From NCBI RefSeq assembly GCF_015776785.2, contig NZ_LFMD02000003.1, forward strand, positions 583,798 to 647,797: a DNA stretch of 64,000 nucleotides, read 5' to 3'. Under the pieces are notes generated by a model, which was not told the DNA's origin, made no database searches, and worked only from the letters and a program-made list of their open reading frames with translations. Each line of letters opens with the position of its first letter. Position 1 is the stretch's first letter. The DNA comes from Kitasatospora sp. SUK 42. GTDB taxonomy: Bacteria > Actinomycetota > Actinomycetes > Streptomycetales > Streptomycetaceae. Shown here one piece after another: positions 1 through 64,000 of the stretch. Both the position numbers and the translations under genes were made by a program.

Positions 1-1132
1 CCAGGTGCACCTGCGGGATCGCCAGCAACTGGTCCAGCAGCGCCGGGTCGTCCTCCGCCAGACCGCGCCGCGCCACGTCGTGCGGCGAGGCCGCCCCCGG
101 CACCACGGCCTCCACCAGGTCCGCCGGGCGGATCTGGGAGACCGGCAGCGCCAGCTCCCGCTGCAGCCCCTGCGCCGACTGCAGCACGGTGTCCAGCAGC
201 AGCCGCAGCCGCATGTCCTCGACGCTGCGCCCCTCGCGGGCCGAACGCCGGCCCTGCTCGGCGGCGTTCTCCAGCTCGGACACCCGGTGCCGCAGCCGCC
301 GCGCCTCGCTCTCGCCCGCGCTGCGCTCGGTGGCGGCCTGCGCCTTCACCGACTCCAGCTCCCCGGCCAGGCGCCGGGCCTCGGCCTGCGCCCGCCGGGT
401 GTCGCTCTCCAACGAGCGCACCTTCTTGCGCAGCGAGTCGGCCTCCCGCCGGAGGCTCTCGAACTCGGCCCGCTGCCGCTCCAGGTCCGCGCGGGCGGCG
501 GCCCGCACCTCGGCCAGCTCGGCCTGCAACTTCTCCACCAGCCGGCCGGCCTCCGCGGCCGCGTCCTCGGCGCCGGCCCGCTCGGCCTCCTCGCCGGCCT
601 CGGTGACCAGTCGGCTCCAGCCGGCCGAGCGCACCAGGTAGGCGGCGGCCGCGACGTCCATCGGATCGGCGGCACTCGGGACGGCGCCCGACTCCAGCGC
701 CTTCACCAGGTCCGGCTGGCCCAGCCGCAGCCGCTCCGCTATCCGCACCCGGAAGGCCGGCTCCGACTCCAGCGCCGCCGCCAGCGCGGTGGCCGCGTAC
801 TTGGCCCGCCGCGCGGGGGTGAACTTGACGTACTGCCGCAGGCTCTGCGGCAGTTCCCCGGGCGGCAGTCCGCCCAGCGCGTCCGAGGCCAGGCCGACCA
901 CGCGCCGGCGCACCCCCTCGGGCAGCGGCCGGTCCAGCTTCTCGGCCGCGCGCTCCGGAGCCGCCCCGGCGGGGGCCGCCTCCGGGGAGCCGGCCTCGGA
1001 CGGGACGGGCTCGGCGTCCGGCGCAGCGGGCTGAAGCCCCTGCGCTTCGGCGGGCTCCCTCGCTGCGTCCACCACGTCCTCGGCTCCGATCCTGGTCCAG
1101 CGGGTGACGGCGATGGCCGTCCCTGTCGTCAC
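1..1132 (-). CDS. NYN-domain RNA-binding protein, C-terminus off the window
   Basis: This frame is open from a GTG at 1132 to the window edge, so only the N-terminal part is visible. Codons have strong GC at third positions. The visible part has an acidic Ala/Pro-rich start, a helical module (LDRPLPEGVRRRVVGLASDA, then RQYVKFTPARRAKYAATAL), a long coiled coil rich in Glu, Arg and Ala, and then SVEDMRLRLLLDTVLQSAQG. The last residues are AIPQVHL. In streptomycete homologues as I remember them, this is followed directly by the VDGYNV strand that opens a NYN (PIN-like) nuclease domain, so the catalytic domain should lie just outside. The role is probably RNA binding or cleavage. The start is uncertain because GGAG lies only one base upstream of the GTG. 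Confidence 0.72.
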   Translation of the reverse strand, partial: MTTGTAIAVTRWTRIGAEDVVDAAREPAEAQGLQPAAPDAEPVPSEAGSPEAAPAGAAPERAAEKLDRPLPEGVRRRVVGLASDALGGLPPGELPQSLRQYVKFTPARRAKYAATALAAALESEPAFRVRIAERLRLGQPDLVKALESGAVPSAADPMDVAAAAYLVRSAGWSRLVTEAGEEAERAGAEDAAAEAGRLVEKLQAELAEVRAAARADLERQRAEFESLRREADSLRKKVRSLESDTRRAQAEARRLAGELESVKAQAATERSAGESEARRLRHRVSELENAAEQGRRSAREGRSVEDMRLRLLLDTVLQSAQGLQRELALPVSQIRPADLVEAVVPGAASPHDVARRGLAEDDPALLDQLLAIPQVHL

Positions 1133-1209
1133 GCTCCGTGCGTCTTGTCTGTATTGTCCCGTGCGGTGGACGGGCGCGTCGCGCTCCGCCCACCGCAGCG
1201 GGGAGGGGG

Positions 1210-1473
1210 TCAGCCCTGGTCGGCGGGGGCCTCAGCGCCCTCGGAGCCCGGACGGGCCACCAGCTCGACCTGGTCGACCGCGTTGCACCAGCGGCAGCGC
1301 ACCGACTCGATCGTCTCGCTCAGCACCTCGGTCTCCTCGACCTTGGACTCGCCGGCCAGGTCGAAGTGCAGGAACTCGGTCACCCGAGCGGTGCGGGTCA
1401 CGTCGAAGCGGGTGAGGTTGCCGCACAGCGTGCAGCGCCAGCGCGTCTCGGCGGTCAGAGCGGGGACGGTCAT
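1210..1473 (-). CDS. Small protein with two CxxC pairs (putative zinc ribbon)
   Basis: This is an 87-residue protein. The ATG at 1473 is chosen over the longer frame (to 1581) because AGAGGA lies just upstream. CTLCGN near residue 14 and CRWCNA near residue 65 could form one zinc site. The stretch between them is rich in Thr, Glu and Val (RVTEFLHFDLAGESKVEETE) and looks beta-rich. I know it only as a conserved streptomycete hypothetical; no enzymatic function can be assigned. It lies between the NYN gene and the divergent rhomboid gene. Confidence 0.7.
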   Translation of the reverse strand: MTVPALTAETRWRCTLCGNLTRFDVTRTARVTEFLHFDLAGESKVEETEVLSETIESVRCRWCNAVDQVELVARPGSEGAEAPADQG

Positions 1474-1673
1474 CGGGGATCCTCTCGGGTGGTCCCTGGG
1501 CGGGCTAGGCGCTCCCCCCGGAGCCCCGGCGTCGGCGGCGGGAGGCGGGAATGCCCGCCCCAAGCCTATTGCCTGGGGCAACCGCCACGACCACCGGTCA
1601 CCTCAGAACGCGGGCTAGTCCACCTGCCGTAAACCACGGTGTCACCTGCGGCGCCCGGAGGGATGCTGGCCGC

Positions 1674-2456
1674 ATGGCGCTCACGGCCCCCGACCACACC
1701 GACGCGCGGGACGGCCGCCCGGCGGCGCCCGCCCCGGCCGTCACCTACGCCCTGATCGCGGCCAACACCCTGGTCTTCCTGCTCGGACCGGCCGCCGGCC
1801 TCAACCCGCTGTACGGCACCGGCCAGGCCCGGGTCTGCTCGGAGCAGCGGTACGAGCAGCGCTGGGGCGCCGTCCCCGCCGAACTGCTGGCCGGACACCC
1901 GCTGACCGCCGAGCAGCTGGCCGAGGCCCCCGACCCGGTCCCCGGCTGCCCGGCCGCCCCCACCCCGGGCAAGCACCCGGCCGTGTCCGCCCTCACCGGG
2001 CTGTTCCTGCACGCCGGCTGGCTGCACCTGCTGGGCAACCTGCTCTTCCTCTACGTCTTCGGCCCCACCGTCGAACGCCGGGTCGGCCGGGCCAGGTACC
2101 TCCTCTTCTACCTGGCCGCCGGCAGCCTGGCCTCGTACGGCTTCGCACTCGCCGAGGCCCACTCGCCGGACTCCACCCGGGTCCTGATCGGCGCCTCGGG
2201 GGCGATCTCCGCCGTGCTCGGCGCCTACCTGCGCTTCCACCCGCGGGCCCGGGTGACCACCCTCGTCCCGCTGCTGCTCTTCCTGCCGCTGCGCTTCCCG
2301 GCCTGGATGGTGCTCGGCCTCTGGTTCGCCCTCCAGTGGTGGTCGGTGCACTCGGCCGGGCCGGGCGTGGCCTACCTGGTCCACGTGATCGGCTTCTCGG
2401 CGGGCTTCCTCTACGCCTGCACGGTCGTCGGCCACCCCTCGCGCCGGCCCGGCTGA
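1674..2456 (+). CDS. Rhomboid-family intramembrane serine protease
   Basis: This 260-residue integral membrane protein is predicted to cleave transmembrane segments inside the lipid bilayer. The rhomboid signature is complete: WLHLLGN in an early helix, the nucleophile motif GASG (Ser about residue 175) and the catalytic His in HVIGFSAG (about residue 237). About six hydrophobic helices are visible, with a long loop containing Cys after the first (residues 45-100). The ATG at 1674 follows GGAGGG by 11 bases. The next gene begins 41 bases downstream on the same strand, so the two are probably co-transcribed. The natural substrate is unknown. Confidence 0.88.
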   Translation: MALTAPDHTDARDGRPAAPAPAVTYALIAANTLVFLLGPAAGLNPLYGTGQARVCSEQRYEQRWGAVPAELLAGHPLTAEQLAEAPDPVPGCPAAPTPGKHPAVSALTGLFLHAGWLHLLGNLLFLYVFGPTVERRVGRARYLLFYLAAGSLASYGFALAEAHSPDSTRVLIGASGAISAVLGAYLRFHPRARVTTLVPLLLFLPLRFPAWMVLGLWFALQWWSVHSAGPGVAYLVHVIGFSAGFLYACTVVGHPSRRPG

Positions 2457-2497
2457 CGCCCGATACGCTGACGGCACCCCACAAAGGAGCCCGAACA

Positions 2498-2779
2498 GTG
2501 ATCACCGCCATCGTCCTGATCAAGACCAGTGTCGACCGCATCCCGGAGATCGCCGAGGCCATCGCCGCCATCGAGGGTGTCAGCGAGGTGTACTCGGTGA
2601 CCGGCGGCTACGACCTGGTCGCGATGGTGCGGGTGCGCCGGCACGACGACCTCGCCGACGTCATCCCGGGTCGGCTGAACAAGGTCCCGGGGGTGGTCCA
2701 CACCGAGACCCACATCGCGTTCCGCACCTACTCCCAGCACGACCTGGAGGCCGCCTTCGCCCTCGGCCTGGACGAGTAG
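2498..2779 (+). CDS. Stand-alone Lrp/AsnC ligand-binding (RAM) domain protein
   Basis: The 93-residue product is a single RAM domain, the alpha-beta sandwich that binds amino acids in Lrp regulators, without any helix-turn-helix. Typical features are EIAEAIAAIEGVSEVYSVTG and the GGYDLVAMVRV strand. AAAGGAG eight bases before the GTG fixes the start. Known stand-alone RAM proteins form oligomers and sense small ligands or partner with full-length Lrp proteins; which applies here is unknown. It follows the rhomboid gene closely. Confidence 0.85.
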   Translation: MITAIVLIKTSVDRIPEIAEAIAAIEGVSEVYSVTGGYDLVAMVRVRRHDDLADVIPGRLNKVPGVVHTETHIAFRTYSQHDLEAAFALGLDE

Positions 2780-2794
2780 CGAACGCCCCCGGCC

Positions 2795-4174
2795 TCAGCC
2801 CTCGCGACGGCCCCTGTCGATCTGCACAGTGGCGACGCAACGCCCGCCCTCGTTGCGGTAGTTCCAGGCCGCGCCGTCCGTGACCAGCTCGCGGACGGCG
2901 GCCAGGAAGCGCTCGATGTGCTCGTCCGGCGTCCCGGCGCCGAAGCTCACCCGGATCGCGTTCAGGCTGCGCTCGCCCGGCAGCGAGGGCTCGGGCGCAC
3001 CGCACTCGGACGGCGCCGCATCCTCGTCCCCGAGCAGGGTGCGCACCAGCGGGTGGGCGCAGAACAGGCCGTCGCGCACCCCGATGCCGTACTCGGCGGA
3101 CAGCGCCGCGGAGAAGTGCGAGCTGTTCCAGCCCTGGACGACGAAGGACAGCACGCCCACCCGGGCCGAGTCGGTGCCGAACAGGCTCAGCACCTTGACC
3201 TGCGGGATCTCCGCCAGGCCCGCCGTCAGCCGGTCGACCAGCTGTCGCTCGCGGGCCTCCAGCGCGTCGAAGCCGGCCTCGGTCAGCGCCCGGCAGGCCG
3301 AGGCGATCGCGTAGGCGCCGATGACGTTCGGCGAGCCGGCCTCGTGCCGGGCCGGGCCGGTGTGCCACTCGACCGCCACCGAGCCGTCCGTCTCCCGGGC
3401 CACCGTCCGGGTCGCCCCGCCGCCGGCCAGGTACGGCTCGGCCGCGTCCAGCCAGTCCGCCCGCCCGGCCAGCACCCCGGCGCCGAACGGCGCGTAGATC
3501 TTGTGCCCGGAGAAGGCGATCCAGTCGACGTCCAGCTCGCGCACCGAGACCCGGTGGTGCGGGGCCAGCTGGGCGGCGTCCAGCACCACCCGGGCGCCGT
3601 GCCGGTGCGCGGTCTCGGCCAGCTCGGCGACGGGCCACAGCTCGCCGGTCACGTTGGAGGCGCCGGTGACGCAGAGCAGCTTCGGCCCCTCGGGCGCGGC
3701 GGCCAGCGCGGCGTCCAGGGCGGCCACCGCCTCGGCCCGCGAGCGCGGCGCCCGCAGGTAGCCGACCTCCAGCCCGGCGTGCGCCCAGGGCAGCAGCGAG
3801 GCGTGGTGCTCGGTCTCGAAGGCGAACACCCGGGTACCGGCCGGCAGGGCGGCGGCCAGCAGGTTGAGCGAGTCGGTGGTGGCGCGGGTGAAGACCACCT
3901 GGTCGTCCTCGCGCAGGTCGAGGAACTCGGCGACGGTCCGGCGGCTCTGCTCGAACAGGTCGGTGGACAGCTGCGAGAGGTACCCGGCGCCGCGGTGCAC
4001 GCTGCCGTAGTACGGGGCGTACGCGGCGACGTCGTCCCAGACCCGCTGGAGGGCCGGCGAGCTGGCCGCGTAGTCGAGCGCCGCGTAGCCGACCTTCTCA
4101 CCGCTGGCGAGCGGGACCTGGACGTCATGGCCGAGAACGGCGAGGGGGGCGCAGATTTCGGTGGCGACAGACAT
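2795..4174 (-). CDS. Class V aminotransferase (PLP-dependent, cysteine-desulfurase-like)
   Basis: The protein has 459 residues, the usual length for this family. The fold-type I PLP features are visible: FETEHHASLLPW, VLDAAQLAPHH (the Asp that contacts PLP) and SGHKIYAPFGAGVL with the Schiff-base Lys. C-terminal RNEGGRCVATVQIDRGR is unusual for a plain aminotransferase. It could act as an aminotransferase, lyase or desulfurase; the substrate cannot be read from sequence. AAGGAG lies nine bases before the ATG. A short ORF with a good promoter sits directly upstream on the same strand (4214-4339), so the gene may be expressed from that promoter. Confidence 0.85.
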   Translation of the reverse strand: MSVATEICAPLAVLGHDVQVPLASGEKVGYAALDYAASSPALQRVWDDVAAYAPYYGSVHRGAGYLSQLSTDLFEQSRRTVAEFLDLREDDQVVFTRATTDSLNLLAAALPAGTRVFAFETEHHASLLPWAHAGLEVGYLRAPRSRAEAVAALDAALAAAPEGPKLLCVTGASNVTGELWPVAELAETAHRHGARVVLDAAQLAPHHRVSVRELDVDWIAFSGHKIYAPFGAGVLAGRADWLDAAEPYLAGGGATRTVARETDGSVAVEWHTGPARHEAGSPNVIGAYAIASACRALTEAGFDALEARERQLVDRLTAGLAEIPQVKVLSLFGTDSARVGVLSFVVQGWNSSHFSAALSAEYGIGVRDGLFCAHPLVRTLLGDEDAAPSECGAPEPSLPGERSLNAIRVSFGAGTPDEHIERFLAAVRELVTDGAAWNYRNEGGRCVATVQIDRGRREG

Positions 4175-4213
4175 GAGGATGCACTCCTTCAGGGGTAAGG
4201 GACCCCGGGAGTG

Positions 4214-4339
4214 CTAGTCGTCGGGTGTCCGCGCTTGTCGCACGGACGGCATTCCGAGCGACCCGGTCCTCACCCAGGGCACCCCGCCACGGACGGAGGG
4301 TTGCCGGACAGCCAGCTGGGGCTTGACGCTGTCGCTCAT
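4214..4339 (-). CDS. Possible 41-residue leader peptide upstream of the aminotransferase
   Basis: This short ORF runs from ATG 4339 to TAG 4214 and begins MSDSVKPQLAVRQPSVRGGV. Its ATG lies only about 12 bases past a strong -10 element (TACAGT, 4352-4357), so the transcript would be nearly leaderless. No strong ribosome binding site is present, only CAGG close to the ATG. The ORF ends about 40 bases before the aminotransferase. Its coding status is unproven; a regulatory leader peptide or plain 5' UTR are both possible. Confidence 0.4.
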   Translation of the reverse strand: MSDSVKPQLAVRQPSVRGGVPWVRTGSLGMPSVRQARTPDD

Positions 4340-4351
4340 GACCTGGCCAAG

Positions 4352-4380
4352 ACTGTAGGTCGCACCCGTCGGGTGGTCAA
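4352..4380 (-). promoter_or_regulatory. Sigma-70-type promoter for the aminotransferase unit
   Basis: Read on the minus strand, TTGACC (4375-4380) is followed after exactly 17 bases by TACAGT (4352-4357). This is close to the HrdB consensus and is the best housekeeping-type promoter I saw in the window. Transcription would start near 4344-4346, directly before the short ORF. Confidence 0.65.
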
Positions 4381-4407
4381 ACGGATATCCACCATCCGGA
4401 CAGCCGC

Positions 4408-4439
4408 AGGGCCCGTACCGGCGCACCGGTACGGGCCCT
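4408..4439 (-). terminator. Perfect 14-bp stem hairpin downstream of trpD
   Basis: AGGGCCCGTACCGG and CCGGTACGGGCCCT pair perfectly around a CGCA loop. It lies 24-55 bases beyond the trpD stop and before the promoter at 4352-4380, so it separates trpD from the aminotransferase unit. There is no U-tract, as is common for streptomycete terminators. Confidence 0.75.
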
Positions 4440-4462
4440 CGGCCACTTCCCCAACTACCGCC

Positions 4463-5539
4463 TCAGCTACGGCTGGTGGCCTCCGACCAACGCCGCAGCA
4501 GCTCCTGCGCCGCGCCCGAGTCGATGGCCTCGGCCGCCCGTGCCATGCCCGCCGCGAGCTGCTCGGTCAGCGGCGCGTCGCCCAGTTCGAGCGCGACCAG
4601 CGCCGCCGCGGTGTTCAGCAGGACGGCGTCCCGGACCGGCCCGCGCTCCCCCGCCAGCAGCCGGCGCGCGACGTCCGCGTTGTAGGCGGCGTCCGCCCCG
4701 CGCAACGCCTCGATGCCGACCAGCTCGATGCCGACGTCCCGCGGGTCGAAGGTGCTCTCGGTGACCGCCCCGTCGCGCACCAGCCAGATCCGCGAGGTGG
4801 TGGTGATGGTCAGCTCGTCCAGCCCGTCGTCGCCCCGGAACACCAGCGCGGTCGCCCCGCGCCGGGCGAGCACCCCGGCGATCAGCCCGGCGAGCCGGGT
4901 GTCGAAGCAGCCGATCGCGTGCGAGGTGACCTTCGCCGGGTTGGTCAGCGGGCCGAGGATGTTGAAGGCGGTCGGCACCCCGAGGTCGCGTCGCGCGGTG
5001 GCGGCGTGCCGCATCGAGGGGTGGAACTTCGCCGCGAAGGCGAAGGTGAGCCCGACCTCCTCGGCCACCTCGGCGACCCGCCGGGCCGAGAGGTCCAGCG
5101 CCACCCCGAGCTTCTCCAGCACGTCCGAGGAGCCGCTGGCCGAGGAGGCCGCCCGGTTGCCGTGCTTGACCACCTTGGCCCCGGCGGCCGCCGCGACGAT
5201 CGCCGACATGGTGGAGATGTTGACGGTCTTCGCCCGGTCGCCGCCGGTGCCGACGATGTCGACCGCCGGGCCGGGGACGTCCAGCGGCTCGGCGTGCCGG
5301 TACATCGCGTCCACCAGGCCGGCGATCTCGTCGACCGTCTCGCCCTTGGCCCGCAGCGCCACCATGAACCCGGCCACCTGGACGGGGGACGCCTCGCCGC
5401 TCATGATCCGGTCCATCGCCCACGCGGTGGACGTGCGGTCGAGGTCCTCCCCCTTCAACAGCGCCGCCAGGAGGTCCGGCCAGGTGCGGACCACCTGCGC
5501 GGGGTCGCTACCGCCGTTCGCAGGGTTCACGTTCACCAT
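4463..5539 (-). CDS. trpD: Anthranilate phosphoribosyltransferase
   Basis: TrpD transfers the phosphoribosyl group of PRPP to anthranilate, the second committed step of tryptophan synthesis. The 358-residue length fits. Diagnostic motifs are the PRPP loop DIVGTGGD, the KHGNRAASS segment and [16 protein letters not shown], followed by [15 protein letters not shown]. It stands apart from other trp genes, as usual in streptomycetes. It ends at a strong hairpin (4408-4439). The start at ATG 5539 is preceded by GGAAGC, a modest binding site. Confidence 0.96.
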
Positions 5540-5659
5540 GGCTGACTCCAGCTTCCGTCTGTTCCCCCGGTCCGGGGGGGCGTCCGTAAGGATGGAGCCA
5601 GCCTATCGAGCGGCGGGGCGCCCGCGGCCCTGCCTTCTCTCGTACTGAGACGGCACCGC

Positions 5660-6085
5660 TCAGCCGACGACGGGGGCCCGCCTGGCCAGCCGGGCCCGCA
5701 GCAGGGCGGCGACCGCCTCGGCCAGCGCCACCGGATCCACCGGGTGGGAGATCGCGGCGTCGGCCCGGCTCCAGGCGGCGAGCCAGGAGTCCTGCGGCCG
5801 GCCGATCAGCACCAGCACCGGCGGGCAGCCGTAGATCTCGTCCTTGAGCTGGCGCCCGAGGCCGAGTCCGCCGGCCGGCACCGCCTCGCCGTCCAGGACG
5901 CAGAGGTCGACTCCACCCTTCTCCAGGGCCTTGAGCACGGCGGGGGTGGTCGCGCACTCCAGGTAGGACAGCTCCGGAAGATCCTCGGCGGGCCGCCGGC
6001 CGAGCGCCGTCAGCACCTGCTCGCGGGTGTTGCGGTCGTCGCTGTAGACGAGGACGGTGAGCGTCTCGTCGGTCGTGTACGCCAT
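5660..6085 (-). CDS. Degenerate response-regulator receiver protein
   Basis: This is a single receiver-like domain of 141 residues. The acidic pair (YSDD, residues 16-17) and the would-be phospho-acceptor Asp65 (CVLDGEA) are present. The conserved Thr/Ser and Lys of active receivers are replaced (LIGRP, ISHPVDP). It may therefore work without phosphorylation, as a pseudo-receiver. No output domain follows. ATG 6085 is preferred over GTG 6124 because GGAG lies about 11 bases upstream and the domain begins right after it. It is divergent from ctaE. Confidence 0.75.
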   Translation of the reverse strand: MAYTTDETLTVLVYSDDRNTREQVLTALGRRPAEDLPELSYLECATTPAVLKALEKGGVDLCVLDGEAVPAGGLGLGRQLKDEIYGCPPVLVLIGRPQDSWLAAWSRADAAISHPVDPVALAEAVAALLRARLARRAPVVG

Positions 6086-6483
6086 GGACCCTGCTCCCTC
6101 AAGTGTGATCCGGACCACGTTCACCTGATCCGGATGCTACTCCCGTTTACCCCGGGGCCGGGTCCCCCTCGCGCACGTTCCTCCTCAAGCCGCCGCGTCC
6201 GCGGCTCACCCGCCCGGAGGACAGCCCGTCACCCGGGCCCGGCCGGTCCACCCGTATGGCCGATATGACACCCTTCCCTCCTTACCCCCGGCGTTGCGCC
6301 GACCGTGCACCGACGCGCCGGACAAGGGGCTCCCGGGCCCCGTCGAGGAACCGTCAGAAAAGGGACACCCCGCTGCTCAGCCGCCGTACGGACGCCCCGT
6401 CGCCCCCCAAGCGGGCATACCGCACGCACCGGACACTCCGAGGGACACCCCCCGGCGTGAAGACGGAATAAGGGACCGACATA
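6086..6483. other. Divergent intergenic region before ctaE
   Basis: These 398 bases separate the receiver gene (minus) from ctaE (plus) and must hold promoters for both. I found no confident -35/-10 pair and no clear inverted-repeat operator. AAGGGA about ten bases before the ctaE ATG is its likely ribosome binding site. Confidence 0.5.
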
Positions 6484-7104
6484 ATGTCCGTCGTGGCGAC
6501 AGCAACAGCAGTAGAAACCGGGCACGCGCACGGATCGGTCAACCGACCGAACATGGTCAGCGTCGGAACGATCGTCTGGCTCAGTTCCGAGTTGATGTTC
6601 TTCGCGGCCCTCTTCGCGATGTACTTCACGCTCCGCTCCGTCAAGGGAGCCGAGTTCTGGACCGAGAAGGCTCACGCCCTCAACGTGCCGTTCTCCTCGG
6701 TCAACACCACCGTTCTGGTGCTCTCCTCGCTCACCTGCCAGCTCGGCGTGTTCGCCGCCGAGCGCGGTGACGTGAAGAAGCTCCGCATGTGGTTCATCAT
6801 CACGTTCATGATGGGCGCGGTCTTCATCGGCGGCCAGGTCTTCGAGTACACCGAACTGGTCAAGAAGGACGGCCTCTCGCTGTCCTCCGACCCGTACGGC
6901 ACGGTGTTCTACCTGACCACCGGCTTCCACGGCCTGCACGTGACGGGTGGTCTGATCGCCTTCCTGCTGGTCCTGGGACGGACGTACGCAGCCAAGCGCT
7001 TCACGCACGAGCAGGCCACCGCCGCGATCGTCGTGTCGTACTACTGGCACTTCGTCGACGTCGTGTGGATCGGCCTGTTCGCGACCATCTACCTGATCAA
7101 GTAA
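6484..7104 (+). CDS. ctaE: Cytochrome c oxidase subunit III (aa3 type)
   Basis: CtaE is a structural membrane subunit of the aa3 terminal oxidase that takes electrons from the bc1 complex. The 206-residue protein has the five-helix actinobacterial form: [20 protein letters not shown] opens the first helix, [18 protein letters not shown] is the conserved fifth-region motif, and [14 protein letters not shown] closes the protein. It is the first gene of ctaE-qcrC-qcrA-qcrB, which places oxidase and bc1 subunits in one unit and matches the known actinobacterial supercomplex. Confidence 0.96.
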
Positions 7105-7291
7105 CCAGCTGATCAGGTCGCTGGCCACCGGCTGCGGCCCCCGCCCTCACCGGCGACGGGCCGCTTCTGCCGGTGCCGAAGCTCCCACCGACCGACCGCG
7201 CGCGCAGCCTTGGACAGGCAACCTCGTGCCGGCCAGACCGGCCGCCGGGTGCACCCACCAGTCGACCAGATCCTGACACCGGGGTTATTCC

Positions 7292-8101
7292 GTGAAAAAG
7301 CTCTCCGCACGACGGCGCCACCCACTGGCGGCGCTGGTCGTCCTACTTCTCGCCCTGGCGGCAACCGGGGGGCTGTACGCCGCGTTCGCGCCCGCCGACA
7401 AGGCGCAGGCCGACGTCGCCGCGCAGTCGCTCGCGATCGATGAGGGCAAGAAGCTCTTCGCCGTGGGCTGCTCCTCCTGCCACGGCCTGAACGGCCAGGG
7501 CAGCAGCGACGGTCCGAGCCTGGTCGGCGTGGGCTCCGCCGCTGTCGACTTCCAGGTCGGCACCGGCCGCATGCCGGCCCAGCAGCCCGGCGCCCAGGTG
7601 CCGCGCAAGAAGAACATCTACACGCAGGCCGAGATCGACCAGCTCGCCGCCTACGTCGCCTCCCTCGGCCCCGGCCCGGTGACGCCCGAGCCCCAGCAGT
7701 ACAACTCGACCAACCCGGAGGACATCTCCAGGGGTGGCGAGCTGTTCCGCACCAACTGCGCCCAGTGCCACAACTTCGCCGGCCAGGGTGGTGCCCTGAC
7801 CAAGGGCAAGTTCGCCCCCTCCCTGGAGGGCGTGGACGCCAAGCACATCTACGAGGCCATGCAGACCGGCCCGCAGAACATGCCGTCCTTCCCGGACACC
7901 ACCATGCCCGAGGAGCAGAAGAAGCAGATCGTGGCCTTCGTCCGCCACACCACCAACGATGAGCCCAACCCCGGCGGTCTCACCCTGGGCAGCCTCGGTC
8001 CGGTGACCGAGGGCCTGTTCGGCTGGATCTTCGGTCTCGGAGCGCTCATCGCGGTCGCGATCTGGGTCGCCGCCCACACCACCAAGGCCAAGAAGTCATG
8101 A
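7292..8101 (+). CDS. qcrC: Diheme cytochrome c subunit of the bc1 complex
   Basis: QcrC replaces cytochrome c1 in actinobacteria and passes electrons directly to the aa3 oxidase, since a soluble cytochrome c is lacking. The 269-residue protein has an N-terminal helix (residues 11-33), two c-type heme sites CSSCH (60-64) and CAQCH (about 150), and a C-terminal anchor ending in TTKAKKS. The GTG start has only a weak GGGG site. The stop overlaps the qcrA start (ATGA), indicating translational coupling. Confidence 0.97.
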   Translation: MKKLSARRRHPLAALVVLLLALAATGGLYAAFAPADKAQADVAAQSLAIDEGKKLFAVGCSSCHGLNGQGSSDGPSLVGVGSAAVDFQVGTGRMPAQQPGAQVPRKKNIYTQAEIDQLAAYVASLGPGPVTPEPQQYNSTNPEDISRGGELFRTNCAQCHNFAGQGGALTKGKFAPSLEGVDAKHIYEAMQTGPQNMPSFPDTTMPEEQKKQIVAFVRHTTNDEPNPGGLTLGSLGPVTEGLFGWIFGLGALIAVAIWVAAHTTKAKKS

Positions 8102-9162
8102 GCCACGACATGTCAGAAGAGAACCTCCCGGAGTCTCACGGCTCCGCCGGCGAGGTGGCCGACCACGGCAACCCGTTCGCCGACCCGGGCCTGCCGGCCC
8201 ACGAGCCCCGCCGCACCGACATCGACGAGCGGGCGGCCAAGCGCGCCGAGCGCCAGGTCTCGCTGATGTTCGTGGTCTCGATGCTCGCCACCATCGGCTT
8301 CATCGCCTCGTACGTGGCCATCGACCCGGACAAGATCGTCTACGTCTTCCCGCTCGGTCACATCAGCGCGCTGAACTTCGCGCTGGGCCTGACCCTGGGC
8401 GTCGCGCTGTTCATGATCGGCGCGGGCGCGGTCCACTGGGCCCGCACCCTGATGTCCGACGTCGAGCTGCCGGCCGAGCGTCACCCGATCGAGGCTGACG
8501 ACGAGGTCCGCGCGGACGTCATCGAGCAGTTCAAGACCGGTGCCGCCGAGTCCGGCTTCGGCCGCCGCAAGATGATCCGCAACACCCTCATCGGTTCGAT
8601 GGCGCTGGTCCCGCTCTCCGGCGTGGTCCTGCTCCGCGACCTGGGCCCGCTGCCGGAGAAGAAGCTCAAGGAGACGGGCTGGAAGGAGGCGACCGAGGCC
8701 CAGCCGCTGCAGCTCATCAACATGAACACCATGCAGCCGATGAAGCCCGAGGACATCATCGTCGGCTCGCTGACCTTCGCCATGCCTGAGGGTCTGACCA
8801 CCCACAGCGAGGACTTCCAGCAGCGGATCGCCAAGGACGCCCTGATGCTGGTGCGCATCGCGCCGGAGGACATCAAGGACGAGAAGTCCAAGGAGAAGGG
8901 CTTCGAGGGCATCCTCGCCTACTCCAAGATCTGCACGCACGTCGGTTGCCCGATCAGCCTCTACGAGCAGCAGACCCACCACGCGCTCTGCCCCTGCCAC
9001 CAGTCGACCTTCGACCTGGCGGACGGCGCGCGCGTCATCTTCGGCCCGGCCGGCCACCCGCTGCCGCAGCTGAAGATCACCACTGATGAGAAGGGCAACC
9101 TGGTCGCCACCGGCGACTTCGACGAGCCCGTCGGCCCGAGCTTCTGGGAGCGTGCTCGATGA
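8098..9162 (+). CDS. qcrA: Rieske iron-sulfur subunit of the bc1 complex
   Basis: QcrA carries the Rieske 2Fe-2S cluster that oxidises menaquinol. The cluster ligands are CTHVGC and CPCHQS near residues 280-302. Three hydrophobic helices precede the domain, typical of the actinobacterial form, and the 354-residue length fits. The start overlaps the qcrC stop by four bases and the stop overlaps the qcrB start the same way, so the three genes should be translated in fixed proportion. Confidence 0.97.
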   Translation: MSHDMSEENLPESHGSAGEVADHGNPFADPGLPAHEPRRTDIDERAAKRAERQVSLMFVVSMLATIGFIASYVAIDPDKIVYVFPLGHISALNFALGLTLGVALFMIGAGAVHWARTLMSDVELPAERHPIEADDEVRADVIEQFKTGAAESGFGRRKMIRNTLIGSMALVPLSGVVLLRDLGPLPEKKLKETGWKEATEAQPLQLINMNTMQPMKPEDIIVGSLTFAMPEGLTTHSEDFQQRIAKDALMLVRIAPEDIKDEKSKEKGFEGILAYSKICTHVGCPISLYEQQTHHALCPCHQSTFDLADGARVIFGPAGHPLPQLKITTDEKGNLVATGDFDEPVGPSFWERAR

Positions 9163-10817
9163 GTAGCGCGAGCAGCACCACGACCGGTGCCGCCAAGCCC
9201 TCCAGCACGCGCGCCAATCCTGCCAACAAGTGGGAGGCCGCGGCTGACTGGACGGACGGCCGGGTGGGGATCTACTCCCTGGCCAAGGCCAACCTGCGGA
9301 AGATCTTCCCGGACCACTGGTCCTTCATGCTGGGCGAGATCTGCCTCTACACGTTCATCATCATCATCCTGACCGGTGTCTACCTGACGCTGTTCTTCAA
9401 GCCGTCGATGGCCGAGGTCGTCTACAACGGCTCGTACGTGCCCCTCAAGGGCATCGGGATGTCGGAGGCCTACGCCTCCACGGTGGACATCAGCTTCGAG
9501 ATCCGCGGCGGTCTGCTGATCCGCCAGATCCACCACTGGGCCGCCCTGGTCTTCGTGGCCGCGATGCTCGTGCACATGATGCGCGTGTTCTTCACCGGCG
9601 CGTTCCGCAAGCCGCGTGAGATCAACTGGGTCTTCGGCTTCCTGCTGCTGGTCCTGGGCATGTTCGACGGCTTCTTCGGCTACTCGCTGCCGGACGACCT
9701 GCTGTCGGGTACCGGTATCCGCTTCATGGAAGGCGCGATCCTCGCGGTCCCGCTGATCGGCACCTACGTCCAGATGTTCCTGTTCGGGGGCGAGTTCCCC
9801 GGCCACGACATCGTGCCGCGGTTCTTCACCATCCACGTGCTGCTGATCCCGGGCATCATGCTCGGCCTGCTGGTGGCGCACCTGATCCTGGTCTTCTACC
9901 ACAAGCACACCCAGTGGGCGGGCCCGGGCAAGACCGAGAAGAACGTCGTCGGCATGCCGCTGATGCCGGTCTACATGGCCAAGGCCGGTGGCTTCTTCTT
10001 CCTGGTCTTCGGTCTGATCGCCGCCGTCTCGGCGATCGCCACGATCAACCCGATCTGGGCCTACGGCCCGTACCGCCCCGACCAGGTGTCCACCGACGCC
10101 CAGCCAGACTGGTACATGGGCTTCTCCGAGGGTCTGATCCGCGTCATGCCGGGCTGGGAGATCAGCCTGTGGGGCCACACCCTGAACCTGGGTGTCTTCG
10201 TCCCGCTGATGATCTTCCCGCTGGTCCTGGTCGCGATCGCGGTCTACCCGTTCATCGAGGGCTGGATCACCGGCGACAAGCGCGAGCACCACATCCTGGA
10301 CCGCCCGCGCAACGCCCCGGTCCGCACCGGCCTGGGTGCCGCCTGGATCAGCCTGTACCTGGTGCTGCTGATCGGTGGTGGCAACGACCTGTTCGCCACC
10401 CACCTGCACCTGTCGATCAACTCGATCACCTACTTCGTCCGCGTCGGCTTCTTCGTGGTCCCGGTCGTCGTCTTCTTCATCACCAAGCGCTGGTGCCTCG
10501 GCCTGCAGCGCCGTGACAAGGAGAAGGTGCTGCACGGCCGCGAGACGGGCGTCATCAAGCGCCTGCCGCACGGCGAGTTCGTCGAGGTGCACGCCCAGCT
10601 GCCGCAGCAGGACCTGTACAAGCTCACGGCGCACGAGCAGAACCAGCCGATCGAGCTGCCGGCCCAGACGGACGAGAACGGCGTGGCCCGCAAGTCCGGC
10701 GCCCTCGCCCGCACCCGGGCCCGGCTCTCCCGCGGCTTCTACGGCGAGGGCAACCAGATCCCCAAGCCCACCGCCGAGGAGCACAACGAGATCACCAGCG
10801 GTCACGACCACCACTGA
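9159..10817 (+). CDS. qcrB: Cytochrome b subunit of the bc1 complex
   Basis: QcrB is the integral quinol-oxidising subunit with two b hemes. The 552-residue protein has conserved heme-helix His residues (QIHHWAALVF, AAMLVHMMRVF, HDIVPRFFTIHVLLIPG) and the quinol-site loop beginning PDDLLSGTG. A C-terminal extension (from about residue 450) is charged and soluble, as in other actinobacteria. A strong hairpin at 10843-10885 closes the operon. Confidence 0.97.
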   Translation: MSSASSTTTGAAKPSSTRANPANKWEAAADWTDGRVGIYSLAKANLRKIFPDHWSFMLGEICLYTFIIIILTGVYLTLFFKPSMAEVVYNGSYVPLKGIGMSEAYASTVDISFEIRGGLLIRQIHHWAALVFVAAMLVHMMRVFFTGAFRKPREINWVFGFLLLVLGMFDGFFGYSLPDDLLSGTGIRFMEGAILAVPLIGTYVQMFLFGGEFPGHDIVPRFFTIHVLLIPGIMLGLLVAHLILVFYHKHTQWAGPGKTEKNVVGMPLMPVYMAKAGGFFFLVFGLIAAVSAIATINPIWAYGPYRPDQVSTDAQPDWYMGFSEGLIRVMPGWEISLWGHTLNLGVFVPLMIFPLVLVAIAVYPFIEGWITGDKREHHILDRPRNAPVRTGLGAAWISLYLVLLIGGGNDLFATHLHLSINSITYFVRVGFFVVPVVVFFITKRWCLGLQRRDKEKVLHGRETGVIKRLPHGEFVEVHAQLPQQDLYKLTAHEQNQPIELPAQTDENGVARKSGALARTRARLSRGFYGEGNQIPKPTAEEHNEITSGHDHH

Positions 10818-10842
10818 TCCCGTACGCACCCCCGCGCCACCC

Positions 10843-10885
10843 CCGAGGGCCGCTGACCAGAGTTCACCTGGTCGGCGGCCCTCGG
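10843..10885 (+). terminator. Intrinsic terminator after qcrB
   Basis: CCGAGGGCCGCTGACCAG pairs with CTGGTCGGCGGCCCTCGG (18 bp, one T-G pair) and is followed by GCTTTTCC. It lies 25 bases beyond the qcrB stop, before the GntR gene. Confidence 0.85.
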
Positions 10886-10935
10886 GCTTTTCCGCATCCG
10901 CCGGCCCCGTCCCCGCACCACGTCCAGGAGCACCC

Positions 10936-11307
10936 GTGCAGCTGTCCATCGACCCCGCCGCCACCACTCCCCCGTACGAGCAGATCCGCGCCCAGATCGC
11001 CGAACGGGCCCGCTCCGGCGCGCTGCCGACCGGGCTGCGGCTGCCCACCGTCCGGGCCCTGGCCGAGGAGCTGGGGCTGGCCGCCGGGACGGTCGCCCGG
11101 GCCTACCGGGAGCTGGAGGCGGACGGCGTGGTGGAGACCCACGGCCGGCGCGGCACCCTGATCGCCGCCACCGGGGACGCCCCCCACCGGCTGGCCTCCG
11201 AGGCCGCCGCCGAGTACGCCGCGCGGGCGAACCGGCTCGGGCTCTCCCACGCCGACGCCCTGGCCGCCGTGGTCACCGCCCTGACGGTGGCCTACCCCGA
11301 AGCCTGA
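10936..11307 (+). CDS. Short GntR-family (YtrA-like) transcriptional regulator
   Basis: The 123-residue product has an N-terminal winged helix (PPYEQIRAQIAERARSG, then GLRLPTVRALAEELGLAAGT) and only a short C-terminal tail, as in the YtrA subfamily that lacks a large ligand domain. CAGGAG lies just before the GTG at 10936. Such regulators usually control adjacent ABC transporter genes, but none is visible here, so its target is unknown. It sits between the qcr terminator and the convergent L,D-transpeptidase. Confidence 0.85.
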   Translation: MQLSIDPAATTPPYEQIRAQIAERARSGALPTGLRLPTVRALAEELGLAAGTVARAYRELEADGVVETHGRRGTLIAATGDAPHRLASEAAAEYAARANRLGLSHADALAAVVTALTVAYPEA

Positions 11308-11326
11308 GACGGCCCCGGGCGGACCC

Positions 11327-12595
11327 TCAGAGCTCCGGCCGGGCCATCCCCGCGGCAGGAGCCTGGGCCGCCGGTGCGGTGGTGGTGAGGGGCTGCCCGA
11401 GGGCGCTGTGCGTGAACCAGTCCGCCCAGGAGACGTTCCAGTCGCCGAAGCCGTTGCCGAAGGGCTCCATCGAGTGGCCGCGGCTGTTCACCACCGTGAC
11501 GAGGTCTCCCACCCGGGTGTTCTGGAAGTACCACTTGGCGTTGTCGGTGCTCATGCCGGTACAGCCGTGGCTGACGTTCGACACGCCCTGCGAGTTGACC
11601 GACCACGGTGCCGCGTGGACGTACTCGCCGCTCCACGTGACCCGGGTGGCCCACTCCACGTTCAGGTCGTACGACTCCGAGCTGCCGGCCTTCAGTCCGA
11701 TCGTCTCGCCGTTCATCCGCACCGAGCGCTCCTGGCCGAGCACGACCTTGATGCCGTTGCGGGTGTCGAAGCCGGGCTTGCCGGTGGTGACCGGGATGTT
11801 CCGCAGCACCGCGCCGTCGCGCTTGAGGGTGAGCACGTGGGCGGCCGCGTCGATCACCGTCTCGACCCGCGCGCCGATCCGCAGCCGCAGCGAGCTGCGG
11901 TCGCCGCCGTAGAGGCCGTCGGCGATCCGCATGCCGGTGCCGTCGAAGGCCAGCCCGACGGTCGTGCCGACCGGCCAGTACTCCTCCGGCCGGAAGTGCA
12001 GCTCCTTGTCGTCCACCCAGTACCAGGCACCGGTCACGGCGGGCTGGGAGCTCACGGTCAGGACCTTCTCGACCTCCTGCCGGGCCTGCGGGTCCTTCAC
12101 CGCCTCGGAGAGCTGCACGGTGAGCGGCTGGCCCACCCCGTAGATCCCGCTGCCCGAGGAGTCCGGGCCGAGCTTGGCGGTGAGCAGGCGCTGGGCGGCG
12201 ACGGTGCTGAAGTTCGCGGTGGTGTCACCGCGCCCGTTCCTGTCGTCGGCCGCGGAGATCCGGACGGTGTACGCGGTACCGGGCCTCAGTCGCCCGGTGC
12301 TCTGCCAGCTGCGCTGGTCCTCGGCGAGCAGACCAGCCACCGCCCGGCCGTCCGGGTCGGCCACGGTGACGTCGGTGAGCCTGCTGCCCGGCACGGCGGT
12401 CACGGTGACCGACTGGGACGGGTCGATCGTGCCCTCGGCCGAGACGTGCACGAGCCGGGCCGCGTTGATCCGATGTGGTCCGGTGGGCTCGTCGTCCCCG
12501 CCGAACGTGCAGGCGGCCACCGGGGCCAGCACCGCGAGGGCCAGCGAGATACCGGTGATGCCGGTGGTGCCTGCGATTCCGCGCCTGTCGGCCAT
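11327..12595 (-). CDS. Lipoprotein L,D-transpeptidase with Ig-like domain
   Basis: This enzyme forms 3-3 peptidoglycan cross-links outside the membrane. The 422-residue protein has a signal peptide ending in a lipobox (VAAC, Cys about 29), two bacterial Ig-like segments and a C-terminal YkuD catalytic domain whose nucleophile is the Cys of VSHGCTGMS. A Pro/Ala-rich tail follows. The ATG at 12595 is preceded by GGAGG. It lies downstream of ctaF, from which it is separated by a perfect hairpin. Confidence 0.93.
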   Translation of the reverse strand: MADRRGIAGTTGITGISLALAVLAPVAACTFGGDDEPTGPHRINAARLVHVSAEGTIDPSQSVTVTAVPGSRLTDVTVADPDGRAVAGLLAEDQRSWQSTGRLRPGTAYTVRISAADDRNGRGDTTANFSTVAAQRLLTAKLGPDSSGSGIYGVGQPLTVQLSEAVKDPQARQEVEKVLTVSSQPAVTGAWYWVDDKELHFRPEEYWPVGTTVGLAFDGTGMRIADGLYGGDRSSLRLRIGARVETVIDAAAHVLTLKRDGAVLRNIPVTTGKPGFDTRNGIKVVLGQERSVRMNGETIGLKAGSSESYDLNVEWATRVTWSGEYVHAAPWSVNSQGVSNVSHGCTGMSTDNAKWYFQNTRVGDLVTVVNSRGHSMEPFGNGFGDWNVSWADWFTHSALGQPLTTTAPAAQAPAAGMARPEL

Positions 12596-12712
12596 GACCG
12601 CCTCCGAGGGGTTTCGCGCGATTGATCAGATCGTAGGAACCGACCTCGCCGAAAGACATCCAGGCAGCGCCGCCTTCACCCGGCTGAGTGAGTTCGTCAC
12701 TCTCCAGGACGC

Positions 12713-12752
12713 AACAGGGCCGGTCTCCCCGTGCGGGGAGACCGGCCCTGTT
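12713..12752 (-). terminator. Perfect 18-bp stem terminator after ctaF
   Basis: AACAGGGCCGGTCTCCCC and GGGGAGACCGGCCCTGTT pair without mismatch around a GTGC loop. It begins 15 bases past the ctaF stop and ends the ctaC-ctaD-ctaF unit. Confidence 0.85.
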
Positions 12753-12766
12753 GTGGGAGGCGGAAC

Positions 12767-13183
12767 CTACTGGTTCTGGTTCTCGCCCCGGTAGAACTCG
12801 AAGACCCATCCGAAGATGCCGATCAGGATGATCGGGGCGGCCCAGAACATCAGCCACCAGCCGAAGATCACGCCCAGGAAGGCGAGCGCGCCACCGAGCG
12901 CCAGCGAGAGCGGCTGCCAGCTGTGCGGGGCGAAGAAGCCCAGCTCGCCGGAGTCGTCCGCGACCTCGGCCTCGGGGTTGTCACCCGCGCCGCTGTCCAC
13001 CCGGCGGGCGGTGAAGGCGAGGTAGTACCCGATGAAGGCGCAGAGGCCGAAGGCCAGGAACAGCGCGGTGGTACCGGCGGCCTCCAGGCCGTGGTCGGAG
13101 TTGTTGCTCCACAGGCCGTAGGTGATGGCCATCGCCAGGACGAAGACCGACAGGCCGAGGAAGATCTTTCCCTGTTCCTTCAT
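12767..13183 (-). CDS. ctaF: Cytochrome c oxidase subunit IV (actinobacterial)
   Basis: This small aa3 oxidase subunit is restricted to actinobacteria. The 138-residue protein has about four membrane segments: residues 7-25, 35-58 and two in the C-terminal half starting SLALGGALAFLGVIFGWWLM. The polar centre (SGAGDNPEAEVADDSGELGF) is typical. Its ATG overlaps the ctaD stop by one base (TGATG), so the genes are translationally coupled. Confidence 0.94.
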   Translation of the reverse strand: MKEQGKIFLGLSVFVLAMAITYGLWSNNSDHGLEAAGTTALFLAFGLCAFIGYYLAFTARRVDSGAGDNPEAEVADDSGELGFFAPHSWQPLSLALGGALAFLGVIFGWWLMFWAAPIILIGIFGWVFEFYRGENQNQ

Positions 13184-14958
13184 CAGGCGTCGCCCTCCTT
13201 CTCGCCCTTGCCCAGCTTCGGGGCGTCGTACTTCGCCGGGGTCACACCGGCGAGGTGCTTGGCCGGCTCACCGTGGTTCTCCAGGTAGTCCAGCGCCGCG
13301 ATCTCGGGGTGGTGCAGGTCGAACGCCGGGGATTCCGAGCGGATCCGGGGCAGGGTGAGGAAGTTGTGCCGCGGCGGCGGGCAGGAGGTCGCCCACTCCA
13401 GCGAACGGCCGAAGCCCCACGGGTCGTCGACCTCGACCTTCTCGCCGTACTTGGCGGTCTTCCAGACGTTGTAGAGGAACGGCAGGATCGACAGGCCGAG
13501 CACGAAGGAGCCGATGGTCGAGACGGTGTTCAGGGTGGTGAAGCCGTCCGAGGCCAGGTAGTCGGCGTAGCGGCGGGGCATGCCCTCCGCGCCGAGCCAG
13601 TGCTGCACCAGGAAGGTGGTGTGGAAGCCGAAGAACAGCGTCCAGAAGGTGATCTTGCCGAGGCGCTCGTCCAGCATCTTGCCGGTCATCTTCGGCCACC
13701 AGAAGTGGAAGCCGGCGAACATCGCGAAGACGACGGTGCCGAAGACCACGTAGTGGAAGTGGGCGACGACGAAGTACGAGTCCGAGACGTGGAAGTCGAT
13801 CGGCGGGGAGGCCAGCAGAACACCGGTCAGACCACCGAAGAGGAAGGTGACCAGGAAGCCGACCGTCCACAGCATCGGCGTCTCGAAGCTCAGCGAGCCC
13901 TTCCACATGGTGCCGACCCAGTTGAAGAACTTCACACCGGTCGGGACCGCGATCAGGAAGGTCATGAACGAGAAGAACGGCAGCAGTACCTGTCCGGTGA
14001 CGTACATGTGGTGCGCCCACACCGTCACGGACAGACCGGCGATCGCGATGGTGGCCGCGATCAGACCGGAGTAGCCGAACATCGGCTTGCGGCTGAAGAC
14101 CGGGATGATCTCCGACACGATGCCGAAGAACGGCAGCGCGATGATGTACACCTCGGGGTGGCCGAAGAACCAGAACAGGTGCTGCCAGAGCATCGCCCCG
14201 CCGTTGGCCGGGTCGAAGACGTGGGCACCGAACTTGCGGTCCGCCTCCAGGGCGAACAGCGCGGCGGCCAGCACCGGGAAGGCCAGCAGGACCAGCACCG
14301 AGGTCAGCAGCACGTTCCAGACGAAGATCGACATCCGGAACATCGTCATGCCCGGAGCGCGCATGCAGATGATCGTGGTGATGAAGTTGACCGCACCGAG
14401 GATCGTGCCGAAGCCGGAGAAGGCCAGACCCATGATCCACATGTCGCCGCCGACGCCGGGCGAGTGCACCGCGTCCGACAGCGGGGAGTAGGCGAACCAA
14501 CCGAAGTCGGCGGCGCCGTTCGGGGTCAGGAAGCCACCGACCGCGATGGTCGAACCGAAGAGGTACAGCCAGTACGCGAACATGTTCAGACGCGGGAAGG
14601 CCACGTCCGGCGCGCCGATCTGGAGCGGCATGATCCAGTTCGCGAAGCCCGCGAACAGCGGCGTCGCGAACATCAGCAGCATGATCGTGCCGTGCATCGT
14701 GAACGCCTGGTTGAACTGCTCGTTCGACAGGATCTGGGTCCCGGGACGAGCCAGCTCGGCACGCATGACCAGGGCGAGGATGCCGCCGATCAGGAAGAAG
14801 GCGAACGACGTGCCCAGGTACAGGGTGCCGATCGTCTTGTGGTCAGTGGTCGTCAGCCACTTGATGATGGTCGCACCCGGCTTGCGGGTCCGCTGCGCCC
14901 CGACCGTGACGGCATCGGCGCCCCCGCCGGCCGCGGCGGGCTCGTTGAGGATGGTCAC
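13183..14958 (-). CDS. ctaD: Cytochrome c oxidase subunit I (aa3)
   Basis: CtaD holds heme a and the heme a3-CuB centre where oxygen is reduced. The 591-residue protein shows the CuB and Tyr motif [17 protein letters not shown], the HH ligand pair in [10 protein letters not shown] and the heme ligands in [11 protein letters not shown]. The GTG start overlaps the ctaC stop by four bases (GTGA). The N-terminal cytoplasmic tail and C-terminal extension are standard for actinobacteria. Confidence 0.97.
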
Positions 14959-15809
14959 TTCGCTTCACTTCCCATGCCGATGAGGCCGGAGGGCACCGCA
15001 CCGTTCTGGCCCTTGGCACGCAGCTCGGCCAGGTGCTTGTCGTAGTCGGCCCGGTCGACAACCTTGACGTTGAACAGCATGCGCGAGTGGTCGACGCCGC
15101 AGAGCTCGGCGCACTTGCCCATGTACTCGCCCTTGACGGTCGGGGTGACCTCGAACTTGTTCACCACGCCCGGCACGACGTCCATCTTCATCATGAAGTT
15201 GACGGGCCAGAAGTCGTGGATGACGTCGCGCGAGGTGAGACGGAACTGCACCGTCTCGTTGACCGGCAGCCAGAGGGTCGGAGCGTCCTTGGGCGTTCCG
15301 ACCTCGTACGCGGCGTCCTTGTTGGCCGGGTCAGGGGTCTCGGTGTTCTCGTAGTTGAACGCCCAGCTCCACTGGAAGCCGACCACGTTGACGTAGTGCT
15401 GCGGCTTCTCGGAGACGGCGGTCAGCTTCGCCTCGTCGCGGGCGACGAAGTAGAAGAGGACCGAGACGATGATGATGGGGACCGCGGTGTAGAGCGCCTC
15501 GATGGGCACGTTGTACCGGGTCTGCGGAGGGACCTCCACGCCGGTGCGCTTGCGCCGGTGGAAGATCACGCTCCAGATGATCAGACCCCACATCAGTACG
15601 CCGACCACCAGTGCCGCGATCCAGGAGCCCTGCCACATCTGGAGGACCATGGGTCCTTCCTTCGTGACCGGGCTCGGGAGGCCAAGCCTGGGGAGGTCGT
15701 TGGCCGAGCAGCCGGTGGCGGTCGCGATGACGAGGCCCAGTGCCAGCGCCTGAGGCAGCTTCCGCCGCATCGTGCGCCGCGGCGAGCGGTCGGAGCCGTT
15801 GGGACTCAC
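14955..15809 (-). CDS. ctaC: Cytochrome c oxidase subunit II (aa3), lipoprotein
   Basis: CtaC carries the dinuclear CuA site that takes electrons from QcrC. The 284-residue form starts at GTG 15809, behind GGAAGG, giving VSPNGSDR, which agrees with streptomycete homologues as I remember them. A lipobox (TATGC) follows the signal helix. Two membrane helices precede a cupredoxin domain with CuA ligands [12 protein letters not shown]. It heads the ctaC-ctaD-ctaF operon. Confidence 0.95.
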
Positions 15810-16179
15810 GTAGCGCCTTCCCGAAGTCTCGCCCGCCTTCGCGTCGCACCGAGAGTGGATCCAGTCCCTCCCCGGCGACCCGACCACGGGCACGGTTTGA
15901 ATGCTTATGCGGGCCAAACCCTACTCCAGCCTTATGCGCTCCTGACGGGCAGCCCCCGGTAACGCGCCGCCCGGTCGCCCGATCAGGCCCGGCAGGGGCT
16001 ACGTCGCAGGTCATCCCAGGCATTCGAGGTCCATACGCCTGATCGGGGGATGACCTCGGACAACGGGGATGACGGCCCGTCGGTACCGGACGAAGCGGAC
16101 ATTCGGGGTGATCGACTGACGGCCGGTAAGCAACCCTGGCCGGGGTCCGACGCGCCCGGGTGTGTCGTTAAATGTGACC
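15810..16179. promoter_or_regulatory. Divergent promoter region, ctaC and desulfurase fusion
   Basis: The region holds a 10-bp inverted repeat, AGGTCATCCC (16008-16017) and GGGATGACCT (16047-16056). A second GGGGATGAC lies a few bases further on, so the element has direct and inverted copies. A TAGGGT on the minus strand (15918-15923) could be a ctaC -10, but no good -35 is paired with it. TTAAAT (16168-16173) lies seven bases before the GTG at 16180 and could be the -10 of a leaderless transcript. Confidence 0.45.
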
Positions 16180-18865
<2,686 letters not shown>

Positions 18866-19075
18866 ATGATGTCCGAGCACTCCCTGCCGTCCGTCCTCCG
18901 CGCCGACGCGGACGGTGACTCCCTCGACGCGCTGGTGAGCTCCTCCCGGCGGCTGCGCCGGTTCTGGCCGCAGGCCGCCGCCGGCCCGGAGCCGGCCGCC
19001 CCCGCGTCCGCCGGCTTCCGGGTGCCGTCCGGGGCGCAGCGGCTGGTCGCGGGGATGGCCGATTACGGCATGTGA
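18866..19075 (+). CDS. Possible small hypothetical protein
   Basis: This 69-residue frame starts MMSEHSLPSVLRADADGDSL and ends VAGMADYGM. Third positions are strongly GC, and GGAG lies about 12 bases before the first ATG. It has no membrane segment or known motif. It may be a small streptomycete gene of unknown role, but overlapping open frames on the other strand mean it could be chance. Confidence 0.4.
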   Translation: MMSEHSLPSVLRADADGDSLDALVSSSRRLRRFWPQAAAGPEPAAPASAGFRVPSGAQRLVAGMADYGM

Positions 19076-19178
19076 GTGAGGGCCGGCCCCCGGCGGAACC
19101 GGATCCGACCGGGGCACGTCAGATCCGCGCGGTGCGGCCGAGGAGGCGGCGCCGCTGAGCCCTCGGGAGGATGTGCAG

Positions 19179-19874
19179 ATGGATCTGGAGACGATGCCCC
19201 GGCGCGGTCGGCGGGCGGCGGCCCTGGCGGGTCTGGCCCTGGCCGCGGTGGTGACGGTGGCCGGGTGCGGCGGGGGAGGCGGGAGCTCCTCGGACTCGGC
19301 GGCGGGCGGCTCGGCGGCCTCCGCGACCCCCTCGGCCTCGACGAGCGCCTCCCCGCAGGCCCCGGCGGCCTCCGACACCGCGTCCGCGACGGCTCCGGCC
19401 GCGAGCCCGTCCGGCCAGGCGCCGCCGACCGGCTGGGCCCCCACCCCGGCCGCGCCCGCCCCGGGGCGGCCGTCGGCGGGCACCACTCCCCCGGTCAACG
19501 GGATCGCTCCCGGTGAGCCCAACCCGGCCGGGACCGGGGTCGGCACCGGGGCGCGTCCGCCGATCGGCTACCGGATGGACGGCAGCAACAAGCTGACCGT
19601 CTACTTCTTCGGCGGGGTCTGCACCAAGTACGCGCTGAAGGCGGACGAGTCGCAGCCGGGCCGGGTGGACGTGCTGGTCGTGGCGGGCCAGCCGACCGTC
19701 CAGCCCGGGCAGTCCTGCCCGGCGCTGGCCAAGCGGCAGTCGGTCTCCGCCGATCTGCGCTCGCCGCTGGCCGGGCGGACGGTGGTCGACCAGTCGAGCG
19801 GCCAGGACGTGCCGCTGGAGGGCGACCCGCACGCCGGACCGGACCCGGTCACCCCGGACCTGGCCGGCCAGTAG
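19179..19874 (+). CDS. Secreted lipoprotein with Ser/Ala/Pro-rich linker
   Basis: The 231-residue product has a positively charged start, a hydrophobic stretch and a lipobox ending VAGC, followed by GGGGGSSSDS. Residues 35-125 are a low-complexity Ser/Ala/Pro spacer that would reach into the cell wall. The C-terminal domain (RMDGSNKLTVYFFGGVCTKY onward) has two Cys, probably a disulfide. GGGAGG eight bases before ATG 19179 decides the start. Function unknown. Confidence 0.8.
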   Translation: MDLETMPRRGRRAAALAGLALAAVVTVAGCGGGGGSSSDSAAGGSAASATPSASTSASPQAPAASDTASATAPAASPSGQAPPTGWAPTPAAPAPGRPSAGTTPPVNGIAPGEPNPAGTGVGTGARPPIGYRMDGSNKLTVYFFGGVCTKYALKADESQPGRVDVLVVAGQPTVQPGQSCPALAKRQSVSADLRSPLAGRTVVDQSSGQDVPLEGDPHAGPDPVTPDLAGQ

Positions 19875-19897
19875 GTTCTACCGGCCACGGACGTGAA

Positions 19898-19931
19898 GAG
19901 GCGGCCCCGGGGAACTTCCCGGGGCCGCCTC
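19898..19931. terminator. Bidirectional 14-bp stem terminator
   Basis: GAGGCGGCCCCGGG and CCCGGGGCCGCCTC pair perfectly around GAACTT. It lies between the convergent lipoprotein and erpA genes and can serve both. Confidence 0.8.
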
Positions 19932-19956
19932 ACCGCTTCAGCGGAGCGCTTCAGGC

Positions 19957-20310
19957 TTAGCTGAAGGAGTCGCCGCAGGCGCAGGAGCCCGTGGCGTTCG
20001 GGTTGTCGATCGTGAAGCCCTGCTTCTCGATGGTGTCGACGAAGTCGACGGTGGCGCCACCCAGGTACGGGGCGCTCATCCGGTCGGTGACGACCTTCAC
20101 ACCGCCGAAGTCCTTGATCACGTCGCCGTCGAGCGAGCGCTCGTCGAAGAACAGCTGGTAACGCAGGCCGGAGCAGCCACCGGGCTGGACGGCGACGCGC
20201 AGCGCGAGGTCGTCGCGGCCTTCCTGCTCCAGCAGGGCCTTGACCTTGCCCGCAGCGGCATCGGTGAGGAGGATGCCACTCTCGACAGTGGTCTCGTCCT
20301 GGACGGTCAT
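19957..20310 (-). CDS. erpA: Fe-S cluster insertion protein, HesB/ErpA family
   Basis: This A-type carrier delivers Fe-S clusters to apo-proteins. The 117-residue length and the three conserved Cys (GGCSG and CACGDS near the C-terminus) match the family. GGGAGAAAGCAG precedes the ATG. Likely clients encoded in this window include NadA and LipA, though that is inference. It is divergent from the acetyltransferase at 20555. Confidence 0.93.
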   Translation of the reverse strand: MTVQDETTVESGILLTDAAAGKVKALLEQEGRDDLALRVAVQPGGCSGLRYQLFFDERSLDGDVIKDFGGVKVVTDRMSAPYLGGATVDFVDTIEKQGFTIDNPNATGSCACGDSFS

Positions 20311-20554
20311 CTGCTTTCTCCCGGTCTTGACGACGGTCTACCGCCAGTGCCAACCAACGGCCGCCCGGTTTCATTTCCCGGGCGGCGAAGGATTTCCTCG
20401 GCCTTTTTCGGCGGCTCGTTTCCGTGGGCCGGGTGTACCACCCGCGTCCCCTACGCTCCCATGCTCGCACACCGGCGGGGAGCGGTCACCGCCCGAGCAC
20501 CGGATCCGGGTGAACGGGCCCCGCGGCCGCCCGCCGGACGCCAGGATGGTCGGC

Positions 20555-21439
20555 ATGATCCTTCGCCAGATCAGGGACACCGCGGCGGATGCGGAGGCCG
20601 TCCAGGAGCTGTCCTTCACCGCGTTCGCCGAGCCCTCCGACGAATCCCCCGACGAGTCCCCCGCCGACCACGCGCCGCCGAGGGCGACCCCGCTGCACCT
20701 GGCCCGGACCAGGCACCTGGCGCGCACCGACCCCGGCGGCTGCTGGCTGGCCGAGAGCGGCGGGGAGGCGGTCGGGGTGGTGCTGTCGATGCGCCGGGAG
20801 GGCCTGTGGACGCCCTCGCTGCTCGCGGTCCGCCCCTCGGCGCAGGGCAGGGGGGTCGGACGGCTGCTGCTGGAGCGGGCGGCGGTGCACGCCCGGGGCT
20901 GCCTGCGCGGGATGGTCTGCGCCTCCGCCTCCCCGGCGGCGGCGCGGCGCTACCGGCTGGCCGGATTCACCCTGCACCCGGCGATGCGGCTGACCGGGCG
21001 GGTGGACCGCGAGGGGCTGATCGATCCCGGGGACATCCCGGTGCACCGCGGCAACGCCACCCACCTGCACCTGCTGGACTCGGTGGACCGGCGGCTGCGC
21101 GGCTCCGCGCACGGCCCGGACCACCCGCTGATGCTGGGGCACTTCGAGGAGCTGCTGGTGGCCGACGCGCTGGCCGGCAGCGGCTACTGCTACCGGGACG
21201 GCGGCGGGGTGAAGCTGCTGGCGGCCACCAGCAAGCGGATCGCCGTCCGGCTGCTGCGCGAGGCGCTGGCCCGGGTGCCGAGCGGGGTCGAGGCGCGGGT
21301 GGAGTTCCTCACCGCCGAGCAGGAGTGGGCGCTGGACGTCGGGCTGGAGGTCGGGCTGACGCCGGAGAGCCGGGGCTTCGTCGGGGTGCGCGGGATGCGG
21401 CCGCCGGCGCCGTACCTGCCGAGCGGGGCGTTCCTGTAG
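20555..21439 (+). CDS. GNAT-family N-acetyltransferase with C-terminal extension
   Basis: Residues 1 to about 150 are a GNAT domain with the acetyl-CoA loop QGRGVGRLLLERA. The remaining ~140 residues form a second, possibly degenerate GNAT-like half, as in other two-domain actinobacterial members. An insert rich in Asp, Glu, Ser and Pro (residues 28-45) is unusual. ATG 20555 is chosen because AGGA lies eight bases upstream; ATG 20546 is an alternative. The substrate is unknown. Confidence 0.85.
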   Translation: MILRQIRDTAADAEAVQELSFTAFAEPSDESPDESPADHAPPRATPLHLARTRHLARTDPGGCWLAESGGEAVGVVLSMRREGLWTPSLLAVRPSAQGRGVGRLLLERAAVHARGCLRGMVCASASPAAARRYRLAGFTLHPAMRLTGRVDREGLIDPGDIPVHRGNATHLHLLDSVDRRLRGSAHGPDHPLMLGHFEELLVADALAGSGYCYRDGGGVKLLAATSKRIAVRLLREALARVPSGVEARVEFLTAEQEWALDVGLEVGLTPESRGFVGVRGMRPPAPYLPSGAFL

Positions 21440-21448
21440 GTGCGCGAA

Positions 21449-21480
21449 CGGCCCCCGACCGGGCGTTCCGGTGGGGGCCG
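21449..21480. terminator. Terminator between convergent genes
   Basis: CGGCCCCCGACCGG pairs with CCGGTGGGGGCCG with one bulged G. It begins 10 bases after the acetyltransferase stop and lies just beyond the decarboxylase stop. Confidence 0.75.
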
Positions 21481-21492
21481 CAGGCTTGGGAC

Positions 21493-22875
21493 TCAGGCCA
21501 TGGTGTCCAGGATCTCCCGGACCATCGCCATGGTCGTGCCCGGGTGCAGGAAGGCGAAGCGGGCGACCGTCTCGCCGTCCCAGCCGGTCGGGGTCACGAA
21601 GCCGATCTGGTCCGCGAGCAGCTGCTGCGACCAGCGGTAGTAGTCGTCGTTGGTCCAGCCCTTGCGCTTGAAGCAGACCGCCGAGAGCTGCGGGTCGAAC
21701 AGCAGCTCCAGGTGCTCCGTCCCGCGGATCAGCTCCGCGGTCTCCCGGGCCAGCGTCAGGCCGGCCTCGATGGCGTCGGTGTAGGCCTGGACGCCGTGGA
21801 CGGCCAGCGAGAACCAGAGCGGCAGGCCGCGGGCGCGCCGGGTCAGGTGGTAGGCGTAGTCGGTGGGGTTCCACTCGTCGCCCTCGGTGTGCAGGACGTC
21901 CAGGTAGGAGGCGTCCTGGGTGTGCACGGCGCGGGCGAGCTGCGGGTTGCGGTAGATCAGCGCGGCGCAGTCGAAGGGGGCGAACAGCCACTTGTGCGGG
22001 TCGACCACGAAGGAGTCGGCGTGCTCGATGCCGTTGTAGCGCTCGCGCACCGAGGGGGCGAACAGGCCCGCGCCGCCGTAGGCGCCGTCCACGTGGAACC
22101 ACAGCTCGCGCTCGCGGGCGACCTCGGCCAGGCCCGCGAGGTCGTCGACGATGCCCTCGTTGGTGGTGCCGGCGGTGCCGACGACCGCGATCACCGGCGA
22201 CCCAGAAGGATCGGTTGCAGTCGGGTCGGCGGCCAGCGCGGCGCGCAGCGCCTCGCCGGTGAACCGGCGGTTGACGGTCGGGACCTTGAAGGCCTCGACG
22301 CCGATGATGTTGAAGGTGTTCTTGACCGAGGAGTGCACCTGGTCGGCGACGGCGATCCGCAGCCGCGCCTCGGGACCGACGCCCAGTCGGCGGCGGGCGG
22401 TGTCACGGGCGACGACGAGGGCGGAGAGGTTGCCCGCCGAGCCGCCGGAGACGAAGCAGCCGCCGGCCGAGGCGGGCAGCCCGGCCCGGTCGGCGATCAG
22501 GCGCAGCACCTGGTTCTCGGCGGCGATCGCACCGGCCGCCTCCAGCCAGGAGATGCCCTGCAGCGAGGCGCAGGAGACGACCATGTCGAACAGCAGCGCG
22601 GCCTTGGTGGGGGCGCACGGGATGAAGGACAGGTAGCGCGGGCTGTCGGCGGAGATGACCGCGCGGGACAGCTCGTGGTCGTAGAGCTTGAGCACGTCGG
22701 CGGGGTTGTTGCCGTCCTGGTTCAGCAGGCCGGCCAGCTGGGCGCGCAGGTGCTCGCCGTCACCGGGGTGGTCGAGCGGAACGGGGTCGTACTGCAGCCG
22801 CTCCCGCATGTAGTCGAAAACCAGGTCGACCAGTTCGTTGTCGGGCCGGTGCATGCGGTCGGGTGCTGCGGACAC
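21493..22875 (-). CDS. Group II PLP-dependent amino-acid decarboxylase
   Basis: This 460-residue enzyme belongs to the aromatic-amino-acid/glutamate decarboxylase fold. The Schiff-base Lys lies in VDPHKWLFAPFD, the PLP Asp in WFHVDGAYGGAG, and the phosphate-binding region in FVSGGSAGNLSALV. The likely substrate is an aromatic or acidic amino acid, which cannot be decided by sight. GAGAGGGA precedes GTG 22875. An Lrp/AsnC gene lies immediately upstream on the same strand and is a plausible regulator. Confidence 0.92.
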   Translation of the reverse strand: MSAAPDRMHRPDNELVDLVFDYMRERLQYDPVPLDHPGDGEHLRAQLAGLLNQDGNNPADVLKLYDHELSRAVISADSPRYLSFIPCAPTKAALLFDMVVSCASLQGISWLEAAGAIAAENQVLRLIADRAGLPASAGGCFVSGGSAGNLSALVVARDTARRRLGVGPEARLRIAVADQVHSSVKNTFNIIGVEAFKVPTVNRRFTGEALRAALAADPTATDPSGSPVIAVVGTAGTTNEGIVDDLAGLAEVARERELWFHVDGAYGGAGLFAPSVRERYNGIEHADSFVVDPHKWLFAPFDCAALIYRNPQLARAVHTQDASYLDVLHTEGDEWNPTDYAYHLTRRARGLPLWFSLAVHGVQAYTDAIEAGLTLARETAELIRGTEHLELLFDPQLSAVCFKRKGWTNDDYYRWSQQLLADQIGFVTPTGWDGETVARFAFLHPGTTMAMVREILDTMA

Positions 22876-23058
22876 GGCTGTCCCTCTCGGCTGTGGGTGT
22901 CGGGGGGATCCGGTCGGCGGGACGCCTCACCGCGCTGACCGGACGTGATCAGCGTAGGCAGCGGGGGTGCCCGGCCGCGCGTCGGAACGCGGCTGGTCAG
23001 GCAGCTTTCGAGCGTCTTCGGGACGGTCCGCGCAGCTTTCCTGCGTGGCGCCCCCGGG

Positions 23059-23523
23059 TCAGCCGATCAGCTGGGAGAGGACCACCGAGGAGCGGCTGCG
23101 CTGGACGCCGGGCTCGCGCCGGATGCGCTCGATGACGGCCTCCAGGTGGCGCATGTCGGCCGCCCTCAGGTGGACCAGGGCGTCCGGGTCGCCGGTGACC
23201 GTCCAGGCGGCGACCACCTCGGGGAACTGGCGCAGGCTGGCGAGGATCTCCTCGGGGGCGGTGCGCTCCCGGCAGTAGACCTCGACGAAGGCCTCGGTCT
23301 GCCAGCCGAGCACGGCCGGGTCGAGCACCACGGTGAAGCCCCGCACCACACCGCGCGCCCTGAGCCGGTCGATCCGGCGGCGCACGGCGGTGGCGGAGAG
23401 GTTCACCTGGAGGCCGATCTCCGCGTAGGAGGCGCGGCCGTCGCTGCCGAGGCGGGCGAGGAGCTGCCGGTCGGTCTCGTCCAGGTCGGCCCCGACCACC
23501 TCGTGCGCTCGGCTGCTGGTCAT
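23059..23523 (-). CDS. Lrp/AsnC-family transcriptional regulator
   Basis: This is a full-length (154-residue) feast/famine regulator. An N-terminal helix-turn-helix (LDETDRQLLARLGSDGRASY, then LSATAVRRRIDRLRARGVV) is followed by a RAM ligand-binding domain with VVAAWTVTGDPDALVHLRAA. ATG 23523 with GGAG nine bases upstream is preferred over the longer frame to 23628. It lies 184 bases before the decarboxylase gene and may control it in response to an amino acid; that is inference. Confidence 0.9.
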   Translation of the reverse strand: MTSSRAHEVVGADLDETDRQLLARLGSDGRASYAEIGLQVNLSATAVRRRIDRLRARGVVRGFTVVLDPAVLGWQTEAFVEVYCRERTAPEEILASLRQFPEVVAAWTVTGDPDALVHLRAADMRHLEAVIERIRREPGVQRSRSSVVLSQLIG

Positions 23524-23655
23524 CGGTGCGGGGCTCCACGGGTCGTACGGGGGTGAGGGGGCGTCCCGGCGGCGGCCACTGCCGAAACGGTTTGCCACCA
23601 TTCTGGCCGATGACCTGAACGAGTTCACCGCCGCCGGATGACGGGACGGCGGACG

Positions 23656-24591
23656 TCACGTCACCAGGAGGACGATCTTTCCCCTGGTGCGGCCCTCGGC
23701 GCTGAGCGCCTGGGCGGAGGCCGCCTGGGCGAGCGGGAAGGTCGAGGCGACGGTGACGGTCAGTCGGCCGTCGTCGGCGAGCGCGGCCAGTTCGGCCAGG
23801 TCGGCCGCGTCCGGGCGGACCCAGACGTACCGGCCGCCGAGGGCCTTCACGCCGAAGTCGGCGATCGAGGCGTTCCGGCCCGGGTCGGCCACCAGGCCCG
23901 CCGAGACCTGGGCGGCACCGTGGCCGACCAGGTCGAGGGCCGCGTCCACCCCGTCCGGGGCGAGTGCGCGGACCCGCTCGGCCAGGCCCTCGCCGTGGAC
24001 GACGGGCTCGGCCCCGAGGCCGCGCAGGTAGTCGTGGTTGCGCTCGGAGGCGGTGCCGATCACCCGGGCGCCGTAGGCCCGGGCCAGTTGCACGGCGAGG
24101 TGACCGACCCCGCCGGCCGCGGCGTGCACCAGCAGGGTCTCCCCCTCGGCGATCCGCAGCGCCCTGAGGCCCTGCAGCGCGGTGAGCCCGGCCAGCGGCA
24201 GGCCGCCGGACTGCGCCCAGTCCAGCGCGGCTGGCCGGCGGGCGAGGGTGCGGACCGGGGCGGAGACCAGTTCGGCGTAGGTGCCGTGCTCGACGGCGTC
24301 CTTGCGGACGTAGCCGTACACCTCGTCGCCGGGGGCGAACTCGGTCACCCCGCCGCCGACCGCGCGGACCACTCCGGCCACGTCCCAGCCCATCACCAGC
24401 GGGAAGTGCACGTCGAGGATGCCGTCCAGGGCGCCGTCGCGGATCTTCCAGTCCACCGGGTTGACCCCGGCCGCCCGCACCTCCACCAGGACCGAGTCGG
24501 GGCCGACCTTCGGGTCGGGCAGGTCGGTGCACTCGACCACCTCGGGGCCGCCGTAGCGGTTGATCGCAATTGCTTTCATGGCCTCAGCCAT
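23656..24591 (-). CDS. NADP-dependent quinone-type oxidoreductase (MDR family)
   Basis: The 311-residue protein is a medium-chain dehydrogenase without the zinc Cys ligands, as in quinone reductases. It has the GroES-like N-terminal half (AAGVNPVDWKIRDGAL) and a Rossmann motif HAAAGGVGHLAVQLARAYGA. The enzyme probably reduces quinones or enals with NADPH. Two ATGs (24591 and 24579) are possible; neither has a strong binding site. It is divergent from nadA. Confidence 0.9.
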   Translation of the reverse strand: MAEAMKAIAINRYGGPEVVECTDLPDPKVGPDSVLVEVRAAGVNPVDWKIRDGALDGILDVHFPLVMGWDVAGVVRAVGGGVTEFAPGDEVYGYVRKDAVEHGTYAELVSAPVRTLARRPAALDWAQSGGLPLAGLTALQGLRALRIAEGETLLVHAAAGGVGHLAVQLARAYGARVIGTASERNHDYLRGLGAEPVVHGEGLAERVRALAPDGVDAALDLVGHGAAQVSAGLVADPGRNASIADFGVKALGGRYVWVRPDAADLAELAALADDGRLTVTVASTFPLAQAASAQALSAEGRTRGKIVLLVT

Positions 24592-24712
24592 ACCCGGAGG
24601 CTTCGAAATATCGATTCGGAAACGCCTGGTCCCCCCAAATCGGTCAATCGGGTCCGTTGAGTCCGTTTCGGCGAGCGGTTCTCGTCACATCGACAGGATG
24701 GCCATCGTCACT

Positions 24713-24742
24713 CTGACACTAACCGGTTATCATAGATAGCGT
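24713..24742. promoter_or_regulatory. Candidate operator/promoter of nadA
   Basis: An imperfect inverted repeat, CTGACACTA and TAGCGTCAG (one mismatch), flanks the palindrome AACCGGTT and an AT-rich TATCATAGAT. This is the most AT-rich stretch near nadA and lies about 55-85 bases before its start. It could be the promoter and the site of an NAD-pathway repressor. No -35/-10 pair is convincing, so this is a suggestion only. Confidence 0.45.
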
Positions 24743-24797
24743 CAGTTAGACGAAAAGGCTTCACCGCTTGATCGGCCGCACAGAAGGGCACCCGCCC

Positions 24798-25982
24798 GTG
24801 ACCACCACCATCACCGAGACCCACGGCGTCGACCCCACTCCGACGCCGCTCGCTCTGCTGCTGCTCGGCCGGGAGGCCGACCCGAACAGCGAGCGCGGCG
24901 TCGAATGCCCGGGTGACCTCCCCCCGGCCTCGGACCCGAACCTCGTCGAACGTGCCCGGGCGGCCAAGGCCGCGCTGGGCGACCGCGTCTTCATCCTCGG
25001 CCACCACTACCAGCGCGACGAGGTCATCGAGTTCGCCGACGTCACCGGCGACTCCTTCAAGCTCGCCCGCGACGCCGCGGCCCGCCCCGAGGCCGAGTAC
25101 ATCGTCTTCTGCGGCGTGCACTTCATGGCCGAGTCCGCCGACATCCTCACCTCCGAGCGCCAGCAGGTCGTCCTGCCGGACCTCGCGGCCGGCTGCTCGA
25201 TGGCCGACATGGCCACCGCCGAGCAGGTCGCCGAGTGCTGGGACGCGCTGACCGACGCCGGCATAGCCGACGTGACCGTCCCGGTCTCGTACATGAACTC
25301 CTCCGCCGACATCAAGGCCTTCACCGGCCGGCACGGCGGCACCATCTGCACCTCCTCCAACGCCAAGCGCGCCCTGGAGTGGGCGTTCGAGCAGGGCGAG
25401 AAGGTGCTCTTCCTGCCGGACCAGCACCTCGGCCGCAACACCGCCGTCCGGGACATGGGCTTCTCGCTGGACGACTGCGTCGTCTACAACCCGCACAAGC
25501 CGAACGGCGGCCTGACCGCCGAGCAGCTGCGGAACGCGAAGATGATCCTCTGGCGCGGCCACTGCTCGGTGCACGGCCGGTTCAGCCTGGACTCGGTGAA
25601 CGACGTCCGCGAGCGGATCCCCGGCGTGACCGTGCTGGTGCACCCCGAGTGCAAGCACGAGGTCGTCGCGGCCGCCGACCAGGTCGGCTCGACCGAGTAC
25701 ATCATCAAGGCCCTGGACGCCGCCGAGCCCGGCTCCAAGTGGGCCATCGGCACCGAGCTGAACCTCGTCCGCCGCCTGGCCAAGGCGCACCCGGACAAGG
25801 AGATCGTCTTCCTGGACCGCACGGTCTGCTTCTGCTCGACCATGAACCGGATCGACCTGCCGCACCTGGTCTGGGCGCTGGAGTCGCTGGTCGAGGGCCG
25901 GGTGCCGAACGTGATCACCGTCGACCCGGAGACCGAGAAGTACGCCAAGGCCGCGCTGGACCGGATGCTGGCCCTGCCGTAG
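24798..25982 (+). CDS. nadA: Quinolinate synthase
   Basis: NadA condenses iminoaspartate with dihydroxyacetone phosphate to quinolinate, the precursor of NAD, using a 4Fe-4S cluster. Cluster Cys are seen in IVFCGVHFM, LVHPECKHEV and TVCFCSTMNR. GHHYQRDEVIEFAD and DLAAGCSMADMA are diagnostic. The 394-residue form starts at GTG 24798 (TTTITETHG after the first residue), matching streptomycete homologues I remember; a TTG at 24768 is the longest option. nadB and nadC are not adjacent in this window. Confidence 0.96.
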   Translation: MTTTITETHGVDPTPTPLALLLLGREADPNSERGVECPGDLPPASDPNLVERARAAKAALGDRVFILGHHYQRDEVIEFADVTGDSFKLARDAAARPEAEYIVFCGVHFMAESADILTSERQQVVLPDLAAGCSMADMATAEQVAECWDALTDAGIADVTVPVSYMNSSADIKAFTGRHGGTICTSSNAKRALEWAFEQGEKVLFLPDQHLGRNTAVRDMGFSLDDCVVYNPHKPNGGLTAEQLRNAKMILWRGHCSVHGRFSLDSVNDVRERIPGVTVLVHPECKHEVVAAADQVGSTEYIIKALDAAEPGSKWAIGTELNLVRRLAKAHPDKEIVFLDRTVCFCSTMNRIDLPHLVWALESLVEGRVPNVITVDPETEKYAKAALDRMLALP

Positions 25983-26020
25983 CAAGCGGGCGGCCCGCCC
26001 CGAGCGGGCGAGCAACAGCG

Positions 26021-26058
26021 AAGGGCGGGCCCCCTCCCACCGGAGGGGGCCCGCCCTT
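26021..26058 (+). terminator. Perfect 17-bp stem terminator after nadA
   Basis: AAGGGCGGGCCCCCTCC and GGAGGGGGCCCGCCCTT pair perfectly around CACC, followed by TCG. It lies 39 bases past the nadA stop and just before the convergent pspAA stop. Confidence 0.85.
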
Positions 26059-26081
26059 TCGTCTGGCAGCGGCCGCAGGTA

Positions 26082-26375
26082 CTACTCGGGGAACCCCGGG
26101 ATCACGCCCTCGCCCTCGGACAGCAGCAGTGCACGGACCTCGCTGATCGTCGCCTCGGAGTTCGGCAGGATCAGGTCGGACGGCTCCAACGCGTCGTCGG
26201 GCAGCCGGGTGCCGTACTGCTTCACCGCGTCCAGCAGCTTGCCGTAGGCCTGGCGGAAGTTCTCCTCGTCACCCGACTCCACTGCGGTGAGCAGCTCGTC
26301 GTCGAGCTGGTTGAGCAGGTTCAGGTGGTCCTCGCCCACCTCGTACTGCCCCTCACCCATGACCCTCATGATCAT
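26082..26375 (-). CDS. pspAA: PspA-associated protein PspAA
   Basis: The 97-residue protein begins MIMRVMGEGQYEVGEDHL, the typical PspAA start, and is rich in acidic residues. It accompanies PspA in actinobacteria and is thought to bind it. GGGAG lies about 10 bases upstream of ATG 26375. It follows pspA on the same strand, 37 bases downstream, so the pair is one unit. Confidence 0.88.
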   Translation of the reverse strand: MIMRVMGEGQYEVGEDHLNLLNQLDDELLTAVESGDEENFRQAYGKLLDAVKQYGTRLPDDALEPSDLILPNSEATISEVRALLLSEGEGVIPGFPE

Positions 26376-26412
26376 GCCGTGCGTCTCCCTGGTTCGTGGG
26401 GTCGAGCTCAGA

Positions 26413-27222
26413 TCACTTGTTGTAGTTGATGCGCGGGGTGTCCTGCGGCTGCTGCTGGGGCTGCTGCTGCGGCTGGCCCTGCTCGATCGCGGCCGGGCCG
26501 GACGAGGCGGGACCACCGGACAGCTCGGCCTTCATCCGGGCGAGCTCCAGCTCGACGTCGGAACCGCCGGCCACCCGCTCCAGCTCGGCCTCGATGTCGT
26601 CCTTGCGGCCGAGGCCGCTCGCGTCGTCGAGCGCGCCGGAGGCCAGCAGCTCGTCGATCGCGCCCGCCCGGGCCTGCATCTGCGCGGTCTTGTCCTCGGC
26701 CCGCTGGATGGCCAGGCCGACGTCGCCCATCTCCTCCGAGATGCCGGAGAAGGACTCGGCGATGCGGGTCTGCGCCTGGGCGGCGGTGTAGGTGGCCTTG
26801 ATGGTCTCCTTCTTGGTGCGGAAGGCGTCCACCTTGGCCTGCAGCCGCTGGGAGGCGAGCGTGAGCTTCTCCTCCTCGGCCTGCAGGGCCTGGTACTGCG
26901 TCTCCAGGTCGTTGATCTGGGACTGCATGTTGGCCTTGCGGGTCAGCGCCTCGCGCGCGAGGTCCTCGCGGCCGAGGGACAGCGCCTTGCGGCCCTGGTC
27001 CTCGTACTTCGCGGACTGCTGCTGGAGCTGGGTCAGCTGGAGTTCCAGGCGCTTGCGCGAGGTCGCGACGTCCGCGACGCCACGCCGTACCTTCTGCAGC
27101 AGTTCGAGCTGCTTCTGGTAGGAGTAGTCGAGCGTCTCACGCGGATCCTCCGCCCGATCCAAGGCCTTGTTCGCCTTGGAGCGGAAGATCAGCCCCATAC
27201 GCTTCATGATTCCGTCGCTCAT
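26413..27222 (-). CDS. pspA: PspA/IM30-family membrane-stress protein
   Basis: PspA binds damaged inner membrane and polymerises as an ESCRT-III-like protein. The 269-residue protein is almost wholly coiled coil, starting MKRMGLIFRSKANKALDRAE, with the conserved SYQKQLELLQKVRRGVADVA. A Gln/Pro-rich tail is typical of streptomycetes. ATG 27222 is preferred; ATG 27207 is an internal alternative. About 300 bases separate it from the divergent DUF3043 gene. Confidence 0.95.
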   Translation of the reverse strand: MSDGIMKRMGLIFRSKANKALDRAEDPRETLDYSYQKQLELLQKVRRGVADVATSRKRLELQLTQLQQQSAKYEDQGRKALSLGREDLAREALTRKANMQSQINDLETQYQALQAEEEKLTLASQRLQAKVDAFRTKKETIKATYTAAQAQTRIAESFSGISEEMGDVGLAIQRAEDKTAQMQARAGAIDELLASGALDDASGLGRKDDIEAELERVAGGSDVELELARMKAELSGGPASSGPAAIEQGQPQQQPQQQPQDTPRINYNK

Positions 27223-27521
27223 GGGCCTCGGGTGCCCCCTTCTCCGGCCTGCGGTCTCTATCTCGTTACCAGACACGACGAGTGTATGCGCAGCGAGCCC
27301 GTCGCCGCAGTGCACCTGCCTGCAACAAGACTGCTACAGCGACCAGTGGCGTTTCCTCCTCCCCCAGGTGGATCCGCCTCTCATCCTCCCCATAGTCCAT
27401 CCGACTGATCCCCTACGGGAAGAGCCCGGGAGGCCCGGTTCGGGTGGCGCCACCCGGATCGATATGCGTTTGCGTCCGAGGGGACCCGCGGTCGCCGCGT
27501 CGTACCCCGTACGCTGGTGGT

Positions 27522-28115
27522 GTGTTCCGACGCCGTTCAGATGATGCCGCCGCCTCCGCCACCGTGCTGGAGAAGCAGGACGAGACGACCCGCCACCCGG
27601 AGGCCAAGAAGGGCCGCCCGACCCCGAAGCGCAGTGAGGCCGAGGCCCACCGGCGCACCCGGGTGACGGTGCCCAAGGACCGCAAGGAGGCCTCCCGCCA
27701 GGCACGCGACCGGATGCGGGTCGAGCGCGAGAAGCAGCGCCAGGCGCTGATCGACGGCGACGAGCGCCACCTGCCGGCCCGTGACAAGGGCCCGGTGCGC
27801 AAGTTCGCCCGCGACTACGTGGACTCCCGCTGGTCGCTGGCCGAGTTCTTCCTGCCGGCCGCCGTGGTCATCCTGGTGATGAGCATCGTCAAGGTGCCCG
27901 CCCTGCAGCTGCTGTCCACGCTGCTGTTCCTGCTCTTCTTCGTGTTCGTGGCCCTGGACTTCGCCCGCCTCGGCCTCGGCCTGCGCAAGCAGCTGGGTGA
28001 GCGGTTCGCCGGCCAGAACACCCGGGGCGCGATCGCGTACGGCATCATGCGCACCCTCCAGATGCGCCGGCTCCGCCTGCCCAAGCCGCAGGTGCGGCGC
28101 GGGGAGAAGCCCTGA
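27522..28115 (+). CDS. DUF3043 membrane protein
   Basis: This 197-residue protein begins FRRRS after its GTG, with a Lys/Arg/Glu-rich cytoplasmic N-terminal half and the signature LPARDKGPVRKFARDYVDSR. Two membrane helices follow (about residues 105-155). The function of DUF3043 is not known. TACGCT ends seven bases before the GTG and no ribosome binding site is seen, so a leaderless transcript is likely. The methyltransferase begins 12 bases after its stop. Confidence 0.88.
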   Translation: MFRRRSDDAAASATVLEKQDETTRHPEAKKGRPTPKRSEAEAHRRTRVTVPKDRKEASRQARDRMRVEREKQRQALIDGDERHLPARDKGPVRKFARDYVDSRWSLAEFFLPAAVVILVMSIVKVPALQLLSTLLFLLFFVFVALDFARLGLGLRKQLGERFAGQNTRGAIAYGIMRTLQMRRLRLPKPQVRRGEKP

Positions 28116-28126
28116 CCGCCGAACCG

Positions 28127-29005
28127 GTGGACTCCGGCTGGGCCCCGCCGTCCTGGGAGGGGCCCGGCCTCTACGCACTGCCCGGGCAGGGGGAGGGCGG
28201 CCACGACCGGCTCGGCCGACTGCCCTCGCGCAGCGGCTCCTTCGCCGGCGGCACCGGTGCCTGGCTGGACCGGCTCGGCGGGCTGCGCAACTTCGTCCGG
28301 CAGGAGCTGGTCTCCCGGCAGCTCGCCGAGCAGCTGGCCGGCCGCAGCGGGCAGCGCGTCCTCGACATCGGCTGCGGCCAGGGCACCCAGGCCCTGCGGC
28401 TGGCCCGGGCCGGCCACTACGTCACCGGGATCGACTCCGACCCGGTCGCGCTCGGCGTCGCCCAGGGGGCGCTGGCCGAGGAGCCGCCCGAGGTGCGCGG
28501 CCGGCTGCAACTGCTCAGCGGTGACGGCCACCAGTGCGGGCGCTGGTTCGGCCCGCGCAGCTTCGACGTGGTGATCTGCCACGGCGTCCTGACGTACCTG
28601 CCCGACCCGGACCCGATGATCGCCTCGCTGGCCCGGCTGCTGGCGCCCGGCGGACTGCTGTCGCTGCTGGTCCGCAACCGCGACGCGCTCGCCCTGCGGC
28701 CCGCCGCCGCCGGGGACTGGCGGGCCGCCCTGCACGCCTTCGAGAGCGACCGGTACTACAACCGGCTCGGTCTGGCCGCCCGCGCCGACCGGCTCGCCGA
28801 CCTGTCCGTCACCCTCTCCGAGGTGTCGGTGCCACTGCGGCACTGGTACGGCGTACGGGTCTTCACCGACAACGCACCCGACGACGCGACCCCGCCGGTG
28901 GACGGGCGGCAGCTGGCCCAGCTGCTGGAGGCGGAGGACCGGGCCGGCCGCACCGACCCGTACCGGCAGATCGCGGCGCTGCTGCACGTGATCGGGGCGA
29001 AGTAG
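28127..29005 (+). CDS. SAM-dependent methyltransferase
   Basis: The 292-residue protein has a class I fold with the SAM motif VLDIGCGQGTQALRLA, an acidic residue in GIDSDPV (motif II) and DVVICHGVLTYLPDP (motif IV). It resembles the CmoA/UbiG type; the substrate is unknown. GTG 28127 is used. A CTG at 28112 overlapping the preceding stop (CTGA) and placed five bases after GGGGAG is an unconventional alternative. It is co-oriented with the DUF3043 gene. Confidence 0.88.
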   Translation: MDSGWAPPSWEGPGLYALPGQGEGGHDRLGRLPSRSGSFAGGTGAWLDRLGGLRNFVRQELVSRQLAEQLAGRSGQRVLDIGCGQGTQALRLARAGHYVTGIDSDPVALGVAQGALAEEPPEVRGRLQLLSGDGHQCGRWFGPRSFDVVICHGVLTYLPDPDPMIASLARLLAPGGLLSLLVRNRDALALRPAAAGDWRAALHAFESDRYYNRLGLAARADRLADLSVTLSEVSVPLRHWYGVRVFTDNAPDDATPPVDGRQLAQLLEAEDRAGRTDPYRQIAALLHVIGAK

Positions 29006-29030
29006 CGGCCCCGGGCCGGGTGCGGGTGGC

Positions 29031-29231
29031 TCAGGCCTCGTGCAGGCTCATCGAGTAGATCACCTGACCGTCGTCCAGCAGGACCGCGGTGTCCACGCCC
29101 TCCTCGGCGAGCTGCTTCCAGCTCTCCCCGATCCAGGTCTCGGCGTCCCCCTGGCCGGCGAACTCCTCCTGACCGCCGCTGGGCGTCACCACGCTGCCGT
29201 CCGCCTTCTCGTACCGCCACGTCCAGACCAT
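29031..29231 (-). CDS. Small conserved hypothetical protein (66 residues)
   Basis: It begins MVWTWRYEKADGSVVTPSGG and contains AETWIGESWKQLAEEGVDTA, a pattern I recall from many streptomycete small proteins of unknown role. GGAGGAG precedes ATG 29231. No membrane segment or metal motif. It is convergent with the methyltransferase and divergent from cobU. Confidence 0.8.
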   Translation of the reverse strand: MVWTWRYEKADGSVVTPSGGQEEFAGQGDAETWIGESWKQLAEEGVDTAVLLDDGQVIYSMSLHEA

Positions 29232-29339
29232 GCCCGGCTCCTCCCGCTTCCCGCTGCTGCCTCTGTGGTGCGCGTGTGGTGCGCACCATAGCCTGCCCGG
29301 CCCGATCTTCCGTATGCCTGGTCGGGCAGGATGGTCGGC

Positions 29340-29924
29340 ATGGCGACCCACCCCCCGCTCCCCCGCACGCTGCTGCTCGGCGGCGCGCGCTCCGGCAAGT
29401 CCACCCGCGCCGAGCAGCTGCTCGCCGACCGCCCCGACGTCCTGTACGTGGCCACCGGCGGCACCCGGGACGGCGACGCCGAGTGGGCCCAGCGGATCGC
29501 GCTGCACCGGGATCGGCGGCCGGCGAGCTGGCGCACCGCCGAGACCTGCGACCTGGAGGCCGTCCTGGCCGACACCGCCGACCCGGCGCCGGTGCTGATC
29601 GACTGCCTCGCGCTGTGGCTGACCGCCGTCATGGACGAGTGCGACGCCTGGTCCGACACGACCTGGGCGGACGGCGGCGAGGCCGCGGTGCAGCGCCGCT
29701 GCGAGGCACTGGCCGCGGCATGGGCCGCCACCCCGCGGACCGTCGTCGCGGTGAGCAACGAGGTCGGCATGGGCGTCGTCCCGGCCACCGCCGCCGGGCG
29801 GCGCTTCCGCGACACCCTGGGCCGACTCAACATGGCCGTGGCGGACGCCTCGGAGCGGGTGCTGCTGGTGGTGGCGGGGCAGGTTCTGACGGTCAAGCCC
29901 GGTCCGCACACCTGCGGCGTGTAG
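29340..29924 (+). CDS. cobU: Adenosylcobinamide kinase / guanylyltransferase
   Basis: CobU phosphorylates adenosylcobinamide and attaches GMP in late vitamin B12 assembly. The 194-residue protein has the P-loop GGARSGKSTRAEQLL, the family motif ATGGTRDGDAEW and NEVGMGVVP. ATG 29340 follows CAGGA by about nine bases. cobT starts 11 bases downstream, so cobU-cobT-cobS form a nucleotide-loop assembly cluster. Confidence 0.95.
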   Translation: MATHPPLPRTLLLGGARSGKSTRAEQLLADRPDVLYVATGGTRDGDAEWAQRIALHRDRRPASWRTAETCDLEAVLADTADPAPVLIDCLALWLTAVMDECDAWSDTTWADGGEAAVQRRCEALAAAWAATPRTVVAVSNEVGMGVVPATAAGRRFRDTLGRLNMAVADASERVLLVVAGQVLTVKPGPHTCGV

Positions 29925-29935
29925 CCTTCCGGACG

Positions 29936-31051
29936 ATGGACACGACCGTGGATCTCGATACGTTCTCCTCGCTCGTCGAGCGCCCCGACGACAGCGCCCG
30001 GCGGGCCGCCGAGGAGCGCTGGCAGGAGGCCGGCCGGCCGCGCGGCGGGCTCGGCAGGCTGGAGGAGCTGGGCAGCTGGCTCTCGTCCGTGCAGGGGCGC
30101 TCCCCGGTGCGGCCGGTGTCGGCCCCCAAGGTGCTGCTGTTCGCCGCCGACCACGGCGTGGCCGCGCTCGGGGTCTCCCGGCTGCCCGCCCAGGGCGGCA
30201 CCGCGGCCCGGGTGCGGGCCGTGCTCGACGGCTCCGCGCCGGTGGCCCGGCTGGCCGCGCGCTACGGCGCCGAGGTGCGGGTGGTCGACGTCGCGGTGGA
30301 CACCGACCCCGCGAACTTCCCGGACGAGGTGGTCGCCCACCGCATCCGCCGCGGCTCCGGCCGGATCGACGTCGAGGACGCGCTCAGCCCGGAGGAGACC
30401 GTACGGGCCTTCCGGGCTGGCATGGCCGTCGCCGACGAGGAGGCCGACTCCGGCACCGACCTGGTGCTGCTCGGCGACCTCGGGGTCGGCGCCACCACGG
30501 TGGCAGCCGTGCTGGTCGGCGCGCTGTGCGGGACGGACGCGGCCGCGGTCTGCGGTCGCGGCTCGGGCATCGACGACCGGGTGTGGATGGTCAAGTGCGC
30601 CACCATCCGGGACTCGCTGCGGCGGGCCCGTCCGGTGCTCGGCGACCAGCTGGCGCTGCTCGGCGCCACCGGCGGGGCCGACTTCGCGGCGATCACCGGC
30701 TTCCTGCTGCAGGCCGCCGTCCGGCGCCTGCCGGTGGTGCTGGACGGCGTGGTGTCGGCGGCCTGCGCGCTGGTCGCGCAGCGGATCGCCTTCCGGGCGC
30801 CGGAGTGGTGGCGGGCCGGGCAGTCCAGCGGCGAGCCGGCCCAGGCGAAGGCGTACGACCGGCTGACCCTGACGCCCTTGCAGGACCAGGGCATCACCAT
30901 GGGCGAGGGCGTCGGCGCGGTGCTGGCGCTGCCGCTGCTCCAGGCGGCGGGCGACGCGCTCGCCGACGAGGTGCCGAGGCCGTTCGTACCGTCCGCCCCG
31001 AAGGAGCAGCCGAAGCTGCCGTCGGCGGCGGATCTGCTGCGGAGGCTGTAA
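29936..31051 (+). CDS. cobT: Nicotinate-nucleotide-DMB phosphoribosyltransferase
   Basis: CobT makes alpha-ribazole phosphate, the lower ligand of cobalamin. The 371-residue protein has PRGGLGRLEELGSWL at the start, FAADHGVAALGVS, the GDLGVGATTVAA loop and the C-terminal catalytic region TMGEGVGAVLALPLL. There is no evident ribosome binding site, and the 11-base gap to cobU suggests coupled translation. A perfect palindrome follows the stop. Confidence 0.95.
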   Translation: MDTTVDLDTFSSLVERPDDSARRAAEERWQEAGRPRGGLGRLEELGSWLSSVQGRSPVRPVSAPKVLLFAADHGVAALGVSRLPAQGGTAARVRAVLDGSAPVARLAARYGAEVRVVDVAVDTDPANFPDEVVAHRIRRGSGRIDVEDALSPEETVRAFRAGMAVADEEADSGTDLVLLGDLGVGATTVAAVLVGALCGTDAAAVCGRGSGIDDRVWMVKCATIRDSLRRARPVLGDQLALLGATGGADFAAITGFLLQAAVRRLPVVLDGVVSAACALVAQRIAFRAPEWWRAGQSSGEPAQAKAYDRLTLTPLQDQGITMGEGVGAVLALPLLQAAGDALADEVPRPFVPSAPKEQPKLPSAADLLRRL

Positions 31052-31078
31052 GCCCCCGGTACGACCGGTATCCACCCG

Positions 31079-31106
31079 AAGAACGCCCCTGGCCAGGGGC
31101 GTTCTT
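31079..31106 (+). terminator. Perfect palindrome between cobT and cobS
   Basis: AAGAACGCCCCTGG is followed directly by CCAGGGGCGTTCTT, a 14-bp arm without spacer; the loop would use the central bases. It starts 27 bases after cobT and ends about 20 before cobS. It may attenuate cobS expression rather than stop all transcripts. Confidence 0.7.
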
Positions 31107-31126
31107 GCGTTGAGAGGAACGTGTTC

Positions 31127-31915
31127 ATGGCCGGCGGTGAGCGGGCGGGTTGGGGCGAGGGGCTACGGTTCGCCTTCGGGACGCTGTCGGTGCTGCGGGT
31201 GCGGGTGGAGCGGTGGGACCGGGCCGCCGGGGCGCGGGCGATGCAGGCCGCCCCGGTGGTCGGGCTGGTGCTGGGCACGGCGGCGGCCGGGGCCGGGGCG
31301 CTGGTGGCCTGGCGGGCCGGCGGGCTGCTCGGCGCGGTGACGGCGGTGGGGGTGCTCGCCGCGCTGACCCGGGGGCTGCACCTGGACGGTCTGGCGGACG
31401 TCGCCGACGGGCTGGGCAGCGGCAAACCCGCCGAGGACGCGCTGCGCATCATGAAGCAGTCCGACATCGGTCCGTTCGGCGTACTGACGCTGGTCCTCGT
31501 GCTGCTGGCCCAGATCGCCGCGCTGGCCGGGCAGTTCGGCCACTCGGTGCCGCGCGGCGCGCTCGCGGTGCTCGCGGCGGCGGTGGCCGCCCGGTGCGCG
31601 CTCGCCTGGGGCTGTCTGCGCTCGGTGCCGGCCGCCCGGCCGGGCGGGCTCGGGGCGATGGTGGCGAGCACCGTGTCGCCCGCCGGGGCCGGGGCCGCGA
31701 CGGCCCTGACGGCGCTGGCCGTGGCCGCGCTCGGAATGTTCGACGGATGGTCAGCCCTCCGTCTACCGCTGGCGGTTGTGCTCGGCCTGGGGTGCGCCCG
31801 ACTGCTGCTGGGACGGTGTGTCCGGCGGTTCGGCGGCATCACCGGGGACGTGCTCGGCGCGATGGCGGAGACCGCCGCCACCGGCACGCTGTTCGCCCTG
31901 GCGTTGCTCGGCTGA
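31127..31915 (+). CDS. cobS: Adenosylcobinamide-GDP ribazoletransferase
   Basis: CobS is the integral membrane enzyme that joins adenosylcobinamide-GDP with alpha-ribazole to finish cobalamin. The 262-residue protein has about six helices and the catalytic motif RGLHLDGLADVADGLGSGKP with its Asp residues. The ATG at 31127 lies nine bases after GAGAGG; GTG 31121 is too close. It is the last cob gene in this cluster. Confidence 0.94.
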   Translation: MAGGERAGWGEGLRFAFGTLSVLRVRVERWDRAAGARAMQAAPVVGLVLGTAAAGAGALVAWRAGGLLGAVTAVGVLAALTRGLHLDGLADVADGLGSGKPAEDALRIMKQSDIGPFGVLTLVLVLLAQIAALAGQFGHSVPRGALAVLAAAVAARCALAWGCLRSVPAARPGGLGAMVASTVSPAGAGAATALTALAVAALGMFDGWSALRLPLAVVLGLGCARLLLGRCVRRFGGITGDVLGAMAETAATGTLFALALLG

Positions 31916-32173
31916 CACCGGGCGGCGCGTGATCCCACCATGCGGACTACCATGCGTGAAGCACCGCAGCCCTGCACCGTGGCAGGTCCTGCCCGCCCGG
32001 CGCGTACCGAGGAGCCGGGGCCTCTGGTGTGCGCGGCCGCTAGCGGCGGACGCGCGCGCCAGGGGTCCCGGACCCGCACAACCGCCGGCGGAACGGCCTG
32101 CGACGGCGGGTTGCGCCGGTTCGGCAGCCACGCCGCGACCGGTCGTGGACCGCGAAAGAACAGGACGCATTAC

Positions 32174-33679
32174 GTGACTGCATTGTCTGTGAGCACCTCC
32201 TCCGCCGCCTCGCTGCGCGCGGACGCCCTGGTGGTCGGTGTCGCGAAGGGCCCGAAGGGCATTGTGCTGGCCCCCGGCACCGAGGCCGTGAACGAGGCGT
32301 TCGAGGGCAAGCTGACCGAGGTCCTCAGCACCCTGGGCGCGACCGGCGCCGAGGGCGAGACCGTCAAGGTGCCCTCCCCCGCCGGCCTGAAGGCCGCGCT
32401 CGTGCTCGCGGTCGGCCTCGGCGAGGCCGTCGAGGACGGCTACGAGCTGGAGACGCTGCGCCGCGCCGCGGGTGTCGCCGCCCGTGCCCTGGCCGGTGTC
32501 AAGAAGGCCGCGCTGGCCCTGCCGGCCGAGTCCGCGGAGGAGGTCGAGGCGGTCGCGCTCGGCGGTCTGCTCGGCGCCTACGCCTTCGGCACGTACAAGG
32601 GCAACGGCAACGGCAAGGAGCCGGTCGGCGAGCTGGCCGTGCTGGCCCCCCGCAAGGGCAGCAAGGACTCCAAGGCCGCCGTGGAGCGGGCCGCCGCGAT
32701 CGGCGAGGAGATGAACCGCGCCCGCGACCTGGTCAACACCGCGCCGAACGACCTGAACCCGAAGAGCTTCGCCGCGATCGCCCAGGCGGCCGGCAAGGAG
32801 CACGGCCTCAAGGTCGAGGTGCTGGACGAGAAGGCTCTGACCAAGGGCGGCTTCGGCGGTCTGCTGGGCGTCGGCGGCGGCTCGGTCAACCCGCCGCGGC
32901 TGGTGAAGGTGGCCTACACCCACCCGAAGGCGAAGGCCACGCTGGCGTTCGTCGGCAAGGGCATCACCTACGACTCGGGCGGCATCTCGCTGAAGCCGGC
33001 CGGCCACAACGAGACCATGAAGTGCGACATGGCCGGCGCCGCCGCCGTGTTCGCCGCCGTGGTGGCCGCCAAGCGCCTGGGCCTGGCCGTCAACGTGACC
33101 GCCTGGCTGGCGCTGGCCGAGAACATGCCGTCCGGCTCCGCCACCCGCCCGGGTGACGTGCTGCGCATGTACGGCGGCAAGACCGTCGAGGTGCTGAACA
33201 CCGACGCCGAGGGCCGTCTGGTGCTGGCCGACGCGATCGTGCGGGCCGGCGAGGAGAACCCGGACGTCATCGTCGACGTGGCGACCCTGACCGGCGCCAT
33301 GGTGCTGGCGCTGGGCAACCGCACCTTCGGTGTGATGGCCAACAACGACGAGCTGCGCGACGAGCTGCACGCCCTCGCGGGCGAGGTCGGCGAGCAGTCC
33401 TGGCCGATGCCGCTGCCGGCCGAGCTGCGCAAGGGCATGACCGAGTCGACCATCGCCGACCTGGCCAACATGGGCGAGCGGATGGGCGGCGGCCTGGTGG
33501 CCGGCCTGTTCCTGAAGGAGTTCGTGGCCGAGGGCATCGACTGGGCGCACCTGGACATCGCCGGCCCGGCGTTCCACGAGAGCGCGCCGTTCGGCTACAC
33601 CCCGAAGGGCGGCACCGCGAGCGCGGTGCGCACCCTGGTCCGGTTCGCCGAGCGGACGGCGGCCAACGGCAAGGCCTGA
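32174..33679 (+). CDS. pepA: Leucyl aminopeptidase (M17)
   Basis: This cytosolic zinc-dependent exopeptidase removes N-terminal residues. The 501-residue protein has metal ligands and catalytic residues in GKGITYDSGGISLKPA, MKCDMAGAAAV and the M17 signature NTDAEGRLVLADA. The N-terminal ~170 residues form the macro-like regulatory domain. GTG 32174 is preceded by AGGA about 11 bases upstream. The 258 bases before it hold no other gene. Confidence 0.95.
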   Translation: MTALSVSTSSAASLRADALVVGVAKGPKGIVLAPGTEAVNEAFEGKLTEVLSTLGATGAEGETVKVPSPAGLKAALVLAVGLGEAVEDGYELETLRRAAGVAARALAGVKKAALALPAESAEEVEAVALGGLLGAYAFGTYKGNGNGKEPVGELAVLAPRKGSKDSKAAVERAAAIGEEMNRARDLVNTAPNDLNPKSFAAIAQAAGKEHGLKVEVLDEKALTKGGFGGLLGVGGGSVNPPRLVKVAYTHPKAKATLAFVGKGITYDSGGISLKPAGHNETMKCDMAGAAAVFAAVVAAKRLGLAVNVTAWLALAENMPSGSATRPGDVLRMYGGKTVEVLNTDAEGRLVLADAIVRAGEENPDVIVDVATLTGAMVLALGNRTFGVMANNDELRDELHALAGEVGEQSWPMPLPAELRKGMTESTIADLANMGERMGGGLVAGLFLKEFVAEGIDWAHLDIAGPAFHESAPFGYTPKGGTASAVRTLVRFAERTAANGKA

Positions 33680-34082
33680 TCCGATCGGACCTGAGCCTCG
33701 ACGGGGCCCGGCGCGGTTGCGCCGGGCCCCGTCGGCGTTCCCACGCGGGTTACCTGCGAGTAGGCCATGGCGCCCCGGCGCACCTGTGTTCGCCACGGGC
33801 GAAACTTTGTTCCGCACTGCGGAAGAGGTGGCCGCGAGCGGCGCCGAGGACGCCCGTCCGGCGGCTGTCAATACCGCGCTGAGCTGCAATGATGCCCTTC
33901 CGTCGGGGGTGTTCCCGCCCCGGTGACCACTCCGCGGGACACCCCTGGGGCGGACCCGGACATCAGCCACCGTGAACAAGTGCGAAGATGTATTTCCGGC
34001 ACGACTGGGCGCCCCACAAAGGCTTCCGACCCACCGGACCGCGACCGGCCCGGCGACCCACCCCATGCATGGAGGACGTGAC
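33680..34082. other. pepA-lpdA intergenic region with terminator
   Basis: A perfect hairpin, GACGGGGCCCGGCGC and GCGCCGGGCCCCGTC around GGTT (33700-33733), ends pepA. The rest (33734-34082) must contain the lpdA promoter. I see AT-richer stretches near 33803-33815 and 33866-33893 but no consensus promoter. Several short frames here do not look coding. Confidence 0.6.
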
Positions 34083-35471
34083 GTGGCGAACGACGCCAGC
34101 ACCGTTTTCGACGTAGTCATTCTCGGAGGCGGAAGCGGCGGTTACGCCGCGGCGCTCCGCGCCGCTCAGCTGGGTCTGAGCGTCGCCCTGGTCGAGAAGG
34201 GTGAGCTGGGCGGCACCTGCCTGCACCGCGGCTGCATCCCGACCAAGGCGCTGCTGCACGCCGCCGAGATCGCCGACGAGACGAAGGAGGCCGCCGAGTT
34301 CGGCGTTCTGGCCACCTTCCAGGGCATCGACATCAACGGCGTCCACAAGTACAAGGACGACGTCATCGCCGGCCTGTACAAGGGCCTGCAGGGCCTGGTG
34401 GCCTCCCGCAAGGTCACCTTCATCCAGGGCGAGGGCAAGCTCTCCTCGCAGACCTCGGTGGACGTGAACGGCCAGCGCATCGAAGGCCGCCACATCGTCC
34501 TGGCCACCGGCTCGGTGCCGCGCTCGATCCCGGGCCTGGAGATCGACGGCAACCGCGTGATCTCTTCCGACCACGCCCTCAAGCTCGACCGCATCCCGAA
34601 GTCGGCCGTCATCCTCGGCGGCGGCGTCATCGGCGTCGAGTTCGCCTCGGTCTGGAAGTCCTTCGGCGTCGACGTCACCATCGTCGAGGCGCTGCCGCAC
34701 CTCGTCCCGCTGGAGGACGAGAACTCCTCCAAGCTGCTGGAGCGCGCCTTCCGCAAGCGCGGCATCAAGTTCGAGCTGAAGGCCCGCTTCTCGGGCGTCG
34801 AGTACACCGAGGCCGGTGTCCGCGTCTCCACCGAGAACGGCAAGCAGATCGACGCCGACCTGCTGCTCGTCGCCATCGGCCGCGGCCCGGTCTCGGCCGG
34901 CCTCGGCTACGAGGAGAACGGCGTCGCGATGGACCGCGGCTACGTCCTGGTCGACGAGTACATGCGCACCAACGTGCCCACCATCTCGGCCGTCGGCGAC
35001 CTCGCCCCGACCCTGCAGCTCGCCCACGTCGGCTTCGCCGAGGGCATCCTGGTCGCCGAGCGCCTGGCCGGCCTCAAGCCGGTCCCGATCGACTACGACG
35101 GCGTTCCGCGCGTGACCTACTCCAACCCCGAGGTGGCCTCCGTCGGCATCTCCGAGGCCAAGGCCGTCGAGCTGTACGGCAAGGAGAAGGTCGTCACCCT
35201 GAAGTACAACCTGGCCGGCAACGGCAAGAGCAAGATCCTGAAGACCGCCGGCGAGATCAAGCTCGTCCAGGTCAAGGACGGCGCCGTGGTCGGCGTCCAC
35301 ATGGTCGGCGCCCGCATGGGCGAGCAGGTCGGCGAAGCCCAGCTGATCTACAACTGGGAGGCCCTGCCGGCCGAGGTCGCGCAGCTCATCCACGCGCACC
35401 CGACCCAGTCCGAGGCCCTGGGCGAGGCGCACCTGGCGCTGGCCGGCAAGCCGCTGCACGCGCACGACTGA
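34083..35471 (+). CDS. lpdA: Dihydrolipoyl dehydrogenase (E3)
   Basis: E3 reoxidises the dihydrolipoyl groups of 2-oxoacid dehydrogenase complexes and passes electrons to NAD. The 462-residue protein has the FAD motif VVILGGGSGGYAAALRA, the redox disulfide GGTCLHRGCIPTKALL, the NAD motif ILGGGVIGVEFAS and the C-terminal His-Glu pair in HAHPTQSEALGEAH. GGAGG lies seven bases before GTG 34083. sucB follows 66 bases downstream in one unit; no E1 gene is present. Confidence 0.96.
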   Translation: MANDASTVFDVVILGGGSGGYAAALRAAQLGLSVALVEKGELGGTCLHRGCIPTKALLHAAEIADETKEAAEFGVLATFQGIDINGVHKYKDDVIAGLYKGLQGLVASRKVTFIQGEGKLSSQTSVDVNGQRIEGRHIVLATGSVPRSIPGLEIDGNRVISSDHALKLDRIPKSAVILGGGVIGVEFASVWKSFGVDVTIVEALPHLVPLEDENSSKLLERAFRKRGIKFELKARFSGVEYTEAGVRVSTENGKQIDADLLLVAIGRGPVSAGLGYEENGVAMDRGYVLVDEYMRTNVPTISAVGDLAPTLQLAHVGFAEGILVAERLAGLKPVPIDYDGVPRVTYSNPEVASVGISEAKAVELYGKEKVVTLKYNLAGNGKSKILKTAGEIKLVQVKDGAVVGVHMVGARMGEQVGEAQLIYNWEALPAEVAQLIHAHPTQSEALGEAHLALAGKPLHAHD

Positions 35472-35537
35472 TCGCGCCCACCACCCCCCGTTTCCAGTAC
35501 TTCCCGTACGCAAGACTTGATAGGAGTCGCTGAAACC

Positions 35538-37331
35538 ATGGCGGTCTCAGTAACACTGCCCGCGCTGGGCGAGAGCGTTTCCGAGGGCACCGTCACCCGC
35601 TGGCTGAAGGCCGAGGGTGAGCGTGTCGAGGTCGACGAGCCGCTGCTTGAGGTCTCGACCGACAAGGTCGACACCGAGATCCCGGCCCCGGCCTCCGGCA
35701 TCCTGGCCTCGATCAAGGTCGGCGAGGACGAGACCGTCGAGGTCGGCGCCGAGCTGGCCGTCATCGACGACGGTTCCGGTGCCCCGGTCGCCGCCCCGGC
35801 CCCCGTCGCGGAGGCCGCTCCGGCCGCCGCCCCGGTTGCCGCTCCGGCTGCTCCGGTCGCCGCTCCGGCTCCGGTCGCCGAGGCCCCCGCCGCCGCTCCG
35901 GCCGCTCCGGCCGGCGACGCCACCCCGGTGCTGCTGCCCGCGCTGGGCGAGTCGGTCACCGAGGGCACCGTCACCCGCTGGCTGAAGGCCGAGGGCGAGA
36001 CCGTCGAGGTCGACGAGCCGCTGCTTGAGGTCTCCACCGACAAGGTCGACACCGAGATCCCGTCGCCGGTCGCCGGTGTCGTCGTCAAGATCCTGGTCGG
36101 CGAGGACGAGACCGCCGAGGTCGGCGCCCAGCTCGCGCTGATCGGCGCCCCGGGTGCCGCCGCTGCCGCTCCGGCCCCGGCTGCCGCTCCGGCCCCGGCT
36201 GCCGCTCCGGCCCCGGCTGCCGCCCCGGCTCCGGTCGCTCCCGCCGCCCCGGCGCCCGTGGCCCCGGCCGCTCCGGCCCCGGCTCCGGTTGCCGCCGCTC
36301 CGGCTCCGGTCGCCCCCGCTGCCCCGGCTCCGGTCGCCGCCCCGGCTCCGGTCGCCGCTCCGGCCCCCGTCGCCCCGGCCGCTCCGGCCGCCCCGGTGGC
36401 CGACAACGGTGACGCCTACGTCACCCCGCTGGTGCGCAAGCTCGCCGCCGAGCACGGCGTCGCGCTGTCCTCCGTCGCCGGCACCGGCGTCGGCGGCCGC
36501 ATCCGCAAGCAGGACGTCATCGCCGCCGCGGAGGCCGCCAAGGCCGCTCCGGCCCCGGTCGCCGCTGCCGCCCCGGCCGCCGCGCCGAAGGCCGCCGCCG
36601 CGCCGTCCGCCCTGCGCGGTCAGACGGTCAAGATGACCCGCATGCGCAAGGTCATCGGCGACAACATGCTGAAGGCCCTGCACGAGCAGGCCCAGCTGAC
36701 CAGCGTGGTCGAGGTGGACGTCACCAGGATCATGTCGCTGCGCAACAAGGCCAAGGACGGCTTCCTCGCCCGCGAGGGCGTCAAGCTGTCCCCGATGCCG
36801 TTCTTCGTGAAGGCCGCCGCCCAGGCGCTGAAGGCCCACGCGGTCATCAACGCCCGGATCAACGAGGCCGAGGGCACCATCACCTACTTCGACACCGAGA
36901 ACATCGGTATCGCGGTGGACTCCGAGAAGGGTCTGATGACCCCGGTCATCAAGGGTGCGGGCGACCTCAACATCGCCGGCATCTCGAAGAAGACCGCCGA
37001 GCTGGCCACCAAGGTCCGCGACAGCAAGATCACCCCGGACGAGCTGTCCGGCGCCACCTTCACCATCAGCAACACCGGCTCGCGCGGTGCGCTGTTCGAC
37101 ACCGTGATCGTGCCGCCGAACCAGGTCGCCATCCTGGGCATCGGCGCCACCGTCAAGCGCCCGGTCGTCATCGAGGCCGACGGCGGCACCGCCATCGGCA
37201 TCCGCGACATGGTCTACCTGTCGCTCTCCTACGACCACCGCCTGGTGGACGGCGCCGACGCCGCCCGCTACCTGGTCGCGGTCAAGGAGATCCTGGAGGC
37301 CGGCGAGTTCGAGGTCGAGCTCGGCCTCTGA
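35538..37331 (+). CDS. sucB: 2-oxoacid dehydrogenase E2, dihydrolipoamide succinyltransferase
   Basis: E2 forms the core of the complex and moves acyl groups to CoA. The 597-residue protein has two nearly identical lipoyl domains (about 1-80 and 130-205), each with the lipoylated Lys in [10 protein letters not shown]. Then come a long Ala-Pro swinging-arm linker, an E1/E3-binding domain ([15 protein letters not shown]) and a catalytic domain with [18 protein letters not shown] lies 12 bases before the ATG. Streptomycete members are annotated SucB; specificity for 2-oxoglutarate versus pyruvate is not proven. Confidence 0.93.
36162..36233 (+). repeat. 18-bp tandem repeat inside the sucB linker
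   Basis: Three perfect copies of GCTGCCGCTCCGGCCCCG and a diverged fourth encode AAPAPA units of the flexible linker. Such repeats can change copy number by slippage and so alter linker length. Confidence 0.85.
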
Positions 37332-37348
37332 CCCTCCACGGTCCCTAC

Positions 37349-37384
37349 GGAACCCCGCGTCGTCCCCGGACGGCGCGGGGTTCC
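37349..37384 (+). terminator. Terminator after sucB
   Basis: GGAACCCCGCGTCGTCC pairs with GGACGGCGCGGGGTTCC (17 bp, one T-G pair) with a two-base spacer. It lies 17 bases past the sucB stop. Confidence 0.8.
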
Positions 37385-37458
37385 GCCGTTCCCGCCACTG
37401 GCGTTTCGTCCGGTCATGGCATGCGCGGAGACGGCTGAACGGCGATGCTTGAGCGGTG

Positions 37459-37974
37459 ATGGACGAGACCGACTTCTGGCAGATCATCGACGAGACCCGG
37501 GAGGCCGCCGACGGCGATCCCGACGAGCAGGCCGACCAGCTGGTCGAACACCTGGTCCGGCTGACCCCGGACGACGTGATCGACTTCGCCCGGCTGTTCG
37601 AGGCACGGTTCCAACGCGCCTACCGCCACGACCTGTGGGGCGCGGCCTACCTGTTGCTGGGCGGCGCCTCCGACGACTCCTTCGACTACTTCCGCTGCTG
37701 GCTGATCGGCCAGGGCCGGGACGTCTTCGAGGGCGGGCTGGCCGAACCCGACGACCTGGCGGACCTGTTGCCCGAGTTCGACGAGGAGGAGGACGGCGAG
37801 GCCGAGGACCTCGGCTACGCCGCCGACGAGGCGTACGAGCGGCTGACCGGCCTGCCGCTGCCGGAGGTGGGCGGGCCGCAGCCCTCGCGGCCGTCCGGGC
37901 CGGCGCTGGACTTCGAGGACCCGGACGTGATGGCGAAACGCTTCCCCAAGCTCTGGGAGCGCTACGGGGACTAG
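37459..37974 (+). CDS. DUF4240 domain protein
   Basis: The 171-residue acidic protein begins MDETDFWQIIDETREAADGD, the typical DUF4240 start, and contains DDSFDYFRCWLIGQGRDVFE. The C-terminal segment FEDPDVMAKRFPKLWERYGD is also typical. The family has no known activity; it resembles immunity or regulatory proteins in size and acidity. ATG 37459 is used; GTG 37456 is directly before it. The next gene is convergent, with tandem repeats between. Confidence 0.8.
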   Translation: MDETDFWQIIDETREAADGDPDEQADQLVEHLVRLTPDDVIDFARLFEARFQRAYRHDLWGAAYLLLGGASDDSFDYFRCWLIGQGRDVFEGGLAEPDDLADLLPEFDEEEDGEAEDLGYAADEAYERLTGLPLPEVGGPQPSRPSGPALDFEDPDVMAKRFPKLWERYGD

Positions 37975-37982
37975 GACGCGTC

Positions 37983-38067
37983 AGGTGCCGGTTCCCGTCG
38001 GGTGCTGGTCCCCGTCGGGTGCCGGTTCCCCTCGGGTGCCGGTTCCCCTCGGGTGCCGGTTCCCCTC
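37983..38067. repeat. Five-copy 17-bp minisatellite
   Basis: The unit GGGTGCCGGTTCCCCTC occurs three times perfectly, preceded by two diverged copies (CCCGTC endings), with further decayed units to about 38097. It fills the space between the DUF4240 stop and the convergent DUF2510 gene. Confidence 0.88.
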
Positions 38068-38083
38068 GGGTGCCAGGACGCCG

Positions 38084-39154
38084 TCAGGTGCTGCTGCCGG
38101 AGGAGCCGTCCTGCCTGATGCCCCGGAGGATCTGGTCCAGCACCGAGGCGTCCGGCGCGGCCGGGTCGTCGTCCACGCCGCCCTCGAAGACGACGTAGCC
38201 GCCGCCCTTGGCCGGGACGGCGGCCAGCACGACGTAGCCCTGGGTGCCGTCCGAGGTGCGGATGTGCCAGCGGGTGGCGTAGCCGGACACTCCGGCGATG
38301 GTGACGGAGCCGGAGCCGGAGTCGGTGTGCGAGGTGACCCCGCTGAAGACCTGCCCCGCGTAGACGGGCATCGCGGTGTCGGCGGCCGCCTTCGCCGTGG
38401 CGCCCTGGACGGTGTCCTTCTCGATCGAGAACTGGCCGCGGATGCACTGGTTGCCGTCCGCGCAGGTGTAGCGGCCGCTGCCGAGGTAGACCGTCGAGTG
38501 CTGGGAGTTGGTCGACACCTCCCAGCCCTCGAACACCGGGACGGAGATCGCGTGCTGCGCGTCCGGCACGGTGGTCTTGAGGACCGGGGCGGGCTTGGGC
38601 GGCGCCACGGTGGGCGAGGACGTGGTCGGGGTGGGGCTCGGCGTGGGGCTGTCGCTCCGGCTGACCGGGACGGTGGGGGCCGGGGTCGGGTCCGCCTTCG
38701 GGTCCCCGCCCTGGCTGAGCAGGATCCCGGCGATGATCCCGCCCACGGCGAGCACGCCGACCGCGATGCCGATGATCACACCGGGCTTGGTCCTGGCGGG
38801 GGCGGGCGGCTGGTAGCCCGGACCGGGATAGGCGTAGCCGGCGCCCGGGTAGGCCTCCTGGCCGGGGTAGCCGTAGCCGGGTGTCTGGGCCTGGCCCGGG
38901 TAGCCGTAACCGGGCTGCTGGGCCGCGCCCTGGCTGGGGTACCCGTACTCGGGGGCCTGGCCCGGGTAGCCGTAGCCGGGCCGCTGGGCGGAGGGCTGCC
39001 AGGTCTGGGTCGGCGCGTCGGCGAGCTGTCCCGCGCCGCCCTGGAGCGGCCTGACCTCGCTGGTCCAGGCGTTGCCGTCCCACCAGCGCTCGTGACCCGG
39101 GGTGCCGTCCGCACCGGGGACCGGGTACCACCCGGGAGGCGTCGAGTTGCTCAC
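38084..39154 (-). CDS. DUF2510 membrane protein with YGYPGQ repeats
   Basis: The 356-residue protein starts with a DUF2510 motif (TPPGWYPVPGADGTPGHERW) typical of actinobacterial membrane proteins. A Gly/Tyr/Pro/Gln-rich low-complexity segment with repeated YGYPGQ follows, then one membrane helix (VIIGIAVGVLAVGGIIAGIL), a Pro/Thr/Ser linker and an extracellular domain with two Cys (YTCADGNQC). GTG 39154 is chosen over the frame to 39220; TACCGT ends seven bases upstream, so it may be leaderless. Function unknown. Confidence 0.8.
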   Translation of the reverse strand: MSNSTPPGWYPVPGADGTPGHERWWDGNAWTSEVRPLQGGAGQLADAPTQTWQPSAQRPGYGYPGQAPEYGYPSQGAAQQPGYGYPGQAQTPGYGYPGQEAYPGAGYAYPGPGYQPPAPARTKPGVIIGIAVGVLAVGGIIAGILLSQGGDPKADPTPAPTVPVSRSDSPTPSPTPTTSSPTVAPPKPAPVLKTTVPDAQHAISVPVFEGWEVSTNSQHSTVYLGSGRYTCADGNQCIRGQFSIEKDTVQGATAKAAADTAMPVYAGQVFSGVTSHTDSGSGSVTIAGVSGYATRWHIRTSDGTQGYVVLAAVPAKGGGYVVFEGGVDDDPAAPDASVLDQILRGIRQDGSSGSST

Positions 39155-39265
39155 GGGCGTACGGTACCCGGCGGGGCGCCGCTCCAGACAGCGCGGTTGC
39201 GTCACGACTCTGCACCACAAGCGGCCTGACGGTGCATCACTTAGTGGGCCCGGTCGGCCAGGGGC

Positions 39266-39763
39266 TCAGTCGGCCAGGCGGCGGGCCATCCAGACGTCGT
39301 CCACGTAGCGGCCGTCGATCAGGAACTCCTCGGCGAGCGAGCCCTCGACCACGAAGCCGCAGCTCTCGTACAGCCGGCGGGCCGGGGCGTTCCAGCCGAG
39401 CACCCGCAGGGTCATCTTGCGGGCGCCCGCGGCCCGGGCCGCGTCGCAGGCCGCCTCGACCAGGCGGCGGCCTATGCCCCGGCCGCGCACCGCGTCGTCC
39501 ACGGCCAGGCCCTGGATCTGCCGGACGTGCCGGTTGACGGCCAGCCGGGTCGCCGGGACCTGGCGGGTGTAGCCGACGATCCGGCCGTCCAGGACGGCGA
39601 CCAGGTACTGGTCGGGGGTGTGCGCGTCGTCGAACATCGTGTTCCCGGCGCGCGGCTGCGGGGAGACGTCGGACAGGGTGGACCAGGAGGCCCGGTCGAG
39701 GGCGGCGAGTTCGCGGTCGTCCTCGGGCTGCGCGGACCGGATGATCAGATCGTCGTTGGGCAT
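39266..39763 (-). CDS. GNAT-family N-acetyltransferase
   Basis: This 165-residue single-domain GNAT has the acetyl-CoA loop VRGRGIGRRLVEAA and the late NAPARRLYESCGFVVEG motif shared by RimI-like enzymes. The substrate is unknown. ATG 39763 (PNDDLIIRSA) is preferred; ATG 39772 adds three residues. It is divergent from the epimerase at 39828, sharing 64 bases of promoter space. Confidence 0.85.
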   Translation of the reverse strand: MPNDDLIIRSAQPEDDRELAALDRASWSTLSDVSPQPRAGNTMFDDAHTPDQYLVAVLDGRIVGYTRQVPATRLAVNRHVRQIQGLAVDDAVRGRGIGRRLVEAACDAARAAGARKMTLRVLGWNAPARRLYESCGFVVEGSLAEEFLIDGRYVDDVWMARRLAD

Positions 39764-39827
39764 GCGCGCCATGCTAATGAGACGCCTGCGACGGGTGGCG
39801 GGGATTCGGAGCTGCGAGGATGGTCGC

Positions 39828-40733
39828 ATGCGCATCGCTGTCACGGGCTCCACGGGATTGATCGGTTCGGCACTGGTCCGCTCGCTGCTGGCGGACGGCC
39901 ATGAGGTGGTCCGGCTGGTCCGGCGCCGCTCCAGGACGGGCCCGCAGCCCGACGGCAGCACGGCGATCGGCTGGAACCCGCTGCTCGGCCAGGTCGAGCG
40001 GGACGGGCTCGCCGGGGTCGAGGCCGTGGTGCACCTGGCCGGCGCCGGGGTCGGCGACCACCGCTGGACGGACTCCTACAAGCGGGACATCCGGGAGAGC
40101 CGGGTGTACGGCACCGAGACGCTGGCCGTCGCGCTGGCGGAGCTGAAGGAGCCGCCGCGGGTCCTCGTCAGCGCCTCCGCGGTCGGCTGGTACGGGCAGA
40201 CCGGCGACCGGGTCATCGACGAGGACTCCCCCGCCGGCGAGGACTTCCTGGCCGAGGTGTGCCTGGAGTGGGAGGCGGCCGCGCGACCGGCCGAGCGGGC
40301 CGGGATCCGGGTCGTCCACCCGCGCACCGGGCTGGTGCTCTCCCCGGCCGGGGGCGCGGGCGCACGGCTGTTCCCGCTGTTCAAGCTGGGTCTGGGCGGG
40401 CGGCTCGGCAGCGGACGGCAGTACTGGAGCTTCATCTCGCTGGCCGACGAGGTGGCCGCGCTACGCTTCCTGATCGACCGGGAGGACCTGTCCGGCGCCT
40501 TCAACCTCACCGCGCCGGAGCCGGCGACCAACGCCGAGCTGACCGCGGCGCTCGGCCGGGCGCTGCACCGGCCGACACCGTTCCCGGTGCCGGAGGCGGT
40601 GCTCCGGACGGTGCTCGGGGAGCTGGCGGTCGAGGTGGTCGGCAGCCACCGGGTGGTGCCGCGGCGGCTGCTCGACGCCGGGTTCCGCTTCGCACACCCG
40701 GACGTCGACTCGGCGGTGCGGGCGGCACTCTGA
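39828..40733 (+). CDS. TIGR01777-type NAD(P)-binding epimerase-like protein
   Basis: The 301-residue protein is an extended short-chain dehydrogenase: nucleotide motif AVTGSTGLIGSALVRSL, then VLVSASAVGWYGQTGD, and the family-specific C-terminal LLDAGFRFAHPDVDSAV (DUF1731). Members of this family have no firmly known substrate. GAGGA lies nine bases before ATG 39828. Confidence 0.9.
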   Translation: MRIAVTGSTGLIGSALVRSLLADGHEVVRLVRRRSRTGPQPDGSTAIGWNPLLGQVERDGLAGVEAVVHLAGAGVGDHRWTDSYKRDIRESRVYGTETLAVALAELKEPPRVLVSASAVGWYGQTGDRVIDEDSPAGEDFLAEVCLEWEAAARPAERAGIRVVHPRTGLVLSPAGGAGARLFPLFKLGLGGRLGSGRQYWSFISLADEVAALRFLIDREDLSGAFNLTAPEPATNAELTAALGRALHRPTPFPVPEAVLRTVLGELAVEVVGSHRVVPRRLLDAGFRFAHPDVDSAVRAAL

Positions 40734-41181
40734 CGGCCGCTCCGGGGGCGGCCGGTGCCCCGCGTGCGCGCACTCCGGGGCTGGGGCCGCTCCATGCGTG
40801 CGCGCACTCCGCGGACGGGCCCGTGCCACGCGTGCGCCCGCTCCGCGCGTAGGCCCGCTACGGCATTCGCCCTGGCCAGGGGCATATGCCGGGCGGAGGT
40901 CGGAGGGGGCTCCGGGAGGGGGCGCACAGGAGCACACGGCGGGCGCGTCGCACGCCCCCGGTGACCGTACGCGCCCACCGGCCCGGCAATCCGGCCACTG
41001 CGGCGCACTGTCCGTGACCGCGCCCCCGCCCGGTGCCGCACCACCCCGTTCGACCCCCGGATCCGGTCCGGTGCGCCTGTCTGGTGCTCACACCGACTGG
41101 GCATCACCTTCGTCGGACCGTGTCCCGGCACCCCGCTGCCTGCGTCGGCCGGAGCCCCGGGACCAGGGAGGGAGCACGCCA
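40734..41181. repeat. Non-coding region with three 34-bp-spaced repeats
   Basis: GCGTGCGCGCACTCCG occurs at 40762 and 40796, and a diverged copy at 40830, at exact 34-base spacing. Each contains the palindrome GTGCGCGCAC or its remnant. The rest of these 448 bases has no convincing gene; GGGAGGGAG just before 41182 is the binding site of the next gene. Short frames here are not supported. Confidence 0.6.
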
Positions 41182-42513
41182 GTGCCCACGTACGACTTCA
41201 CCCGCCGCGCCCGTCGCCCGTCCGACCCGGACGTCGTCGTGGTCGGCGCCGGCCTCGCGGGCCTGGCCGCCGCCCGCGCACTCACCGGCCACGGCCTCAC
41301 CGTTCAGGTCCTGGAGACCACCGACCGGATCGGCGGCCGGATGGCCACCCGCGAGTTGGACGGATTCCGCCTCGACGACGGCAGCCACCTGCTGAACACC
41401 GCGTTCCCCGAACTACGCCGGGCCCTCGACCTCGACCGCCTGGACCTGCGCCCGCTCGCGCCCGGCGTGCTCGTGCACAGCGCCGGCCGCCGCCACCGCG
41501 CCGGGGACCCTCAGCTCACCACCGCCCGGCAGGCCGCCACCCGGGCACCCCTCGGCAGTCCGCTGGACAAGGCCCGGCTGGGCAGCTGGCTCACCCGGAT
41601 CGCCACCACCCCGGCCGCCCGGCTCCAGGCCCGCCCCGAAACCACCACCGCCCGCGCGCTGGCCGGCCACGGGCTCGCCCCGCGCACCGTCGACGGCTTC
41701 CTGCGGCCGCTGCTCAGCGCACTGCTCAGCGATCCGACCCTCGGCACCAGCAGCCGGATCGCCGACCTGGTGCTGCGCTCGTACGCCCGCGGACGCCTCT
41801 GTCTGCCCGCCGACGGGATCGCGGCCGTGCCGGCCCAGCTGGCCGCCGTACTTCCCGCCGGCACCGTCCGGACCGGGGTGCAGGTCACCTCGATCGCCGC
41901 CGACGGCGTGGAAACCCTCGCCCACGGGCGGATCGGCGCCCAGGCCGTGGTCGTCGCCACCGACGCCCGCTCCGCCTCGGAACTGCTACCCGGCCTGCGA
42001 CTGCCGGACTTCCACCCCGTCACCACCTTCTTCCACGCGGCCGACCGCGCCCCGCTGGGCGAGGCGGTGCTGCTGCTCGACGCCGACCGGCCGAACGGGC
42101 ACCCGCCGCTGGTCTCGCACTCGCTGGTGCTCAGCGAACTGCACCCGTCCTACGCCCCCTCCGGGCAGGCGCTGATCGCCACCACCGTGCTCGGCCGGCG
42201 CTCCTTCGACGCGGGCGGCCCGGCCGGGCTGGAACCGGCCGTCCGGGCCCGGCTCGCCGAGCTGTACGGCGCCTCGACGGCGAACTGGCAGTTCCTCAGC
42301 GTGCGGCACGTCCCCGACGCACTGCCCGCGATGCCGCCGCCGCACAACCCCCGCCGCCCGGTGCGGCTGGTGGCCGGGCTGTACGTCGCCGGGGACCACC
42401 GGGACACCAGCACCGTGCAGGGCGCGCTGGTCTCCGGGCGACGGGCGGCGCAGGCGGTGCTGCGCGACCTCGGCCTGCCGGCCGGGGCGCGGGAGGCCGA
42501 GGCGGCGGCCTGA
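41182..42513 (+). CDS. FAD-dependent amine-oxidase-type oxidoreductase
   Basis: The 443-residue protein begins with a dinucleotide-binding motif (DVVVVGAGLAGLAAARAL) and IGGRMATRELDGFRLDDGSH, as in amine oxidases and phytoene desaturase-like enzymes. The C-terminal FAD motif is LYVAGDHRDTSTVQGALVSG. The substrate is unknown; no carotenoid genes are nearby. GGGAGGGAG precedes GTG 41182. Confidence 0.87.
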   Translation: MPTYDFTRRARRPSDPDVVVVGAGLAGLAAARALTGHGLTVQVLETTDRIGGRMATRELDGFRLDDGSHLLNTAFPELRRALDLDRLDLRPLAPGVLVHSAGRRHRAGDPQLTTARQAATRAPLGSPLDKARLGSWLTRIATTPAARLQARPETTTARALAGHGLAPRTVDGFLRPLLSALLSDPTLGTSSRIADLVLRSYARGRLCLPADGIAAVPAQLAAVLPAGTVRTGVQVTSIAADGVETLAHGRIGAQAVVVATDARSASELLPGLRLPDFHPVTTFFHAADRAPLGEAVLLLDADRPNGHPPLVSHSLVLSELHPSYAPSGQALIATTVLGRRSFDAGGPAGLEPAVRARLAELYGASTANWQFLSVRHVPDALPAMPPPHNPRRPVRLVAGLYVAGDHRDTSTVQGALVSGRRAAQAVLRDLGLPAGAREAEAAA

Positions 42514-42849
42514 GGTCCTGGCCGCGGCCCTGGGCCGTGCGGTTCACGGAGGTCGTCGCAGTGCACGGAGGTCGTTGGTGCACGGAGGTCGTTGCGGGCG
42601 AACGGACACGCGAGCGGTCTGCCGGGGTGACAGCCCGACGGCGTGCCAGGATGCCGGAGCGACCGACGTGACCGCGACCTGATCGGCGCGCTCTCCCCGT
42701 TCGGCCCGGCCGTACCGGTGTTCCCGGCCGACTACGAGAGCGACTTCGCCAGGCTGCGCGGCGGCCCGCTGGAACGGGCGGGCTCCGCGTGGCTGGTCCC
42801 GCTCCCGATCGCCCTCGGGGTGGGCGCGGCCCGGTTGCCGAGCAGGGCC
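42514..42849. repeat. Convergent intergenic region with 17-bp repeats
   Basis: Three tandem units of (T)GCACGGAGGTCGTTGG lie at 42543-42596. Each contains GGAGG. The remainder (42600-42849) reads through in one plus frame (from 42643, with DLIGALSPFGPAVPVF) that runs antisense into the next gene; I do not accept it as coding. No clear terminator hairpin was seen. Confidence 0.6.
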
Positions 42850-44724
42850 TCAGATCACCCCCGCCTGACGGGCCGTCTCCTCGAAGGCGCGGGCCACCGG
42901 GCTGCCCCGGTAGGGGGTGAGGCGGCGGTGGAAGTCCCGGACGTACTCCAGCGAGCGGGCCGAGCGCATCTCCCCCGCCGCCCGCAGCGCGTCGGTGGCC
43001 ATGGTGCAGGCCTCGTCGAGGTCGCCCATGCCGAGCCGGGCGGTGGCCAGCACCAGTCGGCAGAAGATCCGGCTGCGCGCGTAGGCGGGCGAGCGCAGTC
43101 GCAGCGACTTCTCGGCGTGCTGCGCGGCGGTGCGCCACTGCTGGAGGTCGCGGTAGCAGTGGGCGAACTCGTCGGAGAGCTGGGCCTCGTCGAAGTACCG
43201 TGCCCAGGCGGGCAGTTCGTCGCCCGTCCGGGAGGCGGCCAGCGACCGCTCGGCCCGTACCAGTGCCGTGGTGCAGGACCGGACGTCGCCCAGCAGGCCG
43301 TGCCCACGCGCCTCGGCGGCGTGCATCAGCGACTGGACCACCGGCGGCACGGCGGTGCCCACGCCCTGCTGGGCCACCCTGGCGAGCTGGACGGCCTCCC
43401 GGCCGTGGCCCAGGTGGACGGCCTGCTGGCTCATCGTCACCAGGACGTAGCCGCCGAGCGCTCGGTCCCCCGCGGCCTGGGAGAGGCGCAGCGCCTGGAC
43501 GAAGTAGCGCTGGGCGAGGCCGTGCGCCGCGATGTCGAAGGACGTCCAGCCGGCCAGCCTGGTCAGGTCGGCGACCGCCCCGAACAGGGCCCGGCCGATC
43601 TGCTCGCCGTAGCGGCCGCGCAGCATCGGCTCGGCCTCGCTCTCCAGGTAGCGGACCAGCGCCTGGCGGGCGTGGCCGCCGCCGTAGGCGTGGTCGAGCG
43701 CACGGAAGAGGTCGCCGACGGCGCGGATGGCGGCGATGTCGCCGCGGCCGACCCGCAGGGTGGGGCGGGACTCGCGGGCCGGGTCGGTGTACGGGGGTTC
43801 GACGGCGGTGGGCGGGCGGCGGCTCTGGATGGGCACCCGGCCGATGGGGGCGGCGGTGCCGGTGGTACCGGAGGTGCTGCGGGAGCCCGGGGCGCCCGGG
43901 GTGTGGATGCCCTGGGCCTGGACGCGCGCCGGGCCCGGGGCGGGTGCGCCCGGCGCGTTCTGCCTGGGCGTTTCGGCGGGCGGGGCGCCCGGGCTCGGCG
44001 GGCCGGTGGCGGTGTCCGGGCGGGCCAGTGTGGAGCCGTCCCGGGCGACCCGCTCGTCGGTGCGACCGATCAGCCAGTCCCGGCTGGGGACGACCAGGCC
44101 GGCCGGGGTGAAGGCGATCCGGCGCAGCTCGGACTGCGGGCCGTTGTCCTTGCGCCACATGCTCGCCACGATGTCCACCGCCTCCTGCGGGGTCTCGGCG
44201 AACTCCAGGCCCGCGTAGACCGGGGCGCAGGCGTCCAGGCCGAGGTCCTGGGCGGTGAGGCGGCGGCCGAGGCGGCGGGTGAAGACCTCGGCGATCAGTG
44301 CCGGGGTCGCGCCGCGGGGCTGCTGGCCGCGCAGCCAGCGGGTGACGGAGGTCTTGTCGTAGCGCAGGTCGAGGCCGTGCTCCAGGCCGAGCTGGTCGAC
44401 CCGGCGGGCCAGGCCGGCGTGCGAGAAGCCGGCCTCCTCGATCAGCGCGGCGAGCTGGCCGTTCTGCGGGGTGGGGCCGGTGTGGCTGGTCGTGCGCGCG
44501 GGCGCGGGCGCGGCGGTGGCTTCGTGCCGGTCGGGTGTGGCCTGCACGGGCAGCCGCGGTTCGTCGGTGGCCGATGCGTCGGCGGTCAGCGTGTCGGCCG
44601 TCAGGGCGTCGGGGGCCGGGGCGTCGGGGGCGTCCGGAAGGGCCCGGCCGACCGGGCCTCGGTGCTGGCCGAGCGGGTCGAGCGGTCCGTACGCCGGGCT
44701 GTCGGTTGCAGGCCGTTGGGGCAT
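42850..44724 (-). CDS. NsdA-like TPR regulator
   Basis: The 624-residue protein has a disordered Pro/Ala start, then a DNA-binding-like segment (AGFSHAGLARRVDQLGLEHG, DKTSVTRWLRGQQPRG) near residues 95-140, a second low-complexity Pro/Gly linker (about 235-310) and a C-terminal TPR superhelix (AVQLARVAQQGVG, AAQHAEKSLRLR). It closely resembles NsdA, a negative regulator of sporulation and antibiotic production in Streptomyces coelicolor, as I recall its sequence. The linkers are longer than I remember for NsdA, so it may be a paralogue. ATG 44724 (PQRPATDSPAY) is used. Confidence 0.82.
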   Translation of the reverse strand: MPQRPATDSPAYGPLDPLGQHRGPVGRALPDAPDAPAPDALTADTLTADASATDEPRLPVQATPDRHEATAAPAPARTTSHTGPTPQNGQLAALIEEAGFSHAGLARRVDQLGLEHGLDLRYDKTSVTRWLRGQQPRGATPALIAEVFTRRLGRRLTAQDLGLDACAPVYAGLEFAETPQEAVDIVASMWRKDNGPQSELRRIAFTPAGLVVPSRDWLIGRTDERVARDGSTLARPDTATGPPSPGAPPAETPRQNAPGAPAPGPARVQAQGIHTPGAPGSRSTSGTTGTAAPIGRVPIQSRRPPTAVEPPYTDPARESRPTLRVGRGDIAAIRAVGDLFRALDHAYGGGHARQALVRYLESEAEPMLRGRYGEQIGRALFGAVADLTRLAGWTSFDIAAHGLAQRYFVQALRLSQAAGDRALGGYVLVTMSQQAVHLGHGREAVQLARVAQQGVGTAVPPVVQSLMHAAEARGHGLLGDVRSCTTALVRAERSLAASRTGDELPAWARYFDEAQLSDEFAHCYRDLQQWRTAAQHAEKSLRLRSPAYARSRIFCRLVLATARLGMGDLDEACTMATDALRAAGEMRSARSLEYVRDFHRRLTPYRGSPVARAFEETARQAGVI

Positions 44725-45033
44725 GTCAGTCAACACCTCTCGGACGTCGCACCGGGCTCTACCAGCACTTCGGCGGCCCGGGGCGGCGCCCCCTGTCGGG
44801 AATCGGCGTGAATGTAGCGAGCATTCGGGCGCTATGGGTGGATCTGACCGAGCAATCCTCCGAACGGGTGAAGCATTCGCGCCCATTGTGGGGAAGCGAG
44901 GCCAGGACGGGTTTGGCCTTTCGCGGTCGAACCGCCGCTCACCCGTCATGGCGGTTCCCTCCACAACCCACCCGGGTGCTGTGGCGGTCCGCCACATGGG
45001 AGCCGCGCCGCCGGATTCCTACCGTTCTCGGCC
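44725..45033. promoter_or_regulatory. Divergent region, NsdA-like gene and bdhA
   Basis: These 309 bases carry a 7-bp inverted repeat GTGGCGG-T-CCGCCAC (44981-44995) about 40 bases before bdhA, a plausible operator. TACCGT (45020-45025) lies eight bases before the bdhA ATG, suggesting a leaderless transcript. GCATTCG(G/C)GCGC occurs twice (near 44822 and 44873). Confidence 0.45.
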
Positions 45034-45795
45034 ATGGACACCTCTACTGCCCGCCCGCTCGACGGCCGTACGGCCCTGGTCACCGGGGCCGCCTCGGGCA
45101 TCGGCCGGGCCTGCGCCGAGACCTTCGCCGAGGCCGGCGCCCTCGTCTACGTCGTCGACCTCGCGGCCGGACCGGCCGGGGAGCTCGCGGAGCGGATCGG
45201 CGGGCGCGCGATCGTCGCCGACCTCGCCGACCCGGAGGCCGTGGACGCCCTGCCGGACGACGCCGACATCGTGGTCAACAACGCCGGTCTCCAACACGTC
45301 GCGCCCGTGCACGAGTTCCCGATCGACCGCTTCACCCTCATCCAACGCGTGATGGTGGAGGCCCCGTTCCGCATCCTGCGCCGCACGCTCCCCCACATGT
45401 ACGCGCAGGAGTGGGGCCGGATCGTCAACATCTCCTCCGTCCACGGCCTGCGCGCCAGCGCCTTCAAGTCCGCGTACGTCACCGCCAAGCACGCCCTGGA
45501 GGGGCTCAGCAAGACCGTCGCCCTGGAGGGCGCCCCCTACGGCGTCACCAGCAACTGCCTCAACCCGGGCTACGTCCGGACCCCCCTGGTGGAGAAGCAG
45601 ATCGCCGCCCAGGCACTGGCCCACGGCATCCACGAGGACGAGGTCGTCGAGCGGATCATGCTCGACCGCACCGCCCTCAAGCGCCTCATCGAACCCTCCG
45701 AGGTCGCCGCCCTCGCCCTCTACCTCTGCACCCCGCCCGCCTCCTACGTCACCGGCGCCAGCCTCCCCATCGACGGCGGCTGGACGGCGCACTGA
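45034..45795 (+). CDS. bdhA: 3-hydroxybutyrate dehydrogenase (SDR family)
   Basis: This 253-residue short-chain dehydrogenase oxidises 3-hydroxybutyrate to acetoacetate with NAD. It shows TGAASGIGRACAETF, the NNAG motif, Ser in NISSVHGLRAS, the catalytic pair in SAYVTAKHALEG, and GYVRTPLVEKQIAAQA, which is typical of hydroxybutyrate dehydrogenases. No ribosome binding site is visible. I expect its functional partners to be the MHS transporter and PucR regulator now found at 54.4-57.7 kb. Confidence 0.9.
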   Translation: MDTSTARPLDGRTALVTGAASGIGRACAETFAEAGALVYVVDLAAGPAGELAERIGGRAIVADLADPEAVDALPDDADIVVNNAGLQHVAPVHEFPIDRFTLIQRVMVEAPFRILRRTLPHMYAQEWGRIVNISSVHGLRASAFKSAYVTAKHALEGLSKTVALEGAPYGVTSNCLNPGYVRTPLVEKQIAAQALAHGIHEDEVVERIMLDRTALKRLIEPSEVAALALYLCTPPASYVTGASLPIDGGWTAH

Positions 45796-46402
45796 GCGTT
45801 CTCCATTTCGGGGCAATCAAAATCAAAACAAAACAAGAAAAATAAAATAGAAACGAGCACGCCGACCCTCCTCCAGCCAGGAGGGTCGGCGCACTACAGC
45901 CCAAGCAAAACAGGGCCAAAATTGGATGCCGCTTCTCCGCACATCGAGAGGCGGCATCCAAAAAGAAAAAAATCAAGGCAGAATTTTGTGGCACCTCTTC
46001 GACATGCCGAAGAGGTGCCACTCCGAAATGAGATCTCGCCGCCCAATATGAGACCGGAAAAACAGGACAGGGGGACTGGAGAGAATTGAATAAAAAAATT
46101 GATCCGTCCCCCGAGAGAGATGGTCGGATCCAAAATCAAAGGCACCACAGAGGTCGCCACTCTTACCCTCTACCCCACATCACCAGCACGGTGCCCCTCC
46201 AAGAGGGAGGCTCGCACACGACGCTTCAAGACCGCAGAATGGAAGGAGAAATGAAAATTTGTGGCGCCTCCTCGACGAATCGAGGAGGCGCCACCAAAGG
46301 AAGAAGCCATCCGAAAAATAAGCCCGGCCCCTCGGTGAGTCGAGGGGCCGGGCCAAACACTCGGACCCCTTGCCGCCACCCTGAGCAAGCCAGGTGAAAT
46401 CG
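45796..46402. other. AT-rich hairpin array at the left edge of the accessory region
   Basis: This stretch is far richer in A and T than any other in the window and has no convincing gene. It holds perfect or near-perfect stems: H1 45861-45890 (12 bp), H2 45924-45959 (14 bp, one T-G), H3 45988-46021 (14 bp), H4 46070-46112 (10 bp, long AT-rich loop), H5 46261-46294 (15 bp) and H6 46322-46353 (13 bp). Starts are spaced 63, 64 and, for H5-H6, 61 bases. Linkers are A-rich on the plus strand, so on the minus strand most stems are followed by U-runs. H3 and H5 share GTGGCRCCTCYTCG. It may be stacked terminators for the convergent genes or a multi-hairpin RNA. Confidence 0.7.
46310..46353 (-). terminator. 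Intrinsic terminator of the NUDIX/TPR-regulator unit
   Basis: On the minus strand GCCCGGCCCCTCG and CGAGGGGCCGGGC (loop ACTCAC) are followed by TTATTTTTCGG. It begins 50 bases past the NUDIX stop and is the textbook terminator of the array. Confidence 0.8.
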
Positions 46403-46903
46403 TCAACCATGCCACGAATCGAGGGAGACGCTAGGCCCATTGTTGAGGTAGCTGAGTAGAGCCGACCTGGTGGTGGAGACGAATCCGTCCGGCACGGCGT
46501 CGGCGTCGGCCCACGCGACTTCCGAGTGCTTGTCGGGCTCCCCGTTCGTAAGCTTGCCGGACCACCGGTGAGCGGCGAAAACGACGGTCAGGAAGCCGTT
46601 GGGCGCCTCGACGCCTCGGGCCCCGTGAATGATGTGGGCCAGTCGCAGATCCTCTGGAGAGACGATGAGTCCGGTCTCCTCCTTGAGTTCGCGAACCGCC
46701 GTCTCCGTGATCGGTTCGCCGGGTTCGCTCTTGCCGACGGGAAGATCCCACAGGCCTTGGGCGAACTTGGCTTTGGGCCCTCGTCGCAGGAGGACAACAC
46801 GCTGGGCTTCGAGGTCGTGAACGATCACGGCGGCCACCAGCAGCGTCATCGACTCCGTAGCGGGCTTGAGGGCAGCAGTCTGATCGGAGGTCGGCTGAGC
46901 CAC
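46403..46903 (-). CDS. NUDIX hydrolase
   Basis: The 166-residue protein has a complete NUDIX box (GKSEPGEPITETAVRELKEE followed by TGL), so it should hydrolyse a nucleoside-diphosphate-linked substrate with Mg. The region before it (VVLLRRGPKAKFAQGLWDLP) is typical. The substrate is unknown. It lies 30 bases downstream of the TPR regulator and is probably co-transcribed. Codon use is less GC-biased than in flanking housekeeping genes, consistent with transfer. Confidence 0.92.
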   Translation of the reverse strand: MAQPTSDQTAALKPATESMTLLVAAVIVHDLEAQRVVLLRRGPKAKFAQGLWDLPVGKSEPGEPITETAVRELKEETGLIVSPEDLRLAHIIHGARGVEAPNGFLTVVFAAHRWSGKLTNGEPDKHSEVAWADADAVPDGFVSTTRSALLSYLNNGPSVSLDSWHG

Positions 46904-46933
46904 GTCGGTCGGGTCCTTCCTTCGGTGCGGCTG

Positions 46934-48286
46934 TCATGCCAGTGCCTGGCGTGCCCGGAGCTCCAAGTCGGCGGCTCCTGGAACACCACGTTTACGGTAA
47001 GTCGCCAAGCAAGGGCGAATGGAGGAGATTGCCTTTCTCGTACGGTCCGAGGTCATGCCGTCCATGAGGTCGAGGGCACGTCCCCAGGTTGCCACCGCCT
47101 CATCCGCTCGGGCCTGGGCGGCCAAGCTGTCGCCGAGATCTGCGTAGGTGAGCGCGTGAACCCGCTTGTACCTCTCGGCGTCCCAACGGACCAGCGCGGC
47201 ACAGTGCTGCTGTTCGGTCCCTGCGTGATCTCCGAGGTCGGTGAGAGTGCGGGCCGTATGGCTGGCGACAGTGCCGGCCACCGGGCCGCTGACAAGTGAG
47301 AAGCCGGCCTGCGGGTCACCGTCGCGGGTAAGGGCGTTCTCCGCCGCAAGGAGCGCCTTGGCGGCGGCAGGCTTGTCGCGGGTGGCAGCGAACGCACGGG
47401 CGTGGGTGATGTGGAGGAGCGCCTCGGTCTTTCCGTCCACACGGCTGACGCTTCGGGCAAGAGCGTTCTCGATCAGCGCCACACAGTGGTGGGGTTGCTT
47501 GAGGCTGAGTGCTTGATGTGCCAGGGCACGCATCATCCATCCTGCGTGGCCATGGGGGTCCGCCTCCACGGCGAGCTGGTAGCCGACCTGGTAGTAGTGC
47601 TGGGCCGCGCCCTCCTGACCGAGGTCGTGGTGCTTCCACCCCGCCAGATAGGCAAGTTCGGCTACCGCGCCGAAGGCTCGACGCCGAGCGCTCTCGTCGG
47701 GGAAGCGGCCGTTGAGCATCGGGGCTGCCGTATCGGCGAGATAGGCGGTTACGGTGGTCAGCCCGTGTCCGCCGCCAAGTCGTTCATCTGCGGCGCTGAA
47801 CACGGCGGTGATCTGCCGGATGACCTCGACCTCTTCAGCGCCGACGCGAGCCCTGCCGGTTCGAGCCCGCATCAGACGGGAGATGGGCTCGGGATCGTAG
47901 AACAGTGGCATGGCCACACCAGCAGTGGTGAATGCGGCCACGGCCAGAAAGGTGCGGTGCTCGACATCCGCGCGGCCGAGGTTGGCGACCGCCTCAACCG
48001 GGTCGCGGCTCACCGCGAAGGACTCCTCCGGGGTGGCGAAGCCGAGTTCGGCGAGGGTGACCCTGCGCCCGGAGCGGCGGGACAGCGCCTCAGCGACGTA
48101 CTGACCAACCTGGCCCGCCGGCTGTGCACCGTTGATCCAGTGGGCCACGGCGGACTTGTTGGTGAGCAGCGTCTCGCCGTTCTCCGCGCCGACGCGCCGT
48201 ACGGCGTTCGCCAACGCCTCGTACGTCCACCTTGCGTTCGAAATTGCCTCTCTGAGGCGGTGGTTGGGCTCTTTGCGTGTGGCCAC
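46934..48286 (-). CDS. XRE-like regulator with TPR domain
   Basis: The 450-residue protein has an N-terminal helix-turn-helix-like part (LREAISNARWTYEALANAVR, then NKSAVAHWINGAQPAG) and a long C-terminal set of TPR-like helices. The arrangement matches streptomycete regulators of the NsdA/Rgg-like kind that sense peptides or proteins. AGGGGA lies six bases before GTG 48286, which is preferred over the TTG at 48292. It is divergent from the ATPase-radical SAM operon and is its obvious candidate regulator. Confidence 0.85.
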   Translation of the reverse strand: MATRKEPNHRLREAISNARWTYEALANAVRRVGAENGETLLTNKSAVAHWINGAQPAGQVGQYVAEALSRRSGRRVTLAELGFATPEESFAVSRDPVEAVANLGRADVEHRTFLAVAAFTTAGVAMPLFYDPEPISRLMRARTGRARVGAEEVEVIRQITAVFSAADERLGGGHGLTTVTAYLADTAAPMLNGRFPDESARRRAFGAVAELAYLAGWKHHDLGQEGAAQHYYQVGYQLAVEADPHGHAGWMMRALAHQALSLKQPHHCVALIENALARSVSRVDGKTEALLHITHARAFAATRDKPAAAKALLAAENALTRDGDPQAGFSLVSGPVAGTVASHTARTLTDLGDHAGTEQQHCAALVRWDAERYKRVHALTYADLGDSLAAQARADEAVATWGRALDLMDGMTSDRTRKAISSIRPCLATYRKRGVPGAADLELRARQALA

Positions 48287-48477
48287 GATCAATCCCCTGA
48301 GGTGGAGCTGTAAACCGCGTAAACCACTCTACGTGTCGATGGGCATACCGATTGTGCTGTTTGGGCGGTTCACTGAATGCGAGCTGCTGGTGGGCGCTGA
48401 GCTCCAAATTCCCGAGGGCGAACCGCCGAGCGGCCGCCTACCGCCATGCTGATCAACTCTTCAGTCCGGGAGGGCCG
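48287..48477. promoter_or_regulatory. Divergent promoter region of the accessory regulator and peptide operon
   Basis: These 191 bases drive both the TPR regulator and the ATPase operon. GTAAACCGCGTAAACCACTC (from 48311) contains the direct repeat GTAAACC at an 8-base step, which could be a binding site. GGGAGGG precedes the ATPase start. No -35/-10 pair is clear. Confidence 0.45.
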
Positions 48478-48996
48478 ATGAACACCAACGACTGCACCGT
48501 GCTCCCGATGTGGGAGACCTGGGAAGTGCAGCCGACAACGGCCGCAGTTCGATCCACCCGGCTGTCGCTGGTGCACGCGGCTCGGTCTTGGCCGGTGCCG
48601 CTCTCCGGGGAGTCGCTGCGCGATGTGGAGTTGTGCGCGGCCGAGTTGATCACCAACGCCGTTGAGCACACGGGAAAGCACTGCCAGGTCACCGTCCAGT
48701 GGAACGGCATCCGCCTGCGGGTCGAGGTCGCGGATGCGAGCCCGAGGCTGTCGGCCAGGAACGCGGCCGACGACATGGCCACCAGTGGCCGTGGCCTCCT
48801 CCTGGTGGGGGCGCTGGCTCACTCGTGGGGCTGGTATCCGGTCGAAGCGGGCAAGGTGGTGTGGTTTGAGGTGGCTCCTGACGAGAGCGTGATGGGAGAC
48901 GCACGACTCGCCGCGCTCGTCTCCGTCGCTCAGGCCAGAACACAGAAGCCGGGGCTGCCCCTCGGAGACAAGCCGAATGTGCAGGTCGTGTCGTGA
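48478..48996 (+). CDS. Histidine-kinase-type ATPase (anti-sigma-factor-like)
   Basis: This 172-residue protein is a single GHKL ATPase domain as in RsbW/SpoIIAB anti-sigma kinases. The N box is ELITNAVEHTG, the G1 Asp lies in VEVADASPR and the G2 loop is TSGRGLLLVGALAHSWG. Such lone ATPases are abundant in streptomycetes and often serve signalling. GGGAGGGCCG precedes ATG 48478. Its stop overlaps the next start (GTGA), so it belongs to the peptide operon and may control or sense it. Confidence 0.88.
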   Translation: MNTNDCTVLPMWETWEVQPTTAAVRSTRLSLVHAARSWPVPLSGESLRDVELCAAELITNAVEHTGKHCQVTVQWNGIRLRVEVADASPRLSARNAADDMATSGRGLLLVGALAHSWGWYPVEAGKVVWFEVAPDESVMGDARLAALVSVAQARTQKPGLPLGDKPNVQVVS

Positions 48997-49325
48997 CGAC
49001 CTCCTCCATGTTGCCCCGGTACGAGATCCGCGTGATCGACTCCCGGAGCCCCCACTTCCTGTTGCTGGACTGCTGGGGCATCTACGACCGCGAACAGCAC
49101 ACGTACGTACGTGTTCCGGGCTCTTCGGACCGGATCAGGCGCTTCTACACCCGGCACGCTGCTGAGACGCATCTGCGAGTCCTTCGTGCGGCTGCCGACC
49201 ACCGAGAGAAGGAGAAACATGTTGTACGACCTGATCGCGAGTCCGTTCCTCAACAGCTTCGTTGTGCTTCGGCCGGGTCACCTGGAGGGCATCAGGCTGC
49301 CCGAAGAGCGGTTCCAGGAACTTGA
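48993..49325 (+). CDS. Small protein of the peptide operon
   Basis: The GTG at 48993 overlaps the ATPase stop (GTGA), so it should be translated by coupling. The first ~70 residues look like a real folded protein (LPRYEIRVIDSRSPHFLLLD, then IRRFYTRHAAETHLRVLRAA). The frame continues to 49325 and overlaps the radical SAM gene by 107 bases, where its composition is poor. I do not recognise it. It could be a partner or peptide-recognition protein of the maturase, by position only. Confidence 0.6.
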   Translation: MTTSSMLPRYEIRVIDSRSPHFLLLDCWGIYDREQHTYVRVPGSSDRIRRFYTRHAAETHLRVLRAAADHREKEKHVVRPDRESVPQQLRCASAGSPGGHQAARRAVPGT

Positions 49326-50343
49326 ACGAGCCCGCGACTCCAGCCTCGACGTTCCGTCCTGGCTGGCAGATGCCGCCCGCGTGCGATGGGGAGTGGGACT
49401 GGCTGCTCGACGCGTGGACGCTGCCCTTCTGTTTCGCGACGCCCCGATGTACGGGCACAGCCGGGCGAGCTGGGAGATCAACCTCGGCTGTGACCTGGAT
49501 TGTGAGCACTGCTACCTCGGGGAGAAGCGGTTTGCCGGTCTGGGCGCCGAAGGCAAGCAGCAGCTGCTCCTGATGCTGCGGGACGCCGGAGTCCTGTGGC
49601 TCCAGATCACGGGAGGTGAGGCGTTGATCGACCCGCACTTCGCCGCCTCGTGCCGGCTCGCGTACGAGCTGGGGATGATGATCGAGGTCCTGACGAACGG
49701 CACGCGGCTGTCGAACCCCGCGGTCCTGGAGGCACTTGCCACCAGCAGGCCATACCGGGTCACCGTCTCCCTCTACGGGGCGACCGCGGAAACGTACGAT
49801 TCCTTCACCCGGCGCCGGGGCGCCTACAGGCGGGTCACACGCGGACTGGCCGCCGGGATCGAGGCCGGCCTTCCCCTGCAACTGGCGCTGATCGTCACCG
49901 CGCAGAACGCGCACGAGCACGACCGGATGCGCGCAATGGCGGACGAACTCGGGCTTCCCTACAAGGAGTACACCCACATGTCGCCGACTATCTACGGCGG
50001 CGCCGAATCGCTCGGGTCCCAGTCGCCTGCCCATCTGAAGCCACTCGAACGGTTCGCGGGCTGCAACGCGGGACACACGTTCCTCCACGTCGACCCGCAC
50101 GGAAGGGCCTCGATCTGCAAGGTCGGCCGCGATGAGCAGATCGACCTCATGGCCGAAGGCGTACAAGGCCTCAGCCGGCTCGGCGGAATCGCCGACCGCC
50201 TCATGCTTCGCACCGGTGGCTGCTCCGGCTGCCAGCTCTCCGGCAACTGCTCGGTTTGCCGGCCGCTGGCCAAGCGCTACCAGGAGGCGAAGGCACCACT
50301 GAACACCTACTGCCAGCACGGACAGAAAGGAAACGCAGCATGA
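49219..50343 (+). CDS. Radical SAM / SPASM-domain peptide maturase
   Basis: The 374-residue enzyme has the radical SAM 4Fe-4S motif CDLDCEHC at about residues 95-102, GGEALIDP for SAM binding, and a C-terminal Cys-rich SPASM-like region (FAGCNAGH, ASICKVG, GGCSGCQLSGNCSVC, TYCQHG) for extra clusters. Such enzymes usually make carbon-carbon, thioether or ether links in a peptide. An N-terminal ~75-residue extension precedes the core. AAGGAG lies six bases before ATG 49219. Its stop overlaps the start of a 44-residue ORF, the likely substrate. Confidence 0.93.
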   Translation: MLYDLIASPFLNSFVVLRPGHLEGIRLPEERFQELERARDSSLDVPSWLADAARVRWGVGLAARRVDAALLFRDAPMYGHSRASWEINLGCDLDCEHCYLGEKRFAGLGAEGKQQLLLMLRDAGVLWLQITGGEALIDPHFAASCRLAYELGMMIEVLTNGTRLSNPAVLEALATSRPYRVTVSLYGATAETYDSFTRRRGAYRRVTRGLAAGIEAGLPLQLALIVTAQNAHEHDRMRAMADELGLPYKEYTHMSPTIYGGAESLGSQSPAHLKPLERFAGCNAGHTFLHVDPHGRASICKVGRDEQIDLMAEGVQGLSRLGGIADRLMLRTGGCSGCQLSGNCSVCRPLAKRYQEAKAPLNTYCQHGQKGNAA

Positions 50344-50474
50344 CCGCTGTCATGGTCGAGATGACCGCCACCCGACGTGAGCAGGACGACGAGACGTTGG
50401 AGTTCATCGACAACATGGAGGACTTCGGCACCGACGCCCTCCCCGGGTGCAGCGACGACAACCCGTACCAGTAA
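50340..50474 (+). CDS. Putative RiPP precursor peptide (44 residues)
   Basis: The ATG overlaps the radical SAM stop (ATGA), with AAAGGA eight bases upstream. The acidic N-terminal part (residues 1-29, ending EFIDNMEDF) looks like a leader. The C-terminal GTDALPGCSDDNPYQ holds one Cys, two Pro, one Tyr and three Asp and looks like the core. A perfect terminator starts 12 bases after the stop. Size, acidity, position and coupling fit a precursor modified by the upstream enzyme. I do not recognise the family. Confidence 0.72.
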   Translation: MTAVMVEMTATRREQDDETLEFIDNMEDFGTDALPGCSDDNPYQ

Positions 50475-50485
50475 GGCGCACACCC

Positions 50486-50521
50486 CCGGAGGCCGACGGC
50501 TGCGGTGCCGTCGGCCTCCGG
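50486..50521 (+). terminator. Perfect 15-bp stem terminator after the peptide gene
   Basis: CCGGAGGCCGACGGC and GCCGTCGGCCTCCGG pair perfectly around TGCGGT. It closes the ATPase-maturase-peptide operon and separates it from the phosphotransferase. Confidence 0.85.
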
Positions 50522-50546
50522 CCTGACTTCTGGGACCCTGGACACC

Positions 50547-51356
50547 GTGACCACCACCCGCATCCACTGGGCAGATCTGCCCGACTCCGCGCACCAGGCC
50601 GTCACCGCCCGCCTCGGTATGCCGGTCCTTGCCGCGGAGACCGTCTCGGCCGGATTCAACTCCGAGATCGCCGCCAAGCTCACCACCACCGAGGGTGCCG
50701 TCTTCGTCAAGGGAATGCAGCTGAGCCACCCACGCGTGTGGACGCAGCGGCGCGAGGCGGAAATCAACCCCTACGTGGAAGGAATCGCCCCCGCGCTGCT
50801 GTGGCACCTGGAGCTTGGCGGCTGGAGCCTCGTCGCGTTCAAGTACGTTGAGGCCCGTCACGCGGACTACAAGCAGGACGGAGACCTGGAACTGATGGTC
50901 GACGCCCTCAGTCGACTCGGCCGTACCCCGTGCCCGCCGATCGAGCTTCGCCGTGCCGAACAACGCTGGGCGACCTACGTGGACGACCCCGGGATGCTGG
51001 CCCGACTCGCTGGCAACTCCCTGTCGCACACTGACCTGAACAACGAGAACGTCCTGATCCAGGGGGACCAGGCACTTCTGGTCGACTGGGCGTGGGCCAC
51101 CCGTGGAGCGCCCTGGATCGACCCGGCCCTGTGGGTGATCTGGCTGATCGCAACGGGCGACCGCAGCCCAACTGAGGCAGAGGCCTGGGCCGCCAGGCTT
51201 CCTGCATGGAGGCTCAGCGATCCGACGGTTGTGGACGCCTTCGCGCACGCCCAGGCCCGCATGTGGGCCGACATCGCCGGAGACGACCCGGACCCGTGGA
51301 CCGCCAGCCTGAACCAGGCAGCCCAGCAATGGGCTCGCCACCGAGGCAGCCGCTGA
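50547..51356 (+). CDS. Phosphotransferase of the APH/protein-kinase-like fold
   Basis: The 269-residue protein has the catalytic loop LSHTDLNNENVLI and metal-binding Asp in LLVDWAWATRG, as in aminoglycoside and choline kinases. The substrate is unknown. GTG 50547 lies 26 bases after the terminator; no binding site is visible, so it is probably transcribed separately and leaderless. Position next to the peptide operon suggests, but does not show, a link such as modification or self-protection. Confidence 0.85.
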   Translation: MTTTRIHWADLPDSAHQAVTARLGMPVLAAETVSAGFNSEIAAKLTTTEGAVFVKGMQLSHPRVWTQRREAEINPYVEGIAPALLWHLELGGWSLVAFKYVEARHADYKQDGDLELMVDALSRLGRTPCPPIELRRAEQRWATYVDDPGMLARLAGNSLSHTDLNNENVLIQGDQALLVDWAWATRGAPWIDPALWVIWLIATGDRSPTEAEAWAARLPAWRLSDPTVVDAFAHAQARMWADIAGDDPDPWTASLNQAAQQWARHRGSR

Positions 51357-51379
51357 TCATCCAACGGGCCTGGCGGGTG

Positions 51380-52285
51380 TCAGCGCGACGCTTCGCACCA
51401 CGATCGGTTCCGCCCGCTTCTGGCTGGTCGCGAGGCCAAGAGGGCGGTGCGAGCGCGACTGGCGCCTCTGACCGCAACGGAAGCGGCGCAGCCGCTCGCG
51501 GCGGATCGCTTCACGAGACCGGCGCAGGAGCGGCAGATGCCGGGCCGAGGCACCGGATCGCGGCACTCCCTGCACTCGGTGTACCGGGCGGTGGGAGGAC
51601 GCTCCGGGCTTCGGGGTGGCGGCATCTTGTGTTGCAGCCGGTATCTGAGAACGGCAGGCGCCGAATGCATGGGGGCGGGCAGGCCCGGGAGCAAGGCTTG
51701 GATCAGGTCGGCCGGGGTGCTTCCGCGCCGCAGCCATTGGGCCACCAAGGGCGCCAGCTCTTCTGCCTCGGCTTGGCCCAGGCGGAGCCGGGGTTCGGGG
51801 CGGATCACCCGGAACAGGGTCGCCACCGCTTCCCGGAGCTGCTCGTCGGGCAGGTCGTCCAGGCGCACTTTCTCAGTGGCGGCCGGAAGCGGGGGGAGGG
51901 AGGTTCCTTGGTCCCGTTCCTTTACTACAGGGAGGTCTGTACGCCCGGTGGTTGGTTCACCGGCGGCCGGACGGGTGGCAGTCGGTGCCGTCAACCACGG
52001 GGTGTCGTAGACGTGGTTCTCAGTCCGTACGGTGCCGTCGGGCAGCCGGATCGTCTCGACGCGGTAGAAGCCGGCGTCGGTGAGTTCCTTGAGGGCCTTG
52101 CGAATTGCTCCCCGGCCCTGGGGGCTGGTGTCGGCCATGTGGCGACCGCCCTCGCGCCAGCCGTCGGGGCGGGAGAGGAGGTCGGCGAGGAGGCCTCGGG
52201 CGGTGTAGCTCAACTTCCGGTACTGCAGAAGGGCGTTGGGCAACACGGTGAAGTGATGTACGTGTTGGGTACGATGGATGCGCAT
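51380..52285 (-). CDS. Helix-turn-helix protein of accessory-element type
   Basis: The 301-residue protein starts MRIHRTQHVHHFTVLPNALL and has a winged-helix-like N-terminal domain (LSYTARGLLADLLSRPDGWR, QGRGAIRKALKELTDAGFYR). A Pro-rich linker and a C-terminal CRECRDPVPRPGICRSC zinc-finger-like pair of CxxC follow. I recall this type as frequent in streptomycete accessory regions and near plasmid-like genes. GGAGAAGC precedes the ATG. It converges on the phosphotransferase. Confidence 0.82.
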   Translation of the reverse strand: MRIHRTQHVHHFTVLPNALLQYRKLSYTARGLLADLLSRPDGWREGGRHMADTSPQGRGAIRKALKELTDAGFYRVETIRLPDGTVRTENHVYDTPWLTAPTATRPAAGEPTTGRTDLPVVKERDQGTSLPPLPAATEKVRLDDLPDEQLREAVATLFRVIRPEPRLRLGQAEAEELAPLVAQWLRRGSTPADLIQALLPGLPAPMHSAPAVLRYRLQHKMPPPRSPERPPTARYTECRECRDPVPRPGICRSCAGLVKRSAASGCAASVAVRGASRARTALLASRPARSGRNRSWCEASR

Positions 52286-52603
52286 CGGGAGTTGCTTCTC
52301 CTGGTGCCGGACCCCGGGGTGTTGTGAGCATCGCCGGGGTCACTTTTCTGTTTGAGTACGGAACGTAGCACGGCACCGACATCGACAACTGCCTTTTAGG
52401 GCAACGGCGTTTATCGCACTTTCCACCGAGGGGGCGTGACCTCGACGGCGGGAAGTGGGAGGCGGCCCGATCTGGGACGGTTATGGGGTGGTCGGCTACA
52501 TCCATCCCATGGAGTGTGCGGGTTGGTCACATAGTCCAGGGCGCAGGGACTTCCTGCCTTGTGGCGACATCGTCCGCTCCCTCCGCCTCTGGAAGTGGTG
52601 ACC
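52286..52603. promoter_or_regulatory. Upstream region shared with the MHS transporter (repeat copy 1)
   Basis: The left part (52286-52440) is AT-richer and should hold the promoter of the minus-strand helix-turn-helix gene. From 52480 the sequence is a diverged copy of the region before the MHS transporter (54224 onward), including TTATGGGGTGGTC, ATGGAGTGTG, CACATAGT and CTTGTGGCGACATC. Confidence 0.65.
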
Positions 52604-52696
52604 ATGAAGGCCCCTGCACTCGGCTCGGTGGCGACCAGTTCACTCCCGCAGGTGGTGGCCGCGAGTCTGATCGGCACGACGATCGAGCGGTACGAC
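52480..52696 (+). repeat. Direct repeat, copy 1 (about 220 bp)
   Basis: Covers promoter region and first ~30 codons of a transporter gene and matches 54224-54444 with scattered substitutions and small indels. Similarity stops after TACGAC at 52696. Confidence 0.88.
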
Positions 52697-52738
52697 GCCT
52701 CGCTCTGGACCGGCTCCCACCTGCGGGTTTGCCAGTAG
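52604..52738 (+). pseudogene. Truncated 5' remnant of an MHS-family transporter
   Basis: The frame reads MKAPALGSVATSSLPQVVAA then SLIGTTIERYD, matching the intact transporter start MNVPARGSAATSSLPRVVAA then SLIGTTIEWYD. After YD the match ends and a stop follows at 52736. The conserved Trp of IEWYD is changed to Arg. The remaining ~410 codons are missing, so it cannot make a transporter. Confidence 0.85.
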
Positions 52739-52942
52739 AGGGCCGTCAGAGTCAGCACGAAACCGGCACGGTGATCCCAGAAGCGTCCTAGCCAGCACTG
52801 ACAGCGAGAGCTCACAGCGAAGCGCCCCCAGCAGCGAGTCACCCAGCGTTACAGAACTCGCCCTGTTCGAGGCCCTCAGTCAATCGAACGGCGGTCCACT
52901 GACCCCGAGTTGAGCCGCCTCCGTATCCGCTAGTCCGGTTCC
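52697..52942. other. Non-coding stretch after the transporter remnant
   Basis: No frame with coding character is seen. Together with 52286-52696 it makes a region of more than 600 bases without an intact gene. Confidence 0.45.
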
Positions 52943-53770
52943 GTGAGCCGGAGTGCACTGAATGACGGGGTGATGGTCGGGGTTGTCAACAACCTCGACG
53001 ACCTCGGCATGTTCAGCGTGCCCTTCCAACCGCTCCACTCCCGTCGGCAAGTCTTCGTTGCAACGAACACCTACAAGCAAGCCGAACTCATACATCAACG
53101 AATGTCCAGGGCGGCCCACTTCAGGGCGGCTCCCCCTAAAGCCATCTTCACGGTCATGAACAACTCTGACCCGTATGAAGAGAAGCTTTTGGAGCGGGCG
53201 GCTCAGTGGTCCCTCGAATTTCGCATTCTCGCCAGGCTGGCACCGGATGGCGACCCGCGCAATTTCTCCGCTGCCACGCTGACGCGCCTCCTTGCCCAAC
53301 TTCGGAGGACACCCCGGCGTCCGCAACCGAAGTCCGCCGAGCTAGACCTGCCCAGGCTGCTCTCGGTCGAGGGGAAGCGCCTCGCCCGGAGCGCCGGCCT
53401 CGAAATCGCTCGTCGTCAGGTTGAGGTGGAGAGACTCACCTGGGATCTTGAGCCTGGACCACCCCCTCTCGGCCACCTTGACCGCTGCAGCCCCTTCCAG
53501 GGCCTCACTGAACTGCTTGTCCTGCACGAGCTCTGGGTTCGACATCGGATTCAACACGTCTCCGAATGCCTCCTTCTCCGCACGCTCCGGAAGCTCAAGG
53601 GCGCACAGGCTCGTCCAGCTGTCACGACAGCGATCCTGCCGCGATCGTGGGTCTGCGTCTGCGGCACAGAGAGGCTGGCAGCGCCCGTCGTCCCCCGGGC
53701 GCCACAAAAAGCCCCTTTGCCTGCCATTAGTCAGCAAGGGGGCCGAAAGGTGTTCACGCTCGCCGCGTAG
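52943..53770 (+). CDS. Doubtful hypothetical ORF between the repeat copies
   Basis: This 275-residue frame has reasonable composition in its first ~130 residues (GMFSVPFQPLHSRRQVFVAT, KLLERAAQWSLEFRILARLA) and fairly high GC at third positions. It has no recognised domain and no ribosome binding site. A terminator-like hairpin for the opposite strand lies inside its 3' end. On the minus strand, 53342-53557 (ending LDREQPGQV) also looks partly coding. One or both may be decayed. Confidence 0.33.
   Translation: MSRSALNDGVMVGVVNNLDDLGMFSVPFQPLHSRRQVFVATNTYKQAELIHQRMSRAAHFRAAPPKAIFTVMNNSDPYEEKLLERAAQWSLEFRILARLAPDGDPRNFSAATLTRLLAQLRRTPRRPQPKSAELDLPRLLSVEGKRLARSAGLEIARRQVEVERLTWDLEPGPPPLGHLDRCSPFQGLTELLVLHELWVRHRIQHVSECLLLRTLRKLKGAQARPAVTTAILPRSWVCVCGTERLAAPVVPRAPQKAPLPAISQQGGRKVFTLAA
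53706..53743 (-). terminator. Minus-strand intrinsic terminator
   Basis: On the minus strand GCCCCCTTGC and GCAAAGGGGC (one G-T pair) are followed directly by TTTTTG. It implies a minus-strand transcript entering from the right, yet no minus-strand gene is evident there. Confidence 0.6.
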
Positions 53771-53803
53771 CCCTACAGTGCCCCGCCCTCGGAGGGGACA
53801 CCT

Positions 53804-53974
53804 ATGCCACAGATCAACCTGCCGCCGGACACGCCCTGGTGGTTCATCGCGCCTATCGTCGCCGTGCTGGCCATCGCGGTCGCCGTCCGTATGGTGGCCG
53901 GCGCCATCCTGCCCCGGCAGTCTCGCGACCGCCTGAGTTGGTGGAAGCTCTGGTTCAACCGGCCGCGGAAGTAG
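53804..53974 (+). CDS. Small single-span membrane protein (56 residues)
   Basis: The product begins MPQINLPPDTPWWFIAPIVA and has one hydrophobic helix (residues 12-35) followed by a basic tail ending KLWFNRPRK, predicted to face the cytoplasm. GGAGGGG lies about seven bases before ATG 53804, a strong binding site, and TACAGT sits some 30 bases upstream. I do not recognise the family; small proteins like this are common in mobile elements. Confidence 0.68.
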   Translation: MPQINLPPDTPWWFIAPIVAVLAIAVAVRMVAGAILPRQSRDRLSWWKLWFNRPRK

Positions 53975-53991
53975 GAGCGCGAGAACGCTGG

Positions 53992-54175
53992 GGGACGCGT
54001 TCTGCGTCCCGACCTCCGACTTGGTCATCTCGGCCCGCGCCCCAGATGTCCTGGGGCGCGGGCCGTCGTCATGAGGTACACAAGTAACACGAGTTGGGGC
54101 CGGGCCTGCGCACGGAGCGCAGGCCCGGCCTTCTCGATAGGCAACGTCGCCGTTCGGCGAAGCCGAAGCGGCGAC
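53992..54175. terminator. Cluster of four hairpins before the transporter
   Basis: Stems are GGGACGC/GCGTCCC (53992-54010), GGCCCGCGCCCCAG with its perfect complement (54032-54064), GGCCGGGCCTGCGC with its perfect complement (54098-54130, then TTCTC), and GTCGCCGTTCGGC/GCCGAAGCGGCGAC (54146-54175). They start 40, 66 and 48 bases apart. They would end plus-strand transcripts from the accessory region before the transporter. Confidence 0.75.
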
Positions 54176-54223
54176 GGGCGACCGACGAGGGTGGGGGGTG
54201 GGCAACGGCCAGACGCCGAAGGG

Positions 54224-54444
54224 GTTATGGGGTGGTCAGGCATATCCACCCTATGGAGTGTGTGGGCCAGCCACATAGTGACGGGGGCGGGGGCTTCCTA
54301 CCTTGTGGCGACATCCTCCGCTCCCTCCCTCCGGCACTGGAAGTGGTGACCATGAACGTCCCTGCACGTGGTTCGGCGGCGACCAGCTCACTCCCGCGGG
54401 TGGTGGCCGCAAGTCTGATCGGCACGACGATCGAGTGGTACGAC
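54224..54444 (+). repeat. Direct repeat, copy 2 (promoter and 5' end of the transporter)
   Basis: This is the intact counterpart of 52480-52696. It includes the leader region and the first ~30 codons of the functional gene. Confidence 0.88.
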
Positions 54445-55719
54445 TACTTCCTCTACGGAACGGCCGCGGCGCTGGTGTTCGGGAAGGTGTTCTTCCCGAA
54501 CAGTGATCCGCTGACGGGGACGCTGCTGTCGTTCCTGACCTACGCGATCGGATTCGCGGCGCGGCCGCTCGGGGCCCTGGTGTTCGGGCACTTCGGGGAC
54601 CGGGTGGGGCGCAAGAAGCTGCTGGTGCTCAGCCTGCTGCTGATGGGCGGGTCGACCACGGCGATCGGGTTGCTGCCGACGTACGACTCGGTCGGGGTGA
54701 TGGCACCGGTGCTGCTGACGGCGCTGCGGCTGGTGCAGGGCTTCGCGCTCGGCGGGGAGTGGGGCGGGGCGGTGCTGCTGGTGTCGGAGCACGGGGACCA
54801 GCGGCGGCGGGGGTTCTGGGCGTCCTGGCCGCAGGGCGGGGCGCCGGCCGGGAACCTGCTGGCGGCGGGGGTGCTGTCGCTGATGACGTCGGTGCAGTCG
54901 GAGAGCGCGTTCCTGGCGTGGGGGTGGCGGGTGCCGTTCCTGCTGTCGGCGGTGCTGGTGGGGGTCGGACTGTGGATCCGGCTGGCGGTGGACGAGTCGC
55001 CGCTGTTCCGGCAGGCGTTGGCGGCACGAGAGGCACGGAAGGGAGAGGCCGCTGAGAAGCCGCCGCTGATCGCGGTGTTGAGGAACCACTGGCGGGAGGT
55101 GCTGGTGGCCATGGGCGCGCGGATGGCGGAGAACATCTCGTACTACGTGATGACGACGTTCGTGCTCACCTACGCCGTCAACCACGCACACTTCGACAAG
55201 CAGAGCGCGCTGAACGCCGTACTGATCGCCTCGGCGATCCAGTTCGCGCTGATCCCGCTGTTCGGGGCGCTGTCGGACCGGGTCGGGCGCAGGCCGGTGT
55301 ACCTGGTGGGCGCGGCCGGGGTCGGGGTCTGGGCGTTCGTGTTCTTCGGGATGGTCGACACGGAGTCCTTCGGGGCGCTGGTCGTCGCGGTGACCGTCGG
55401 CCTGGTCTTCCACAGCGCGATGTACGCGCCCCAGGCGGCCTTCTTCTCCGAGCTGTTCGCCACCCGGATGCGGTACTCGGGGGCCTCGATCGGCGCCCAG
55501 TTCTCCTCGGTGGCGGCCGGCGCGCCCGCGCCGCTGATCGCGACCGCGCTGCTCAAGGACTACGGCAGCGCAACACCCATCTCGGTCTACGTGGCCATCG
55601 CGGCGGCGATCACCGTGCTGGCGGTGCTGTGCGGCCGGGAGACCAGGGGGCAGGACCTCGCGGCCGTCGAGGAGCAGCCCGCGGACGGCGTCACGGCCGG
55701 AAAGCCCGCCGTGGCCTGA
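54352..55719 (+). CDS. MHS-family MFS transporter
   Basis: This 455-residue protein is a proton-linked importer of organic acids, by family. It has 12 predicted helices, the MHS start SLIGTTIEWYDYFLYGTAAA, the MFS loop GHFGDRVGRKKLLVLSL and its second-half counterpart GALSDRVGRRPVYLV. ATG 54352 follows GGAAG. The PucR-type regulator lies directly downstream. With bdhA now 8.5 kb upstream, I infer that hydroxybutyrate or a related acid is the substrate. Confidence 0.92.
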   Translation: MNVPARGSAATSSLPRVVAASLIGTTIEWYDYFLYGTAAALVFGKVFFPNSDPLTGTLLSFLTYAIGFAARPLGALVFGHFGDRVGRKKLLVLSLLLMGGSTTAIGLLPTYDSVGVMAPVLLTALRLVQGFALGGEWGGAVLLVSEHGDQRRRGFWASWPQGGAPAGNLLAAGVLSLMTSVQSESAFLAWGWRVPFLLSAVLVGVGLWIRLAVDESPLFRQALAAREARKGEAAEKPPLIAVLRNHWREVLVAMGARMAENISYYVMTTFVLTYAVNHAHFDKQSALNAVLIASAIQFALIPLFGALSDRVGRRPVYLVGAAGVGVWAFVFFGMVDTESFGALVVAVTVGLVFHSAMYAPQAAFFSELFATRMRYSGASIGAQFSSVAAGAPAPLIATALLKDYGSATPISVYVAIAAAITVLAVLCGRETRGQDLAAVEEQPADGVTAGKPAVA

Positions 55720-55785
55720 GGGTTGAGCCGATACGATCACGGTTTCCCGGAACCGACGGACCGACGCCGATTGGCGGCACGCACC

Positions 55786-57714
55786 ATGAACCACCCCGAC
55801 GAGAACGCCGCGCCCGCGCTGCGGCGGCTGCTCGACCTGCTCGCCTCCGGCGCCGCCACCGTGGACTTCGCCGAGGTGCTGGCCGACGCCCGCCGCCGCG
55901 GCGCACCGCCGGCCGTCCTCGCCGAGATCGACGACGCCACCTGGCAGGCCCTGCGGGTACACCGAACCCTGCGTCAACACCGGCGCCGGGAGGCCGAGTT
56001 GACCGCACTGTTCGACACCGCCGGGGACCTCGCCGCCTCCCGGGACCTGGACACCGTGCTCCAGGCGATCGTCCGCCGGGCCCGGCTGCTGCTCGGCACC
56101 GACACCGCGTACCTGACCCTGCCGGACGAGGCCGCGGGCGACACCTACATGAGGGTCACCGACGGCTCGGTCTCCGTCCTGTTCCAGACCCTGCGGCTCA
56201 GCCTCGGCGACGGCCTGGGCGGGCTGGTCGCGCAGACCGCCCGCCCGTACGCGACCCCCGACTACCGCACCGACGAACGCTTCCACCACACCGGGACGAT
56301 CGACGCCGGCGTGCTGGACGAGGGCCTGGTGGCGATCATCGGGGTGCCGCTGCTGCTCGGCGGCGAGGTCATCGGCGTCCTGTTCGCCGCCGACCGCTCG
56401 CCGCGCGCCTTCTCCCCCGACGAGGTCGCGCTGCTCTGCTCGCTGGCCGCGCACGCCGCGATCGCCCTGGACACCGCCAACTCGCTGGCCGACACCCGGG
56501 CCGCGCTCGCCGAGCTCAACACCGCCAACGAGCTGGTCCGGGCCCACTCCGCCGCCGTCCAGCGCGCCGAGCAGGCGCACGACCGCCTCACCGACCTGGT
56601 GCTGCGCGGCGCCGAGGTGCCGGACGTCGCCGCCGCCGTCGCCCACCTGCTGGACGGGGAGATAGCGGTCCTGGACGCCGAGGGCGAACCGCTGGCCGGG
56701 CGGCCCGCGCCCGTCGCCGAACTGGCCGGGGCGGTGGCGGCCTCCCGCGCCGAGGGCCGGTCCGTACGGCACGGCGAGCTGTGGGTGTGCGCGGTGCTGG
56801 CCGGGCACGACGCGCTCGGCACCCTGGTGCTGCGCGGACGGCCCGACCTCGACGACGCCGACCGGCGGCTGTTCGAGCGGGCCAGCGTGGTCACCGCGCT
56901 GCTCCTGCTGCTGCGCCGCTCGGTGGCGGAGACCGAGAACCGGGTCCGCGGCGAACTGCTCACCGACCTGCTCACCGCCCCCGGACGCGACCCCGCCGGG
57001 CTCACCGCGCGCGGCCGCCGGCTCGGGGTCGACCTCGCCCGCCCGCACCTGGTGCTGGTCGCGGAACCGGCGGACCGCCAGGACGACGACCGGGGACGGC
57101 TGGCGGGCGCGGCCCGGCGCTACCTGTTCGGCTCCCGTGGCGTCAGCGCCGAGCACGGCGAGACGGTGGTGCTGCTGGTGCCCGTCGAGGCGGGCGGCAC
57201 CGACGACCCCGAGGAGACCGCCCGGCAGGCCGCCGAGCGGCTGTCCCGGCTGGCCGCCTTCCCGGTCACCGTCGGCGCGGGCCGCCCGGCCGCCGGTCCG
57301 CAGGCGCTGGCCGCCGCCTACGCCGAGGGGCTGCGCTGCGTCCGCGCCCTGCGGGTGCTCGGCCGCGCCGGGGAGGGCGCCTCGGCCCGCGCGCTCGGCT
57401 TCCTCGGGGTGCTGCTCGGCGACGGCCACGACGTGGACGGTTTCGTCGGCGCGGCGCTCGGCCCGCTGCTCGCCTACGACGCCCGGCGCGGCACCGAGCT
57501 GGTCCGCACCCTGCGCGCCTACTTCGACTGCGGCGGCAGCCTCACCCGGGCCAAGGACGAGCTGCACGTGCACGTCAACACGGTGGTGCAGCGGCTGGAC
57601 CGGGTCGAGGCGCTGCTCGGGCGGGACTGGAACCAGCCGGAGCGGTCGCTGGAGCTGCAACTCGCCCTGCGGCTCCAGCTGCTCGCGCAGGACGGGGGCG
57701 GCCGGGAGGGCTGA
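55786..57714 (+). CDS. PucR-type regulator with GAF domain
   Basis: The 642-residue protein has a GAF sensory domain (about residues 75-240, with [20 protein letters not shown]), a middle region and a C-terminal PucR helix-turn-helix ([20 protein letters not shown], then [15 protein letters not shown]). Such regulators control catabolic genes in response to metabolites. ATG 55786 (NHPDENAAP) has no strong binding site; TACGAT lies about 55 bases upstream. It probably regulates the adjacent transporter and bdhA. Confidence 0.9.
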
Positions 57715-57781
57715 ACGGCCGTACGGCTGTGGGCGTACAGTGGCGAGGTTGGTCTCGAACGCCTGGCAAGGAGCGGCAGCG

Positions 57782-58579
57782 GTGAGCGAGAACGTGCGGT
57801 TCGTACGGATGGGCACAGGGGAGCACGTCGTCCCCTACGAGGAGGCGTGGGCGGAGCAGCAGCGGCTGCACGCGCTGCGCGTCGCGGACGAGATCCCCGA
57901 CACGGTGCTGCTGCTGGAGCACCCGCCCGTCTACACCATGGGCAAGCGCACCAACCCCGCCGACCTTCCGCTGGACGGCACCCCGGTGGTCGAGGTCAAC
58001 CGGGGCGGGGAGATCACCTGGCACGGCCCCGGCCAGCTGGTCGGCTACCCGATCATCAAGCTGCCCGACCCCATCGACGTGATCGCGTACGTCCGCCGGC
58101 TGGAGGAGGCGCTGATCCGCGCCGCCGCCGACTTCGGCGTCGGGACCACCCGGGTCGAGGGCCGCAGCGGGGTCTGGGTGCTGGGCGAGAACCTCCCGGA
58201 CGCCGTCGTGGACCCGGCCGACGTCGTCGACCTCGGCAAGCTCACCCTGCGGATGGGCCTGCCGCTGGGCATCGACCCGCGGCTGGCCGGCCCCGAGTAC
58301 GCGCCGTCCAACGCCGGGCAGCGCGGCGGCGACCGCAAGCTCGCCGCGATCGGCGTGCGGGTCGCCCGCGGGGTGACCATGCACGGCTTCGCGCTCAACT
58401 GCGATCCGGACATGACGTACTTCGACAAGATCGTGCCGTGCGGCATCCGGGACGCGGGCGTCGCCTCGCTGGCCGGTGAGCTGAAGCGCGACTTCACGGT
58501 GGGCGAGGCGCTGCCGGCGGTCGAGCGCCACCTGAAGGACGTGTTCGCCGAACTGCCGGAGCCGGCGCTCAGCCGCTGA
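57782..58579 (+). CDS. lipB: Octanoyl-ACP:protein N-octanoyltransferase
   Basis: LipB transfers octanoate from acyl-carrier protein to lipoyl-domain Lys residues. The 265-residue protein shows [40 protein letters not shown] with the essential Lys, and the Cys of VPCGI. AAGGAG lies eight bases before GTG 57782. lipA follows after a short hairpin. SucB in this window has two lipoyl domains that are expected substrates. Confidence 0.96.
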
Positions 58580-58639
58580 AGCCCGCGGTGAAGCCCCCAG
58601 CAGGCTGGAACCGCTGGGAATCTACTGACCGGTAGCCGT

Positions 58640-58663
58640 GTTGCCCTGCGATTGCAGGGCAAC
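58640..58663 (+). terminator. 10-bp hairpin between lipB and lipA
   Basis: GTTGCCCTGC and GCAGGGCAAC pair perfectly around GATT. It begins 61 bases after lipB and ends 70 before lipA. It may terminate or attenuate; a second small inverted repeat GTACCC-TGG-GGGTAC lies at 58694-58708. Confidence 0.6.
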
Positions 58664-58732
58664 AGGCCCGACGAAAGCCGTACAACCACAGGCGTACCCT
58701 GGGGGTACCCCGTCTAGTTCTAGGAGTCGCAC

Positions 58733-59686
58733 GTGTCCGCTGTCGCGCCCGACGGCAGGAAGCTGCTCCGCCTGGAGGTCCGCAACAGCGAGACCCCCAT
58801 CGAGCGGAAGCCCGAGTGGATCAAGACCCGCGCGAAGATGGGCCCGGAGTACAACGCCCTCCAGTCGCTGGTGAAGAAGGAGGGGCTGCACACGGTCTGC
58901 CAGGAGGCCGGCTGCCCCAACATCTTCGAGTGCTGGGAGGACCGCGAGGCGACCTTCCTCATCGGCGGCGACCAGTGCACCCGCCGCTGCGACTTCTGCC
59001 AGATCGACACCGGCAAGCCCGCCGAGTTCGACCGCGACGAGCCGCGCCGGGTCGCCGAGTCCATCGTCACGATGGACCTCAACTACGCCACCATCACCGG
59101 CGTCGCCCGCGACGACCTGGAGGACGGCGGCGCCTGGCTGTACGCCGAGACCGTGCGCCAGGTCCACGCGATGACCGCCGAGCGCGCGGGCGGCCGCACC
59201 GGCGTCGAACTGCTCATCCCCGACTTCAACGCGGTGCCCGAGCAGCTGGCCGAGGTCTTCTCCTCCCGCCCCGAGGTGCTCGCCCACAACGTCGAGACGG
59301 TGCCGCGGATCTTCAAGCGGATCCGCCCGGCGTTCCGCTACGAGCGTTCGCTGGACGTCATCACCCAGGCCCGCGCGGCCGGGCTGGTGACCAAGTCCAA
59401 CCTGATCCTGGGCATGGGCGAGACCCGCGAGGAGGTCAGCCAGGCGCTGGCCGACCTGGTCGGGGCCGGCTGCGAGCTGATCACCATCACCCAGTACCTG
59501 CGCCCCTCGCTGCGCCACCACCCGGTGGAGCGCTGGGTGAAGCCGCAGGAGTTCGTCGAGCTCCAGCAGGAGGCCGAGGAGCTGGGCTTCGCGGGCGTCA
59601 TGTCGGGCCCACTGGTGCGTTCGTCGTACCGGGCCGGGCGGCTGTACCGGCAGGCGCTGGAGCGGCGCGAGCAGGCCGCGGTCTGA
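58733..59686 (+). CDS. lipA: Lipoyl synthase
   Basis: LipA is a radical SAM enzyme that inserts two sulfurs into octanoyl-lysine. The 317-residue protein has both cluster motifs, [12 protein letters not shown] for the auxiliary cluster and CTRRCDFC for the SAM cluster, and the closing RSSYRAG with the Ser cluster ligand. AGGAG lies about seven bases before GTG 58733. A terminator follows. Confidence 0.97.
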
Positions 59687-59712
59687 CGCCGACGTCGTCT
59701 TTGGGCCATTCG

Positions 59713-59738
59713 AAGGGCGGAGCCACGGCTCCGCCCTT
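59713..59738 (+). terminator. Terminator after lipA
   Basis: AAGGGCGGAGCC and GGCTCCGCCCTT pair perfectly across two bases and are followed by TCGGTTTTC. It lies 26 bases past the lipA stop. Confidence 0.8.
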
Positions 59739-59796
59739 TCGGTTTTCACCACGCTTTGACTGCCTGGTCACGGGCTGGTAACACGGTGTGGGGACG

Positions 59797-60144
59797 ATGG
59801 ACGCCTCGTGGGTGTTCGATTCTTCTCAGCCAGTCTTCCTCGGAACACGGGAGGAGCTGTTCGGCATGCGGATGCGGATCCGTTCGGTGGGCACGGCGCT
59901 GCGGTTCGCCGAGAGCGTCCTGCTGGCGCCCGGCCAGCAGCAGGCACGACGCAACGCCTGGGCGGCGGTGTGCGAGAACCGCGAGTACGCGGCGGACCGC
60001 CGGCACAACGCCTCGGCGGCGAGGAGCGCGAGGAACGCGGGGCCCGCCGGAGGCACCGGAACCGCCGGAGCCGCGGGGCCGACACGACCGGCCGGGCCGA
60101 CGGGAGCCCCGGGAACGACGGGGGCACGGTCCGTCCGGAGCTGA
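59797..60144 (+). CDS. Small hypothetical protein with Gly/Ala/Thr-rich tail
   Basis: The 115-residue frame begins MDASWVFDSSQPVFLGTREE and has a conserved-looking core (VLLAPGQQQARRNAWAAVCE), then a low-complexity tail of Gly, Thr, Ala and Pro. In streptomycetes I recall a small hypothetical gene between lipA and the DUF4191 gene, which supports it. GGGG is the only binding-site candidate before ATG 59797. Confidence 0.55.
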   Translation: MDASWVFDSSQPVFLGTREELFGMRMRIRSVGTALRFAESVLLAPGQQQARRNAWAAVCENREYAADRRHNASAARSARNAGPAGGTGTAGAAGPTRPAGPTGAPGTTGARSVRS

Positions 60145-60253
60145 GGCTCAGGCGTCGCTGTGCGCGATGGAGCGCCGACCCACGGGTCACGGTTCGGACG
60201 AACGGGTACCCGGGCTTGGATATCCCGTACCTGTGCCACGTACCATGAGCGTT

Positions 60254-60943
60254 ATGGCGAGGGAAACATCCGAGAACCCCGGGCGACTGAAGCAGATCCG
60301 CCTGGCGTACACCATGACCAAGAAGGTCGACACCAAGATCGGCCTGATCATCGCCGGCGTCGGCCTGCTGACCTTCGGCGTGTTCCTCGCCATCGGCTTC
60401 GCGATCGAGCATCCCGTCTACCTGGGCATCCTGGGCTTCATCGTGGCCGTGCTGGCCATGGCGATCGTCTTCGGGCGCCGGGCCGAGCGTGCCGCGTTCG
60501 GGCAGATGGAGGGGCAGCCGGGCGCCGTCGCGGCCGTGCTGAACAACATTCGGCGCGGCTGGAGCTCCAGCACCACCCCGGTCGCGGTCACCCGCAACCA
60601 GGACGCGGTCTACCGCGCGGTGGGCCGGGCCGGCATCGCGCTGATCGGTGAGGGCAACCCGAACCGGGTGCGCCAGCTGCTGGCCTCCGAGAAGAAGAAG
60701 ATGGCCCGCGTGGTCGGCGACGTGCCGGTGCACGACATCGTGGTGGGCAACGGCGAGGGCGAGATCCCGCTGAAGAAGCTCCAGATCCACCTGATGCGTC
60801 TGCCCCGCGCCATCACCGCCGCCCAGGTCACCGAGACCAACGACCGCCTGCGCGCGCTGGGCGACCTGCTCTCCAAGGCGCCGATCCCCAAGGGCCCGAT
60901 GCCCAAGGGCGCCCGGATGCCCAAGGGCGGCCAGGTCCGCTGA
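60254..60943 (+). CDS. DUF4191 membrane protein
   Basis: The 229-residue protein has two membrane helices (about residues 30-50 and 58-78), then a soluble domain with NNIRRGWSSSTTPVAVTRNQ and a Lys/Pro/Gly-rich tail of KGPMPKGARMPKG repeats. DUF4191 proteins are conserved next to lipA in actinobacteria; the function is unknown. TACCAT lies seven bases before ATG 60254, fitting a leaderless transcript; ATG 60245 is the alternative. Confidence 0.88.
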   Translation: MARETSENPGRLKQIRLAYTMTKKVDTKIGLIIAGVGLLTFGVFLAIGFAIEHPVYLGILGFIVAVLAMAIVFGRRAERAAFGQMEGQPGAVAAVLNNIRRGWSSSTTPVAVTRNQDAVYRAVGRAGIALIGEGNPNRVRQLLASEKKKMARVVGDVPVHDIVVGNGEGEIPLKKLQIHLMRLPRAITAAQVTETNDRLRALGDLLSKAPIPKGPMPKGARMPKGGQVR

Positions 60944-60962
60944 CCCCTCCCCGACCACACGA

Positions 60963-60996
60963 GAACGGCCCCGCTGAATCCTCAGCGGGGCCGTTC
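60963..60996. terminator. 15-bp stem terminator between convergent genes
   Basis: GAACGGCCCCGCTGA and TCAGCGGGGCCGTTC pair perfectly around ATCC, followed by GGCGTTTTCG. It lies between the DUF4191 and RDD genes. Confidence 0.85.
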
Positions 60997-61026
60997 GGCG
61001 TTTTCGTCGCCATTGCGGGGGCGGTC

Positions 61027-61064
61027 GTCAGATCCGGACCTCGACGTCAGATCCGGACCTCGAC
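61027..61064. repeat. 19-bp tandem duplication over the RDD stop codon
   Basis: GTCAGATCCGGACCTCGAC occurs twice in direct succession. The right copy holds the last codons and stop of the RDD gene; the left copy repeats them after the stop. Confidence 0.9.
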
Positions 61065-61514
61065 GGTACCGACCGCCTTGTCGTGCAGGCCGCGGGAGTC
61101 ACGGTCCCAGACCAGCGGCGGCACCACCAGGCAGAGCAGCAGGGTGCGCAGCAGGATCTGCGGGATGGTCGCGCGGCCGCCGTCCAGCCGGACCACCCGG
61201 AGGCCGAACAGCCGCTTGCCGACGGTCGTGCCGGTGGTGGAGAGCAGGAGCGCCGCGACCACGAAGTAGAGCGGGCTGGTCCACAGGTTGGCCTCGGCCT
61301 GGTCCCCCTTGGCGATCAGCCCGTAGGAGATCAGGGCGACCAGCCAGCCGTCGACGAACAGGGCGCCGATCCGGCGGCCGGGGCCCGCGATCGAGCCGTA
61401 GCCCTCCTTGGGCAGTCCGAGGCGCTCGCCGCGGTAGCCGAAGTCGGCGCCCATCTTCTCGGCGGCCGCCTTGGGGCCGTCGATCCACGATCCCAACGCT
61501 TCTCTGGTGTCCAC
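61047..61514 (-). CDS. RDD-family membrane protein
   Basis: The 155-residue protein has an RDD domain of about three helices: residues 45-65 start GPGRRIGALFVDGWLVALIS with the Arg/Asp pair, then SPLYFVVAALLLSTTGTTVG and IPQILLRTLLLCLVVPPLVW, ending DRDSRGLHDKAVGT. Function is unknown; a transport role is proposed for some members. TAGTGT lies six bases before GTG 61514, so it is probably leaderless. It is divergent from glnA. Confidence 0.9.
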   Translation of the reverse strand: MDTREALGSWIDGPKAAAEKMGADFGYRGERLGLPKEGYGSIAGPGRRIGALFVDGWLVALISYGLIAKGDQAEANLWTSPLYFVVAALLLSTTGTTVGKRLFGLRVVRLDGGRATIPQILLRTLLLCLVVPPLVWDRDSRGLHDKAVGTVEVRI

Positions 61515-61704
61515 GAATCCACACTAACCGGGCTGACGCCGTGAACCCGCACCGGCTCCCCCGCGGGGGCGGTGTCCTCCACGACCGGGTGAATCCCGAT
61601 CACCGGGCTTACCAAGTGGTCCAGACCACTTCTCCGGCGCCGCCCAAGACGGCGGAGCGTTTTGCCCCGTCCCGTACGGCTTTGCCGCCCACCCGGCGGT
61701 CGCG

Positions 61705-61743
61705 GTTAACATCTAGGAAACGAGAGGGTCACCGACTGGAAAC
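61705..61743 (+). promoter_or_regulatory. Two GlnR-type boxes upstream of glnA
   Basis: GTTAAC-ATCTAG-GAAAC (61705-61721) and GTCAC-CGACTG-GAAAC (61728-61743) both fit the streptomycete GlnR pattern of GTnAC, six bases, GAAAC. They lie two helical turns apart and about 45-85 bases before glnA. TATGGT (61754-61759) may be the -10. GlnR would activate glnA under nitrogen limitation. Confidence 0.75.
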
Positions 61744-61788
61744 GGCCCATTCCTATGGTGAGCCCAATTCGCACGCCGAGGAGGATGG

Positions 61789-63201
61789 ATGTTCAACAAC
61801 GCCGCCGAAGTGAAGCAGTTCATCCAGGACAACGATGTGAAGTTCGTCGACGTCCGCTTCTGCGACCTGCCGGGCGTCTTGCAGCACTTCTCCGTACCTG
61901 CGGCGACCTTCGACCCGTCCGAGATCCTGATGTTCGACGGTTCGTCGATCCGCGGCTTCCAGGCCATCCACGAGTCCGACATGGCCCTGGTCCCGGACCT
62001 CGCCACCGCCCGGCTCGACCCCTTCCGGGCCGAGAAGCACCTCAACATCAACTTCTTCATCCAGGACCCGGTCACCGGCGAGGCCTACAGCCGTGACCCG
62101 CGCAACGTCGCCAAGAAGGCCGAGGCCTACCTGGCCTCCTCCGGCATCGCGGACACCGCCTTCTTCGGGCCGGAGGCGGAGTTCTACGTCTTCGACTCGG
62201 TGCGGTTCGAGACCAGCGCCAACGCGTCCTTCTACCACATCGACTCGGAGGCGGGCGCCTGGAACAGCGGCGCCGCCGAGGGCGACGTGCGCGGCTACAA
62301 GGTCAAGTACAAGGGCGGCTACTTCCCCGTCCCGCCGGTGGACCACTTCGCCGACCTGCGCGCCGAGATGTCGCTGGAGCTGGCCGCGGCCGGTCTGGAG
62401 GTCGAGCGCCAGCACCACGAGGTCGGCACGGCCGGCCAGGCCGAGATCAACTACAAGTTCAACACCCTGCTGCACGCCGCCGACGACCTGATGCTGTTCA
62501 AGTACATCATCAAGAACGTCGCCTGGCGCAACGGCAAGACCGCCACCTTCATGCCGAAGCCGATCTTCGGCGACAACGGCTCGGGCATGCACGTCCACCA
62601 GTCGCTGTGGAGCGAGGGCACCCCGCTCTTCTACGACGAGCAGGGCTACGCCGGCCTCTCCGACACCGCCCGCTACTACATCGGCGGCCTGCTCCGGCAC
62701 GCCCCCTCGCTGCTGGCCTTCACCAACCCCTCGGTGAACTCCTACCACCGTCTGGTCCCGGGCTTCGAGGCGCCGGTCAACCTGGTCTACTCGCAGCGCA
62801 ACCGCTCGGCCGCGATCCGCATCCCGATCACCGGCTCCAACGCCAAGGCCAAGCGCATCGAGTTCCGCGCCCCCGACCCCTCCTCCAACCCGTACCTGGC
62901 CTTCTCCGCCATGCTGATGGCCGGCCTCGACGGCATCCGCAACAAGATCGAGCCGCTGGAGCCGGTCGACAAGGACCTCTACGAGCTGGCCCCCGAGGAG
63001 CACGCCAACGTCCCCCAGGTGCCCTCCTCCCTCCCCGCCGTCCTGGAGGCCCTGGAGGCCGACCACGAGTACCTCCTCGCCGGCAACGTCTTCACCCCGG
63101 ACCTGATCGAGACCTGGATCGACTTCAAGCGCACCAACGAAATCGCCCCGATCGCCCTCCGGCCCCACCCGCACGAGTTCGAGCTGTACTACGACCTGTA
63201 G
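61789..63201 (+). CDS. glnA: Glutamine synthetase type I
   Basis: GlnA makes glutamine from glutamate, ammonia and ATP and is the main ammonium-assimilating enzyme. The 470-residue protein has [20 protein letters not shown], metal ligands in [24 protein letters not shown], and the late [12 protein letters not shown] segment whose Tyr is the expected adenylylation site of the GSI-beta type. GAGGAGG precedes the ATG. GlnR boxes upstream and a strong hairpin downstream mark a single-gene unit. Confidence 0.97.
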
Positions 63202-63214
63202 AGGCACCCCCGAT

Positions 63215-63281
63215 CTGCGGAAACGCAGTTCGGCCTCCAACCGTTTCCGCAGGTCGGCATCTCGCCGGCCTGCGGAAACGG
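63215..63281 (+). terminator. Double hairpin after glnA
   Basis: A small stem CTGCG-GAAA-CGCAG (63215-63228) has a GNRA-type tetraloop. Then CCGTTTCCGCAGGTCGGC pairs with GCCGGCCTGCGGAAACGG (63241-63281; 18 bp, one T-G pair, loop ATCTC). CTGCGGAAACG occurs in both stems, so alternative pairings are possible. Confidence 0.78.
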
Positions 63282-63393
63282 TATGCGGTCAACTCGCGTC
63301 GAAGGCTCTGGGGCTCGCGATGTGAAATGGGGGTGCACCGAGTTCGATCTCGACGGCTGGAGCCCGATCGAACAGGCGCAGGACGCATGTCGC

Positions 63394-63996
63394 TCAGTGG
63401 TTGGCGAGCTTACGGTTCCGCTCGCCCGTCACGACGGCTGATCCCCAGAGGATCGCGGCGCACCCCAGGCCGGGCAGCGCCTGCCACAAGGACTCCTGTG
63501 CGCCGAGTCCGACGACGAGCGGCGTGGCCACCGCCACCGCGATCATCGCGGCACCGACGCGCCTCAGCATGGGGACGCCCATGGTGCTCGCCAGTGGCAG
63601 GAAGTGCACCCCGACGACCAGAGCCGACCAGGTCAGCATCCACTCCGGCCGGTGAAGCGTGTTCTGGAGGTAGGTGTTCCCCGCTCCCAGCGCGATGGAC
63701 TCGGCGATCAGGATGCTGGTGAAACCGAACCGTCCGTCGCGCTTGGGGACAGGGTCGCCGAGCGCCTGCTCGGGTGCCCGGATCGCCAGCCTTGCCATGT
63801 TCAGCATGGAGAGCAGAGCGATCCCGAGAAGGAGGCATCCGCCCACCAGCGCGAGCGTGAACGGAAGCCCGGAGAGCGAGCTGAGTCCGAGCAGGTACCA
63901 GAGACCACCGAACAGTGAACCAGTGAGTGCACCGGTAAGACCGCCGCGGATCTGCTTCTTGAGCAGGCGGCGTTCAGGAGTGCTGGTCATCACCAT
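63394..63996 (-). CDS. Multi-span membrane protein, start near window edge
   Basis: The 200-residue protein has five or six hydrophobic helices (SGLPFTLALVGGCLLLGIAL, WMLTWSALVVGVHFLPLAST, GAAMIAVAVATPLVVGLGAQ and others) and a basic N-terminus. I do not recognise a family; the overall pattern resembles small DUF membrane proteins. ATG 63996 and ATG 63990 are both possible, and since only four bases lie upstream, the binding site and any longer start cannot be judged. Confidence 0.75.
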   Translation of the reverse strand: MVMTSTPERRLLKKQIRGGLTGALTGSLFGGLWYLLGLSSLSGLPFTLALVGGCLLLGIALLSMLNMARLAIRAPEQALGDPVPKRDGRFGFTSILIAESIALGAGNTYLQNTLHRPEWMLTWSALVVGVHFLPLASTMGVPMLRRVGAAMIAVAVATPLVVGLGAQESLWQALPGLGCAAILWGSAVVTGERNRKLANH

Positions 63997-64000
63997 CGGA

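Follow-up and report, generated by a model that had tools for sequence, protein, structure and literature searches.

The window examined here, a stretch of 64,000 nucleotides from Kitasatospora sp. SUK 42, contains a gene for a radical SAM/SPASM enzyme that runs directly into a 44-residue open reading frame, raising the question of whether the two are a RiPP maturase and its precursor peptide and, if so, which of the surrounding genes belong to the same system. An earlier note on this DNA had proposed an operon of four genes encoding an ATPase, a 110-aa protein, the radical SAM enzyme and the peptide. All four frames were confirmed with their coordinates, as were the stop-start overlaps GTGA (48993) and ATGA (50340), and the 110-aa frame overlaps the maturase gene by 107 bp. 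The extent given for the operon stood only in part: these genes are present, but the third core gene, a kinase gene immediately next in line, had been missed. The features of the locus, in window positions, are the following.

45796-54400, no strand assigned: genomic island of ~8.6 kb with lower GC, holding all features below (limits approximate)
46403-46903, minus strand: NUDIX hydrolase, not core, homologues common and mostly unlinked
46934-48292, minus strand: divergent NsdA-family TPR regulator, TPR regulators being near many but not all loci
48478-48996, plus strand: HATPase_c_2 (RsbW-like) protein, optional, upstream in only ~30 of 73 loci
48993-49325, plus strand: 110-aa ORF, not core, seen solely in the window's lineage and at the shared regulator locus
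49219-50343, plus strand: core gene 1, radical SAM/SPASM maturase of 374 aa with CxxxCxxC and SPASM cysteines
50340-50474, plus strand: core gene 2, precursor peptide of 44 aa with leader ~1-28 and tail 29-44 (FGTDALPGCSDDNPYQ)
50445-50471, plus strand: conserved tail GCSDDNPYQ, Pro invariant, one Cys, Tyr covarying with the kinase
50486-50521, plus strand: perfect 15-bp inverted repeat with a 6-base loop, between the precursor and kinase genes
50547-51356, plus strand: core gene 3, APH-fold kinase with invariant HTDxxxxN and active-site Asp, its frame being open from 50505

A precursor peptide gene adjoins the maturase gene at all 143 near-full-length maturase loci, which come from Streptomycetaceae, Actinomadura, Nonomuraea, plasmids, viral contigs and Streptomyces phage Success and include some strains found in two collections (the maturase tree comprises 136 distinct proteins). 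Some fragmentary maturase matches, located at contig ends or frameshifted, were left out of this count; at one fragmentary match (L044, a Pseudonocardiales MAG) no peptide was seen. The peptide frames are 38-78 residues long, usually overlap the maturase stop codon via ATGA or GTGA, and carry, with few exceptions among the 143 loci, the tail motif C-x(3-5)-[DS]-[NQ]-P-[YHFN]. When the 70 distinct peptides of the first locus set were anchored on their last proline, this residue was invariant and preceded by Asn or Gln, the two residues ahead of that were almost always Asp-Asp, and a single, universal Cys stood 5 or 7 residues ahead of the proline. The residue after Pro is Tyr, His, Phe or Asn, sometimes with one further residue behind it. 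In the window's lineage, the tail is under purifying selection and the leader is not (pN/pS 0.16 vs 0.85).

GC-rich DNA is rich in short open reading frames, and the 44-residue frame might have been a chance ORF behind a housekeeping radical SAM enzyme, but this explanation has already been refuted by the homologous peptides found downstream at every locus and by the strong selection on the tail relative to the leader, and we give it practically no credence. That the radical SAM peptide family is real is near certain. The expectation of the earlier note that the tail would be conserved together with the maturase across genomes was borne out, as was its reading of the two genes as a RiPP-type maturase and precursor pair of no known class. 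It had named maturases lacking a downstream peptide, or a peptide frame free of purifying selection, as evidence against the pair; with a peptide at all 143 loci and a constrained tail, neither was encountered.

The maturase has a clear Pfam radical SAM domain with CxxxCxxC at residues 91, 95 and 98, followed by seven cysteines in a SPASM pattern (CX12GX4C ... CX2CX5CX2C ... C, cysteines 282-365). The folds closest to its AlphaFold model, in which the SPASM part is of low confidence, are SkfB, BlsE, EpeE and SuiB. Residues ~1-60 are predicted with good confidence to form three strands and then two helices (residues 5-57), an order suggestive of a PqqD-like RiPP recognition element (RRE); the N-terminal profile matched no RRE in the PDB, and sequence comparison linked the domain to none of the known RREs. 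The locus shows the arrangement that defines radical SAM RiPPs, a radical SAM/SPASM enzyme beside a short precursor with a leader and a conserved core. Sactipeptides and ranthipeptides are defined by a thioether joining Cys to another residue and by several core cysteines, and the tail here has one universal cysteine. No NCBIfam equivalog reached its cut-off for the maturase. The best score was that of mycofactocin MftC (71.8 bits vs a cut-off of 265), too far below for membership, and class V lanthipeptides (LxmK kinase, 14.3 bits vs 315) and prokaryotic viperins (NCBIfam, 31.4 bits vs 180) were rejected likewise; a weak PADLOC viperin match of the maturase is restricted to the radical SAM core.

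Clustering of neighboring genes across 73 loci revealed only one further conserved position, directly after the peptide gene, which is occupied by an APH-fold kinase or, in other loci, by a GNAT acetyltransferase. The cassette core is three genes: maturase, peptide, and kinase or GNAT. In the kinase, the catalytic residues (HTD and Asn of HTDxxxxN, and the active-site Asp) are invariant, and its model is confidently APH-like (pLDDT 94), with APH, MPH, LicA (choline) and fructosamine kinases nearest and the corramycin phosphotransferase among the fold matches; a sequence search against the PDB gave no match for the kinase. The GNAT is recognized by Pfam Acetyltransf_1 above cut-off, and the possibility that kinase and GNAT are one family was dismissed by profile comparison (probability 0.2%). 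In one sub-clade (L196, L202, L039, L138, L145, L188, L041) a fourth gene of ~150-160 aa with no Pfam match follows the kinase gene.

The inverted repeat between the precursor and kinase genes had been taken for a perfect terminator. It is indeed a perfect hairpin, but since it has no T-run and a terminator scan made no call, a terminator at this site is not established. A stable hairpin (z below -2) occupies the same place in 61 of the 73 loci, and it probably sets the precursor:kinase ratio or serves in processing the mRNA.

The other genes that the earlier note had drawn into the system did not hold as core parts and were ruled out by their neighborhood frequencies. Homologs of the GHKL ATPase lie upstream in only ~30 of the 73 loci, and the 110-aa protein was found by tblastn at only a few of them, always in the window's lineage or where its regulator locus is shared. 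Close homologs of the NUDIX protein occur in 61 of 200 genomes but mostly unlinked, so it is not core, and TPR regulators, of which the divergent one had been thought to complete the system, are near many loci but not all. The ATPase is probably regulatory and optional and the NsdA-family protein is a probable local regulator; together with the 110-aa ORF and NUDIX, these genes look like regulators and neighbors. In genome G187, NUDIX, TPR and ATPase genes with 86, 92 and 77% identity to those of the window precede a GNAT-type cassette, a gene order indicating that cassettes have been exchanged behind one regulator set.

Carriage of the maturase family is patchy, amounting to ~20% of the sampled Streptomycetaceae genomes: it was found in 79 of 395 genomes of this family, in 17 of 70 of the window's genus, and in 71 of 393 of a second Streptomyces sample that partly overlaps the first, and also in Actinomadura and Nonomuraea. 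In a phylum-wide sample of 396 genomes, matches lay solely inside the Streptomycetaceae. The cassette of these soil actinobacteria is mobile, carried by phages and plasmids. The isolated Streptomyces phage Success (NC_073472.1, L214:266-2380) has a complete cassette as its genes 1-3, labeled in the record as kinase, hypothetical protein and oxidoreductase (the maturase), and further copies are in the Streptomyces nigrescens element phiDSM40276, on plasmids and in four IMG/VR contigs, two of which (L199 and L202) have phage-like tail or lysis genes nearby, judged from translations. The presence of a whole RiPP cassette on a phage raises the question of what such peptides do for phages. On one Streptomyces plasmid, a gene for an S66-family peptidase follows a GNAT-type cassette (L198:8804-9847); S66 peptidases include MccF, the microcin C immunity protein.

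The island in the window has a GC content of 60-69% compared with 70-74% around it and is flanked by an SDR and an MFS gene, which are direct neighbors (gap < ~330 bp) in 11 of 12 related genomes. Two genomes with SDR and MFS adjacent, G069 and G114, have a cassette on the same contig tens to hundreds of kilobases away. The 5' region of the MFS gene is partially duplicated in direct orientation on the island's right side (52479-52714 and 54223-54464, 83% identity over 242 bp), which may mark how the island entered. In G069, two cassettes (L107 and L072), one of the kinase type and one of the GNAT type, lie ~18 kb apart. At L042, L189, L190 and L121/L128 (the last in G114) the maturase gene is frameshifted or contains stops and the peptide is kept, consistent with an expendable accessory trait.

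This distribution also bears on a reading in which the peptide serves as scaffold for a small redox cofactor or a signal, akin to PQQ or mycofactocin, and not antibiotic-like. The top score of the maturase for MftC, a tail ending in Pro-Tyr and the lack of a conserved exporter (the cassette loci share neither a dedicated protease nor an exporter) speak in its favor. We nevertheless find it quite improbable, as the MftC score is far under the mycofactocin cut-off, the terminal residue varies among Tyr, His, Phe and Asn and can be followed by one more, and patchy carriage on phages, plasmids and about a fifth of genomes is unlike that of a cofactor.

The choice of third gene goes hand in hand with the residue after the tail proline. 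Where the kinase is present this residue is Tyr (102 of 102 loci), and where it is absent it is His, Phe or Asn (41 of 41): 31 His, 5 Phe and 3 Asn at the 39 GNAT loci and Phe at the 2 loci with neither enzyme. On the tree of 136 distinct maturases, each trait switches three times, always jointly with the other, and two of the switches fall on well-supported branches; with only about three independent switches, the covariation is too sparse for a claim of significance (sign test, p 0.5). The clearest event, the third switch, is a natural deletion. Two loci, L181 and L197, with the order maturase, peptide (DNPF) and a gene for a hypothetical protein, are nested among kinase-bearing relatives (L039, L138, L145, L188, L196, L202) with the order maturase, peptide (DNPY), kinase and the hypothetical protein gene, and no kinase remnant was detected in either. 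The change from Tyr to Phe removes exactly the hydroxyl to which a kinase would transfer phosphate. L181 and L197 also have an additional gene, for a 151-aa protein with a Cys-rich end (CSQCHSGCSESNY) and no Pfam family match, which may replace the kinase.

Because the residue is fixed as Tyr with the kinase and drifts without it, and because the change to Phe drops the hydroxyl, we infer that the kinase likely acts on the tail tyrosine (Tyr43). The small number of independent switches leaves room for the association to be an artefact of shared ancestry, the GNAT clade having His, Phe or Asn tails by chance. This we consider rather unlikely, given a clean single-gene loss accompanied by a Tyr to Phe change within a kinase-bearing clade, and given that across 96 distinct maturases the residue drifts among His, Phe and Asn without the kinase and never leaves Tyr with it.

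We predict that the maturase recognizes the leader, probably with the RRE-like domain at its N terminus, and that its radical SAM/SPASM chemistry very probably modifies the tail Cys-x(3-5)-Asp-Asn-Pro-Tyr, most likely by cross-linking at the universal Cys or the Asp/Asn residues. The APH-fold kinase would then phosphorylate the phenol of the tail Tyr as the last tailoring step or as self-protection; in sister cassettes, in which the residue is His, Phe or Asn, a GNAT would stand in for the kinase. Removal of the leader and export, if any, would fall to host proteins. We regard this model as a whole, a three-gene mobile RiPP cassette in which the maturase modifies the tail and the kinase phosphorylates Tyr, as moderately probable.

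Finding either a kinase or an acetyltransferase behind the same two biosynthetic genes is reminiscent of how peptide natural products are tailored or enzymatically detoxified by their producers. If the kinase or GNAT were purely a tailoring enzyme making the active compound, with no protective role, its gene would be placed as in these cassettes, directly 3' of the precursor gene; biosynthetic RiPP kinases and acetyltransferases are known in lasso peptides (PMC9266682), and the two cassettes that dropped the kinase together with its target residue are easier to reconcile with tailoring than with loss of immunity. The nearest folds, however, are antibiotic-inactivating, choline and fructosamine kinases, and resistance enzymes typically show this kind of replacement by an unrelated acetyltransferase, so that purely biosynthetic tailoring is a strong contender that falls just short of probable. 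A more specific reading, which we hold to be unlikely, is that the matured peptide is toxic inside the cell and the kinase or acetyltransferase is the antidote that modifies it, the cassette being a phage- or plasmid-borne weapon or exclusion system. If true, the cassette would amount to a RiPP counterpart of toxin-antitoxin systems with a modifying enzyme as the antitoxin, and the carrier element would gain against competitors or superinfecting phages.

Whichever role applies, the choice between kinase and acetyltransferase tracks a single peptide residue, and the role of each enzyme is therefore addressable by a single substitution (Y43F). The cassette apparently represents a radical SAM RiPP family with an exchangeable kinase or acetyltransferase that is undescribed so far. 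In a literature search covering papers outside subscription, the tail motifs DDNPY, GDDNPY, GDDNPH, SDDNPY, NDDNPY, GDDQPY and GDDNPF were in no paper and combined terms found no description of the cassette, and no family model describes the radical SAM peptide family. In public records the peptide appears as "hypothetical protein", the kinase as "aminoglycoside phosphotransferase" and the phage maturase as "oxidoreductase". An uncharacterized peptide family is present in about one-fifth of sampled Streptomycetaceae genomes, too small and plain to be named by family models.

Among known systems, SkfB, EpeE and SuiB (sactipeptide, epipeptide and streptide) share with the window's maturase the radical SAM and SPASM fold and a location next to a short precursor whose tail is modified (a modification proposed here for the window's peptide), but identity is ≤19% and the precursor tails are unrelated. 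To our knowledge, these systems have no kinase or acetyltransferase partner. Mycofactocin MftC/MftA and PqqE/PqqA likewise pair a radical SAM/SPASM enzyme with a short peptide having a Tyr near its C terminus; they differ in that the window's maturase scores only 71.8 bits against the MftC cut-off of 265 and the position of the tail Tyr is variable here. For the third gene, the lasso peptide kinase PadeK phosphorylates a conserved C-terminal Ser of its precursor (PMC9266682), and PadeK and AlbT resemble our cassettes in that a kinase is paired with a conserved tail hydroxyl residue and an acetyltransferase occurs in other clusters (PMC9266682), although the RiPP class is another and the residue is Ser there and Tyr here. 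The corramycin kinase ComG is an APH-like enzyme that inactivates this peptide antibiotic (PMC10996006). Like the window's kinase, ComG has an APH fold and is encoded with a peptide natural product, acting on corramycin as the window's kinase would act on its own peptide (PMC10996006), but corramycin lies outside this peptide family and the two kinases share 19% identity.
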